From a bacterium (GTDB lineage Bacteria; Omnitrophota; Gorgyraeia; Zapsychrales; Zapsychraceae), in contig JAUIER010000025.1 of the NCBI GenBank assembly GCA_030429765.1, forward strand, positions 1-42,244: a stretch of DNA of 42,244 nt, given 5' to 3'. Position numbers and translations under genes: made by a program. Numbering within the stretch: position 1 is the stretch's first letter; each line of letters opens with the position of its first letter. The notes under the pieces were generated by a model. It saw only the letters and a program-made list of their open reading frames with translations. It was not told the origin of the DNA and searched no databases. Below, piece after piece: positions 1-42,244 of this stretch.

Positions 1-591
1 GGTATACCCGTGATGGCCCGTTGTTATCCATTTTACCACGGCTTCAGGCGGAAATATGGCGTCCTCCTGATAGTTTTTATATTTGTCATTCAAAAGACCA
101 AGCCGAATGCGGTTCTCTTTTCTCCCGCACCACAAATACCACTTGTCCGATATACTGTCCCCACCTCCCAGATCGTCGGTGCTGCGGAATATGGGCGGTT
201 TAAAGCCACCCTCTAAGGGTATATGCCCAACGATATCCCAAAGGCCATGCTTGATACCCTCAAAAACACGGGTGTAGGTATAAAACTGTACCGGGCAACT
301 GTATAGTCGATGTAGATCGGCTGGATTGTCTAGATTGGGACCGGAATACTGGAAAGCACGGATCAGGTGGCCGGCCATATAGTCGGCATCCAGGTAAAGA
401 AATTGGAAATAGTGAGGCTTTTTGGCCGTTTTAACCTTCAGGATATCGCCTGCCTTCAAGGTCTTATGCCCTTTGGAAATTCTACGCAGCTGATGACGTC
501 GTAAAAACGGTCGATGAGGAATGAGCCGGATCCGAAAGTCTATCCAGCGGTCTTTTAGAGAGTGATAGTTCGTAGCCAATTTTGCTCTCAC
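1..591 (-). CDS. Imm26-like immunity protein, 3' end beyond window
   Basis: This reading frame stays open for 197 codons on the minus strand and runs off the left edge, so the C-terminus is missing. An in-frame TAA lies just upstream. The first usable starts are GTG at 591 or TTG at 579; the first ATG is about 50 codons further in, and no strong ribosome binding site decides between them. The protein has a K-A-G-D-I-L segment near residue 47, then V-Q-F-Y-T-Y-T, G-L-W-D-I-V-G, P-P-I-F-R and K-W-Y-L-W-C-G. This order of a GD motif, a W-x-x-V/I-G motif and a WY motif resembles the Imm26 family of immunity proteins from polymorphic toxin systems. The family call is from memory of the pattern. 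No cognate toxin lies in the window; one could lie beyond the left edge. Confidence 0.6.
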   Translation of the reverse strand, partial: MRAKLATNYHSLKDRWIDFRIRLIPHRPFLRRHQLRRISKGHKTLKAGDILKVKTAKKPHYFQFLYLDADYMAGHLIRAFQYSGPNLDNPADLHRLYSCPVQFYTYTRVFEGIKHGLWDIVGHIPLEGGFKPPIFRSTDDLGGGDSISDKWYLWCGRKENRIRLGLLNDKYKNYQEDAIFPPEAVVKWITTGHHGYT

Positions 592-691
592 TGTATAGTT
601 TTAGAAATTTTAAGATGGTATTGTCACGTGGGACTGCCAGTAATCAAGCTTTTCGATCTCAGACTCAAATGAATGATGTATCTATCCTAAT

Positions 692-1066
692 TTACGGGCC
701 GGTGTACTTCGTCTCAATGGTTATTTCTGAAACCAGATTATTATTATCCAAATCAATCACGAATGCTAGATTCTCGATCACGAATCCATTTTGACTAGTC
801 TTCCTAATAATACCGCGATACTGATTTGTCTCTGCATTATAGCTCGATTCGATTTGCTGATGATCTAAATATTCCTGAACATCTGCTTGAGGTGTTCCAA
901 TGGGTATATCATTCTGGATAGATTCTATAAGCTGCCGAACAGCCGTATTTTTAGAAGACGCTTGCTGGTTACAGCCAGCTATCAGTAAAAATAGTATTAG
1001 GCAAAGACCAGATAAATTGTAGGTAGTAATTTGTTTAAAGTGATTGGAGTCATTAATTGCCTTCAT
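692..1066 (-). CDS. Small lipoprotein, function unknown
   Basis: The product is 124 residues. The N-terminus has a hydrophobic stretch ending in a lipobox (L-I-A-G-C, Cys32), so export and lipid anchoring are likely. The mature part is about 92 residues and contains I-P-I-G-T-P-Q-A-D-V-Q-E-Y-L, a pattern seen in small lipoproteins with an SmpA/OmlA-like or PepSY-like fold, but I do not assign a family. Its ATG overlaps the TGA of the 40-residue ORF upstream by the ATGA arrangement, so translation is probably coupled. It is the last gene of a three-gene run starting at 1401. The base composition is AT-richer than the genes after 3181, which fits an accessory block. Confidence 0.7.
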   Translation of the reverse strand: MKAINDSNHFKQITTYNLSGLCLILFLLIAGCNQQASSKNTAVRQLIESIQNDIPIGTPQADVQEYLDHQQIESSYNAETNQYRGIIRKTSQNGFVIENLAFVIDLDNNNLVSEITIETKYTGP

Positions 1067-1185
1067 TTCCTCGCCACATCAAACGCATTCTTGACCTTGG
1101 CCCCGCAGTGTGGGCAATTTTCGGGAATGCGGTTTGTGCTGACGGATATGCTGAATTCCCTACAAAATGGTTCCTTTCTGGTCAT
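1063..1185 (-). CDS. 40-residue zinc-ribbon-like peptide
   Basis: This short ORF starts at ATG 1185 with an AAAGGA ribosome binding site 6 bases upstream. It ends with a TGA that overlaps the start of the next gene as ATGA. The translation contains one complete C-P-H-C-G knuckle near residues 24-28 and a lone Cys at position 8, and ends K-N-A-F-D-V-A-R-K. One CPxCG knuckle plus a distant Cys could bind zinc as a half ribbon or as a dimer. It lies between a 67-residue membrane protein and a lipoprotein with almost no spacing, which supports real translation. Alternatively it is the remnant tail of a larger zinc-ribbon protein. Confidence 0.55.
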   Translation of the reverse strand: MTRKEPFCREFSISVSTNRIPENCPHCGAKVKNAFDVARK

Positions 1186-1197
1186 AAGTCCTTTACC

Positions 1198-1401
1198 TCA
1201 AGCTTTACACCGGATACTCAAGTAGCGATGACCAATGTAAAGTACAAGAAGTACGATCGGAATGACCACGTATTCTCCCATCCAAGGCATAAAGATGCCC
1301 AGACATATCGCCCCTCCGACAAACCAAATCAGCATGATTTGTAAGACCTGATCGCGAATGGAAAGCTTGGATGGGGGCGTGGTAAGTAGTTTTTTGACCA
1401 C
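1198..1401 (-). CDS. Small two-helix membrane protein
   Basis: The product is 67 residues with a GTG start. Two hydrophobic segments, about residues 20-38 and 43-60, suggest a small inner-membrane protein with two transmembrane helices. The stop lies 12 bases before the ATG of the zinc-ribbon peptide, so these genes look like one transcription unit. I do not recognise a family. The tightly packed small-gene arrangement with a zinc ribbon and a lipoprotein suggests an accessory module; any link to toxin immunity is inferred only from the Imm26-like neighbour. Confidence 0.6.
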   Translation of the reverse strand: MVKKLLTTPPSKLSIRDQVLQIMLIWFVGGAICLGIFMPWMGEYVVIPIVLLVLYIGHRYLSIRCKA

Positions 1402-1440
1402 GATTGCACCTTATTTTCTTGTTGGCTGCGCAAATTTTCT

Positions 1441-1716
1441 CTAGGGATCATTATTCGACAAAAGCTTATTTACATATGCTTTAAGTGCTATGACCTTCCT
1501 CAGCATATCCTTTTCATTAAAGAGGAATTCGCCGCCACCAGGTTGATAACAGGACAACGCCACTCGGGTTTCGTCCAGGTATTCATCGTCATCTGCATAA
1601 TCATCGAGTCTAGCACTAATTTGTAGAGCAAAGTTTTTGGAGCGATCGATTCCGAAAATAAACTTATCGCACATTTTGGCTATTATTTTGAAGCTTTCTA
1701 TATCTTCGCTGTTCAT
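1441..1716 (-). CDS. Hypothetical protein, 91 residues
   Basis: The product is soluble and rather acidic with no signal peptide. It starts M-N-S-E-D-I-E-S-F and has an acidic centre (D-D-Y-A-D-D-D-E-Y) followed by a Q-P-G-G-G-E turn and a basic C-terminal helix. An AAAGGT stretch about 10 bases upstream could be the ribosome binding site. I recognise no family. Its size, acidity and position beside an Imm26-like gene and lipoproteins are compatible with an immunity-type protein, but that rests on context only. Confidence 0.55.
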   Translation of the reverse strand: MNSEDIESFKIIAKMCDKFIFGIDRSKNFALQISARLDDYADDDEYLDETRVALSCYQPGGGEFLFNEKDMLRKVIALKAYVNKLLSNNDP

Positions 1717-1856
1717 GATGACAGTGACCTTTAAGATCTAGCCTTAAAAGTGTTGGCGCCAAGTTGCGGATATTAGCAACTGTTACTGCGACAAGAAAAT
1801 GGGATGCTTACAATTATTTTATTTGTCGCTTATTATTATCAGCAGCTATGTCTATT

Positions 1857-2285
1857 TTAGGGATAGTCAATTCTTATTAAATGCAAACCACTTGTGTCTT
1901 TGTAAAAGACTTTGTCTTTCTTTGGATCAAAAATTACATTGGAGACAAGTATGCGTAATTTGCCGACAGATAGATAGGTGATATCCTGTGAAATATTCTC
2001 CAAAGTTCCTTGTAAAAAACTAATATAAAACTCGCTGTGGTTATCTATGGTTTTATCGACTACATGGTAGTCTACAATTCCTGCGTAACTGCCCATCATG
2101 TACTGACATTCAAGGACTAGCTGATTGTCTGTATTAATATTAGCCGTAAGACTTACTAAGTCCGAGTACTTGACAACATTTTTACATCCGCTCAATACTA
2201 AGATAAGAAGCAATGCACGGATAGGTTGTAAGTGTCGTTTATATGGTTGATAAGTTGACAGTGGTCGAATGTGGTTATTTGGCAC
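1857..2285 (-). CDS. Lipoprotein, function unknown
   Basis: The product is 142 residues with a GTG start. After a basic N-region there is a hydrophobic segment ending in the lipobox L-V-L-S-G-C at residue 34, so it is probably a lipid-anchored envelope protein. The mature part is rich in beta-forming residues (for example L-V-L-E-C-Q-Y and L-R-I-L-V-S-N-V). No family is recognised. It lies 22 bases after the stop of the MORN-repeat protein and is likely co-transcribed with it. The coding DNA is AT-rich compared with the region after 3181. Confidence 0.65.
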   Translation of the reverse strand: MPNNHIRPLSTYQPYKRHLQPIRALLLILVLSGCKNVVKYSDLVSLTANINTDNQLVLECQYMMGSYAGIVDYHVVDKTIDNHSEFYISFLQGTLENISQDITYLSVGKLRILVSNVIFDPKKDKVFYKDTSGLHLIRIDYP

Positions 2286-2307
2286 AGTGGCTCTCTATTT
2301 TATTTTC

Positions 2308-3099
2308 TCAAAACAACATATCCTTATTAAATATGACGGCTTCCATATTGCCGATCTCTCTATAGTTGGCACCGATCAATCGGTACTTGGCGATGTCATT
2401 ATCAAATTTGACCTCAACGATCAGGTTGCCCTCTTCGTCCAATAGCCTGGCCTTGCCGTGCATGTTCCCCCGACGGAACGGGATGATCGCACGAATTTTG
2501 CCACTCTCAAAATATTCCTTGTATACGCCGTTGATCTTGCCTTTACTCATTTGACCCACAGCCTGAATTTCACCGCTGGGAAAATATTTGGTGGCGCGTC
2601 CGATGTACTTGCCCTTTTTCGCCTGCATCTCTATCTTGAGTTCACCGGTGGGGTAATAGATACGCGTTTCACCATGCTGAAATCCGTCGAGATAGGCGGT
2701 GGTGGCAAACAGTGATCCGTCTGGATAATGATATGATTTTTCTCCCGAGTAAAACTCGTCCTGATCATTTAACAGACGGCCGTCTTCATATTTCTCTTCC
2801 GAGATGACACCACCATCCTCATGGTACATGATCTGCGTCCCATGCATTTTTCCGTCACGATAATTGGATAACACATTAAGCTGGCCATTTTCATGGTACT
2901 CCCTGACCACCCCGTGAAGAACTTTATTGCGGTAGGATTCTTCGCGTAAGACCGTCTTGCCGTCGGGATAATATTTTTTTCGGACGCTTTCTGAACTGAC
3001 GGGATCAGCAAATACCGACACACAGAGTGATGGGATCAAAAGAAACATGATCCCTACCGATTTGTAGTAATTTATGTGAAGCAACTTTTTGGATATCAT
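2308..3099 (-). CDS. Exported MORN-repeat (YwqK-like) protein
   Basis: The product is 263 residues with an N-terminal signal segment (hydrophobic residues about 16-31) ending near V-F-A. The rest is built from about seven repeats of roughly 23 residues with the pattern Y-x-x-G-x-x-x-x-E-x-x-Y-x-x-G-x-x-H-G, the MORN_2 variant repeat. Such proteins are often annotated as YwqK-family antitoxins and form extended beta-hairpin ladders. The signal peptide suggests the periplasm or cell surface. The Imm26-like gene nearby makes an immunity role possible, but MORN repeats alone do not prove one. A TATAAT box at 3144-3149 probably drives it. Confidence 0.75.
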   Translation of the reverse strand: MISKKLLHINYYKSVGIMFLLIPSLCVSVFADPVSSESVRKKYYPDGKTVLREESYRNKVLHGVVREYHENGQLNVLSNYRDGKMHGTQIMYHEDGGVISEEKYEDGRLLNDQDEFYSGEKSYHYPDGSLFATTAYLDGFQHGETRIYYPTGELKIEMQAKKGKYIGRATKYFPSGEIQAVGQMSKGKINGVYKEYFESGKIRAIIPFRRGNMHGKARLLDEEGNLIVEVKFDNDIAKYRLIGANYREIGNMEAVIFNKDMLF

Positions 3100-3143
3100 A
3101 TAACTTGACTGTCCGGTCCTAGTTGGATTTGTTCCTTCCGCTC

Positions 3144-3149
3144 ATTATA
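3144..3149 (-). promoter_or_regulatory. Probable -10 box for the MORN gene operon
   Basis: A perfect TATAAT on the minus strand lies 44 bases upstream of the start at 3099, a normal leader length. No good TTGACA-like -35 sits at 16-18 bases, so the call rests mainly on the -10. Confidence 0.35.
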
Positions 3150-3180
3150 CCGTATTCCCAACGGGATTTGGATAATACTT

Positions 3181-3651
3181 CTACACCCGCGTCTTCCCCA
3201 CATCCCTCGCGTCACGACGCACGGAGCCGCCGATGACCATGCCGGCGCTGATGATGATCAGGTTCTTGATGATGTATTGGCCTTCGAGGGTCAGGCCGAA
3301 AGGAAATTGGGTGTAGCAGACCTCGGGCAGCAGAAACAGCGGCAGGACCGTCCCCTGCATTTGCAGGAACAGCAGCAGGATCGCCGCGCGGATCAGCGGG
3401 CGAAACAGCAGACACACGCCGATGAGCACCTCCCACCAACCCAGGATCGGGATGAAGACTTCGGGCGGCATCCAGTACACCGTCTTGGCGACGAGATCAG
3501 CGGCCGGACTCAGCCCCAACGGTTTGAGCAATCCAAACCAGATAAAGATGATCGCCAGCGAATAGCGCAGCAGCCGGCGTCCGTGGCGGTACATCCATCC
3601 CGCGATGGCCAGATCGATTTGGTCGAATTGTTTGGCGTATTTACTTTTCAT
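3181..3651 (-). CDS. DoxX-like inner-membrane protein
   Basis: The product is 156 residues with four predicted transmembrane segments, at about residues 27-45, 66-86, 88-110 and 126-143. Features seen include G-W-W-E-V-L-I-G-V at the start of one helix and the P-E-V/L-E-G-Q-Y-I-I-K-N-L region before the last helix; the latter is typical of DoxX/YkgB-like small membrane proteins. Their function is poorly defined. The ribosome binding site AGGGAGC lies 7 bases before the ATG. A 207-bp inverted-repeat element separates it from the next gene upstream. The DNA is clearly GC-richer than the block to its left. Confidence 0.75.
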   Translation of the reverse strand: MKSKYAKQFDQIDLAIAGWMYRHGRRLLRYSLAIIFIWFGLLKPLGLSPAADLVAKTVYWMPPEVFIPILGWWEVLIGVCLLFRPLIRAAILLLFLQMQGTVLPLFLLPEVCYTQFPFGLTLEGQYIIKNLIIISAGMVIGGSVRRDARDVGKTRV

Positions 3652-3677
3652 GATTAGCTCCCTGTCTAGAATGTTTC

Positions 3678-3884
3678 AAAAACGGGACAGACACCTATTT
3701 CCCCATTTAAATAGCTGCCGGATGGTATCAGGTTGGCGACCCAAAGCTTTGTGCAAAAAATCTGGTGGACAATTGCCACCGTAGCCTTTGCGTATGGGAA
3801 TCCGATGTTTCGGTGAAAATCTGAACTTCACATGTTCGCACTGCTCACAAAGAAAAAGGGGTAATTGGTGTCTGTCCCATTTTT
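3678..3884. mobile_element. Transposase-less inverted-repeat element (MITE/REP-like), 207 bp
   Basis: The ends are a 27-bp inverted repeat (3678-3704 and 3858-3884) with about 24 of 27 positions matching and the core GGGACAGACACC. The interior has no plausible gene. The ends share the GGTGTC core with the ends of the RAYT element at 6745-7582, so it is probably a non-autonomous target of a related transposase. The terminal T run at the right end contributes the first base of the TAA stop of the upstream gene. Confidence 0.65.
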
Positions 3885-4408
3885 TAATTCACCCCAAATT
3901 CACCCCCACCACCCAGGGAGGCTTCGTGGCGTTCCTGCAGATATTTGGTAAAGTTGGAAAAGGCCAGGTCATTGACCATCCGTGACTGCATGATGCGGTC
4001 TTCGTCTTTGCGTCGTCGCAGGATGGCGACCTTGTCGAGATTGACGGGTTCGATATAGATCTTGGCGATCTCAACCAACGGTCTGGTCACCGTGGTGCTG
4101 CCGCTGTTACCCAATGGAATGGTAATGTCTTTGGTTGTCAGCACGATTTCGGGCTTGCGGCTGATGGCCATCAGCAACACGGCCGCCGCGATCAATGCGA
4201 GCACGCCGAATAAAGCCGCGCCGCCGCGCAGGATCATGGTCAATAGCGACGCCTCCATCCCGACGAGCTCGGCCAGGTCAAAGGTTCCGCTGGCATCCAG
4301 CACGGCCACCCCGCCGAAGATCACCAGGCCGATGGCGCACGTTAAGACCTTGAGCATGTACGGTTCGGTTTTCGCCTTGTATAAAAATCGTTTTTCATCC
4401 GTGTCCAT
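3884..4408 (-). CDS. Membrane protein with two helices, function unknown
   Basis: I place the start at ATG 4408 (M-D-T-D-E-K-R-F), which has a GGGGGG purine run 8 bases upstream; a longer frame would overlap the preceding gene. The product is 174 residues. It has two transmembrane helices at about residues 19-38 and 55-77, then a cytosolic domain of about 95 residues with I-P-L-G-N-S-G-S-T-T-V-T-R-P-L-V-E-I, reminiscent of a small PH-like membrane-associated domain. The tail is basic (I-L-R-R-R-K-D-E-D-R). It is followed at once by the inverted-repeat element, whose A-rich tip contributes to its TAA stop. Confidence 0.65.
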   Translation of the reverse strand: MDTDEKRFLYKAKTEPYMLKVLTCAIGLVIFGGVAVLDASGTFDLAELVGMEASLLTMILRGGAALFGVLALIAAAVLLMAISRKPEIVLTTKDITIPLGNSGSTTVTRPLVEIAKIYIEPVNLDKVAILRRRKDEDRIMQSRMVNDLAFSNFTKYLQERHEASLGGGGEFGVN

Positions 4409-4446
4409 AAATTGTCCCCCCTTGTTGTGGACTGCTGCTGATGGAT

Positions 4447-4761
4447 TTATTGAGCGGCCCCGTAGGTCTGCTGCATGTAAGAATCCAGATTGGCCTGTGT
4501 CTGCGACGGCTTTTCGATCTGATCGGCACAATTGATCTTCCAGCCCTGGGCGGCGGCCACGGCCCGGCCCAGCAGTTGATACAGCACCTCGTATTGATTG
4601 CTTTCGTTGACCGAGTCAAAATTTTCAAACCGCAGCACGTGCTCGGTGATCGAAGCGACGACCGCGTCCACGTCGATGCAATGAAAGCGGTCCTTATCGG
4701 AAAACAGGTCCCTGATCGCTGTCGTGATGCTTTGCCGGATGTCGGTTTCAAACATATTCAT
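4447..4761 (-). CDS. Hypothetical soluble protein, 104 residues
   Basis: The start is taken as ATG 4761 (M-N-M-F-E-T-D) because AAGGAG lies 8 bases upstream; the frame extends 24 codons further without a better site. No signal or membrane segment is seen. The N-terminal half looks helical (R-Q-S-I-T-T-A-I-R-D-L-F) and the C-terminus is polar and Q/A-rich. No family is recognised. It sits between an exported protein and a membrane protein, all in the same direction with short gaps, so it is probably part of the same operon. Confidence 0.6.
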   Translation of the reverse strand: MNMFETDIRQSITTAIRDLFSDKDRFHCIDVDAVVASITEHVLRFENFDSVNESNQYEVLYQLLGRAVAAAQGWKINCADQIEKPSQTQANLDSYMQQTYGAAQ

Positions 4762-4793
4762 GGTCTCACTCCTTGGCTGAGGATTATCAAGAT

Positions 4794-5390
4794 TTATTCC
4801 AGGTCGATGCCGCGTATGACCTGCTCCATCCATTGTATGCGTTGCTGACGCACATCGGATATCGATTCATTGGGAGCGGCGGCGGCCTGACTCCGGATGC
4901 CGGACAACTCCAATTGCAGCCATCCGCGCATCACGGGATAAAAACGCGTGTCCTGTCCGAGTTGGATCAGCCGGTCCCTGGATGCCGGATCCGGGGCCGC
5001 GTCAAGCGCTCGACGGGCGGTCTCAAGAGCATAGCCGCTGCGATACATTTTGAAGTTGGATTCAGGATCACCGGCGCTGATCACCTCCAGGACCGACAGC
5101 ACAAATCGTCGTCCGGTCTCCGGATCATGCCAGTAGACGGCACGGGCGTGATCGCCGGGATGGATACTTTCAACTGACTCGGCTGATTGCAGATTGACGA
5201 TCACCCGCGTAAAAGGTTGGACCGTAAAGGACTGCTCTTGACCGTGCCGTTCGATGCCAATGACTCGTTTGGATAAATGGACATGCGTCACCGTCCCCGT
5301 CCAGTACAGATCTTCGGTCCGGTCAGCCCGCGCGGATGTCATGGTCCATGTCATAAGGCAGACGATCAATATCAAAATTCTAGTCGGCAT
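4794..5390 (-). CDS. Exported protein, function unknown
   Basis: The start is taken as ATG 5390 with AAAGGAA upstream. It overlaps the end of the SGNH hydrolase gene by 11 bases, which suggests coupling. The 198-residue product begins with a clear Sec signal peptide (M-P-T-R-I-L-I-L-I-V, cleavage likely after S-A-R-A). The mature part opens with a small beta domain resembling an OB or Sm-like fold (W-T-G-T-V-T-H-V-H, then Q-S-F-T-V-Q-P-F-T-R-V). A helical C-terminal half follows. No family is assigned. Confidence 0.65.
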   Translation of the reverse strand: MPTRILILIVCLMTWTMTSARADRTEDLYWTGTVTHVHLSKRVIGIERHGQEQSFTVQPFTRVIVNLQSAESVESIHPGDHARAVYWHDPETGRRFVLSVLEVISAGDPESNFKMYRSGYALETARRALDAAPDPASRDRLIQLGQDTRFYPVMRGWLQLELSGIRSQAAAAPNESISDVRQQRIQWMEQVIRGIDLE

Positions 5391-6744
5391 GGCGGTTCCT
5401 TTCATAGGCGGCCACCAGTTCCGCGACAATGGCATACCCGCGTTCATTTAAATGGATGTCCTTGAGAAAATACACCATCTCACCACGGTCCATCGCCTCG
5501 ATGAGCGGGGTTGATGTATCAATGACATCGACACCGCGCCGCTGAATCGTTTCAAGGATACGCGCCTTCATCTGTTCGTTGTCCCGATCCGCCGGCGCGA
5601 CCTCGGGTAAAAATTGTTGATACACAAATTGTTTTTGCGGGATGTAGAGCATCAGCAATTGAAAGTCGTATTCCCGGCTGTATTCCTGCATCTTCATCAA
5701 AAAACGGTCCAGGCGTTGGAGTTTGACGTCGAGGTCGTGCCCCTCGTACACGCGCATGCTGTCGAGACAGGCCAGGATATGCTGTCCGTTGATGGTCAAC
5801 CCCCGGCAGCGACCGCTCTTAAATACCGTCGCCTGATACTGTTCAAATTTATAATGAATCTGACGGCCGACATACTTAAGCCATGCTCCGATATAGGTCC
5901 GCGGCTTTATTCGCTCGACGGACGGATCGATCTGCGGCCATTCGGTCTTGTATTCAACGTACCTGTTTTGATCACACCACGCCTTCCAGTCAAAGAACGC
6001 GTCCTGCAGATCATTGTAACTATAAATCGAGACCACGACAAGTCGCGGCCGGGCCTTGAGGGCGAAGATATTGTAAACGAGCGGAAATTGATACAGATCG
6101 TAACCGCCGTGGCCGAGATTCAGCACCCGCCGGTTGAGCATTCGGGCCAGCACGCGCGGATAGGAATCCTCGTGGGCGACACCGACGCCTTCGGTAAAAG
6201 AATCACCGATGGTTACTATATCGGCTTGATCGTAGAGACTTTCATCGTGACTATTCGTAAAACCGTATTTGTCGGATTGATAGAGATAGGAAAATTCGCC
6301 GGTCTTGAGCCCGTATTTGAGATAGGGTTTGTTGATAAATGCCAACAAGGGATCGTGCCGGTAGCGGCTTTCCAGCACGTAGTTGACCTCCTCACGGGAC
6401 AGGTCTTCCAGGGTGACGCCGAGTTCTTTTAATACCGGATACGGCAGGATTTTGGGGCTGAGCCGAAAGACGGTCTCGGTGGCCAAGGCGGTGGTGAGCA
6501 GCAGGATGACGATCAGGATCTGCCAGAAGACAACCAGCCGCGCGTCGAGCCGGGCGATCCAGCGCATTACTAGCGCGAGGACTATCCCCAGACCGATGCC
6601 GTGGATCAACCAGAACAGACTGATGCGACCCCCGACCATCACATTGACCCAGCGCGGATCATACGTACGGGTCAACAACCACCCCAGCAGCCCGACATAG
6701 GCCAAACCCAAGAGCAAAAGTTGTAATCGGATAATGGCTTTCAT
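5380..6744 (-). CDS. Membrane-anchored SGNH/GDSL hydrolase
   Basis: The product is 454 residues. The first 100 residues hold three hydrophobic segments (about 4-24, 42-62 and 71-92). A catalytic SGNH-type domain follows: block I is G-D-S-F-T-E-G with Ser182 as the probable nucleophile, block III is Y-S-Y-N-D with Asn244, and block V is D-I-H with Asp429 and His431. AlgX-like members of this superfamily act on O-acetylated cell-surface polysaccharides, but the substrate here is unknown. The start codon directly abuts the RAYT element, so any native leader or ribosome binding site has been displaced. Before insertion the gene probably overlapped the cupin gene by ATGA. Confidence 0.8.
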   Translation of the reverse strand: MKAIIRLQLLLLGLAYVGLLGWLLTRTYDPRWVNVMVGGRISLFWLIHGIGLGIVLALVMRWIARLDARLVVFWQILIVILLLTTALATETVFRLSPKILPYPVLKELGVTLEDLSREEVNYVLESRYRHDPLLAFINKPYLKYGLKTGEFSYLYQSDKYGFTNSHDESLYDQADIVTIGDSFTEGVGVAHEDSYPRVLARMLNRRVLNLGHGGYDLYQFPLVYNIFALKARPRLVVVSIYSYNDLQDAFFDWKAWCDQNRYVEYKTEWPQIDPSVERIKPRTYIGAWLKYVGRQIHYKFEQYQATVFKSGRCRGLTINGQHILACLDSMRVYEGHDLDVKLQRLDRFLMKMQEYSREYDFQLLMLYIPQKQFVYQQFLPEVAPADRDNEQMKARILETIQRRGVDVIDTSTPLIEAMDRGEMVYFLKDIHLNERGYAIVAELVAAYERNRHAD

Positions 6745-6774
6745 AAAAAATTGGTGTCAGAACTCCCTAAAGCT
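6745..6774 (+). repeat. Left inverted end of RAYT element
   Basis: This 30-bp repeat starts with a six-A tip and carries GGTGTCAGAACTCCC. It pairs with 7553-7582 with a single mismatch. Its outer edge touches the ATG of the SGNH hydrolase. Confidence 0.85.
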
Positions 6775-6789
6775 AATTATACGAATATT

Positions 6790-7479
6790 TTATCGATTAA
6801 TTCCCCTCGGCCGACCACGGCGCTTCTTGATGGGGATCACCCCGTCAAGGTGCTCGGCGAATTGTTGGGAAATATAGTGCCCAATCCCCCGCGTGCTGTT
6901 CTGAATCGGATCAAGAATCTCGTCAGTCAAGCCGGCGTTCACGCGGCGGCGATGTTCTGTTCTCCAGCGATACGGATCGGAGCCGCTTTTAATATATAGG
7001 GGATTTTGTTCCCGATCAATGAGTTTTGGGGCTTTGTCCCGGACATTCAATCGATAGCTCGACCAGGGATAATCATCAGGAGACCGAACCATCCCTGCCC
7101 GCAGCGGATTTTGCTCGATATAGCGCAGGACATTCTCCAGATAAATATCATCGCTGACGATCGGCGAACGAAATCGTCCTTGCCAGATGTGCCCACAGCG
7201 TTGGTACTTATGGTGAAGATGGCGTGTGTGCGACAGCGTAATTTTCTGCATGATCGTACTAATCGACGACGTTTCAGTGACCTGAATCAATAGATGCACG
7301 TGATTGGGCATCAGACAAAAGGCAAAGAGATGAAAGTCGAGTTGGCGTTTGTAGCGGTAGATGATGCCGAGATATCGCCGATAGTCTTCGTCGTCATGAA
7401 AGACAGTTTGCTTATTGTTCCCGCGGTTGATGACGTGGTAAATCAGCCCGGGATGGTGTATTCGAGGTGGTCGAACCAT
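6790..7479 (-). CDS. REP-associated tyrosine transposase (Y1_Tnp)
   Basis: The product is 229 residues, typical for the RAYT subgroup of IS200/IS605-like HUH enzymes. The metal-binding H-x-H is in M-P-N-H-V-H-L-L (His60, His62). The catalytic tyrosine is Tyr120 in R-Y-I-E-Q-N-P. The opening R-P-P-R-I-H-H-P-G-L-I-Y-H-V-I-N-R-G and the segment H-I-W-Q-G-R-F-R are hallmark. Such enzymes nick and join single-stranded DNA at palindromic ends. The C-terminal tail is basic (K-K-R-R-G-R-P-R-G). All key residues are present, so the enzyme may be active on its own ends and on the shorter relative near miaB. Confidence 0.9.
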   Translation of the reverse strand: MVRPPRIHHPGLIYHVINRGNNKQTVFHDDEDYRRYLGIIYRYKRQLDFHLFAFCLMPNHVHLLIQVTETSSISTIMQKITLSHTRHLHHKYQRCGHIWQGRFRSPIVSDDIYLENVLRYIEQNPLRAGMVRSPDDYPWSSYRLNVRDKAPKLIDREQNPLYIKSGSDPYRWRTEHRRRVNAGLTDEILDPIQNSTRGIGHYISQQFAEHLDGVIPIKKRRGRPRGINR

Positions 7480-7552
7480 GATGTCTCCTTTGTTATAAAA
7501 GGGGAATGGTCGAGTGATGGGGGGGATTATGAGTTAAGTTGTTGTGGTGTAG

Positions 7553-7582
7553 AGCTTTGGGGAGTTCTGACACCAATTTTTT
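7553..7582 (-). repeat. Right inverted end of RAYT element
   Basis: This is the mirror copy of 6745-6774 with one mismatch. Its terminal T-run (A-run on the minus strand) supplies two bases of the TAA stop of the cupin gene at 7581-7583. Confidence 0.85.
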
Positions 7583-7946
7583 ATCGCTGGCCTTCGTAGT
7601 CGTCCTGGAGGCGTTCGATGTCGTCTTCGGAGAGGTTGTCGCCGCAGGCGACTTCGATGAATACGAGGCTTTTATCGCCGGTGTTGGCGATGCGGTGGAC
7701 GGCGCCGACGGGCACATCAATAATCGATCCCGGACCGACCTGGATTTCTTCGTCGCCCACTTGAACCAGTCCTTCACCGGTCACGATGTTCCATTTCTCC
7801 GACCGATGATGATGTCGCTGCAGGCTCAGGCGTCCGCCGGGCTTGACCTCCACCCGTTTGACCCACACGCCTTCCTCTTCCAGAAATTTGATGTAGTGAC
7901 CCCAGGGCCGCTCGCTGTAGTTGATCTTGATATCCATTGTCTGCAT
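7581..7946 (-). CDS. Cupin, mannose-6-phosphate isomerase type II-like
   Basis: The product is 121 residues and forms a single cupin barrel. It begins with the R-P-W-G-H-Y signature typical of the C-terminal domain of bifunctional mannose-1-phosphate guanylyltransferase / mannose-6-phosphate isomerase. Metal-ligand candidates are the H-H-H-R-S-E-K-W cluster and the later P-V-G-A-V-H-R segment. Stand-alone cupins of this type may isomerise sugar phosphates, but this is unproved here. The nearby glycosyltransferases fit nucleotide-sugar supply. The stop codon is formed with the tip of the RAYT element; the pre-insertion stop was probably TGA after the same last residue. A TATAAT box lies only 8 bases before the ATG. 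Confidence 0.8.
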   Translation of the reverse strand: MQTMDIKINYSERPWGHYIKFLEEEGVWVKRVEVKPGGRLSLQRHHHRSEKWNIVTGEGLVQVGDEEIQVGPGSIIDVPVGAVHRIANTGDKSLVFIEVACGDNLSEDDIERLQDDYEGQR

Positions 7947-7954
7947 GATTCCCT

Positions 7955-7982
7955 ATTATACCAGAAGCCCCGGCGCTGTGAG
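7955..7982 (-). promoter_or_regulatory. Probable promoter of the cupin gene, near-leaderless
   Basis: The -10 is a perfect TATAAT (7955-7960). A 16-base spacer separates it from CTCACA (7977-7982), which matches TTGACA at four positions. The -10 ends 8 bases before the ATG, so transcription would begin at or close to the start codon. Confidence 0.4.
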
Positions 7983-8015
7983 CCGAAAAAATGCGGATTC
8001 TCGTCCGGGCGAGGT

Positions 8016-8876
8016 CTAGCTGTTGACGTAGTCTAAAAAAGTGTATTCACCGGGACGGTTGACCTTTTTCCACTGCAGGTAACTCTCCCGGATGCGTTTG
8101 ATGTAGTAACCCATCCCGTGATCCGAGATCCCGCCGGGAAATTCGTGCTTGAGTTCGCCGAATCGGTCCTGCGCTCGCGCTGTCGAACTGATCGACTTGG
8201 ATAAAAATTTTCGCCACCAGCGGATCTCATGATGGATCATCCCGAAGGCGTCAAAAAAACGCACGCGTCCGATATGCCAGTAACCCAATTTGCGCGGCGG
8301 CACACGGGTGACGATGTCTTCGTCATTGACAAACCGATACGTCCGGTGTCGAAAACGTTCGTTAAACGCCCGGTGGAATTTTTTATCGCCCACGCGCGGC
8401 TGGCCGAAGGTGTACAGACCGCTGACATCCCATTCGTCGAGCAGCCGGTCGACGGCGAGGGTGGCCAGCGCGCCTCCCAGACTGTGCCCGGTCAGCCAAA
8501 TGGTCCGCCGCCCATTGTCGTATTTATAGATGAGATCGCGGATGTCGTTCCAGACATAGTCCAGTCCTTCCTTGAATCCCTGATGCACCTTGCCGCGTTT
8601 GGTCATCAACAGACGGGTCTTTAAGTCTGTCAGCCAGTCTTCAATGGATTCCGTCCCGCGAAACGCGATCAGGATGATTTCATCATTGACCGCGGCGAAG
8701 ATCTCGATATTGCGCCGTTCAAAGAATTCACAGTCGGTGAAACCCCATTTGTTGATCACCACTTCGTGGATCTCCTGATGGGTCTTGTAGGTCAGCTCGG
8801 CCGCGTAGGCCAATTGCAGGGCGTTGAGCAGATTAAAACGGGTGGTTTTCGCGTCAAATTCAAATTTTGTCGACAT
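8016..8876 (-). CDS. Class 3 lipase (alpha/beta hydrolase)
   Basis: The product is 286 residues with no signal peptide. The nucleophile elbow is G-H-S-L-G-G with Ser132. The acid is probably Asp187 in N-D-E-D-I-V-T-R-V-P-P, and the base probably His253 in D-H-G-M-G-Y-Y. The oxyanion region is A-F-R-G-T-E-S near residue 71. This layout fits Lipase_3 (PF01764), which hydrolyses acylglycerols or other esters. The absence of a signal peptide suggests cytoplasmic action or non-Sec export. It is 12 bases from the GT4 gene upstream and probably co-transcribed with it. Confidence 0.85.
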   Translation of the reverse strand: MSTKFEFDAKTTRFNLLNALQLAYAAELTYKTHQEIHEVVINKWGFTDCEFFERRNIEIFAAVNDEIILIAFRGTESIEDWLTDLKTRLLMTKRGKVHQGFKEGLDYVWNDIRDLIYKYDNGRRTIWLTGHSLGGALATLAVDRLLDEWDVSGLYTFGQPRVGDKKFHRAFNERFRHRTYRFVNDEDIVTRVPPRKLGYWHIGRVRFFDAFGMIHHEIRWWRKFLSKSISSTARAQDRFGELKHEFPGGISDHGMGYYIKRIRESYLQWKKVNRPGEYTFLDYVNS

Positions 8877-8888
8877 AGGCCGTCCGCC

Positions 8889-9956
8889 TTAAGAAGAGTA
8901 CAGTGACTGATAATTCTGGACCATCTTCGCGATGGTAAAATGTTCCTGCATATGGGCGCGCGCGTTGGCGCCCATTTCCGCCGGTAAGGTCTTGATCGCG
9001 TTCATCCGCATGATCGCCGAGTCGATGCGCTCGGGGAATCCACAGGGCACCAGCGCCCCGGTCTTACGTTCGACTATTACCTCGGGATTGGATCCGATCT
9101 TGGTGGTGATCACGGCCGTTCCCGCGGACATGGCCTCGAGCAGCACAAATGGATACCGCGGCACATTCGCCGTCAATACCAGCACGTCCAACAATTGCAA
9201 GGCCTCCACCCGGTCGATTTGTTCATGCGCGAAATGCACGCGTTCCGTGAGATTGTATTTGCGGACAAAGCTTTCCAAATGCTCCTTGAGCGGGCCGTCG
9301 CCGGTCAAGATCAGATCAGACTTGAGCCCCTTGGCCTGCAGCTTGCGGAAACATTTGAGCAGCGTCAGCTGATCCTCCGACTTGATCAACGGACCGACAT
9401 TGCCGATCACAAAACTCTCGTCGGAAATTTTGAATTTTTTCCGTATGTCGGATAGTACGCCTGCCTCGAAGGTGCGGGCATAATGCGCCACATCAATGCC
9501 GTCGTAAATGACCTGGCTGACGGGTTTTTCCGGATCAAACTTTTGCTGGATGTATTGCGACGCGCAGACAACATGACGATAAAGCCACTTGACCACCCCG
9601 GAAATTTTACGACCGGGTACGCAATGCAGTGTCAGGACCGCCGGAATGCGGGCGAGCCGGGCGCCAAGCCCCGCCACCGCCGCGGCTTCAAGATTATGCA
9701 CATGAATGACATTATACTTTTTCTCACGGAATAGTCGGGAAAGCTTAACGCTCAATCCCAGATCGGCTCCCGGAGATTTCGTGTAGGTATGAACATTGAT
9801 ATGGCGGATCTTCAGCACCCGCGACGCCTCGTCATCCTTGATAATATGGATCACCTCGGCCTCGGTGCCGGATTCCTGTTGCTGATAGATAAACGCGCCG
9901 ATAAGCTCTTTGAACTCGAATGAATTGACCGAATAAATAACGTGGGCAACGCGCAT
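8889..9956 (-). CDS. Glycosyltransferase family 4
   Basis: The product is 355 residues with a GT-B fold. The N-terminal Rossmann half shows I-H-V-H-N-L-E-A and C-V-P-G-R-K. The C-terminal half shows G-N-V-G-P-L-I-K-S-E-D-Q and the donor-binding P-F-V-L-L-E-A-M-S-A-G-T-A-V-I segment carrying the E-x7-E type motif. These retaining enzymes move a sugar from a nucleotide sugar to a surface glycan or lipid; the acceptor is unknown. No strong ribosome binding site is visible before the ATG. The lipase follows 12 bases downstream and the arsenosugar-type glycosyltransferases lie upstream. Confidence 0.85.
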   Translation of the reverse strand: MRVAHVIYSVNSFEFKELIGAFIYQQQESGTEAEVIHIIKDDEASRVLKIRHINVHTYTKSPGADLGLSVKLSRLFREKKYNVIHVHNLEAAAVAGLGARLARIPAVLTLHCVPGRKISGVVKWLYRHVVCASQYIQQKFDPEKPVSQVIYDGIDVAHYARTFEAGVLSDIRKKFKISDESFVIGNVGPLIKSEDQLTLLKCFRKLQAKGLKSDLILTGDGPLKEHLESFVRKYNLTERVHFAHEQIDRVEALQLLDVLVLTANVPRYPFVLLEAMSAGTAVITTKIGSNPEVIVERKTGALVPCGFPERIDSAIMRMNAIKTLPAEMGANARAHMQEHFTIAKMVQNYQSLYSS

Positions 9957-10071
9957 AAATTTGGACCAGGCCCTGCAATGGTTTTTGGCTGATTTAGGGT
10001 GCTGAACACTACAATAGCGTAAAATCAGCGATCGTCAATGAATCATCCTAAAATTTTATGACCGGGCGGGA

Positions 10072-10749
10072 TTATCCGGGGAGGTTGATGAACTTGTCTT
10101 TGAGGATGCGCCGCGTGCGCCGGGCGATATCGACCCGGTCCATCCGCTCGCCAAAGCTCTTGAGCGATTCAATCGTGTCCATGTCTTCTTTGGTCGGGAG
10201 GATCGTCAAGCTGAGTCCCAATCGGCGGATGTTGGCCACGGATGTGTCAAATACAGTTTCGGTTCCCCACTCCACCCCCTCAAAAATGGCCGGATGTGAT
10301 TGCTGAAGTCCGATCAGATAGTAGCCGCCATCGGTGGATGGCCCCAGACAGCATTGCGCGGTTGTCAGCGTCTCAAGGGCGTCGGCGAGATCCTGCCGGC
10401 TGATCTCGATGCAATCGGTGCCGATAATAACCGCCCGTTTATAACCTTGGGCGGCGACCTCGCTAAAGGCGTGATGCATCCGATCGCCGAGGGTCTGGCC
10501 TTGTTGCGCCCGAATGGTGAGGCGATCTGCAAATTGATTCAGGAACGGCACCTCATCCCGGTCATGGGCGTAGTACAAAAACTTGTCGGCAGGCTCGACC
10601 GCTGTCACCTGCTCCAGGACATCCTCGATAAAGGTCTTATACAGATCGGTGACAAACACCGCCTGCAGTGATTTGAGCATGCGGGTCTTAACGCGGCCCT
10701 GTTGAGGTTCGCGGGCGAAGACGATGATCGCTTGTTGCGGCGAGTTCAT
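10072..10749 (-). CDS. TIGR04282-type (DUF2064) glycosyltransferase
   Basis: The start is ATG 10749, with GAGGAAA 6 bases upstream; the longer frame merely overlaps the neighbour. The product is 225 residues. It shows the family signature F-A-R-E-P-x-x-G-R-V-K-T-R-M near the N-terminus, then G-T-D-C-I-E-I and G-P-S-T-D-G-G-Y-Y-L-I-G. This is the DUF2064 nucleotidyl/glycosyltransferase-like family, named in NCBI as TIGR04282 arsenosugar biosynthesis glycosyltransferase. It overlaps the TIGR04283-type gene by 62 bases, and the ArsM-type gene is next upstream, which supports an organoarsenical role. Confidence 0.85.
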   Translation of the reverse strand: MNSPQQAIIVFAREPQQGRVKTRMLKSLQAVFVTDLYKTFIEDVLEQVTAVEPADKFLYYAHDRDEVPFLNQFADRLTIRAQQGQTLGDRMHHAFSEVAAQGYKRAVIIGTDCIEISRQDLADALETLTTAQCCLGPSTDGGYYLIGLQQSHPAIFEGVEWGTETVFDTSVANIRRLGLSLTILPTKEDMDTIESLKSFGERMDRVDIARRTRRILKDKFINLPG

Positions 10750-11413
10750 AGGTTTCCTCGGATGGATGTTTGAAAAATTCCAGGCCGGTCCACAATTGCA
10801 GATAGGCCAATGTGTATTGTCCGAATGTCCTGGCAAATCCTTGTTCGTGCCATTTGCGGGATGACACCCGGATGGGATGATCGAGGACATCGACACGATG
10901 ACGCGCGCGGACCCGTTTCGAAAAGACGATGTCGTCCATGATCGGCAGATCATCATATCCGTCAAGCGCGTCAAAAACCGAACGGCGGATAAAAAAGCCC
11001 AGATCTCCGTCGACAATCTTCAACCGTCGCGCCCGGATGTTGACACACCATTCGTAGAAACGAAAGATCGGCTGACGGTCTTCGATAGCCAGCCGGAAAC
11101 AACCGGCGTCAGCGCCCCGGCGCATCGCGTCCATGGCCCGGCGAACGCCCTTCGGGTCAATGAACGAATCCACATGTAGAAATAATAAAAAATTGTTTTG
11201 TGTGATGTCAGCCCCGCTGTTCTTTTGACGGGCCCGTCCGCGCCGGGTTTCGAGCACATCCCCGTATCGGCCGGCCAACTCCACGGTATGGTCCTGACTG
11301 CCGCCGTCAACAAACAGCAAATGGCCGCAGCGGCTCAGCCGCCGGTAGTAGTCGGCATGGGTCTCGAGAATGGCCGATTCATTGAGCACCGGGATGATGA
11401 TGTCCAGATCCAT
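10688..11413 (-). CDS. TIGR04283-type GT2 glycosyltransferase
   Basis: The product is 241 residues with a GT-A fold. Key segments are I-I-I-P-V-L-N-E-S, V-D-G-G-S-Q-D, G-R-A-R-Q-K-N-S-G-A, L-F-L-H-V-D-S and G-D-L-G-F-F-I-R-R, ending with P-I-M-D-D-I-V-F. This order matches the family NCBI calls TIGR04283 arsenosugar biosynthesis glycosyltransferase (formerly rSAM/selenodomain-associated transferase 2). The metal-binding D-x-D position is taken by H-V-D. The TAA of the ArsM-type gene directly precedes this ATG, so translation is coupled. Its C-terminus overlaps the DUF2064 gene. Confidence 0.85.
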   Translation of the reverse strand: MDLDIIIPVLNESAILETHADYYRRLSRCGHLLFVDGGSQDHTVELAGRYGDVLETRRGRARQKNSGADITQNNFLLFLHVDSFIDPKGVRRAMDAMRRGADAGCFRLAIEDRQPIFRFYEWCVNIRARRLKIVDGDLGFFIRRSVFDALDGYDDLPIMDDIVFSKRVRARHRVDVLDHPIRVSSRKWHEQGFARTFGQYTLAYLQLWTGLEFFKHPSEETYELAATSDHRLRPRTSTGPR

Positions 11414-12466
11414 TTAGCAGCAACCGCCCGCCGGTTTTTCATCGGAATTGATGATCGGGCTTTCACCGCAGCCGGCAAACAGCCCGTAATGGGTCGATGT
11501 GTCACCACTAATGGTAAAGTGTCGGGCCAGCCGGGTGTCCTGCAGCATGCTCGCCGTGTTGGAACACACGAGCATCGGCCGATTGGTCTCAAACACATGA
11601 TGATTGTCGAGAATAAATTGATGCGGGCTTTCGCTGATCGTTCCCTGGTAGGTGGCAATCTGTCCATAGTCTTCGCAGGCGGTTTCCAGTTGCGGGAGTT
11701 TAAAGAGTCGATACGTTATCGAATTAAAATGCGCGAAGCCGATCTTGTCGATGGTTTCCTGGTCGAGGAGATCGATCTTGGAACAGGCAAAGATGCGCGG
11801 ATCGATAAATCCGACCTGGTTGGCCAAACGCTCAAAGTCCTTCCAGTACAGCGCGCCGCCCAGGCATTCGCCCAGCAGGATCGGATCCTCTTTGGCCCAG
11901 TCCGGCAGACGCCGATCGGCGTAGACATCCGAGAAGAAAAACTCTCCGCCCTCTTTGAGGACCCGATGCACTTCGGACATCACCGCGGGTTTGTCCGGAG
12001 ACAGATTGACCACACAATTCGAGATCACAATATCAAAATAATTGTCCGGCAGGTCCAGCTCCTGCAGATTTTCGATGTATCCCTTGATGAAGCGGACATT
12101 GGGTTTTTTATAGCCGAATTTTTCCATCTGCGCGGGCAGGTATTTGTTGCCGATCTCCAATTGTTCATCGGTCATATCGATCCCCACCACTTCACCTGAT
12201 TCACCCACAAAGTACGACAGCACAAAGCAGTCACGGCCGGTGCCGCAGCCCAAGTCGAGGATCTTCATGCCGTCGAGTACCAGCGGAAACGGCGCGCCGC
12301 AGCCATAAAATTTGGTCTGGATCTCGTCTTCGATGAGTTTGAGCGGTTCTTTGACGTAGGCGGGCAGTTTGTCCAGGGCGCAACAGGCGCTGGTCTTCAG
12401 ATCTTTTTTGGTCTGCAGAACCTTGCCGTAATAGTCACTGACTTTCTGATGGGTGAGCGAGCTCAT
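11414..12466 (-). CDS. arsM: ArsM-type arsenite S-adenosylmethionine methyltransferase
   Basis: The start is ATG 12466 with AAGGAGA upstream, giving 350 residues. The SAM site is D-L-G-C-G-T-G-R-D (71-79). Cysteines match the arsenic-binding pattern of ArsM: Cys28/Cys29 in S-A-C-C-A, Cys56 in F-Y-G-C-G-A-P-F-P, Cys151 in S-N-C-V-V-N-L and Cys201 in G-E-C-L-G-G-A-L-Y-W. The product also ends in G-G-C-C, which might add a thiol site. The reaction would be methylation of As(III) in the cytosol. Adjacent TIGR04282/04283 glycosyltransferases suggest feeding into arsenosugar or arsenolipid synthesis rather than only detoxification. The radical SAM enzyme ArsS is not in the window. Confidence 0.85.
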   Translation of the reverse strand: MSSLTHQKVSDYYGKVLQTKKDLKTSACCALDKLPAYVKEPLKLIEDEIQTKFYGCGAPFPLVLDGMKILDLGCGTGRDCFVLSYFVGESGEVVGIDMTDEQLEIGNKYLPAQMEKFGYKKPNVRFIKGYIENLQELDLPDNYFDIVISNCVVNLSPDKPAVMSEVHRVLKEGGEFFFSDVYADRRLPDWAKEDPILLGECLGGALYWKDFERLANQVGFIDPRIFACSKIDLLDQETIDKIGFAHFNSITYRLFKLPQLETACEDYGQIATYQGTISESPHQFILDNHHVFETNRPMLVCSNTASMLQDTRLARHFTISGDTSTHYGLFAGCGESPIINSDEKPAGGCC

Positions 12467-12572
12467 AAATACTCTCCTTGCATTTGGAATGTTGGGTTCA
12501 TCAACCGCGACCACACCCGCGCGTCTTTAAACCGTTATCGATCTGTAGCCTATAACATATGCTCTATTCTAA

Positions 12573-14129
12573 TTATTCATCTGAGCGTGTCAAATATTTT
12601 GGGCGCAACAGCGTTTCCAGCGCGAGTAACACGAAAAATGGTAAATAAATGATCCAGCTCAACGTCGGGATCTTCAGGGTTTCCATATCAACAATCGGAT
12701 GAATGGATTGAAAGTTCAGATAACTCAGGATCAGCGTGCCGGATAAGAGCAGCCATGAGCGATATGGAAAAAAGCATAAAAACGGGATACACCAGCAGAA
12801 ATACCATGGATCGCCCACTGGATTGATGATGAACAAGGCGCTAAGCGCCAGAAAACAGCGATGCAGCAGATCGGTCTCGCCGCGGTCTTTGAGCAGCATC
12901 AGATAGATCATGAAGAGTCCCAGTAATCCGGCGGCCACCATCTTCGCCGGGATCAGGGTTTGGGTCCAGTCGGCATTGATCCATTCCATCACACGGTAGA
13001 TCACCGCGAATATGCTCGCATTGTACGCCCACTCCTCATTGTACGTATTCAGTCCCTGAAAGATCTCCTGCAACGTCGTATCATTCCAGAACAAGAATGG
13101 AACATACAGCAGTAAACACGTGGCTACGAACGCGGGCACCGGCCGCCAACGGGTCATCCGGATAAATAGCGGTAACAGAACGCCGGAGAAAAACTTGCTG
13201 AGCGTGGCCAGGCCCAGCGTGATATGCGCGCCGACCCAGCGCTTTTGAAACAGCAAAACCAGGCTGAGCATCGTAAAAAATACCGGAATCGGATCATAGT
13301 GTCCGGAATTCGGAAACTCCTTCATCACCAGCGGCGACCACGCGTAGATGATCACCATCGCGGGATTGCGCCGGAAGTTTTTCAACAGCGCGATCAGCAG
13401 CAGGATCACGCCGACGTCAAACCACATAAAGATAAACTTCATCCAGCGGAACGAATCACCGCCGGTCACACTGCTCAACCAGAATACGGCCTGTGCGACA
13501 GGCGGATAGATCGTCGGCACCTGCCAATGGCCGATGCGTTCATAGAGTGTCAGATGTTCATCCCTCAGGTCGGTCAATAACTCCAGCCGCGCGCGGTCGC
13601 TGGTATTGAAATCGCGGTAGGTGATGCGAACCCGATTGACGGCATCGTAATAATCTTCGGTGTAGCCGTATTGATACATGTACAAATCGGCCGGCGCGTA
13701 TTTAAACGGATTGATCCCGTGTTTGATTGACTTTCCGTCCCACAAATAGCGGTAAAAGTCATTCTCATGCACGGGTTCCGACGGCAGCAGGATCAATCGA
13801 AACACGACCGCAAAGGCCACAATCGCAGTCAGTGATTTGGTGTCGTTCTTGGACTTTTCAATCAACCGGATGCCAACGGCGTACAGCGCAAACGCGAAAC
13901 CAAACAGCCACAAAAAAATCACGGTCGGCATCTCATTGTTCTCCACCGGATAATAAAACCCGTTGGCCATCTTGAACACGGTTTCGGTGAAGCGTTCACC
14001 CGTCGCCATATCAATTAACTGACACCATAGTCGAGGAAGTCCGCGTGAGATCGCGGTGACGGCTGACCAGATCAATGTCAGCATGATCCCGAGAACGACG
14101 ATAATTTTGGGGCGGGATGTTTGGCTCAT
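12573..14129 (-). CDS. GT-C membrane glycosyltransferase (GT87/DUF2029-like)
   Basis: The start is ATG 14129 (M-S-Q-T-S), because further upstream the frame overlaps the GT2 gene in another phase. The product is 518 residues with about ten or more transmembrane helices. The first periplasmic loop carries H-E-N-D-F-Y-R-Y-L-W-D-G followed by G-I-N-P-F, the acidic signature of GT-C enzymes that use polyprenyl-phosphate sugars. Later loops show I-Y-P-P-V-A-Q and N-S-G-H-Y-D-P. It follows the GT2 polyprenyl-phosphate sugar synthase-like gene by 28 bases, so the two probably form a donor-and-transfer pair. A 106-base gap separates it from arsM. Confidence 0.8.
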   Translation of the reverse strand: MSQTSRPKIIVVLGIMLTLIWSAVTAISRGLPRLWCQLIDMATGERFTETVFKMANGFYYPVENNEMPTVIFLWLFGFAFALYAVGIRLIEKSKNDTKSLTAIVAFAVVFRLILLPSEPVHENDFYRYLWDGKSIKHGINPFKYAPADLYMYQYGYTEDYYDAVNRVRITYRDFNTSDRARLELLTDLRDEHLTLYERIGHWQVPTIYPPVAQAVFWLSSVTGGDSFRWMKFIFMWFDVGVILLLIALLKNFRRNPAMVIIYAWSPLVMKEFPNSGHYDPIPVFFTMLSLVLLFQKRWVGAHITLGLATLSKFFSGVLLPLFIRMTRWRPVPAFVATCLLLYVPFLFWNDTTLQEIFQGLNTYNEEWAYNASIFAVIYRVMEWINADWTQTLIPAKMVAAGLLGLFMIYLMLLKDRGETDLLHRCFLALSALFIINPVGDPWYFCWCIPFLCFFPYRSWLLLSGTLILSYLNFQSIHPIVDMETLKIPTLSWIIYLPFFVLLALETLLRPKYLTRSDE

Positions 14130-14157
14130 GAATGGTTGAGTCGACGTGTAGACGGCC

Positions 14158-14898
14158 TCATACGCGCACCTTGGGGTAGTCGACCGGTGACGGCGCTGAT
14201 CGCCGTAGAAATTTGTATTTGAATATCGTCGCCAGGATTTTATAGCCGGCCCGTATAGTTCCGCTGACCGTTCCGGAAATCTTGGAGCGGCCGATCCGCC
14301 GGCGGTAGTCCACGGGGATCTCGGTGATGCGCAAATTATGCTCAACGGCCCGGATCTGCATTTCGATGGTCCATCCGAAATTGGTATCGGTCATCCCCAG
14401 GCGATGCAGGGCGTCCGCGCGGATCGCGCGAAACGGTCCGAGGTCTGAATATGTGACGCCCCAGAAAAGCTTCATCAAAAAACAGGCCAGTTTGTTGCCA
14501 AAAAAGGCCTGCGGGGTCATCGCCCCCTGCTCGCGTTGTCCCAGCGCGCGCGAGCCGATCACAAAATCAAAATTACCCGACGCGATCGGCTGGATCAATT
14601 GCGGCAGCTGTTCACCGTGATCACTATGGTCACCGTCAATAAAGACAACGATATCGGTGTCCGGGCTTAACGCGTGGATACCGGCGAGACAGGCCTGACC
14701 ATACCCGCGGCGCGGTTCATTGATCACCCGGCAGCCTAATTGTTCGGCCACCGCGGCAGATTGGTCGGTCGACGCGTTGTTGACGACGATAGCTTCCCGG
14801 ACGATATCGTCGGGAAGATCGGCGATCACCTTGGGCAGCGATTGCTCTTCGTTGTAGACCGGAATGATGACGCTGATCAATGGTTTGGATTTTGACAT
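14158..14898 (-). CDS. GT2 polyprenyl-phosphate sugar synthase-like
   Basis: The start is ATG 14898 with AGGAA upstream, giving 246 residues. It has S-V-I-I-P-V-Y-N-E-E, V-V-N-N-A-S-T-D-Q-S, R-R-G-Y-G-Q-A-C and the metal-binding D-G-D (88-90). A segment like S-D-L-G-P-F-R-A-I-R and the P-V-D-Y-R-R-R-I-G-R-S-K-I-S-G-T end motif are characteristic of DPM1-type and undecaprenyl-phosphate glucose/mannose synthases. No C-terminal membrane helices follow. It probably charges a lipid carrier used by the adjacent GT-C enzyme at the inner membrane. Confidence 0.85.
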   Translation of the reverse strand: MSKSKPLISVIIPVYNEEQSLPKVIADLPDDIVREAIVVNNASTDQSAAVAEQLGCRVINEPRRGYGQACLAGIHALSPDTDIVVFIDGDHSDHGEQLPQLIQPIASGNFDFVIGSRALGQREQGAMTPQAFFGNKLACFLMKLFWGVTYSDLGPFRAIRADALHRLGMTDTNFGWTIEMQIRAVEHNLRITEIPVDYRRRIGRSKISGTVSGTIRAGYKILATIFKYKFLRRSAPSPVDYPKVRV

Positions 14899-14986
14899 AC
14901 ACAGTTCCTGGTGGCCGGGTTTGTATCGAGTTCTATGCGTTAACACCCGGTCTGCCGGAAATATTCGGTTTAAGTGAGGTTTCGGA

Positions 14987-15382
14987 CTATCGGTACAGCT
15001 CGTCCTTGATCAGGTTTAATATCTGTTCGGAATATTCTTCATTCCCGAAGTTGCCGACGCGGATGGTGACCTTGCTGGCCCGTTCGGTCAGCGCGCTGAT
15101 ATTGATGCGGATGGTTCGTCCCGCCATATCTTCGGCGTGGATCTTGGCATAGGCCGGGAATGATTCCGCACTGACCACATAGGCGTCCATGGTCTCCATT
15201 GCGCGGATCGCCGCCTGATAGATGTATTCGGTTTGCTGGTCGAGATTTTTCGTGAGCGCGCCGGTGGCATACGCGTATCCGGCCCCTCCCACGGCGGCCC
15301 CGGCCAGAAGGACGCAGCCCTGTGATGTGAAAACGGTTAGCGCGAGTGTGATGCCGAGTAATGGTCTGGAAAATGAATTCAT
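14987..15382 (-). CDS. DUF3568 lipoprotein
   Basis: The product is 131 residues. The signal peptide ends in T-S-Q-G-C at residue 23, a lipobox-like site, followed by the glycine/alanine run G-A-A-V-G-G-A-G-Y-A-Y typical of DUF3568. The remainder predicts a small alpha/beta domain (Y-I-Y-Q-A-A-I-R-A-M and R-T-I-R-I-N-I). Function is unknown. The ATG overlaps the TGA of hemL as ATGA, so it is translated with the tetrapyrrole genes; whether it has any role in that pathway is not shown. Confidence 0.8.
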   Translation of the reverse strand: MNSFSRPLLGITLALTVFTSQGCVLLAGAAVGGAGYAYATGALTKNLDQQTEYIYQAAIRAMETMDAYVVSAESFPAYAKIHAEDMAGRTIRINISALTERASKVTIRVGNFGNEEYSEQILNLIKDELYR

Positions 15383-16713
15383 GATTGTGTCCTTTCCTTC
15401 GAATTGATCGATTGAGATCCCCCCGATTTAAAGAATGTCTTGAGCGCGTGCGAGAGCTGCCGGAGATGTTTGCGTGTATGCAGTGTGCTGACAAAAAAGG
15501 CCTCTAGGTCCGCCGGCGGAAAATAGATGCCGTTGTCAAGCAGGTGATGGAACAGCCGGGCGTATTGTTCATGTCCCTGGGCGTCCTGGGCGTCGGCATA
15601 GTTTCGGACCGGTTCACGCCGGAAACGTAGGCTCATCATCGAGAAGTAATGCGACATATGCGCGTCGATACCGTTGGAATCAAAAAAGCCGTTGATGTCG
15701 TCGATAAACGCATCGCAGCGTGTGTTGAGTTTGGTGTACATGTCATCGTTCAAGGCCCGAAGCGCCGCGTAGCCGCTGGCCATGACGACAGGATTTCCGG
15801 AAAATGTCCCGGCCTGGTACACTCCTCCCATCGGCGCCAAACAGGCCATGATATCCGCCCGTCCGCCGTACGCGCCGATCGGAAACCCGCCGCCAATAAT
15901 CTTGCCCAGACATGTCATGTCGGGAATGATGCCGTAGTCGGCCTGAACCCCGCCGAATGACGGACGGAATCCGGTCATGATCTCGTCAAAGATCAGCACG
16001 ATTCCATGATCGTGGGTGAGTTTGCGTAACGCGGTCAAAAATTCCGAGGTGGCCGGGATGACGCCCATATTGCCGGCCACCGGCTCGATGATCACCGCCG
16101 CGATGTTGTCTTTGTGCTGAGCGATGGTTTGTTCCAGCGTTTGAATGTCATTATACGGCAAACTCAAGGTGTTTTTGACATGTTCCTGCGGAATTCCGTC
16201 ACTCGATGATTGCTGCAGCGCCGCGACCCCTGATCCGGCCTGGGTCAATAGATCATCCACATGGCCGTGATAACAGCCGTCAAACTTGATAACCATCGGA
16301 CGTTTGGTGAATCCGCGCGCCAGACGCAGCGCGCTCATGGTGGCCTCGGTTCCCGAGTTGACAAAACGGATGCGTTCGATCGACGGGACTTTGTCCACAA
16401 TCAGCTGCGCGATCTTGACCTCATGCCGGGTGGTGGCGCCGAAGCTGACGCCGCGCTCCACGGTCTTCTTGGCGGCCAGGGTGACATTGCGGTGCGCGTG
16501 TCCGAGGATCGATGCCCCCCACGACAGGCAATAGTCGGTGTACTCATTGTTGTCCTGATCAACGAGTTGTGTGCGGTTGGCGGATTTCATGACCAGCGGA
16601 TTGCCCCCCACGCCTTTAAAGCAGCGCACCGGGCTATTGACCCCTCCCACCATCAGTTCACGGGCCTGTTCAAAAATCTGTTCGGAATTTTTTCGTATCT
16701 GTTGTTTAACCAT
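15379..16713 (-). CDS. hemL: Glutamate-1-semialdehyde 2,1-aminomutase
   Basis: The product is 444 residues, close to the usual 425-430. It converts glutamate-1-semialdehyde to 5-aminolevulinate in the C5 pathway. The PLP-binding lysine is Lys271 in C-L-G-K-I-I-G-G-G, and F-D-E-I (242-245) supplies the pyridine-N aspartate. The N-terminus has G-G-V-N-S-P-V-R, and S-G-T-E-A-T (120-125) is conserved. Its ATG overlaps the end of the HemC-CobA-HemD gene by 8 bases. The C-terminus overlaps the DUF3568 gene by ATGA. The C-terminal tail after L-K-T-F-F is slightly longer than usual. Confidence 0.95.
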   Translation of the reverse strand: MVKQQIRKNSEQIFEQARELMVGGVNSPVRCFKGVGGNPLVMKSANRTQLVDQDNNEYTDYCLSWGASILGHAHRNVTLAAKKTVERGVSFGATTRHEVKIAQLIVDKVPSIERIRFVNSGTEATMSALRLARGFTKRPMVIKFDGCYHGHVDDLLTQAGSGVAALQQSSSDGIPQEHVKNTLSLPYNDIQTLEQTIAQHKDNIAAVIIEPVAGNMGVIPATSEFLTALRKLTHDHGIVLIFDEIMTGFRPSFGGVQADYGIIPDMTCLGKIIGGGFPIGAYGGRADIMACLAPMGGVYQAGTFSGNPVVMASGYAALRALNDDMYTKLNTRCDAFIDDINGFFDSNGIDAHMSHYFSMMSLRFRREPVRNYADAQDAQGHEQYARLFHHLLDNGIYFPPADLEAFFVSTLHTRKHLRQLSHALKTFFKSGGSQSINSKERTQS

Positions 16714-18742
16714 GGATGATCACTTGACTTTTGTATCCCGCTTCGGTGAGGGCTTTTTGCGTGACCGGCCCCTTGCAGAGAATGTCCCACTGCGGCGGAA
16801 TGGATTGATAGTTATGAAGAAAATTTTTGACCGTCGACGGGCTGGTGAAGACGATCTGATCAATGTGCTCCTTGGGCAATTCCTTGACCGGGGGGCATTC
16901 ATTTTTATAAACGATCATCTCATCAACGGCGCAATTGAGCTTGGCCAGCTGTTCTTTGAGAAACGGATTCGGCAGATTGGAGCGTGGAAACAGCACGCGC
17001 TTGCCGTCGAGTTCATATTCGGTGCTGAGTAATGCGTAGACGCCTTCACTTGTTTCGGTCTGCGCGATGTGACGCGGTGTCAGTCCAAAGCGCATTAGCG
17101 CGTCGGCGGTGTCTTTGCCGATGACCACAATATCTTTTTGCTGTAATTGGGCGTAGGCCTCGGGATGTTGCTGTATTGGTCCGGCAAAATGCTCAACGGC
17201 GAAACGGCTGGTCAGCAGGATGATGTCGTATTTGTTCATTAAGGCGGCGCTGGATTCTACCGGAAACGACACGCCGCTGATCCGGATCATCGGCCAATGG
17301 ATCACCCGCCCCAGCGGTTGATACTTGGCCGGATTGGTCCCCGTGTAGAGCAATGTAGGTTTGGGTTGAGGACCGGGCCGGTAAAATTTAACGGTGTCCC
17401 CGACGATGATCAGCGCCGGCGGGGATAATTTATCCAGGTCGGGATGCTTGAGGATCGTTCCGACGGTGGCCGTAATCGCCCGCTCATTGACCCGTGTGCC
17501 GTTGGAGACAATCGCCATGGGCGTGGTCGGTGTGCGTCCGCTTTGCAGCAGCGCCTCAACAATGTGACTGAGCTTGGACAGTCCCATAAAAAACACGACG
17601 GTGTCCGTGTCCGGGATGCGAATGGATTTGGGTTGTGTGCCTTCCAGTTCCTCGGCCTGATGCGCGCTGACAAACGCTACTGATGAGGCGTAATGACGCG
17701 CGGTTAGCGGGATACCCATTTGGGATGAGATCGCCGTGGCCGAGCTCACGCCCGCGATGACGTCGACATGAAAGTGATAATTGCGCAGATATTCGATCTC
17801 ATCTCCGCCGCGACCGAAGACCAGGGGATCACCGCCTTTGAGGCGCACCACGTACTTGCCTTCCATCGCCTTGTGCCGGATCAGCCGTGACAATTCACTT
17901 TGTCGCATGGCGTGATCGCCTTTGCGTTTGCCCACATAGATTTTTTCGGCCTGCGGCGCGTGTTCCAGAATGGATTTATGGACGAGATAGTCGTACAGCA
18001 CGCAATCGGCTTTGTGCAGGGCCTTGACGCCCTTGAGTGTGATCAGATCCGGATCGCCCGGTCCGGCCCCGACAAGGGTGACGGATCCGTATGTCGTTCG
18101 GATATCGATCGGTTCAAAAAGTTTCCGCAGATGTTCATCCTGCGTACGTCCGACAACGGCGAGTTGACCTTGCAAAGGCGTGGATTCCCACGGCAGGATC
18201 TCACGGATGTGTTGTTCCAGTCCCAGCCGTTTGAGCGCGACGGTTGCAATGACCACACCGTCAACAGTGCCGGCCTCGACCTGCCGGATGCGGTCTTCAA
18301 TGGTCCCGCGGATGCTCACGGTTTGGACCCGGGGATTTAACTCTTTAATTTGCTGTTGGCGCAGCGGACTGCTGGTCCCCACCAGATGTTCTTCGGTCAT
18401 CAGCGACAGGCTGTGCTTGCCGACAAAGGCCTCGGTCTCGTCGAGACTCTTGGTCAGGGCAAAAATGGATAGGCCCGGTGCGAGGGTCCGCGGCAGGTCC
18501 TTGGCGCTGTGGATGGTGATGTCGACCTCACCGTTCAGCAGGGCCTGGTCTAATGTGTCGGTAAAAAAATCATCGCCGGCATTGGCGGTCAGTGGGGTGA
18601 CCTGATCTTTGTCGCCGCGCGACTGATAGGTTTTAAGCGTGTACGGGCATTCGATGTTGTGCCGGGCCAGCAGCGCTTCAATCTCTTTGACTTGTAGGGT
18701 GGCCAGACGCGATGATCTGGATCCGAATAGGATTGTCTTCAT
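16706..18742 (-). CDS. HemC-CobA-HemD trifunctional fusion with shortened HemC
   Basis: The 678-residue product contains three tetrapyrrole enzymes in order. Residues 1-215 are porphobilinogen deaminase-like, with G-S-R-S-S-R-L-A, I-H-S-A-K-D-L-P (catalytic Asp82), G-T-S-S-P-L-R and R-G-T-I-E-D-R. Residues 219-455 are a uroporphyrinogen III C-methyltransferase, with V-G-A-G-P-G-D-P-D, V-R-L-K-G-G-D-P-L-V-F-G-R-G-G and A-G-V-S-S-A-T-A-I. Residues 460-678 are a uroporphyrinogen III synthase-like domain. The HemC part stops after P-L-Q-G-Q-L-A-V-V-G-R. It lacks the third domain and the cysteine that holds the dipyrromethane cofactor; Cys32 is its only cysteine. Together the parts would lead to precorrin-2 for sirohaem, cobalamin or alternative haem routes. 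Confidence 0.9.
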   Translation of the reverse strand: MKTILFGSRSSRLATLQVKEIEALLARHNIECPYTLKTYQSRGDKDQVTPLTANAGDDFFTDTLDQALLNGEVDITIHSAKDLPRTLAPGLSIFALTKSLDETEAFVGKHSLSLMTEEHLVGTSSPLRQQQIKELNPRVQTVSIRGTIEDRIRQVEAGTVDGVVIATVALKRLGLEQHIREILPWESTPLQGQLAVVGRTQDEHLRKLFEPIDIRTTYGSVTLVGAGPGDPDLITLKGVKALHKADCVLYDYLVHKSILEHAPQAEKIYVGKRKGDHAMRQSELSRLIRHKAMEGKYVVRLKGGDPLVFGRGGDEIEYLRNYHFHVDVIAGVSSATAISSQMGIPLTARHYASSVAFVSAHQAEELEGTQPKSIRIPDTDTVVFFMGLSKLSHIVEALLQSGRTPTTPMAIVSNGTRVNERAITATVGTILKHPDLDKLSPPALIIVGDTVKFYRPGPQPKPTLLYTGTNPAKYQPLGRVIHWPMIRISGVSFPVESSAALMNKYDIILLTSRFAVEHFAGPIQQHPEAYAQLQQKDIVVIGKDTADALMRFGLTPRHIAQTETSEGVYALLSTEYELDGKRVLFPRSNLPNPFLKEQLAKLNCAVDEMIVYKNECPPVKELPKEHIDQIVFTSPSTVKNFLHNYQSIPPQWDILCKGPVTQKALTEAGYKSQVIIHG

Positions 18743-18780
18743 AGATCAGTGTGTTTGATATTGGGTATTGAGCCGGACCC

Positions 18781-19230
18781 TTAGGGACCTTCATCTTTGG
18801 GAATCAGCCGGAGCATGTCCCCGACAGGAATGTGTTTCATGTATGTGCGGGCCGAGCGCTTGAGAAAGACGCGCAACTGATCGTCGTGTTCCTGCATCCA
18901 GTACACCTCCCAGCGCTGTTCACCGTGCCGGTTGAGTTCTTCGACCAGGATGTCGTCGTCATCGGCCTTGACGCGGATGACCTTGTATTCCCAGTCGCCC
19001 ATGCGTTTGATGTCGTCTTTGACCCACTCGGCACTTTTCTCGCTGGTCTGTTTAGACTGATTGAGCCACTTCTGTGCCTCACGGATGAGCTGGTCCTGCC
19101 ACTGCAGTTCCTTGACGTCTTCCGCGGTTTCGGTCGTGGATTGAGTTGACGAGTCCTCCTGGGCCGCAACCACGGTCGCGCCGGCTGCCCCGATGAGTAA
19201 AAATAATATGATAATGTGAATTCGTTTCAT
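18781..19230 (-). CDS. Exported DUF4177-like protein
   Basis: The product is 149 residues with a signal peptide (hydrophobic residues 7-22, cleavage near V-V-A-A-Q). After an acidic helical linker, residues about 75-125 read W-E-Y-K-V-I-R-V ... V-E-E-L-N-R-H-G-E-Q-R-W-E-V, the pattern of DUF4177. The tail has Y-M-K-H-I-P-V-G-D. Function is unknown. It appears to be the first gene of the tetrapyrrole operon, 38 bases before the fusion gene, and has its own promoter. Confidence 0.7.
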   Translation of the reverse strand: MKRIHIIILFLLIGAAGATVVAAQEDSSTQSTTETAEDVKELQWQDQLIREAQKWLNQSKQTSEKSAEWVKDDIKRMGDWEYKVIRVKADDDDILVEELNRHGEQRWEVYWMQEHDDQLRVFLKRSARTYMKHIPVGDMLRLIPKDEGP

Positions 19231-19270
19231 TTTTGGTGACGGATGAGTCCTAAATTTTCAATCTCGGCGC

Positions 19271-19299
19271 ATTATATCACCGCCTCCCCGAATTGACTA
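19271..19299 (-). promoter_or_regulatory. Probable sigma70-type promoter for the DUF4177/hem operon
   Basis: The -10 is TATAAT (19271-19276) and the -35 is TAGTCA (19294-19299, four of six matches) with a 17-base spacer. The leader to the start codon is about 35 bases. The promoter lies just downstream of the 151-bp inverted-repeat element, which might have separated miaB from this operon. Confidence 0.5.
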
Positions 19300-19303
19300 G
19301 AAT

Positions 19304-19454
19304 AAAAAATTGGTGTCAGAACTCCCCATCCCTTACGCATACAACAAGTTAAGCTATAATTCACCTTATCCTCCTGAGGCGGATACGCTTAGATGGAATT
19401 AATTGATAAGTTGCTGCAAGGTAGGGTTTTGCGGAGTTCTGACACCAATTATTT
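19304..19454. mobile_element. Short non-autonomous relative of the RAYT element, 151 bp
   Basis: Both ends carry the same sequence as the RAYT element (tip plus TTGGTGTCAGAACTCC), at 19304-19327 and inverted at 19432-19454. Subterminal motifs (CAACAAGTTAA on the left, ATAAGTTGCTG on the right) also form an inverted pair and resemble the interior of the long element's right end. There is no coding frame inside. It was probably mobilised by the RAYT enzyme in trans. The miaB stop TAA lies within its right tip. Confidence 0.8.
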
Positions 19455-20789
19455 AATCGCGCCGCGCAGGACGTTTGGCGAGGCGTCTTCGATATGGACA
19501 TGCACGATATCGCCGACCTCAAGGCCGGTCTCGCCCTGTTTGCGGATGATCACGGTCTTATTGCTGTCGGCCTTTCCGAAATAAGCATCTTTAGTCTTGC
19601 TCGCCTCCAGCGATTCGATGATCACCGCTTCAATCCGGCCGATGTGTTCCTGATTTTTCTTGAGGGAAATGTCTTTCTGGAGCTCATTGAGCTCAACAAT
19701 GCGTTCGGTTTTGATCGCGTCCGGGATATCATCCTTCATTTTGCGTGAGGCGATGGTCTGTTTGCGCTCGGAATATTTGAAGATAAACGCCGAATCAAAT
19801 TCGACCTGCTTCATCACCTCATAGGTGTCACGATGCTCGTCATCGGTCTCTGAACAGAACCCAACAATCACATCCGTCGAGAACGAGATATTGGGGATCT
19901 TGTGACGGATCTTATCTACAAGTTTAAGAAATTCATCCTGTGTGTAGGTTCGATTCATCAATTCCAGAATACGGTCATTACCAGATTGTAACGGCAGATG
20001 AATTTGCTTGCAGATATTGGGATACTCGGCCATCACATCGAGAAATTTATCGGGAAAGTCTTTGGGATGCGGTGAAGTAAACCGCACACGCTCGATGCCC
20101 TTGACTTGAGCGACAGCCGCCATCAAGTCGGCGAAGTCATGCTCTTCGTGTTTATAAGAATTGACATTTTGTCCGAGCAGGGTGATCTGTTTGAACCCGT
20201 CATCAGCCAGGCGGCGGGCCTCATCGACAACATTTTCCAGCGATCGGCTGCGCTCACGACCGCGCGTGTAAGGAACCACGCAAAACGTACAGAAATTGTT
20301 ACACCCGCGCATCACCGCGATCCACGCGTTGATCCCGTCCTCCCGTCGGGGATAGATATCCGAGTAGGTCTCAAATTCAGAAAGCGTCAGATCAAATCCC
20401 TTGGCCCCTTCGCCGAAGGATTCACTGATCAATTGCGGCAGGCGTTTGTAGCTGTCGGGCCCGGCGATAAAATCGATATCCAGATTGCGGTTCTCCAGCA
20501 GTTCCGTCCGCAGATTCGTCGCCATGCATCCCAGGATCCCGAACTTAACCGGATCGTCCTTGACCGCGATATTGTGCTTTTGCGATCGGCGGTACTTGAT
20601 ATCATGAATACGTCCATAGATCTTGCGGTGCGCGTGCTCCCGGATCGCGCAGGTGTTCAGCATCACCACATCCGCCTCCAGCTCATCCTTGGTAAACCCA
20701 TACCGAGCCTCCGCCAAAATCGCCTTGACCAATTCGGTATCATATTCGTTCATTTGACAGCCATACGTTTCAACAAACACTTTACGCAT
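19449..20789 (-). CDS. miaB: tRNA-2-methylthio-N6-dimethylallyladenosine synthase
   Basis: The product is 446 residues, the standard length. It adds a methylthio group to i6A37 of tRNAs. The N-terminal UPF0004 domain has Cys11, Cys47 and Cys88 for one 4Fe-4S cluster. The radical SAM cluster is C-N-N-F-C-T-F-C (Cys163, Cys167, Cys170). A TRAM domain closes the protein. The ribosome binding site GGAGGT is 6 bases before the ATG. The last codons and the TAA are made from the A-rich tip of the 151-bp element, so the natural C-terminus may have been altered by a few residues. A strong hairpin lies in the upstream region. Confidence 0.95.
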   Translation of the reverse strand: MRKVFVETYGCQMNEYDTELVKAILAEARYGFTKDELEADVVMLNTCAIREHAHRKIYGRIHDIKYRRSQKHNIAVKDDPVKFGILGCMATNLRTELLENRNLDIDFIAGPDSYKRLPQLISESFGEGAKGFDLTLSEFETYSDIYPRREDGINAWIAVMRGCNNFCTFCVVPYTRGRERSRSLENVVDEARRLADDGFKQITLLGQNVNSYKHEEHDFADLMAAVAQVKGIERVRFTSPHPKDFPDKFLDVMAEYPNICKQIHLPLQSGNDRILELMNRTYTQDEFLKLVDKIRHKIPNISFSTDVIVGFCSETDDEHRDTYEVMKQVEFDSAFIFKYSERKQTIASRKMKDDIPDAIKTERIVELNELQKDISLKKNQEHIGRIEAVIIESLEASKTKDAYFGKADSNKTVIIRKQGETGLEVGDIVHVHIEDASPNVLRGAIK

Positions 20790-20824
20790 TTTTTACCTCC
20801 GAGGTGTTTGGTGAAACGTAATGA

Positions 20825-20851
20825 GGTGTCGCCACGTTTCTTGGCGACACC
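20825..20851 (-). promoter_or_regulatory. Perfect hairpin upstream of miaB
   Basis: GGTGTCGCCA and TGGCGACACC form a perfect 10-bp stem with a 7-base loop. It lies 36-62 bases before the miaB start. No T-run follows directly, so it is not a clear terminator; it could be a leader structure, an operator or a remnant of a REP-like repeat. Confidence 0.5.
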
Positions 20852-20902
20852 GATCCAATTCTATTTTTATGACTGATATATTCATAATACTGAGTAACCT
20901 TT

Positions 20903-20934
20903 GCCCTGTCCCTTTTCAGGGACTGTCCCCTTCG
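20903..20934 (+). repeat. REP-like palindromic repeat, copy 1
   Basis: The copy begins GCCCTGTCCC and ends GGGACTGTCCCCTTCG. It is closely similar in the same orientation to 23599-23633 and in the opposite orientation to 41083-41116. The internal GTCCC/GGGAC pair can fold as a short hairpin. Confidence 0.7.
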
Positions 20935-21077
20935 ACCGTTCGATCGATATAGTTATAAGCATAATTTGGGGCAATTATACTTAGTTTTACAGCTTTTTAA
21001 GGACAGCGTTTTTGGCAGGATCGGGACTTATCCCCTGACAGGGTTTTTAATTATAGTTTTGTATTTTTTTCAGATAT

Positions 21078-22097
21078 CTACAATTCAATTTTGATTTTAC
21101 TAGCAATTTTATTTGCGAGCTCATGGAAATCATTCTTTGCATCAAGAACTGCATTAGCATGGCTGCCAATGGCGCCGTCCGCAGATGTTAGTCTGAATAT
21201 AGGTTTTCGGTTTTCCTGAGCCATTGGGATCAAGCTACGATAATGCCGCACAGTTGCAAGACAATAAGGATCATCTTTTTGTTTCATGGTCGTGTTTGTG
21301 GTCTCGTTGAGAACAGCTTCTCGGTAAACAGCTGGAATGCGATTGACCCATTTTTCATAAGCTTTAACTGGTCGGTCAAGCCGCACACTATGCTGTTGGC
21401 AAAGATAGCCAATGACTTCCATCTTTCCTTTTGGAAACTGAATTACTGGATAATTATTTGCCTCCTGATTTTCGGTCCAGTTGTCCAGTCTTTTTTGCCA
21501 TAAACTTTTCCAGCTTCTCAAGGTCGGACCCAAGTTCTTCAAACCTTGAAGCGAAAATAAATCGGCACCAAGTGGAATGATAACATAGTCAGTTGCAATC
21601 AATACAGATCGGTTTATGGCGCCCAGATTAGGTCCAATATCAACCAGTATGATATCTGCTTGTACATTTTCGGCTGCTTTTTGCATAATCTGCCAAAAAG
21701 AACTTAGAATGCGCATCGGGCGATAAAGATTGTTATCTGCCATACTATTTGGCCATTCACTTGAGAGTGTATCTTCGTAGCTTGATAAATTAACGTCTCC
21801 TGGTAGCAGAAATAGATCAGTTCCAACATTCTGTAGTTTTGGTTCAGCGATATCGCCCACTCCCGTGAGTGGTTTAACACACTGATAAATAGTTGACCCT
21901 TCAGCCTGTTCTTCCCAAATTTTTTCAATACTGTCTTCATCTAAAAAGGCTGCGGTCAAATTGGCTTGAGGGTCAAGATCTGCAATGACTACTCTCTTGC
22001 GAAGGCCTGCGTACATCCATGCGAGATGGTATATCAATGAAGTTTTTCCGACTCCGCCTTTATTATTGAAAAATGTCAATACTGGCTTTTGTGTCAT
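21078..22097 (-). CDS. ParA/Soj-family ATPase
   Basis: The product is 339 residues. The deviant Walker A motif is N-K-G-G-V-G-K-T-S (residues 12-20), followed by A-D-L-D-P-Q-A-N-L-T as Walker A-prime and D-I-I-L-V-D-I-G-P-N as Walker B. The C-terminal half is longer and not typical of chromosomal Soj. These ATPases usually dimerise on DNA or membranes to position cargo. There is no ParB partner; the partner is the AlbA_2/ATPase protein, whose stop overlaps this ATG as ATGA. The gene is AT-rich against its surroundings and sits between two direct repeats, which suggests transfer. A defence or plasmid-like maintenance role is possible. Confidence 0.85.
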   Translation of the reverse strand: MTQKPVLTFFNNKGGVGKTSLIYHLAWMYAGLRKRVVIADLDPQANLTAAFLDEDSIEKIWEEQAEGSTIYQCVKPLTGVGDIAEPKLQNVGTDLFLLPGDVNLSSYEDTLSSEWPNSMADNNLYRPMRILSSFWQIMQKAAENVQADIILVDIGPNLGAINRSVLIATDYVIIPLGADLFSLQGLKNLGPTLRSWKSLWQKRLDNWTENQEANNYPVIQFPKGKMEVIGYLCQQHSVRLDRPVKAYEKWVNRIPAVYREAVLNETTNTTMKQKDDPYCLATVRHYRSLIPMAQENRKPIFRLTSADGAIGSHANAVLDAKNDFHELANKIASKIKIEL

Positions 22098-23302
22098 ATT
22101 TTTTTCCTCAATATACAGACAACTGAATTTGCGTTGGTTTCAAACTCTATATCAGGATTACCATTTCTGGACATCTCTTTTCTTGCTGTAGCTATACCAC
22201 GCCCAAATGCTTGTATAAAACCGAAAGTTTTCAGAACATCTCCTACATTCGGATTGCGGTAGTCTGTAATCCCAGGTTGACCAAAATTCTCAATGGTAAC
22301 ATTTCCATAGGGGCCGCCGGGGCTGTTGATCTCAATTCGATCATTGAACCAATATACGCGAACTGGCGCGTTGGTGCTCTCATAAGTACGATGCAGGACG
22401 GCATTATACAAAATTTGCTGAATGGCAGCTGGAGGATAAGGCATTTGTATTTGATGTGTCGGTGAGGAAATAATATCAACCCCTGTGCGGTTATGAGATT
22501 TCAGTTTTTCCTCAGCACGACGAAGCATTTCAACAAGAGCCCCACCAATATTTTCTTCATCAGTAACTGGATCAGCAAGTTCGGTCCCATCAATTCGCAA
22601 GAATTGTATATGGGCGCCCGGCAAAAAATCCTGAGGCGTTTTACCAATGGCTAATAATCCGAGTACCGTTGGAGTGGAGTCTTCGGGGGAAAGGACCATT
22701 TTGCATGACGCGAGGCGTTCTTCATAAGATCGGTTATTTGCTTCTAGAACATCCTGAGCGAAAGCGGAAGGAAGAAATTCATTCTCAAAGATCGTTTTAG
22801 AAAGATTTTTTATATCTGCTGAAGGCACGGGGAATATATCAAAAGGAATGTTTTTATAGCGTCGTTTCTCATTAAGTATGCGTTCTTCTTGTTCATTGGC
22901 TATAGAACGCCGCGGTCCCGTACGCACCCAGATTCTTCCTTTAAATTTTACAGGCGGCATGTCGGAAGGCATAATTGTAATGACTGCCATTTCGGCGCCT
23001 TTTAATGTGCGTTTTTCAACGGAAAGAGCGGGCAAAGGTAAGATGTTACCATCAGTTTTCATGTCCGCAAGAGAACACAAAAGTTGATCAGTTATCGGAA
23101 TTTTCGATGGCTCACCATTGTCTTTCGCGCCAATAAATAGAATGCCTGGCTCATTGTGGTTTGGTAAATCATTAGAAAACGCACAGACGGCCTGACGTGC
23201 GAGGGTAGGGACATCACCGTTGAATGATTGCTTGCGTTCAACTCGATCAGACTCTACGTCAGATAATAACGCTAGAAGTTCCTTATCCAAATATTTTTTC
23301 AT
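22094..23302 (-). CDS. AlbA_2 DNA-binding / HATPase_c_4 protein
   Basis: The start is taken as ATG 23302 with AAGG 7 bases upstream, giving 402 residues. Residues about 10-130 form a Schlafen AlbA_2 domain (E-R-K-Q-S-F, then G-I-L-F-I-G-A-K-D-N-G and I-W-V-R-T-G-P-R-R). The C-terminal third has I-L-Y-N-A-V-L-H-R-T-Y, R-I-E-I-N-S-P-G-G and A-F-G-R-G-I-A, the pattern of the RecG-like/HATPase_c_4 fold. Such proteins act as regulators or as parts of defence islands. It is the first gene of a two-gene unit with the ParA-type ATPase. AT-rich composition suggests acquisition. Confidence 0.85.
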   Translation of the reverse strand: MKKYLDKELLALLSDVESDRVERKQSFNGDVPTLARQAVCAFSNDLPNHNEPGILFIGAKDNGEPSKIPITDQLLCSLADMKTDGNILPLPALSVEKRTLKGAEMAVITIMPSDMPPVKFKGRIWVRTGPRRSIANEQEERILNEKRRYKNIPFDIFPVPSADIKNLSKTIFENEFLPSAFAQDVLEANNRSYEERLASCKMVLSPEDSTPTVLGLLAIGKTPQDFLPGAHIQFLRIDGTELADPVTDEENIGGALVEMLRRAEEKLKSHNRTGVDIISSPTHQIQMPYPPAAIQQILYNAVLHRTYESTNAPVRVYWFNDRIEINSPGGPYGNVTIENFGQPGITDYRNPNVGDVLKTFGFIQAFGRGIATARKEMSRNGNPDIEFETNANSVVCILRKKI

Positions 23303-23813
23303 AATCAAACCTTACACGCTTATAGGGCAGTTAGAGACCAACAAATAAATTTAATATAAGATGCTATTTTAAATATCGCTTTACTACAGTATCAAAATTG
23401 GAGGACATAGATATAAAGCCTTAGTTATCCGAAAATTTACGTTTTTCATAGTATATCATCCTCATTACGATGATGTCTAAAATTCATAGGACAATATTTT
23501 TAGTAATTTTATGGGCACCACTTCTAATTGCCAATATATTACCCAGTTCACTAAATATCCGGCAATCGTAAGCATGGTCGTCCTTTTTCGCAACCATCGC
23601 CCTGTCCCTATTCAGGGACTGTCCCCTTTCGGGTGGGGATGCCCAATATTGCGAGAATTATACCTCTCCCAGAGGGGAAAAGCAAGGTGGGGGTTTGGGT
23701 TGGTTATGGCTGTGTTGGTTGCAGGTGTGTCGAAGTTATCAATAGGTCAATGGGGTGGCTGCTATGGCTATATTCGGATAAGAAGTTACTCTGTGGGCTG
23801 TTCCACAGTCTTC
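23303..23813. other. Intergenic stretch with REP-like repeat
   Basis: This 511-base stretch contains no convincing gene on either strand. The part next to the AlbA_2 gene is very AT-rich. It holds the repeat copy at 23599-23633. The plus-strand frames at 23511-23954 lack a ribosome binding site and run into the doc gene on the opposite strand. Confidence 0.55.
23599..23633 (+). repeat. REP-like palindromic repeat, copy 2
   Basis: This copy has the same orientation as 20903-20934 with only small changes (CTATTCAGGG in place of CTTTTCAGGG) and extends into CTTTCGGG. The two copies bracket the AlbA_2/ParA module, starting 2,696 bases apart. Confidence 0.7.
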
Positions 23814-24200
23814 TCACTCTCCCAATCCCTCCAACACTTTCGCCAGCTCATGTTTCTCCATCTGTCCTTGAGCGATTCCCAGCATGGCGTCCAGCAGTTT
23901 TTGGCGGGGATCATCCAGACTGATGCCATTGAGCTCCAGGAACACCAATGCTGACGCCAAGCCTACGCGTTTGTTACCATCTATAAACGGATGATTCTTG
24001 GCAATGTGAAAGGCGTACGCGGCAGCCTGGGTGTAAAGGTCTTGATGCAGATACTCATTCTGGAAGGTTGCTTCCGGCTGGGCGATGGCGGATTGTAACA
24101 ATCCCAAGTCTCGAAGGCCAAACTCGCCGCCATATAACTCGATCTGATTTTTATGGATTTCCAGAACCTCGGCCAGAGTTAAAAACAACGGGTCCTTCAT
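23814..24200 (-). CDS. doc: Doc-type (Fic fold) toxin
   Basis: The product is 128 residues, the usual Doc length. The active-site motif is H-P-F-I-D-G-N-K-R starting at His70; classical Doc has H-x-F-x-D-A-N-K-R. The N-terminus has Y-G-G-E-F-G-L-R-D-L-G-L-L, typical of death-on-curing proteins. Doc phosphorylates elongation factor Tu and stops translation. The gene overlaps the antitoxin gene by 50 bases, so expression is coupled. The Gly in place of Ala in the motif is the main deviation from P1 Doc. Confidence 0.9.
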   Translation of the reverse strand: MKDPLFLTLAEVLEIHKNQIELYGGEFGLRDLGLLQSAIAQPEATFQNEYLHQDLYTQAAAYAFHIAKNHPFIDGNKRVGLASALVFLELNGISLDDPRQKLLDAMLGIAQGQMEKHELAKVLEGLGE

Positions 24201-24432
24201 AGGGTGATTCTGCCAGTTTTGTGAGTGTCTTCGAATGCTTTTTGTTGGTTTTATTGAGCGCTGAACGGAATGCCTTGGCGCGGGATTTATCGCGTACCGG
24301 TGATACGATGATATTGACCCCGTCGGTCGTCACCTCCAGCGGTGTATCGACGTCAATTTTTAACAGCTGCAAAATGGCCTTTTCAATGACCAGGGCGTGA
24401 CTGTTACCGTGAGCTGTGAGAGTTTTGATCAT
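24151..24432 (-). CDS. AbrB/MazE-like antitoxin
   Basis: The product is 93 residues. The N-terminal half (L-T-A-H-G-N-S-H-A-L-V-I then I-D-V-D-T-P-L-E-V-T-T-D-G) is a swapped-hairpin AbrB-type DNA-binding domain. The C-terminal part is basic and then flexible, as expected for a region that inhibits the toxin. The ribosome binding site is GGAGGT 7 bases before the ATG. A strong promoter and a palindrome that could be its own operator lie directly upstream. The standard architecture is antitoxin first, toxin second. Confidence 0.85.
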   Translation of the reverse strand: MIKTLTAHGNSHALVIEKAILQLLKIDVDTPLEVTTDGVNIIVSPVRDKSRAKAFRSALNKTNKKHSKTLTKLAESPYEGPVVFNSGRGSGNP

Positions 24433-24452
24433 GTTTTTTACCTCCGCGCATA

Positions 24453-24499
24453 GTTATTACAATGTAGTAACAGTATATCACCTTCATGGGAGGTGTCAA
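24453..24499 (-). promoter_or_regulatory. Promoter and operator of the AbrB/Doc pair
   Basis: The -35 is a perfect TTGACA (24494-24499) and the -10 is TATACT (24472-24477) with a 16-base spacer. Immediately after the -10, 24453-24471 reads GTTACTACATTGTAATAAC on the minus strand, a palindrome matching itself at 16 of 19 positions. Binding there by the antitoxin would block transcription start. Confidence 0.7.
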
Positions 24500-24542
24500 T
24501 TATCGAACGCTAAATCGGGTCCGCTGGAATTGTCTGATTCCC

Positions 24543-25445
24543 TTAATACCCCTTCAACACCCCCAGAAAATACCGATATTGGGTATATTCCTTGTACGCC
24601 TTTTTGCCGCGCAGCTTTTTGAACAGTCCGGCCAGATAGGTTTCCGTCAGCGATCGGAAGGCCCAGCGGGGTTTTCCAAACAGAAGCGGAGGGTTTTCTT
24701 CCCCTTTTAAAGAAATGGTATCCGCGATGCCCGAGGCCTCCCACCGCTCGCCGATATGTTCCAGGGTGCATTTCCACTCGGGTACAAAGTGGGACACCCG
24801 CGCATCGGGCAGGTAGTAATCCCTCACACCATTGTTTCGCAGACGCCGCATCAAATCGGTTTCTTCACCGACCATGGGCTGATCCCGACGGGCATTCAGC
24901 CCTAATGCAGAATTAAACCCTTGTGCCTGGAGGATGTTGTTGCGCGAGCAGGCCCAATTGGCTCCTAGCAAAAATTCGGTTTTGTTGAGCACTCGGGCCT
25001 CGGGGCCGTAATCCATCCCCTTGACACTGGCATGCGATGCCGCTAGAAGCTCGGGTTCGGGCGGAGTGCCCTCAAAATCACTGGCCACCGGTCCACCCCA
25101 GAAAAAATCATCGGACATGTTTTGATAAGCTTTCCAATAGATCTGCAGCCAATCTTGAGGGAATCGAATATCATCATCGGTAAATATTAATAATTCGCCG
25201 TTGGACTCCTGAATGGTTCGATTGCGGGCGTTACTGACCCCTTCCTTGTCCTCCGCAAAGAATTTGATCGGCAGATGTTCTTGCATCGCGAGTATTGGCC
25301 GGTCAAAAGGCTGTCGCCCTCGATGATTGACAACAATGATCTCCCACTTGACTTTGGCAGGAGGTTCACACGTACTCAATGATTCTAATGTTCTTAACAA
25401 AAGTTTTTCATTGTCACGAGATGTGATGAGTATAGATATATTCAT
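24543..25445 (-). CDS. Glycosyltransferase family 2
   Basis: The product is 300 residues with a GT-A fold. It has I-S-I-L-I-T-S-R-D-N-E, a region G-V-S-N-A-R-N-R-T-I and the metal-binding T-D-D-D (residues about 93-96), then W-G-G-P-V and a C-terminal segment with the conserved G-E-E-T-D-L-M-R-R. No membrane anchor is apparent. It likely transfers a sugar to a surface glycan. It stands alone beside the toxin-antitoxin pair and a small membrane peptide. Confidence 0.85.
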   Translation of the reverse strand: MNISILITSRDNEKLLLRTLESLSTCEPPAKVKWEIIVVNHRGRQPFDRPILAMQEHLPIKFFAEDKEGVSNARNRTIQESNGELLIFTDDDIRFPQDWLQIYWKAYQNMSDDFFWGGPVASDFEGTPPEPELLAASHASVKGMDYGPEARVLNKTEFLLGANWACSRNNILQAQGFNSALGLNARRDQPMVGEETDLMRRLRNNGVRDYYLPDARVSHFVPEWKCTLEHIGERWEASGIADTISLKGEENPPLLFGKPRWAFRSLTETYLAGLFKKLRGKKAYKEYTQYRYFLGVLKGY

Positions 25446-25518
25446 CTTTAAATCCGTTTAAATATTTCTTATATTTGGTTGAATGATCTAATTTCTTCCG
25501 ATATCTGACGGGTGTTCT

Positions 25519-25635
25519 TCACTTTTTATCCTTTTTGCGTTCCAAATAGTCTGCTGCACTTAAACAAAGGATAGTAAAAGAACCACAAGCCAATGAAATC
25601 ATAGCCACGAGAATCCAATTTTGCAATGATGACAT
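25519..25635 (-). CDS. 38-residue single-helix membrane peptide
   Basis: This short ORF has a strong ribosome binding site (AAGGAGG, 5 bases before ATG 25635) and a perfect TATAAT 18 bases upstream of the start. The product begins M-S-S-L-Q-N-W, has one hydrophobic helix (residues about 8-27) and ends with a charged tail E-R-K-K-D-K-K, suggesting an N-out, C-in bitopic peptide. No family is recognised. Promoter, ribosome binding site and topology together argue that it is real. Confidence 0.65.
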   Translation of the reverse strand: MSSLQNWILVAMISLACGSFTILCLSAADYLERKKDKK

Positions 25636-25653
25636 ATTTCCTCCTTGTTTGCT

Positions 25654-25659
25654 ATTATA
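25654..25659 (-). promoter_or_regulatory. -10 box for the 38-residue peptide gene
   Basis: A perfect TATAAT on the minus strand lies 18 bases before the ATG at 25635. The best -35 is weak (TTTTGA at a 15-base spacing). Confidence 0.4.
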
Positions 25660-25916
25660 CGTTGGATCTTCCTATCAAAATGCGTTGTATCCACAATACA
25701 ATTTTTATTATTTTGGTACAGGATGTGGAAATACATATCGGGGCTAGGTACGTAAGGAAGAAATTTCGCATGTCAAAATGTAATGGAAGTCCGTCGCTCC
25801 TTGAGGACTGTTCCGTTGTACTTTGGCTTGCTCGTTCACACGGTTTTGGCTGGATTATACATCGATTCGAGGGGAAACGCAAGATCCGGACCTAGCCGTC
25901 TCGTCGTGAGCCAGCC

Positions 25917-26060
25917 CTAGCACAACAATGGTCGATGTTTCTTGATTGAATCTCCAATATAGAGCTGAATCTCAAGATGCCCAAAATTTGTCTGCGGATA
26001 GATAAGAGTCATTTGATGCGGAATAATATCCACGTCAAAGGTGCGAATTTCGAAAATGTG
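25917..26060 (-). pseudogene. Possible degraded gene fragment
   Basis: A 47-codon frame without a start, ending in TAG at 25917, reads as plausible protein (T-F-D-V-D-I-I-P-H-Q-M-T-L-I-Y-P-Q-T then H-L-E-I-Q-L-Y-I-G-D-S). An in-frame TGA precedes it. It may be the tail of a lost gene; no family is recognised. Confidence 0.3.
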
Positions 26061-26129
26061 TCAGCTTAGTCAATAGTGGGCGCCATTGGAAGATCCAATC
26101 TGTGACCATAAAAAGGGGTTTCTTGTTCT

Positions 26130-29100
26130 TTATCTCATTCCCCATCTTTTATCCGGAGCATGACTCGTTGGGTAGGAAATAATCGCAAAATTTCTTTGTT
26201 TGGCCCACTGCCGGGCCGCTTCCTTAAGGTCGGGTTGTCCGCAGTTGTATAAATCTTGGGCGAGGGTCTTGCTGCCGAACCGGTTTAAGATCTCAATTAT
26301 TTCCGGTATTCGGGAGATATCCCCTCTGCTCAATAAATAGTAAGCCGCATTACGCGCCCCACTTCCTCGTCGATAGTCATTAGACTTAAAGAGTAAGATA
26401 GCGTTTAACGCCGCGTATACTCCTTCGGATCTTGTTTGACCTGTCTGAAAGATTTCACCCCAAGTTTTGAGTCCTGACTTTTGGGTCGCAGCGACGCGCA
26501 TGGATGGATTTTGGGCCGACGTGGCTATCTCTCGCAGGATGTCCGGAGAATCGAGTTTCTCAAGGACAATGGATAACACCTCGGTAAAATTGGATTGAAG
26601 TGCGATAATCTTTAGCTGGTCTTTACTCGTTATTTGATTCGTAGCCTTGATTCGCCAGACATCATACTTCCCGGTTAGTGCCATCTCGAGCATATCCTGC
26701 TCGTTCGAGATATTCCAATTGTCAGTTAATTTCTGCTCAGCTTCCCGTGCTCGATTCTGAACCTCTGGATCCAATAAGAGTTGGATCGCGCGATGTCTAG
26801 TGGCTTTATAAAAACCATCGAAGGCTAGGTCTCTAAGAAGCGATTGATCCTTGATTAAAGACACCGCCCGTATTCGAACTTGTTCCACGGGGTCCTCAAC
26901 CGCCCGCTTTTTAAGAAACTCTTGATCGGTGATACCTGGCAGTGCGGCAATTCTGAGCATCCAATGAAGATTACTGGATGCTTTTTTCTTCAGTAAGTCC
27001 TGATCATTCATCAATAATAAAATGGATTCATGGACAAAAAAGTTCTTTCTGTAGGCCAAAATGTTTTTGAATAAATCCGCATCGACTACTGCGAATAGTG
27101 ATTCAAATTCCCATCCCTTTGCCGCCAGATACCAGCGCAGCGAAGTGTTAATCAGTTTTTGTTCAACCGATTGGATGTGTTCCGGATCCGCTTCAAGCTC
27201 ATGCAAACGCTCTAATACCTTCCAACGATTCAACAGGGAAAAATCCTTTAAACCTGCCTCGACCAGCGTATCCGCGTCTTCGCATTTCAAGGCCGCCTGC
27301 ATCCGAATCGTCGCATCCGGGTGATGCAAAATAACTCTTTTTAAAGCGGCTGGTTCATTAATGCGGTCTAGAATTTCGATAAATTTAGTTTTTAAGAGAA
27401 TGCTAGCAAAGACATTTTGATCATCGATCTTCAAAAGAACCGTCTCTCGGATTTGTTCATTGATATTTTTGGTCCGACCCAGCTTCGCCAATAACTCCGG
27501 TTGATCGATCTTATCCAACACTTCTTGCTGTTCAGCCAGTGAATGATCTCTGAGGAGATGAAATGCTCCTGTCACCAACTCTGTCAACACGGATGGGTCG
27601 TCGATCTTGGCCATGGCCGATATTCTTATGTCCTTGAATTTTTGGCTATGGGCGAATTCCTTAACAATTTTTTTGAGCAGTTGAGTGTCATCAACTAACT
27701 TCAGTGCCTCCTCTTTGGCCACTACATAGTGGTTTTGCAGGACAATCTCGGCTAATTGTTCTTGATTCTCCATACTTTTGTAGCTTAATACTTTCATCAT
27801 TCTTTCCGCCGTTGTTCGGACATCTTTCGAGGTGTCATGGCTGACAATTTCTTTCAGTATATCCGGATTGAAGACTCTTCGCACCGCCCAGTAACGGACA
27901 CGTGGATCGGAGTCTGTCAAAGCCAACTGTTCGATCATTCTCTCATCTTTGATTTGGGTTACGGCCGTACTTCGAACGATCGAATCTTGATCATTCAAAA
28001 TGATCCTTTTTAAATCATCCTGACGATATAACCGTAAAACGGCGGCTTGACGAACTGAACTGTGTTCATCGTTCTGCGCGACTTTAGCCAAAACGTCTTG
28101 GTCCGTTAATTGTTGCACAGCAGATTTCCGAATGTCATAGTCAGAATGGTTCATGGCCAGCTCAGTCAAGACCTCATGATCATCAAGCCTCTTCATTGCC
28201 GCTGATCGGCATACACTAGATCTGTCTTGTTCGATGACTTTTTTTAGGACGTGTGGGTCCTTTAACTGTTCGATCGCTTGCTTACGCACGAATTCTTGCT
28301 TATGACTTAATGCGATGTGACGAAGCTTAGATGGATCCGTCAATTTTTTGACCAGCGGCCTTTTACGTTTATAATCGATCCCCTTATGCGTCATGATGAT
28401 CTTGAATAATAGTTCTTCGTTAGACATTTGTTGGGCAGCCGCCTCACGAATTTGTTGTTCGGGATCATTGAATGTCAACTGCTTGAGAATGTCGTCATTG
28501 GTGATTTTTTCGATGGCCTTGATTCGCTGCCAGGTTTGTTCGCCTCTAAGAGCGATATCCTCGAGAAGTCTTGGATCATGTAAGAGGTCCCAGGCAAAGG
28601 TTTGAGCTTTGGAATTTGAAGCGTAAAGGGCGAGACGTTTAATCTGGTTTTGATCCGCGAGTTGTGGGGACAGAGTCTTCGTCCATAGCTGGGTTGCGCG
28701 ATGGCGAATTTCCCCCTTGGGTTCGGATAAGGCGAGTTTTTTGATAAACTCCAGATCACCGATCTGTTCAAATGCAGCTAACCGTAGCTCACGATCCCTC
28801 CGTGAAGTCTTCATCACCCTTTTTAGAGTATCCTCGTCGAGACCGTCTAGTTCCAGGAGTCGGTTAAAGGCGATGAGACGAAAGTTTTCTTTAAAGGCGC
28901 CAAATAAGACATCTTTCAAGAAGGCTTGGTCGGAAATATTTTTGAGCGCGATTTCTTTTTTCCCTTGATAGGGGGCAGATTTTTGAAATGCTTCAATCAG
29001 AACTTCTTGATCATTGATTTCAATCAGGATTGGAATAAGGACTTGATGGGACTCACGTCGGTTATCTTGAAGTGCCAGTTCAACCCTGCGTTCGACGCTA

Positions 29101-29384
29101 TCCAGTTTTTTCAGCGCGGCCAGTCGTACCTCCCAGCGCCGACTGAGCCGAAATATATCCTCAAAGATATCTTGGCGGGTAATACGATTGAAAGCCGCTT
29201 CACGAACCTTTTCATAAGGATCGGATAGGGCCAGGCTCTTTAAACGTTCCTGGTCCTCCATTTTGGCAACTTCCTTTAACCGTGATCGGACATCTCGTTT
29301 GTGCCATTTCTGATCACATCCTTGCACAAATAAGATTGCGAAAAATAATGAAATGCTCAGAAAGAGTTGCCAGAACGTTTTCAT
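26130..29384 (-). CDS. Very large HEAT-repeat lipoprotein
   Basis: I take ATG 29384 as the start because it gives a clean signal peptide (M-K-T-F-W-Q-L-F) ending in the lipobox F-V-Q-G-C; a TTG start 63 bases upstream would add a polar leader. The product is 1084 residues. Nearly all of it is a chain of roughly 24-residue helical repeats of the type L-x-x-I/L-A-L-x-D-x-x-x-x-V-R-x-A-A-V-x-x-L/I-x-D, HEAT-like. No catalytic motif is seen. A lipid-anchored solenoid of this size could scaffold other envelope proteins. It follows the GH65 gene by about 70 bases. Confidence 0.75.
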   Translation of the reverse strand: MKTFWQLFLSISLFFAILFVQGCDQKWHKRDVRSRLKEVAKMEDQERLKSLALSDPYEKVREAAFNRITRQDIFEDIFRLSRRWEVRLAALKKLDSVERRVELALQDNRRESHQVLIPILIEINDQEVLIEAFQKSAPYQGKKEIALKNISDQAFLKDVLFGAFKENFRLIAFNRLLELDGLDEDTLKRVMKTSRRDRELRLAAFEQIGDLEFIKKLALSEPKGEIRHRATQLWTKTLSPQLADQNQIKRLALYASNSKAQTFAWDLLHDPRLLEDIALRGEQTWQRIKAIEKITNDDILKQLTFNDPEQQIREAAAQQMSNEELLFKIIMTHKGIDYKRKRPLVKKLTDPSKLRHIALSHKQEFVRKQAIEQLKDPHVLKKVIEQDRSSVCRSAAMKRLDDHEVLTELAMNHSDYDIRKSAVQQLTDQDVLAKVAQNDEHSSVRQAAVLRLYRQDDLKRIILNDQDSIVRSTAVTQIKDERMIEQLALTDSDPRVRYWAVRRVFNPDILKEIVSHDTSKDVRTTAERMMKVLSYKSMENQEQLAEIVLQNHYVVAKEEALKLVDDTQLLKKIVKEFAHSQKFKDIRISAMAKIDDPSVLTELVTGAFHLLRDHSLAEQQEVLDKIDQPELLAKLGRTKNINEQIRETVLLKIDDQNVFASILLKTKFIEILDRINEPAALKRVILHHPDATIRMQAALKCEDADTLVEAGLKDFSLLNRWKVLERLHELEADPEHIQSVEQKLINTSLRWYLAAKGWEFESLFAVVDADLFKNILAYRKNFFVHESILLLMNDQDLLKKKASSNLHWMLRIAALPGITDQEFLKKRAVEDPVEQVRIRAVSLIKDQSLLRDLAFDGFYKATRHRAIQLLLDPEVQNRAREAEQKLTDNWNISNEQDMLEMALTGKYDVWRIKATNQITSKDQLKIIALQSNFTEVLSIVLEKLDSPDILREIATSAQNPSMRVAATQKSGLKTWGEIFQTGQTRSEGVYAALNAILLFKSNDYRRGSGARNAAYYLLSRGDISRIPEIIEILNRFGSKTLAQDLYNCGQPDLKEAARQWAKQRNFAIISYPTSHAPDKRWGMR

Positions 29385-29455
29385 TCTCCATCGGCTATCG
29401 TCGGTCATCCTGACTTCAACATGATACATACGGCATGTTTCCCTCAATGGTTATC

Positions 29456-31807
29456 TTATTGGTCGCGGCGCACCACCATTTCTCCTTGTTTAAGATCCAG
29501 GGTTTCGCCCTTATGAGTGATTGTCAGAAAATCGCCTTCGGTGACCAGGTACTTGGTTTCATGGGGGGTGATTTCAATCCGCAAAATGGCGTCTCGAATG
29601 CACAGCGAAAATTTGAGAAACGTCATCCCATTCGATAAATGCGGATTAAAACTGATCTGTCCGTTATAATCGCGCAGTCCCGCCAAGCCGTAGACCACAA
29701 AAATCCAGCAGCCTCCCATAGAGGCAATATGGGCCCCGTCGGCCACATTCCCGGCGACATTCCCAAAGTCCATCAGGACGGTATGATGAAAATATTGCCG
29801 GGCCAGATCATAGTAGCCCAGCTCCGAGGCCAAGACGCCCTGAATACAGGCGGACAGTGAAGAATCACCGGCCGTGAGCGGTTCGTAATAGTCGAAGTTG
29901 CGTTTTTTTTGTTCGGGGGTGAAATAGTTACCCAGCAGAAACATCGCCATGACCACATCGGCCTGCTTGATTACCTGATGACGGTAGAGCACCAGCGGAT
30001 GGTAATGCAACAGCAATGGAAATTTCTCAATTGGAGTTTTTTCCAGGTCCCATATCTCCCGTTTGAGAAAGTTTTCGTCTTGCGGATGGATCTGCAATAC
30101 TTCATCATAAGGGATATTCATATGGTCCGCCGCCCGTTGCCAGTCATCGAGCTCGTTCATATCAAGTTGCGTTTCCCGCTGGATGGTGACAAAGGCGTCC
30201 GGACGCTCCTTCTGCATGCGACGGACAGTATCGATGGCGAACCGAAGATTTTCCCGGGCCATCATATTGGTAAAGAGATTGTTATTGACCACGGCTGTGT
30301 ATTCGTCTGGACCGGTAACACCATGAATACGAAATTCCCCATCCCCATATTTTGGAAAGCAGCCCAGATCATACCAAAGACGGGCGGTTTCGATCAGCAT
30401 TTCCACTCCACAGTCAAATAGGAAGTCTTCATCTCCGGTGACCTCCACATATTTTCTTACGGCGTACATGATGTCCGCGTTGATGTGATACTGAGCTGTT
30501 CCAGCGGCAAAAAAAGCAGAGGCTTCATTGCCGTTGATTGTCCGCCAGGGATACAGCGCCCCTTTTTGATTGAGATGCCGGGCGCGCTCGCGGGCTTGAT
30601 CCAGTTTACTGTGCCTGAATTTGAGGACATTGCGCGCGATGCGCGGTTCAGTGTATGTTAAAAATGGGAGCACATAGATTTCGGAGTCCCAAAAGTAATG
30701 GCCCTCATAGGCGGACCCGGTCAGTCCCCGGGCTCCGACCCCTGTTCCTTCTGCCCTGGCCGTGGCCTGACAGATATGAAACAAGTTGAACCGTAAAACT
30801 TGCTGTGTCCGGTAATCGCTATCTGAAATCTCCATATCACTTAAATTCCAGAACTTTGCCATGTAATCTTTTTGTGATTGGATCACGCGATCCGTTCCCA
30901 TTGTAATCGCCTGATCAATGGTGCGCTCGGCGCGATTACACAGATCTTTGGGGTCGGCTCTGCGCGAGCTGTGATATGATATTATTTTGTCAAGACGGAA
31001 CGGCTGACCTTCCTGAGCGAAGACGGTATAGACACATTTTCCCTCATGTGGTGCGCGTTCTATTTTGCGTTTGTATTGATTTTTTGTCTCAATGAGATGA
31101 TCCATGCCGCAAGACAGGGTCATGCCGCTATTTTGAGTCTTGTAACCAAAGACAATACGGTCGTCCTGCACAATATCATGCTCGACACTAAGTACCGAAT
31201 ATTCAAATTGTCCGGCCTTTCGCGGATCATGGACATCGTCGGCATGTACTACACGGTCATCATCGTGAATGAGTTTGGAAGAAATAATGATATTGGCGGA
31301 GGCGTTCAGAACGACAACCTCATAGGTAATTAACGCCAGATGGCGGTACTCCATTGATACCAGCAATTTTGATTTGATCTGAACTTCTTTGCCAGTTGGT
31401 GTTTTCCAGACTAGGGATCGTGCAAGGATTCCGTCTTTCATATTCAGTGCCCGTTCGTATTGAACAAGATCTGCGACATGCAGGGCCAACGGTTCATCAT
31501 CAACATAAATTTTGACGATTTTGGTGTCCGGAAGGTTGACCATGGTTTGGCCTTCTTCCGCGTAGCCGTAGGCCTTTTCGCCGTAGTGGATCGGCCATGA
31601 TTCATAAAAACCATTAATGAACGTCCCTCGTTGTGCGCACGGAACTCCTTCCTCAAGGGTTCCCCTCATGCCTAAATAGCCGTTGCCTACGGCAAATAAG
31701 GTTTCATCCTGGGCGAGATATTTTTCTGAAAAACTTTTTTGAACGATCCTCCAATCATCAATTGGATAGATATCTTCGGGTGGTAAGAAGATTTTGTGAT
31801 GTTTCAT
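29456..31807 (-). CDS. Glycoside hydrolase family 65 phosphorylase
   Basis: The product is 783 residues, the normal GH65 length. The N-terminal beta-sandwich is followed by an (alpha/alpha)6 barrel. Marks are G-N-G-Y-L-G-M-R-G (41-49), H-Y-F-W-D-S-E (370-376), and G-V-T-G-P-D-E-Y with the general acid Glu502; a later K-Q-A-D-V-V segment is also conserved. These enzymes cleave alpha-linked disaccharides (maltose, trehalose, kojibiose or nigerose) with phosphate, giving beta-glucose-1-phosphate. The adjacent beta-phosphoglucomutase would convert that product. It has an AAAGGAG ribosome binding site. The exact disaccharide cannot be told from sequence alone. Confidence 0.95.
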   Translation of the reverse strand: MKHHKIFLPPEDIYPIDDWRIVQKSFSEKYLAQDETLFAVGNGYLGMRGTLEEGVPCAQRGTFINGFYESWPIHYGEKAYGYAEEGQTMVNLPDTKIVKIYVDDEPLALHVADLVQYERALNMKDGILARSLVWKTPTGKEVQIKSKLLVSMEYRHLALITYEVVVLNASANIIISSKLIHDDDRVVHADDVHDPRKAGQFEYSVLSVEHDIVQDDRIVFGYKTQNSGMTLSCGMDHLIETKNQYKRKIERAPHEGKCVYTVFAQEGQPFRLDKIISYHSSRRADPKDLCNRAERTIDQAITMGTDRVIQSQKDYMAKFWNLSDMEISDSDYRTQQVLRFNLFHICQATARAEGTGVGARGLTGSAYEGHYFWDSEIYVLPFLTYTEPRIARNVLKFRHSKLDQARERARHLNQKGALYPWRTINGNEASAFFAAGTAQYHINADIMYAVRKYVEVTGDEDFLFDCGVEMLIETARLWYDLGCFPKYGDGEFRIHGVTGPDEYTAVVNNNLFTNMMARENLRFAIDTVRRMQKERPDAFVTIQRETQLDMNELDDWQRAADHMNIPYDEVLQIHPQDENFLKREIWDLEKTPIEKFPLLLHYHPLVLYRHQVIKQADVVMAMFLLGNYFTPEQKKRNFDYYEPLTAGDSSLSACIQGVLASELGYYDLARQYFHHTVLMDFGNVAGNVADGAHIASMGGCWIFVVYGLAGLRDYNGQISFNPHLSNGMTFLKFSLCIRDAILRIEITPHETKYLVTEGDFLTITHKGETLDLKQGEMVVRRDQ

Positions 31808-31870
31808 GAGAAAAGTACTCCTTTATTGAGCAGCAGTTTTTGCACTCATCGTTGTGATAGCTATCTAATA

Positions 31871-32608
31871 TTACGGTATAATTGTGGTTAAATCGGACAC
31901 GACAAGATGGGCTCCGGCTTTCACGAGACTTTCTGAATCGTTGACCCGATCCAGACCGATCACCAGTCCGAACCCGCCTTGCACACCGGCCTGAACTCCC
32001 GATATGGCGTCTTCAACAACAACGGCCTTGTCCGGGGCGACCCCCACCCGTTTCGCCGCCTCTATGAAAATATCCGGGGCGGGTTTTCCCGTTAGCCCAA
32101 GATCGAGGGCTACGTTTCCGTCCACACGGATTTCAAATAAGTCTCCAAGCCCCGCTGCATTGATAATGGCATCGCAGTTGCGACTGGAGGTTACCAGCGC
32201 CATACTGAGTCCCTTCTGCTTAATGTGCCTGATAAATTTCAATGTGTCCTGGTATACTTCGACTCCGTCCGTCGTGAGTACGTCATGTATCAGCTGATTT
32301 TTACGGTCTCCTAAAGATTGTATGCTGTCTTTGTTGTCATCCGACTTTTCTGGGAGTACGATAGAACGCGATTCTAGAAAACTGCGCACACCCACATACC
32401 TGGGTTTACCATCCACGAACTGTTTATAATCCTTCTCTATGCTGAACGGTTCAAAGGGGATATTATTTTGGTCTGAATATCTCCGGAGATATTCATCAAA
32501 CATCTTTTTCCAGCAGGTCGCGTGGACTTTAGCGGTTTTAGTCAAAACTCCGTCCATGTCAAAGAGAACAGCCGCGTAGTCTTCGGCGTTAAAGGTTGAT
32601 GTTTTCAT
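31871..32608 (-). CDS. Beta-phosphoglucomutase-like HAD enzyme
   Basis: The product is 245 residues. The HAD motif I is F-D-M-D-G-V-L-T (Asp17 nucleophile, Asp19 acid/base). Motif II is V-T-S-S-R, and motif III/IV is K-P-A-P-D-I-F ... V-V-E-D-A-I-S-G-V. This pattern fits beta-phosphoglucomutase, which converts beta-glucose-1-phosphate to glucose-6-phosphate. The gene immediately precedes the GH65 phosphorylase in transcription, the classic pairing. The ribosome binding site is AAGGAGG. The insertion after the cap start (residues about 45-75) is longer than in lactococcal PgmB and resembles the actinobacterial type. Confidence 0.9.
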   Translation of the reverse strand: MKTSTFNAEDYAAVLFDMDGVLTKTAKVHATCWKKMFDEYLRRYSDQNNIPFEPFSIEKDYKQFVDGKPRYVGVRSFLESRSIVLPEKSDDNKDSIQSLGDRKNQLIHDVLTTDGVEVYQDTLKFIRHIKQKGLSMALVTSSRNCDAIINAAGLGDLFEIRVDGNVALDLGLTGKPAPDIFIEAAKRVGVAPDKAVVVEDAISGVQAGVQGGFGLVIGLDRVNDSESLVKAGAHLVVSDLTTIIP

Positions 32609-32756
32609 GATTGGCCTCCTTGATTATTTTGATCCTCGATGAACGGCTGGATCAGATGACGACTTATTTATTCTATCGAATAAGTCAGAAATCTCTTTAA
32701 TAATATTAAATATGGTGCTGACAGTTGTTTTCGTGTTGAGGTAATACGTGTAATTT

Positions 32757-34079
32757 TTATCCGGGGAGCGTTCTTTTTTTGCTTCTGAACCTTTTGCGAA
32801 AAAGTTCACGCCGGCGTTTCGTGTAATCTATCGCATACAATTCTACCAGAAGGCGACGAAAATTTTCCTCGAGCTCCGATACGGTCATTCTATCAGGAAT
32901 GAAATTGACGTCAAATAACGTACATTTTGACCAATCTGTTGGATCTATCAGTCGATTGGCTTGAAGGAGCCTGTCATACAGAGGTGTCCCTGGAAACGGA
33001 GTTTGAACGGTAATTTGTACGTCCGTTAGCTGGCTTTGTTTGACAAAAGTAAGTACGTCACTAAAATTCGACTGGTCGGTCCCATCCAAGCCGAGAATAA
33101 AGCAGCCATTAACAGAGATACCGTAGCTTTGAATCTTGCTAATGGCACGATAGTACCGGTCCAATTGACGGGCCTTCCAATTGGTATTCAGCTCGAGATT
33201 TTCCAGACCGGAACGGCTGGAATTTTCAAATCCAATGAGGACCTGTACGCAGCCACTGTCTCGCAACAAACCCAATAATTCGTCATCATCGGCCAGTGAT
33301 ATATCAGTTTCCGTAAACCATTTGGTATTTTGTCCCATAAATACGTGAGCCAGTTGTTTGCCATATGTTTTGTCTACAAATGTATTGTCGTCCACAAGCT
33401 CAATAAAGGGTTTTTTCCAAAGAGACTTGATACAGGCGAGCTCCTTTTTGACCAATTCCACGGGTTTGGTTTTGTATTTGGGAGATATACTAATCGACGA
33501 AGCGCAAAATTCACACCGCCATGGACACCCTCGTTGAGTCTGTATTGTCAACCGGTCATAGTCCGCCACATTTAATAAGTCGTATCGCGGAATGGGGCTT
33601 TTTGAAAGATCATAGCTTTGGTCACGCCCGTCATAAATTGGTTCCAACGTATTGTGCTGGGCATCCGCCATGATCTGTGACCAATAGATTTCTCCTTCGC
33701 CAAGTACGATACAGTCCGCATGTTGAGCGGCCTCCTCCGGGAGCGCTGTCACATGTAAGCCTCCCAGGATAACCTTAGTATGGCGGGCCCGATAGTGATC
33801 GGCCAGCCTGTAGACTTCTTGAATTTTTGCTGTCGGACTGGAAATCGCGATGATATCCAAGTCGTCCGGTAGATCTTTGTAATCGTCAAACGAATCGATT
33901 TCATGGTAGGACATGCGGATATTCGCAGGTGTTAATGCGGCCAGAGTTAACAGTCCCAAGTTGGGCAGTGAGGCAATGGTCTGAGCACGGTGCATAAACC
34001 CAGGCAAAGTCTTGACGACATCCACAAGTTGTGGATCGCAAATGTGAACGCCGCTCATCGAAATCAACCCGAGTTTCAT
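32757..34079 (-). CDS. B12-binding-type radical SAM protein
   Basis: The product is 440 residues. The N-terminal 150 residues form a Rossmann-like B12-binding domain (I-I-A-I-S-S-P-T-A and L-G-G-L-H-V-T-A-L-P-E-E then V-L-G-E-G-E). The radical SAM cluster is C-P-W-R-C-E-F-C (Cys185, Cys189, Cys192). The C-terminal segment has Q-T-P-F-P-G-T-P-L-Y. This is the class B type related to HpnJ/HpnP and many methyltransferases or ring-forming enzymes. The substrate is not evident. The adjacent membrane protein upstream might be a partner. It lies about 150 bases before the sugar phosphorylase unit. Confidence 0.85.
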   Translation of the reverse strand: MKLGLISMSGVHICDPQLVDVVKTLPGFMHRAQTIASLPNLGLLTLAALTPANIRMSYHEIDSFDDYKDLPDDLDIIAISSPTAKIQEVYRLADHYRARHTKVILGGLHVTALPEEAAQHADCIVLGEGEIYWSQIMADAQHNTLEPIYDGRDQSYDLSKSPIPRYDLLNVADYDRLTIQTQRGCPWRCEFCASSISISPKYKTKPVELVKKELACIKSLWKKPFIELVDDNTFVDKTYGKQLAHVFMGQNTKWFTETDISLADDDELLGLLRDSGCVQVLIGFENSSRSGLENLELNTNWKARQLDRYYRAISKIQSYGISVNGCFILGLDGTDQSNFSDVLTFVKQSQLTDVQITVQTPFPGTPLYDRLLQANRLIDPTDWSKCTLFDVNFIPDRMTVSELEENFRRLLVELYAIDYTKRRRELFRKRFRSKKRTLPG

Positions 34080-34091
34080 ATGGAGTATTAT

Positions 34092-34796
34092 CTAAGTCGT
34101 GGTTGCTGAGTTTTTATTGGTTCGATGAATGCCGATAATGCTGCCGATGTAGGCAATCAACAGGACTGGAGACGCCAGAATCGAAAAATATGTTAATAAC
34201 ACAACAATTACGTACGCACCATCATTTGGAGACATGTCCTTGTCGGTGAGCCCGCCCATGATTCTAAAGATCACATGTTCCAGGTTTAAGAACGCCAGAA
34301 TCGACACGATGATGGCCAGAGGCAAGATTGCTCCAATCAACTGCACAAATCCTGTTAAGCGTGCCGATCGTTTTAGATAGAGAATCCATAACATTACACG
34401 CCAAAGAGCGACAACGCCGAGAAACCACATATTTATCATTTGTGCGGACTCCATCGACGTAAACCGTTCGACCGGGATGGCGTATAATATGCCGGGGGGT
34501 GATGTCATGCCGACAAAGATCAATACATTTTTATAGTTCCAATTTTGTGGTTTTAGTGGCTTGATGATCAGCCACAAAATCAATGCCATCACAAATATGT
34601 ACAGCACAGATCCCAAGCCGGCATATTGCCACCACTCGGCCCGCGGATTATCCCAGTATCGCCCTATCCCAGCGATCCATGAGGCCATGATGCCAAAAGC
34701 CATATAGTGGTTTCCCATCCGTTTTAGGTCGGGTTTGACGGACTTAAAACATAGGAACTGGATTTCGGTTTTAAGGATTTCCTTGATAGTGCTCAT
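34092..34796 (-). CDS. Polytopic membrane protein, uncharacterised family
   Basis: The product is 234 residues with about six transmembrane helices. A notable loop reads T-S-P-P-G-I-L-Y-A-I-P-V-E-R-F, and the N-terminus has K-R-M-G-N-H-Y-M-A-F-G. I recall proteins of this layout as uncharacterised in several phyla and do not assign a function. It stops 12 bases before the ATG of the radical SAM gene and is likely co-transcribed, so it may help handle a lipid or membrane substrate of that enzyme. Confidence 0.65.
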   Translation of the reverse strand: MSTIKEILKTEIQFLCFKSVKPDLKRMGNHYMAFGIMASWIAGIGRYWDNPRAEWWQYAGLGSVLYIFVMALILWLIIKPLKPQNWNYKNVLIFVGMTSPPGILYAIPVERFTSMESAQMINMWFLGVVALWRVMLWILYLKRSARLTGFVQLIGAILPLAIIVSILAFLNLEHVIFRIMGGLTDKDMSPNDGAYVIVVLLTYFSILASPVLLIAYIGSIIGIHRTNKNSATTT

Positions 34797-34932
34797 GCTA
34801 TCCTAAGGCTCGGAGGTTTCTACGGATTTATAAGCTATAGATATTTGTTAATGATATCTGTCCTAAAACGAATGCCCGGTACACTGGGGTAGAATTTTGC
34901 TGGCATACAGGCAAGTGTCTGATCTCCTTCGC

Positions 34933-35295
34933 TCAGGACACAATCGCCAACCGGACCTGTTCTCCCGATTGTTTGGCATGTCGGATCTTTTCCAGACAAT
35001 CCGTGAGCTCTTCGGCGATTTCATCGCATCGTTTGAGTTTCCCGGCCCGGCCGTCCTGGATCGCGGACAGGATGGTTTGAAAGATGCGCTCCGCCTCGTC
35101 GGGAACGATACGGGTGGGCTCAACCTCCACCCCGTATTCACCTTGCAGGATGGAGAAATCATAATAATCGCTGATCTTGGGCACGCCCAGGGTGTCCGCC
35201 AGTTTATTCAGCGCTTTTTCTTCTTTGAGAATCAACGAGTGATCCCAATCATCGTCTTCTCTTTTATTCGTTAGAATCCAGAGTGTGTTTCCCAT
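34933..35295 (-). CDS. Hypothetical acidic protein, 120 residues
   Basis: The start has AGGAACG 5 bases upstream. The N-terminus is M-G-N-T-L-W-I-L-T-N-K-R, followed by D-D-D-W-D-H-S and a helical remainder with C-D-E-I-A-E-E-L-T-D-C-L. No signal peptide or membrane segment is present. No family is recognised. It is separated by about 80 bases from the next gene and could be monocistronic. Confidence 0.6.
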   Translation of the reverse strand: MGNTLWILTNKREDDDWDHSLILKEEKALNKLADTLGVPKISDYYDFSILQGEYGVEVEPTRIVPDEAERIFQTILSAIQDGRAGKLKRCDEIAEELTDCLEKIRHAKQSGEQVRLAIVS

Positions 35296-35377
35296 GGTCG
35301 TTCCTGCCTATTTAACATTGGATTGAATTAGTCGTTTTAATCCGGATTATACCGGATATCGTCCGTCACAACAAGTC

Positions 35378-36166
35378 CTAGGCCAGCGGATGGTTTTCCA
35401 ACGCGCGGGTCTTTTGATCATGAAACGTCACCAACTCTTCGTCGGCTGGGCAGTGGCCGACTTCCTCCAAAAAACGGCAGGTGCTGTATTTCTGGGCCTT
35501 GGTATTGTACTCAGTGAGCCATTGTTCCATGGCCGGCTTGGACGCGGGATCATACGGGAACTGAAAACGCATTTTTCTGAGGCGTATACGAAATGGCTTG
35601 GGTGTTAAACGTGCGCGGTAACAGTTTTGTTTCTTGCACAAAAACACATACAGGCCGTCGCACTGAAACTTTTTCATCATGGTTTGCGCCGCGCGGGATT
35701 TGGCCTCCAGATCATTGCCCCGGACGATGGCGCGGATGCCCTTGTAGGTCTCATAGATTCGAAAGCTGAGCCTGGGATACTTTGGAGCAAGTTTTCGGAT
35801 GCGGGCGATCCCGACGGCCTTGACGTCTGGTTTGTTGAAGATATGCAGCAGTGACCAACGTACATAATCAATGTCGAGGAACATCAGGGTGCGGGCGTTG
35901 AGCACCTCGGAACCATAGCGGTTGCGGGTGACCACCGCATCGGGGCTGATCTCCTGCAGGATCTCTTCACGGATGTCGCTTTCGTAGTCCTCAAACTCCC
36001 TGTGCGATCCATGTATCTTGTTGCTGATCTTTGCTCCCTTCTCGATGGCTTTTTGACGGGCATCCTCTTCGGAGACGGATGATCCGCCCCAGCAGTTAAT
36101 GGTTGTCGGCCCTTCGGGCAGATCCAGTGTGATGGCTTCGCATTTCCAGTACTTGGGGATTCGCAT
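35378..36166 (-). CDS. Conserved hypothetical protein with RNxYG...LDIDY signature
   Basis: The start is ATG 36166 with AGGAGCG 4 bases upstream, giving 262 residues. The N-terminus has C-W-G-G-S-S-V-S-E-E-D-A. Then come R-E-E-I-L-Q-E-I, V-V-T-R-N-R-Y-G-S-E-V-L-N (78-90), L-M-F-L-D-I-D-Y (94-101), Y-E-T-Y-K-G-I-R and Y-R-A-R-L-T-P-K-P. I recall this order from a broadly distributed, uncharacterised bacterial family. The D-I-D and the following basic motif recall archaeo-eukaryotic primase-like folds, but the third acidic motif is not clear. No neighbour suggests a function. Confidence 0.65.
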   Translation of the reverse strand: MRIPKYWKCEAITLDLPEGPTTINCWGGSSVSEEDARQKAIEKGAKISNKIHGSHREFEDYESDIREEILQEISPDAVVTRNRYGSEVLNARTLMFLDIDYVRWSLLHIFNKPDVKAVGIARIRKLAPKYPRLSFRIYETYKGIRAIVRGNDLEAKSRAAQTMMKKFQCDGLYVFLCKKQNCYRARLTPKPFRIRLRKMRFQFPYDPASKPAMEQWLTEYNTKAQKYSTCRFLEEVGHCPADEELVTFHDQKTRALENHPLA

Positions 36167-36213
36167 GTTCGCTCCTATTAATGCGGGAGAGCTCCACTTT
36201 ATAAAGTCAATGG

Positions 36214-36843
36214 TCAACGAAATGTGGGGGCTGTCCCTACTTTGGCCTTGTCGTGCGGTTGAAAATAAAATTGTGTCGGTTGCTCGTTTATTTCAAGATA
36301 TATTGGTTTGTCAATTTTGGGAAAGACCCAGCGAATGCCGCTGTCGACAAAATAATGATCATCCAGCGTATGAGTGACCTTGATGTGCACGAACGTGTCG
36401 GTCTCGATGGCCGTAATCGATTCACCTTCGATGCCATTGCTAATCCGGGGTACCACAATCATAGTCTGGTTGGGCGTGTGAAACGCTCGCGGCACCTGCG
36501 CCTGAACGGCCTTGATTTCATCCCATGGCGGCCAGTAAGTGTATTCATATGCCGGTTGATAGACACGTTCGATGGCCTGGATTGTTCTGAGTGTGGCTGA
36601 CGATTCGGGCGGTGCGTTGAGTAATTGAATCTCCTGATAATCCGGCGGAACAACGAGGCCGGTATGCCGGGTGGCCGGTCCATTCTGCGGCGCTTGAAAT
36701 CCTTGAACGATGTGAGGCTTGCCAGAGGGTTGGGATACGTCCTGATGATCAAACGGGGCCGGACGAAATGCAGCCGGCGGTTTGTTTCCCGCTATGTAAA
36801 TACCTATCAAAAATAAGAGGCTGATATAGATGAGCGATCGCAT
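36214..36843 (-). CDS. Exported protein, proline-rich linker
   Basis: The start is taken as ATG 36843, giving a clean signal peptide (M-R-S-L-I-Y-I-S-L-L-F-L) and 209 residues. A Pro/Gln-rich low-complexity segment (residues about 20-80) leads to a beta-rich domain with Y-T-Y-W-P-P-W-D, H-I-K-V-T-H-T-L-D-D and I-R-W-V-F-P. No family is recognised. The small exported gene upstream ends about 50 bases away. Confidence 0.6.
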   Translation of the reverse strand: MRSLIYISLLFLIGIYIAGNKPPAAFRPAPFDHQDVSQPSGKPHIVQGFQAPQNGPATRHTGLVVPPDYQEIQLLNAPPESSATLRTIQAIERVYQPAYEYTYWPPWDEIKAVQAQVPRAFHTPNQTMIVVPRISNGIEGESITAIETDTFVHIKVTHTLDDHYFVDSGIRWVFPKIDKPIYLEINEQPTQFYFQPHDKAKVGTAPTFR

Positions 36844-36891
36844 ATGGAATTCTATCAATCTCACATACAACAATAGGACAGTATTTGACAA

Positions 36892-37125
36892 TTATAGACA
36901 GGATATTAGTCTTAGCTGCGGTTCAACGTATTCCTGGAAACCTGAATTTTTCGGGATAGCAGCTGCATCATTCTCTGTATGTGGAACGAGATCATTACCG
37001 TCCATTCGAGTGGTCGAAATTGCATCATTTATCCGGATGTGTCCGTGGAAATCATGATGCATGAGTCCGATCATGTACAAACTGAAGACAAAACTTGAAA
37101 TAATAATCAATTGGAACAATTTCAT
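36892..37125 (-). CDS. Small exported or membrane-anchored peptide, 77 residues
   Basis: The ATG at 37125 has GGTGGAG 6 bases upstream, better than the GTG 12 bases earlier. The N-terminus M-K-L-F-Q-L-I-I-I-S-S is a signal peptide or anchor. The remainder (H-H-D-F-H-G-H-I, then V-P-H-T-E-N-D-A-A) is polar with several histidines that might bind metal. No family is recognised. Confidence 0.55.
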   Translation of the reverse strand: MKLFQLIIISSFVFSLYMIGLMHHDFHGHIRINDAISTTRMDGNDLVPHTENDAAAIPKNSGFQEYVEPQLRLISCL

Positions 37126-37239
37126 AGTATACTCCACCTCGTACGTTATTATATCACCATTCTAGTGGACGAAGCCAATCACATTTGTCGGTTGTGCAAA
37201 GTATTCTAGGAGTGATCAATTGACAACGTGTAGGCTTTT

Positions 37240-38046
37240 TTATTCGTAACTCGTTGTCGCAGGATTATATTCGCTATTTTCCGGCACGCAGCCGAACATC
37301 ACCGGTCCGGTCAGGCAGCGACATGGATTGGCGGGATTACCGTCGATAATCTGATCGCCCATGGTCTCGGCCATGGCCTGGCCGGTTACGCATCCGCCCT
37401 CACGTGTTGCATAGCAATCAGCATCCGATTGGCAGCCGAAGTCACTCACGAAGCCCTCTACTTCAACGGATGGCATCGCCGCGGTAGCGGACATCTTAAA
37501 TTCAGCAAAACATTGAAAATCCCCGTGCATGTCAAAGCAATTGTAAGCGGGATCAATCAAGTCAGGCTCATCCTCAAAGCTGTCCTGAATTTCCTGTACG
37601 ACTTGGATGATATGCAGGGTCCGCATTCTTTTTTCAATTGAATCGTTGGTTGTGGTGATCATTTGACGTTGAGCCGGTTGGAGCGGGATTTGCTCCCCGA
37701 GCCACGCCCGTAAAAGGGTGAGAATAGCGCGTTCCTCCGCGCCGCCTTGAGACACCAGGACAGCATCGGGATCCGATGGGTGCAGGGCCCGGACATACAC
37801 CCGCCCCGCGGTTGGCGAGTTGAGTTGTTGATCCAGACAGAATGATAAACTTCGTTGATTGGCATCGCTGAGCTCGATCCCGACGGTCCCTCCGTCCCGG
37901 TAAAACTGAACCTGTTCAATCACGACGGCCGGTTGAAATTCGGGTTCGATGGATAAGGCCGGGTGGGAAAGCAGGATGCACGCGAATGTCAAGGCGATCG
38001 TGATCCACCGCCGGCTCGATCGATGTTCGCTGTTATACCCTGACAT
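37240..38046 (-). CDS. Exported protein with cysteine-rich C-terminal domain
   Basis: The product is 268 residues with a signal peptide (hydrophobic about 14-30). Residues 35-160 form a mixed alpha/beta domain (V-V-I-E-Q-V-Q-F-Y-R-D-G-G-T-V-G). The C-terminal part has ten cysteines, including C-x2-D-x-D-C (S-D-A-D-C-Y) then G-G-C, and G-P-V-M-F-G-C-V. The same C-x2-D-x-D-C and a P-V-M-G-x-x-V/C ending occur in the protein at 40427-41065. Disulfide-rich and likely periplasmic or surface. The ribosome binding site is AGGGAGAAAG, and the CsgG/LpoB-like lipoprotein gene is 20 bases upstream. Confidence 0.7.
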   Translation of the reverse strand: MSGYNSEHRSSRRWITIALTFACILLSHPALSIEPEFQPAVVIEQVQFYRDGGTVGIELSDANQRSLSFCLDQQLNSPTAGRVYVRALHPSDPDAVLVSQGGAEERAILTLLRAWLGEQIPLQPAQRQMITTTNDSIEKRMRTLHIIQVVQEIQDSFEDEPDLIDPAYNCFDMHGDFQCFAEFKMSATAAMPSVEVEGFVSDFGCQSDADCYATREGGCVTGQAMAETMGDQIIDGNPANPCRCLTGPVMFGCVPENSEYNPATTSYE

Positions 38047-38065
38047 TAATAGCTTTCTCCCTTGG

Positions 38066-38734
38066 TTATTTGGGAACCCGACGAGTGGTATATGTTCCCC
38101 TTAGGTCGCGTGTGACGTCATGGACCATATCGGGGACAAGTTTTTCGTAGGCATTTTTACGACCGTCATCATTGACCCGGATATTTCCCTGGGCATCGAG
38201 CTGGATGTTCGACAGTTTACGGTTCCAGCCGACGCTGTTGCTGTAAAACTTGGCTCCGCTTTCCGTGTCATGAAAGCTGATTGACAGTTTGGCGCGAAGG
38301 GTTTGTTTGACCCTGGCCTTGAGCTGATGAATTTGCTTGAGATCAAAGTCGGTCTCGATATCCGAATACACCATGTTCCCGTGCACGATCGAGTCAGCAT
38401 TGTAGCGCTGACCAATTTTTTGAATGGCCCGAAAATTCAGCTCGGGCTCCCCCACTTCATGCAGGACCGCGCCGAGTTTTCCCAGATTGAGGATTGGTAT
38501 ATCGGCCTGGGCCGCATACAGGGCTGTTTCAAATTCTTGGGTTAGATACTCGCCGACCGATGGAGCGGCGTTATCGGAGAATTCTATGAGCCCGACAGTG
38601 CCGCGTCCAGCCAGCTCCAAACGCGGGGGATGATAGACTTGCTGGGTGGTGGTTGAGGAACACCCGATGCTAAGCGCCGCTATGAATGATATAAGAATTC
38701 GTCCTAATGGGATCGTTAAGAGTTGTTTAGTCAT
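38066..38734 (-). CDS. CsgG/LpoB-like outer-membrane lipoprotein
   Basis: The start is ATG 38734, giving 222 residues. The signal peptide ends in L-S-I-G-C, followed by S-S-T-T-T, a lipoprotein site. The mature domain has V-G-L-I-E-F-S-D-N-A-A, E-Y-L-T-Q-E-F-E-T-A-L and Y-N-A-D-S-I-V-H-G-N-M-V, the layout of the CsgG / LpoB / TolB-N type alpha-beta fold. Such proteins aid secretion or activate envelope enzymes. The promoter would place the start of the mRNA at the start codon. It is followed by a Cys-rich exported protein in the same operon. Confidence 0.7.
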   Translation of the reverse strand: MTKQLLTIPLGRILISFIAALSIGCSSTTTQQVYHPPRLELAGRGTVGLIEFSDNAAPSVGEYLTQEFETALYAAQADIPILNLGKLGAVLHEVGEPELNFRAIQKIGQRYNADSIVHGNMVYSDIETDFDLKQIHQLKARVKQTLRAKLSISFHDTESGAKFYSNSVGWNRKLSNIQLDAQGNIRVNDDGRKNAYEKLVPDMVHDVTRDLRGTYTTRRVPK

Positions 38735-38741
38735 GCGCCGA

Positions 38742-38769
38742 TTATATCGCTTATTCTGAGGCATGGCAA
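38742..38769 (-). promoter_or_regulatory. Promoter of the CsgG/LpoB-like gene, leaderless
   Basis: The -35 is TTGCCA (38764-38769, five of six matches), the spacer is 16 bases and the -10 is TATAAT (38742-38747). Only 7 bases separate the -10 from the ATG, so a leaderless transcript is expected. Confidence 0.55.
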
Positions 38770-38848
38770 TAGCAGGTACAGAAATATGCGGATCAGGGGC
38801 TGGAAAACGGCTGGTCGGCCGGGATTCGCCTGATTGAGCAGTTCTGAT

Positions 38849-40357
38849 TTAGGAGGATATCGTCGTGTTGGCGGGAATATACAGATGGCGGATATCCAGG
38901 TCCTGAACTCGACGGCAACCGATCGAGGCCAGCAGTTCGTAGAATTCATGCTCGAGGTTATCAACATAGTGGATCACCCGCTTGAATTTATCCGAGACGA
39001 TAAGACCGTTCTGCAGCCGGCGATTATGGGTGGTGATGCCGACGGGACAGGTGTTGTTGCCGCACTGCATGGCCTGAATGCAGCCAATGGATAACAAAAA
39101 GCCGCGCGCGGAATAGATCGCGTCAGCGCCGAGCGCCATGGCGATGATCTGCCGCGCGGGGTTGATCAGTTTGCCGGCCGCGACCAGCTTAAGCCGTCCA
39201 CGGACATTCAACTCGTTGAGGATCTCATGAGTGCCTTTTAGCGCCGGCAGCAGCGGCATCCCGAACGTGTCGATATAGGCCTTAGGGGCCGCTCCGGTTC
39301 CGCCTTCCGCCCCGTCAATGGCGATGTAGTCGGGAAAGGTATCCTGCCGGATCATCTCCTCGACCAGCTGCCGAAATTCATCGTGGGAACCGATACACAT
39401 TTTGATCCCCGTGGGCAGCTCGGATACTCGCTGAACCCGCGCGATGAACTCAACCAGAGAGGTGTTGTCTGTGCATTCCAGGTGATGTGTGGGTGAAATG
39501 ATGTCCCGGTCGCGGGGGACACCGCGCAGCTGCGCGATCTCCGCGGAGATCTTTTCTTTGGGCAGCAATCCGCCTTTGCCGGGCTTGGCGCCCTGGGACA
39601 ATTTGATCTCGATCATCCGGACTTGAGTTTTGGCGGCAATGTCCTGCAACTTTTGTTCATTCAGCGTTCCGTCGTCGTTGCGCACCCCAAATTTGGCCGT
39701 GCCGATCTGAAAAATTATATCGCACCCTTCCTTGAGATGTTGCTCCGGATAACCGCCCTCGCCGGTATTCATGGGAATACCCGCCTGCCGGGCGCCGCGG
39801 GCCAGGGCGCGGATGGCCTTTTTGCCAAGCGCGCCGTAGCTCATCGCGCTGATCATGATATGTTTGTGGATTGTATAGGCGTTGGTGAGCTGGCGTTCTT
39901 CGCCGAACGTCAATTGAAAACGTTCAACCTCGTTTTGATTCAGCGGATACAGCGCGTGCCGGATCTTAATCTCCTCGGTATTGAATTCTTTACGTGAACC
40001 AAACGATTCGGCAGAGTTGATATTCTTGGCCTTTCGGTAGATCTCCGAGCGTTCTTCGCGATTAAATGGACGTTCTTCATAATCATTGGCCACGACATAT
40101 TGACGCAATTCCGGTCCGATACTCTCCAGCATATATCGAAGTCGTCCCAATATTCCGAAGTTTCGCAAAATGGCGTGCTCTTTTTGGAATTTCAGGTAGT
40201 AGATATTCAGAACGGTGAGATAAACGAAGATCAGCGTGAGGACATGAAAATAACGGGATACCCAGATGCCCAGTCCCAAAAAACACAGACTCAGGACCGG
40301 CAGACCATAATTAACAGCGACCGCTAATTTAGCTAGATTGACGGCTAAACGGTTCAT
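38849..40357 (-). CDS. FMN-binding glutamate synthase-like enzyme, membrane-anchored
   Basis: The product is 502 residues. Two hydrophobic segments (about 10-30 and 36-55) anchor the N-terminus, then a GltS-type FMN barrel follows. Marks are I-S-A-M-S-Y-G-A-L, N-T-G-E-G-G-Y, the K-L-S-Q-G-A-K-P-G-K-G-G region and I-D-G-A-E-G-G-T-G-A-A-P. The 3Fe-4S cysteines are C-I-Q-A-M-Q-C-G-N-N-T-C (Cys426, 432, 437). There is no amidotransferase domain, so it may not use glutamine. The true substrate of these stand-alone proteins is unclear. The promoter appears leaderless. Confidence 0.85.
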   Translation of the reverse strand: MNRLAVNLAKLAVAVNYGLPVLSLCFLGLGIWVSRYFHVLTLIFVYLTVLNIYYLKFQKEHAILRNFGILGRLRYMLESIGPELRQYVVANDYEERPFNREERSEIYRKAKNINSAESFGSRKEFNTEEIKIRHALYPLNQNEVERFQLTFGEERQLTNAYTIHKHIMISAMSYGALGKKAIRALARGARQAGIPMNTGEGGYPEQHLKEGCDIIFQIGTAKFGVRNDDGTLNEQKLQDIAAKTQVRMIEIKLSQGAKPGKGGLLPKEKISAEIAQLRGVPRDRDIISPTHHLECTDNTSLVEFIARVQRVSELPTGIKMCIGSHDEFRQLVEEMIRQDTFPDYIAIDGAEGGTGAAPKAYIDTFGMPLLPALKGTHEILNELNVRGRLKLVAAGKLINPARQIIAMALGADAIYSARGFLLSIGCIQAMQCGNNTCPVGITTHNRRLQNGLIVSDKFKRVIHYVDNLEHEFYELLASIGCRRVQDLDIRHLYIPANTTISS

Positions 40358-40364
40358 GCTATCG

Positions 40365-40392
40365 ATTATAATCCCGAACGGGCGCGAATCAA
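40365..40392 (-). promoter_or_regulatory. Promoter of the glutamate synthase-like gene, leaderless
   Basis: The -10 is TATAAT (40365-40370), the spacer is 16 bases and the -35 is TTGATT (40387-40392). The -10 ends 7 bases before the ATG at 40357. Confidence 0.5.
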
Positions 40393-40426
40393 AGGCTAAA
40401 GCATTTTGTTTTTGCGGTCGTTGCGA

Positions 40427-41065
40427 TTATTGAAACGTAAAATGTCGATGACAGATCCCCTCCCGGCAAACCGGCGTACCCATCACCGGTGCGGTCATGT
40501 CGATACAATCGGCATTGGAATTGAAAATTTCGACGGCTGCCTCAAAACACATCTTTGACTGTTTGTTGATCACCCGGCTGACGCCGCAATATCCCTCGAC
40601 ATCGATGCAGTCCGTGTCTGTAGTACAACTGATAAATTCATTCGGCGCTCGAGTAACTATTTTATTAACCACGGTGTGAGGAATTTCTTCCGGTGATCCA
40701 TAGCCGCAGAATGGCTGGTTATTGGCGATTCGGTTGGTTGTCTTCCGAACGGCTGGGGCCGATGTTGGGGCGGGTTTTTGGCGCGCCTCGATTTGGGACA
40801 ACATGTCGCGCATTTCGTCGGCAATGCCCGGCTCATTGTTGGCCTCGGCCCAGCTGAGCATCTCGTTACAGGCGCGTTTGGCCTTGGCGTCCATCCCTTC
40901 TTCAAAATAAAATTGGGCCTGGCGGTAGAGGTTCTTGGCGAGTGAGGACGAGAGTTTGGGCGGATCGGCGGCTTCAGTGAAATGTATGGCCGGAGTCAAG
41001 TGTCCTGTGCCGATGGCGATGGTCACGACCATTAAAATTTGTAAGGCCCGCTTTGTGGTAGTCAT
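40427..41065 (-). CDS. Exported protein, helical N-domain and Cys-rich C-domain
   Basis: The product is 212 residues with a Sec signal peptide (M-T-T-T-K-R-A-L-Q then a hydrophobic run). Residues about 40-95 look like a TPR-type helical pair (A-Q-F-Y-F-E-E-G-M-D-A-K-A-K). After a Pro/Ala linker, the C-terminus carries C-T-T-D-T-D-C, G-Y-C-G-V, C-F-E-A-A, N-A-D-C-I-D-M and C-R-E-G-I-C-H. The C-x2-D-x-D-C pattern is shared with the protein at 37240-38046. The ribosome binding site GGAGGAAG is 4 bases from the ATG. A REP-like repeat lies just upstream. Confidence 0.65.
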   Translation of the reverse strand: MTTTKRALQILMVVTIAIGTGHLTPAIHFTEAADPPKLSSSLAKNLYRQAQFYFEEGMDAKAKRACNEMLSWAEANNEPGIADEMRDMLSQIEARQKPAPTSAPAVRKTTNRIANNQPFCGYGSPEEIPHTVVNKIVTRAPNEFISCTTDTDCIDVEGYCGVSRVINKQSKMCFEAAVEIFNSNADCIDMTAPVMGTPVCREGICHRHFTFQ

Positions 41066-41082
41066 CGTTCTTCCTCCAGTAG

Positions 41083-41116
41083 CCGAAAGGGGACAGTCCC
41101 CTTTCGGGGACAGGGC
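41083..41116 (-). repeat. REP-like palindromic repeat, copy 3
   Basis: It matches copies 1 and 2 in inverted orientation. Here the palindrome is best formed (AAAGGGGA, three-base loop, TCCCCTTT). It is located 18 bases upstream of the Cys-rich exported gene. Confidence 0.7.
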
Positions 41117-41176
41117 ATTTGGCTGTAGTTTGTATTATGTCTCAAGTTATTGTGAAACATAACTTTAGCGAGTTCT

Positions 41177-41206
41177 GGGTAAATTCAAGTAGCTAGTGCA
41201 ACACTT
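41177..41206 (+). repeat. Left inverted repeat of IS30 element
   Basis: It begins GGGTAAATTC and contains CTAGTGCAACA, matching the inverted right end at 42215-42244. Confidence 0.75.
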
Positions 41207-41241
41207 CAATCTGATAGAATATTAGATCAAAGGAGTTGCCA

Positions 41242-42228
41242 ATGGCCAAGTATCAAAGATTATCAGTCGAAGAGCGAGAAGAAATCAGCCGATTTTTAGC
41301 TCAAAATTTAAGCATCCGGAACATATCAGTCCGACTATCTCGCTCGCCAGCTACCATTAGCCGTGAGATAAGAAGATCTTGTACACATCGTAAATTTTAC
41401 CGGGCCATACCTGCTGAAAAATACGCTTTTCAAAATAGACACAAAACATCTTTAAACCGAAAACTTGATACTAACATGAAACTACGCGAATTTGTTTTTG
41501 ATCATCTCATTAAGAAGCAATGGTCTCCTCAACAGGTTGCCAATCGCCTTAAAATTCTGTATCCTAAGGATATGTCCATGCAAATTTCCCATGAATCCAT
41601 TTACAGCTATATTTACGTTTACCCCAGAACGTTACTTAAAAAAGAGATCATTGCCAATCTTAAACTGCATCATAACAATCGGAAACCTCGGAAAGCCCGT
41701 CAGAAAAGCGGCCCTATTCAAGATTATTTAAGCATTGAAGAGCGTCCTGCCGAAGTGGCTGATCGTATAATTCCGGGCCACTGGGAGGGTGATCTTGTTA
41801 TGGGATCAAATAATAAATCCTGTATCGGTTCGCTAGTTGAACGAACCACCCGCTTTACTCTTCTGGTCAAACTTAAAAGTCGTGACGCTACTGTTGTTCG
41901 TAAAGCTTTTGCCAGAGAGTTTAAGAAAATACCCAAAGAACTAAAAAAATCATTAACCTATGATCAAGGCTCCGAAATGGCTGAACATAAAATATTCTCT
42001 AAAGAATCCGATATTACTGTTTATTTCGCGCATCCCTATTCACCTTGGGAACGAGGTACTAATGAAAATACCAATTCTATTATTCGCAGATTCTTTCCAA
42101 GCCATACCGACTTCTCTAACGTCTCTGAAGCTAAACTGAAACATATTCAAAATCTAATTAATGATAGACCTCGGAAAATTCATGGTTACTACACCCCTGC
42201 TGAAGTTTTTAATAAAATGTTGCACTAG
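41242..42228 (+). CDS. IS30-family transposase
   Basis: The start is ATG 41242, which has AAAGGAG 6 bases upstream; an in-frame TTG lies 6 bases earlier. The product is 328 residues. The N-terminal helix-turn-helix is I-S-V-R-L-S-R-S-P-A-T-I-S-R-E-I-R-R. The DDE residues are in G-H-W-E-G-D-L-V, T-Y-D-Q-G-S-E-M and W-E-R-G-T-N-E-N-T-N. The gene is intact, so the element may be active. The TAG stop lies inside the right terminal repeat. AT-rich codon use sets it apart from most neighbours, and it is the only supported plus-strand gene in the window. Confidence 0.95.
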   Translation: MAKYQRLSVEEREEISRFLAQNLSIRNISVRLSRSPATISREIRRSCTHRKFYRAIPAEKYAFQNRHKTSLNRKLDTNMKLREFVFDHLIKKQWSPQQVANRLKILYPKDMSMQISHESIYSYIYVYPRTLLKKEIIANLKLHHNNRKPRKARQKSGPIQDYLSIEERPAEVADRIIPGHWEGDLVMGSNNKSCIGSLVERTTRFTLLVKLKSRDATVVRKAFAREFKKIPKELKKSLTYDQGSEMAEHKIFSKESDITVYFAHPYSPWERGTNENTNSIIRRFFPSHTDFSNVSEAKLKHIQNLINDRPRKIHGYYTPAEVFNKMLH

Positions 42229-42244
42229 AAACTAGAATCCACCC
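42215..42244 (-). repeat. Right inverted repeat of IS30 element
   Basis: This is the inverted counterpart of 41177-41206, reaching the last base of the window. The window ends with AATCCACCC. Confidence 0.7.

Follow-up and report, generated by a model that had tools for sequence, protein, structure and literature searches.

Arsenosugar biosynthesis clusters comprise ArsM, ArsS (TIGR04167) and proteins of the TIGR04282 and TIGR04283 families, with ArsM and ArsS known, for example, from Synechocystis. To our knowledge, the glycosyl steps that follow ArsS in arsenosugar and arsenolipid synthesis are uncharacterised, and where TIGR04282 and TIGR04283 are labelled as arsenosugar families, the label is an annotation rather than an assay result. 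In arsenosugar synthesis, ArsS attaches the adenosyl group to arsenic (PMC12159101), so a genome with no ArsS has no known way to an arsenosugar. Other described systems resemble parts of the locus reported here. In the arsinothricin cluster arsQML, ArsM also adjoins genes for a larger organoarsenical (PMC8552651), but at our locus no ArsL-type radical SAM or ArsQ gene was seen and glycosyl genes are found instead. Pairs of an AglJ/DPMS-like GT2 and a GT87/MptB-like GT-C share with our locus the GT2 profiles and the GT87 domain and acidic loop motif of the GT-C, whereas the proteins studied here fall below the AglJ and MptB cut-offs and are linked to ArsM. Acr3-linked ArsM detoxification has the As(III) methyltransferase in common, but there (genomes G002, G020 and G030) Acr3 lies close to a short ArsM of a different type, ~35–38% identical.

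Here we analyse a locus within a window of 42,244 nucleotides (the whole stretch of DNA studied) from a 3.3-Mb draft assembly of a member of the Omnitrophota that is 95% complete (G000). A sequence-only reading of the window had described ArsM beside TIGR04282- and TIGR04283-type glycosyltransferases, preceded by a GT2 resembling polyprenyl-phosphate sugar synthases and by a GT-C transferase. These five genes are confirmed at their coordinates, all on the minus strand (Table 1), as is their close packing: GT2 and GT-C lie directly upstream of ArsM, no base separates the stop codon of ArsM from the start codon of TIGR04283 (TAA-ATG), and the TIGR04283 and TIGR04282 genes overlap by ~60 bases. 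Downstream of TIGR04282 comes GT4, then a class-3 lipase gene and then the cupin gene. Promoter and terminator scans gave little beyond the shuffled-sequence background.

Table 1 Features of the ArsM locus and the evidence for each assignment.
Feature	Position	Strand	Evidence
hemL, conserved upstream anchor of the locus	15379..16713	-	Syntenic in G018 and G019 (67–68% identity); also in G016
DUF3568 protein, upstream flank	14987..15382	-	PF12092, 83 bits; syntenic in G001, G018 and G019
GT2 glycosyltransferase, AglJ/dolichyl-phosphate-hexose-synthase-like, putative polyprenyl-phosphate sugar synthase	14158..14898	-	TIGR04182, NF041391 and 5mlz profile matches; orthologs in G016, G018 and G019 (66–71% identity)
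GT-C membrane glycosyltransferase (GT87), 518 aa	12573..14129	-	Pfam GT87, 36 bits; hydrophobic segments; loop motif; 44–50% identity to G018 and G019
ArsM, As(III) S-adenosylmethionine methyltransferase, 350 aa	11414..12466	-	phmmer; cysteines
TIGR04283-family GT2 glycosyltransferase	10688..11413	-	183.7 bits
TIGR04282-family (DUF2064) CofC-like nucleotidyl/glycosyltransferase	10072..10749	-	191.9 bits; Pfam DUF2064, 115 bits
GT4 glycosyltransferase	8889..9956	-	Pfam Glycos_transf_1; orthologs after TIGR04282 in G018 and G019 (41% and 34% identity)
Cupin, mannose-6-phosphate isomerase C-terminal type	7581..7946	-	PF01050, 102 bits; syntenic in G016, G018 and G019 (72–81% identity in G018 and G019)

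The best phmmer match of ArsM is the structure of Chlamydomonas CrArsM (5evj; 373 bits), and the structure of Cyanidioschyzon CmArsM scores 318 bits, so that the protein belongs to the algal, Chlamydomonas-like kind of ArsM. Like the ArsM of arsenosugar clusters, the protein has a SAM motif and arsenic-site cysteines: C28, C56, C151 and C201 (numbered from the ATG at 12466) align with those of both structures. The protein also has a C-terminal Cys-Cys. In CmArsM, the four ArsM-defining cysteines are 44, 72, 174 and 224 (PMC5552862). Against the NCBIfam model AsSugarArsM (NF038099) our ArsM reaches 104.7 bits, under the curated cut-off of 400, a score that does not discriminate because the ArsS-fused ArsM of G011 and G072 reach just 112 and 108 bits.

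Three relatives (G001, G018 and G019) carry an ArsM 78–81% identical to that of the source genome, and we refer to the four genomes together as clade A. Between genera, this identity is the highest or near-highest of the genes compared; values are 67–68% for GT2, 66–67% for hemL, 50–56% for TIGR04283, 45–49% for GT-C, 36–41% for TIGR04282 and 33–40% for GT4, and the small cupin (70–78%) is the sole gene near the ArsM level. The dN/dS ratio was unusable given saturated synonymous sites. An identity above that of most genes of the locus indicates that ArsM is under strong selection and that its arsenic function has very likely been kept.

By NCBI's family cut-offs, the TIGR04282 protein is well over its threshold (134 bits) and the TIGR04283 protein only just over its own (182 bits), so that both families of the arsenosugar cluster are represented, TIGR04283 marginally. 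The only solved relative of the TIGR04282 protein, 3cgx, is annotated only as a putative nucleotide-diphospho-sugar transferase. A second TIGR04283 gene of the source genome (C14, L073) was set aside, as it adjoins genes for a lipase maturation factor and a GH26-type protein and not arsenic genes.

The GT2 protein scores 134 bits against TIGR04182 (AglJ; cut-off 325) and 81 bits against NF041391, its profile matches the dolichol-phosphate mannose synthase 5mlz (E = 8.5e-12), and the motif FxDGDxSDH is conserved. Strong orthologs were found in a family-wide search (E 1e-25) only in G000, G016, G018 and G019. The GT-C protein, with a weak NCBIfam MptB match (20 bits, below the cut-off), has ~9 hydrophobic segments and the conserved loop motif E-[NT]-D-x-[YF]-RY-x-WDG (here ENDFYRY-WDG), and is thus a multi-span membrane protein with an acidic motif in its first large loop, as expected of GT-C enzymes. 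An AlphaFold model from three sequences (mean pLDDT 43, pTM 0.32) was too low-confidence for use. Within the same family, related GT-C genes lie inside the ArsS clusters of G025, G028 and G255 (~30% identity to those of G025 and G028), in the order DUF547, GT-C, TIGR04283, TIGR04282, ArsM, PHO4 transporter and ArsS. In G255, GT-C and TIGR04283 are fused in one 706-aa frame, the second half of which scores 155 bits against TIGR04283, below the cut-off of 182. This arrangement supports a shared pathway for GT-C and TIGR04283 where ArsS is present; it makes a lipid-carrier step in the arsenosugar pathway reasonable, and lends indirect support to the lipid-carrier link that had been proposed for the arsenosugar-type genes.

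ArsS, already noted from the letters as missing in the window, is missing from the 95%-complete assembly as well, in which the best TIGR04167 match is a weak radical SAM hit of 35 bits (cut-off 300). Of the two findings that, according to the sequence-only reading, would together speak against its proposal, a genome without arsS is the first, and it is what we see here and in the three closest ArsM carriers: all four clade A draft genomes (three 93–95% complete, G001 75%) gave no ArsS over the cut-off, and none has it beside ArsM. The arsenite exporter Acr3 was likewise not found in the four. This type of ArsM occurs in 21 of 384 Omnitrophota genomes. Of these, 15 also have ArsS, as a rule either joined to ArsM or near it; in most carriers ArsS–ArsM is one open frame of ~650–750 aa. 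The six that lack ArsS are the clade A genomes, G271 and G246, the last with only a partial ArsM.

Gene trees connect the locus to a complete arsenosugar cluster. Clade A forms one group in the ArsM tree (99/99), with the ArsS–ArsM fusion of G072 as its sister (100/99); since G072 sits on a long branch and the tree is not resolved at its deeper nodes, G072 is less certain as the exact sister than these values imply. The G072 cluster holds VTT, a MerA-like reductase, ArsS–ArsM, TIGR04282 and TIGR04283 together. Clade A also falls near G072 and G020 when TIGR04282 and TIGR04283 are used to build the trees, although the exact branching order is only moderately supported; its TIGR04283 copies are monophyletic (100/100), and the TIGR04282 of G016 groups with clade A (99/96). 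Hence, the source locus shares an ArsM clade with the G072 arsenosugar cluster and has TIGR04283 and TIGR04282 close to it, but it lacks ArsS, the VTT-domain gene and the MerA-like reductase, and has GT2, GT4 and cupin genes added. Because the clade A ArsM nests as sister to an ArsS–ArsM fusion, ArsS was most likely lost from a G072-like cluster; as to the direction, which we infer, a gain by all others would be less simple than this loss. G020 was dropped as a further case of TIGR04282 and TIGR04283 without ArsS, its contig being only 5.9 kb and its genome 79% complete.

A DUF547 gene lies between GT-C and ArsM in G018 and G019, a further likeness to arsenosugar clusters, and is absent from the source locus. 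Its closest counterpart in the source genome (54–55% identity) is on contig C23, and the gene next to it encodes a MerA-like reductase that shares 56% identity with the MerA-like reductases of ArsS clusters. The survival of both genes is unexpected if the pathway was simply abandoned, and we count it against a remodelled cluster.

The cluster is broken up in two relatives. G016 (95% complete) has hemL, GT2, TIGR04282 and cupin side by side at the same locus, without GT-C and TIGR04283, and a search of this genome gave no ArsM match and no ArsS over the cut-off. The GT2–TIGR04282 part thus appears to work without arsenic genes there and, judged by its neighbours, the TIGR04282 of G016 belongs with GT2 and cupin, not with arsenic genes. 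The ArsM loss in G016 could be recent and the module arsenic-related until lately, which we also weigh against remodelling. G001 has ArsM, TIGR04283 and TIGR04282 with neither GT2 nor GT-C between DUF3568 and ArsM; its hemL is a fragment at a contig edge.

Our best explanation, held with about even confidence, is a former arsenosugar cluster that lost ArsS and was remodelled, in which ArsM would methylate arsenite and the glycosyl genes would perform polyprenyl-phosphate-dependent glycosylation. It starts from what is observed in gene content, gene trees and synteny, and from the failure to find ArsS in the assemblies searched. In its favour are the intact ArsM cysteines and an identity of 78–81% for ArsM against 33–56% for GT-C, TIGR04283, TIGR04282 and GT4, together with the likeness of GT2 to dolichol-phosphate sugar synthases and the G016 locus, which keeps hemL, GT2, TIGR04282 and cupin although ArsM and ArsS are missing. 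All enzymatic activities and the arsenic-free sugar product are what we infer from these. ArsM, as a strongly conserved form of a characterised enzyme, would methylate arsenite to mono- and dimethylarsenicals. TIGR04283 and TIGR04282 would descend from a G072-like ArsS–ArsM–TIGR04282–TIGR04283 cluster and, after the loss of ArsS, would have come to work with GT2, GT-C, GT4 and cupin. GT2 would load a hexose on polyprenyl phosphate, GT-C would transfer this lipid-linked sugar to an acceptor at the membrane, and TIGR04282 may supply activated sugar, the glycosyl genes thereby forming a putative membrane glycosylation module beside ArsM.

The earlier proposal of a membrane-linked organoarsenical or arsenolipid is therefore only partly retained: the genes, their arrangement, the trees with a true arsenosugar cluster and the GT-C in ArsS clusters favour it, whereas the missing arsS and the G016 locus without ArsM do not. 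It is unlikely that arsenosugars or arsenolipids are made here through ArsS, the known route, because clade A has no arsS and G016 keeps GT2, TIGR04282 and cupin without ArsM; that an arsenolipid could arise in some other way is speculative. The strongest alternative, tentative and on the whole improbable, is that the cluster still yields an organoarsenical, either arsenosugar-like or linked to a lipid: an enzyme encoded elsewhere in the genome would form the C–As bond to the sugar precursor in place of ArsS, and GT2, GT-C, TIGR04283 and TIGR04282 would complete the product at the membrane, to which it stays bound. The gene group is kept across genera, GT-C occurs with ArsS and in one case fused to TIGR04283, the DUF547 and MerA-like genes are retained elsewhere in the source genome, and other radical SAM enzymes that form C–As bonds exist, such as ArsL (PMC8552651). 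However, a limited search found no replacing enzyme common to clade A, and both G001, without GT2 and GT-C at this position, and G016, with GT2–TIGR04282 and no ArsM, speak against it. In G018, TIGR04282 is coupled to a radical-SAM-like gene, which was rejected as a replacement for want of a counterpart in G000, G019 or G001; a B12-binding radical SAM gene at 32757–34079 was set aside, being ~18 kb away and unmatched in the loci compared. The more specific version, in which ArsM products would pass to a membrane-bound organoarsenical through polyprenyl-phosphate-dependent GT2 and GT-C, the GT-C step being shared with ArsS clusters that carry the GT-C–TIGR04283 fusion, we consider unlikely.

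It is more doubtful again that ArsM and the glycosyl genes are mere neighbours, in which case ArsM would be an arsenic detoxification gene within a region for surface glycans and would neither share a function with the glycosyl genes now nor have shared one before. Glycosyltransferases are many in these genomes, and G016 (glycan genes without ArsM) and G001 (ArsM with no GT2 or GT-C at its locus) fit this explanation. But each of the four clade A genomes has TIGR04283 directly beside ArsM, followed in G000 and G019 by TIGR04282, and the three gene trees all point to a relative like G072 that has the full arsenosugar set. TIGR04282 also co-occurs strongly with ArsM/ArsS, being present in 10 of 10 family genomes that carry ArsS or an ArsM of this type versus 2 of 22 others (n = 32; Fisher p = 1e-6, related genomes treated as independent). 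An ordinary arsenosugar pathway whose ArsS was missed through assembly gaps or divergence is very improbable: all genomes are drafts and G001 is the least complete, but the joint chance of missing ArsS in four genomes is ~4e-5 if independent (from incompleteness), the ArsM flanks, where most relatives have ArsS fused or near, are assembled in clade A and hold none, and the same search scores ~400 bits or more in most ArsS-bearing relatives.

In this little-known lineage, an arsenic-methylating gene is packed with arsenosugar-type sugar-transfer genes in a genome that lacks ArsS, and the organism probably makes no arsenosugars by the known route. For relatives with ArsS, the GT-C of their clusters, which in G255 forms a single frame with TIGR04283, offers concrete candidates for the glycosyl steps after ArsS. 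Clade A is a natural loss experiment, and it suggests that TIGR04282 and TIGR04283 can persist without ArsS. Given this persistence, and that of TIGR04282 without ArsM in G016, an arsenosugar label alone should not be taken to imply arsenosugars.

Most Omnitrophota carriers encode ArsS and ArsM fused in a single open frame; coordinates are given for five loci, and further loci also have the fusion. The literature searched contained no instance of the name "ArsSM". The G030 fusion reads in two frames and looks broken within its ArsM portion. The ArsS of a Thermodesulfovibrio record (locus L091) contains one in-frame TGA, in line with selenoprotein forms of the ArsS family.

In the window, the sequence of a long 678-aa frame suggests a porphobilinogen deaminase fused to a uroporphyrinogen methyltransferase and synthase. 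A class 3 lipase gene lies between the GT4 and cupin genes, and none was seen at the matching place in G018 or G019. Two genes look transposase-like by eye, the IS30-like one at the window's end. A radical-SAM/SPASM-like gene overlapping the TIGR04282 start was found in G018 only, and a Pfam search with its 409-aa protein gave no match.

Coordinates of genes in the window and at related loci (L)
Feature	Location
678-aa frame	window:16706-18742
Class 3 lipase	window:8016-8876
Transposase-like, REP-associated type	window:6790-7479
Transposase-like, IS30-like	window:41236-42228
Radical-SAM/SPASM-like (G018)	L076:3278-4507
ArsS-ArsM fusion	L104:4016-6025
ArsS-ArsM fusion	L066:7354-9441
ArsS-ArsM fusion	L110:9239-11338
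ArsS-ArsM fusion	L112:9051-11267
ArsS-ArsM fusion	L113:8989-11043
ArsS-ArsM fusion, two frames (G030)	L067:16555-18686
GT-C/TIGR04283-like fusion	L114:4775-6895
PHO4-family transporter	L065:10432-11586
PHO4-family transporter	L063:4349-5503
PHO4-family transporter	L064:14661-15815
PHO4-family transporter	L114:1907-3061

Within the ArsS cluster of G255 (L114), one in-frame fusion joins a GT-C transferase and a TIGR04283-like glycosyltransferase. In this and three other clusters, a PHO4-family phosphate transporter gene sits between ArsM and ArsS, and its product may be an arsenate or arsenical transporter.
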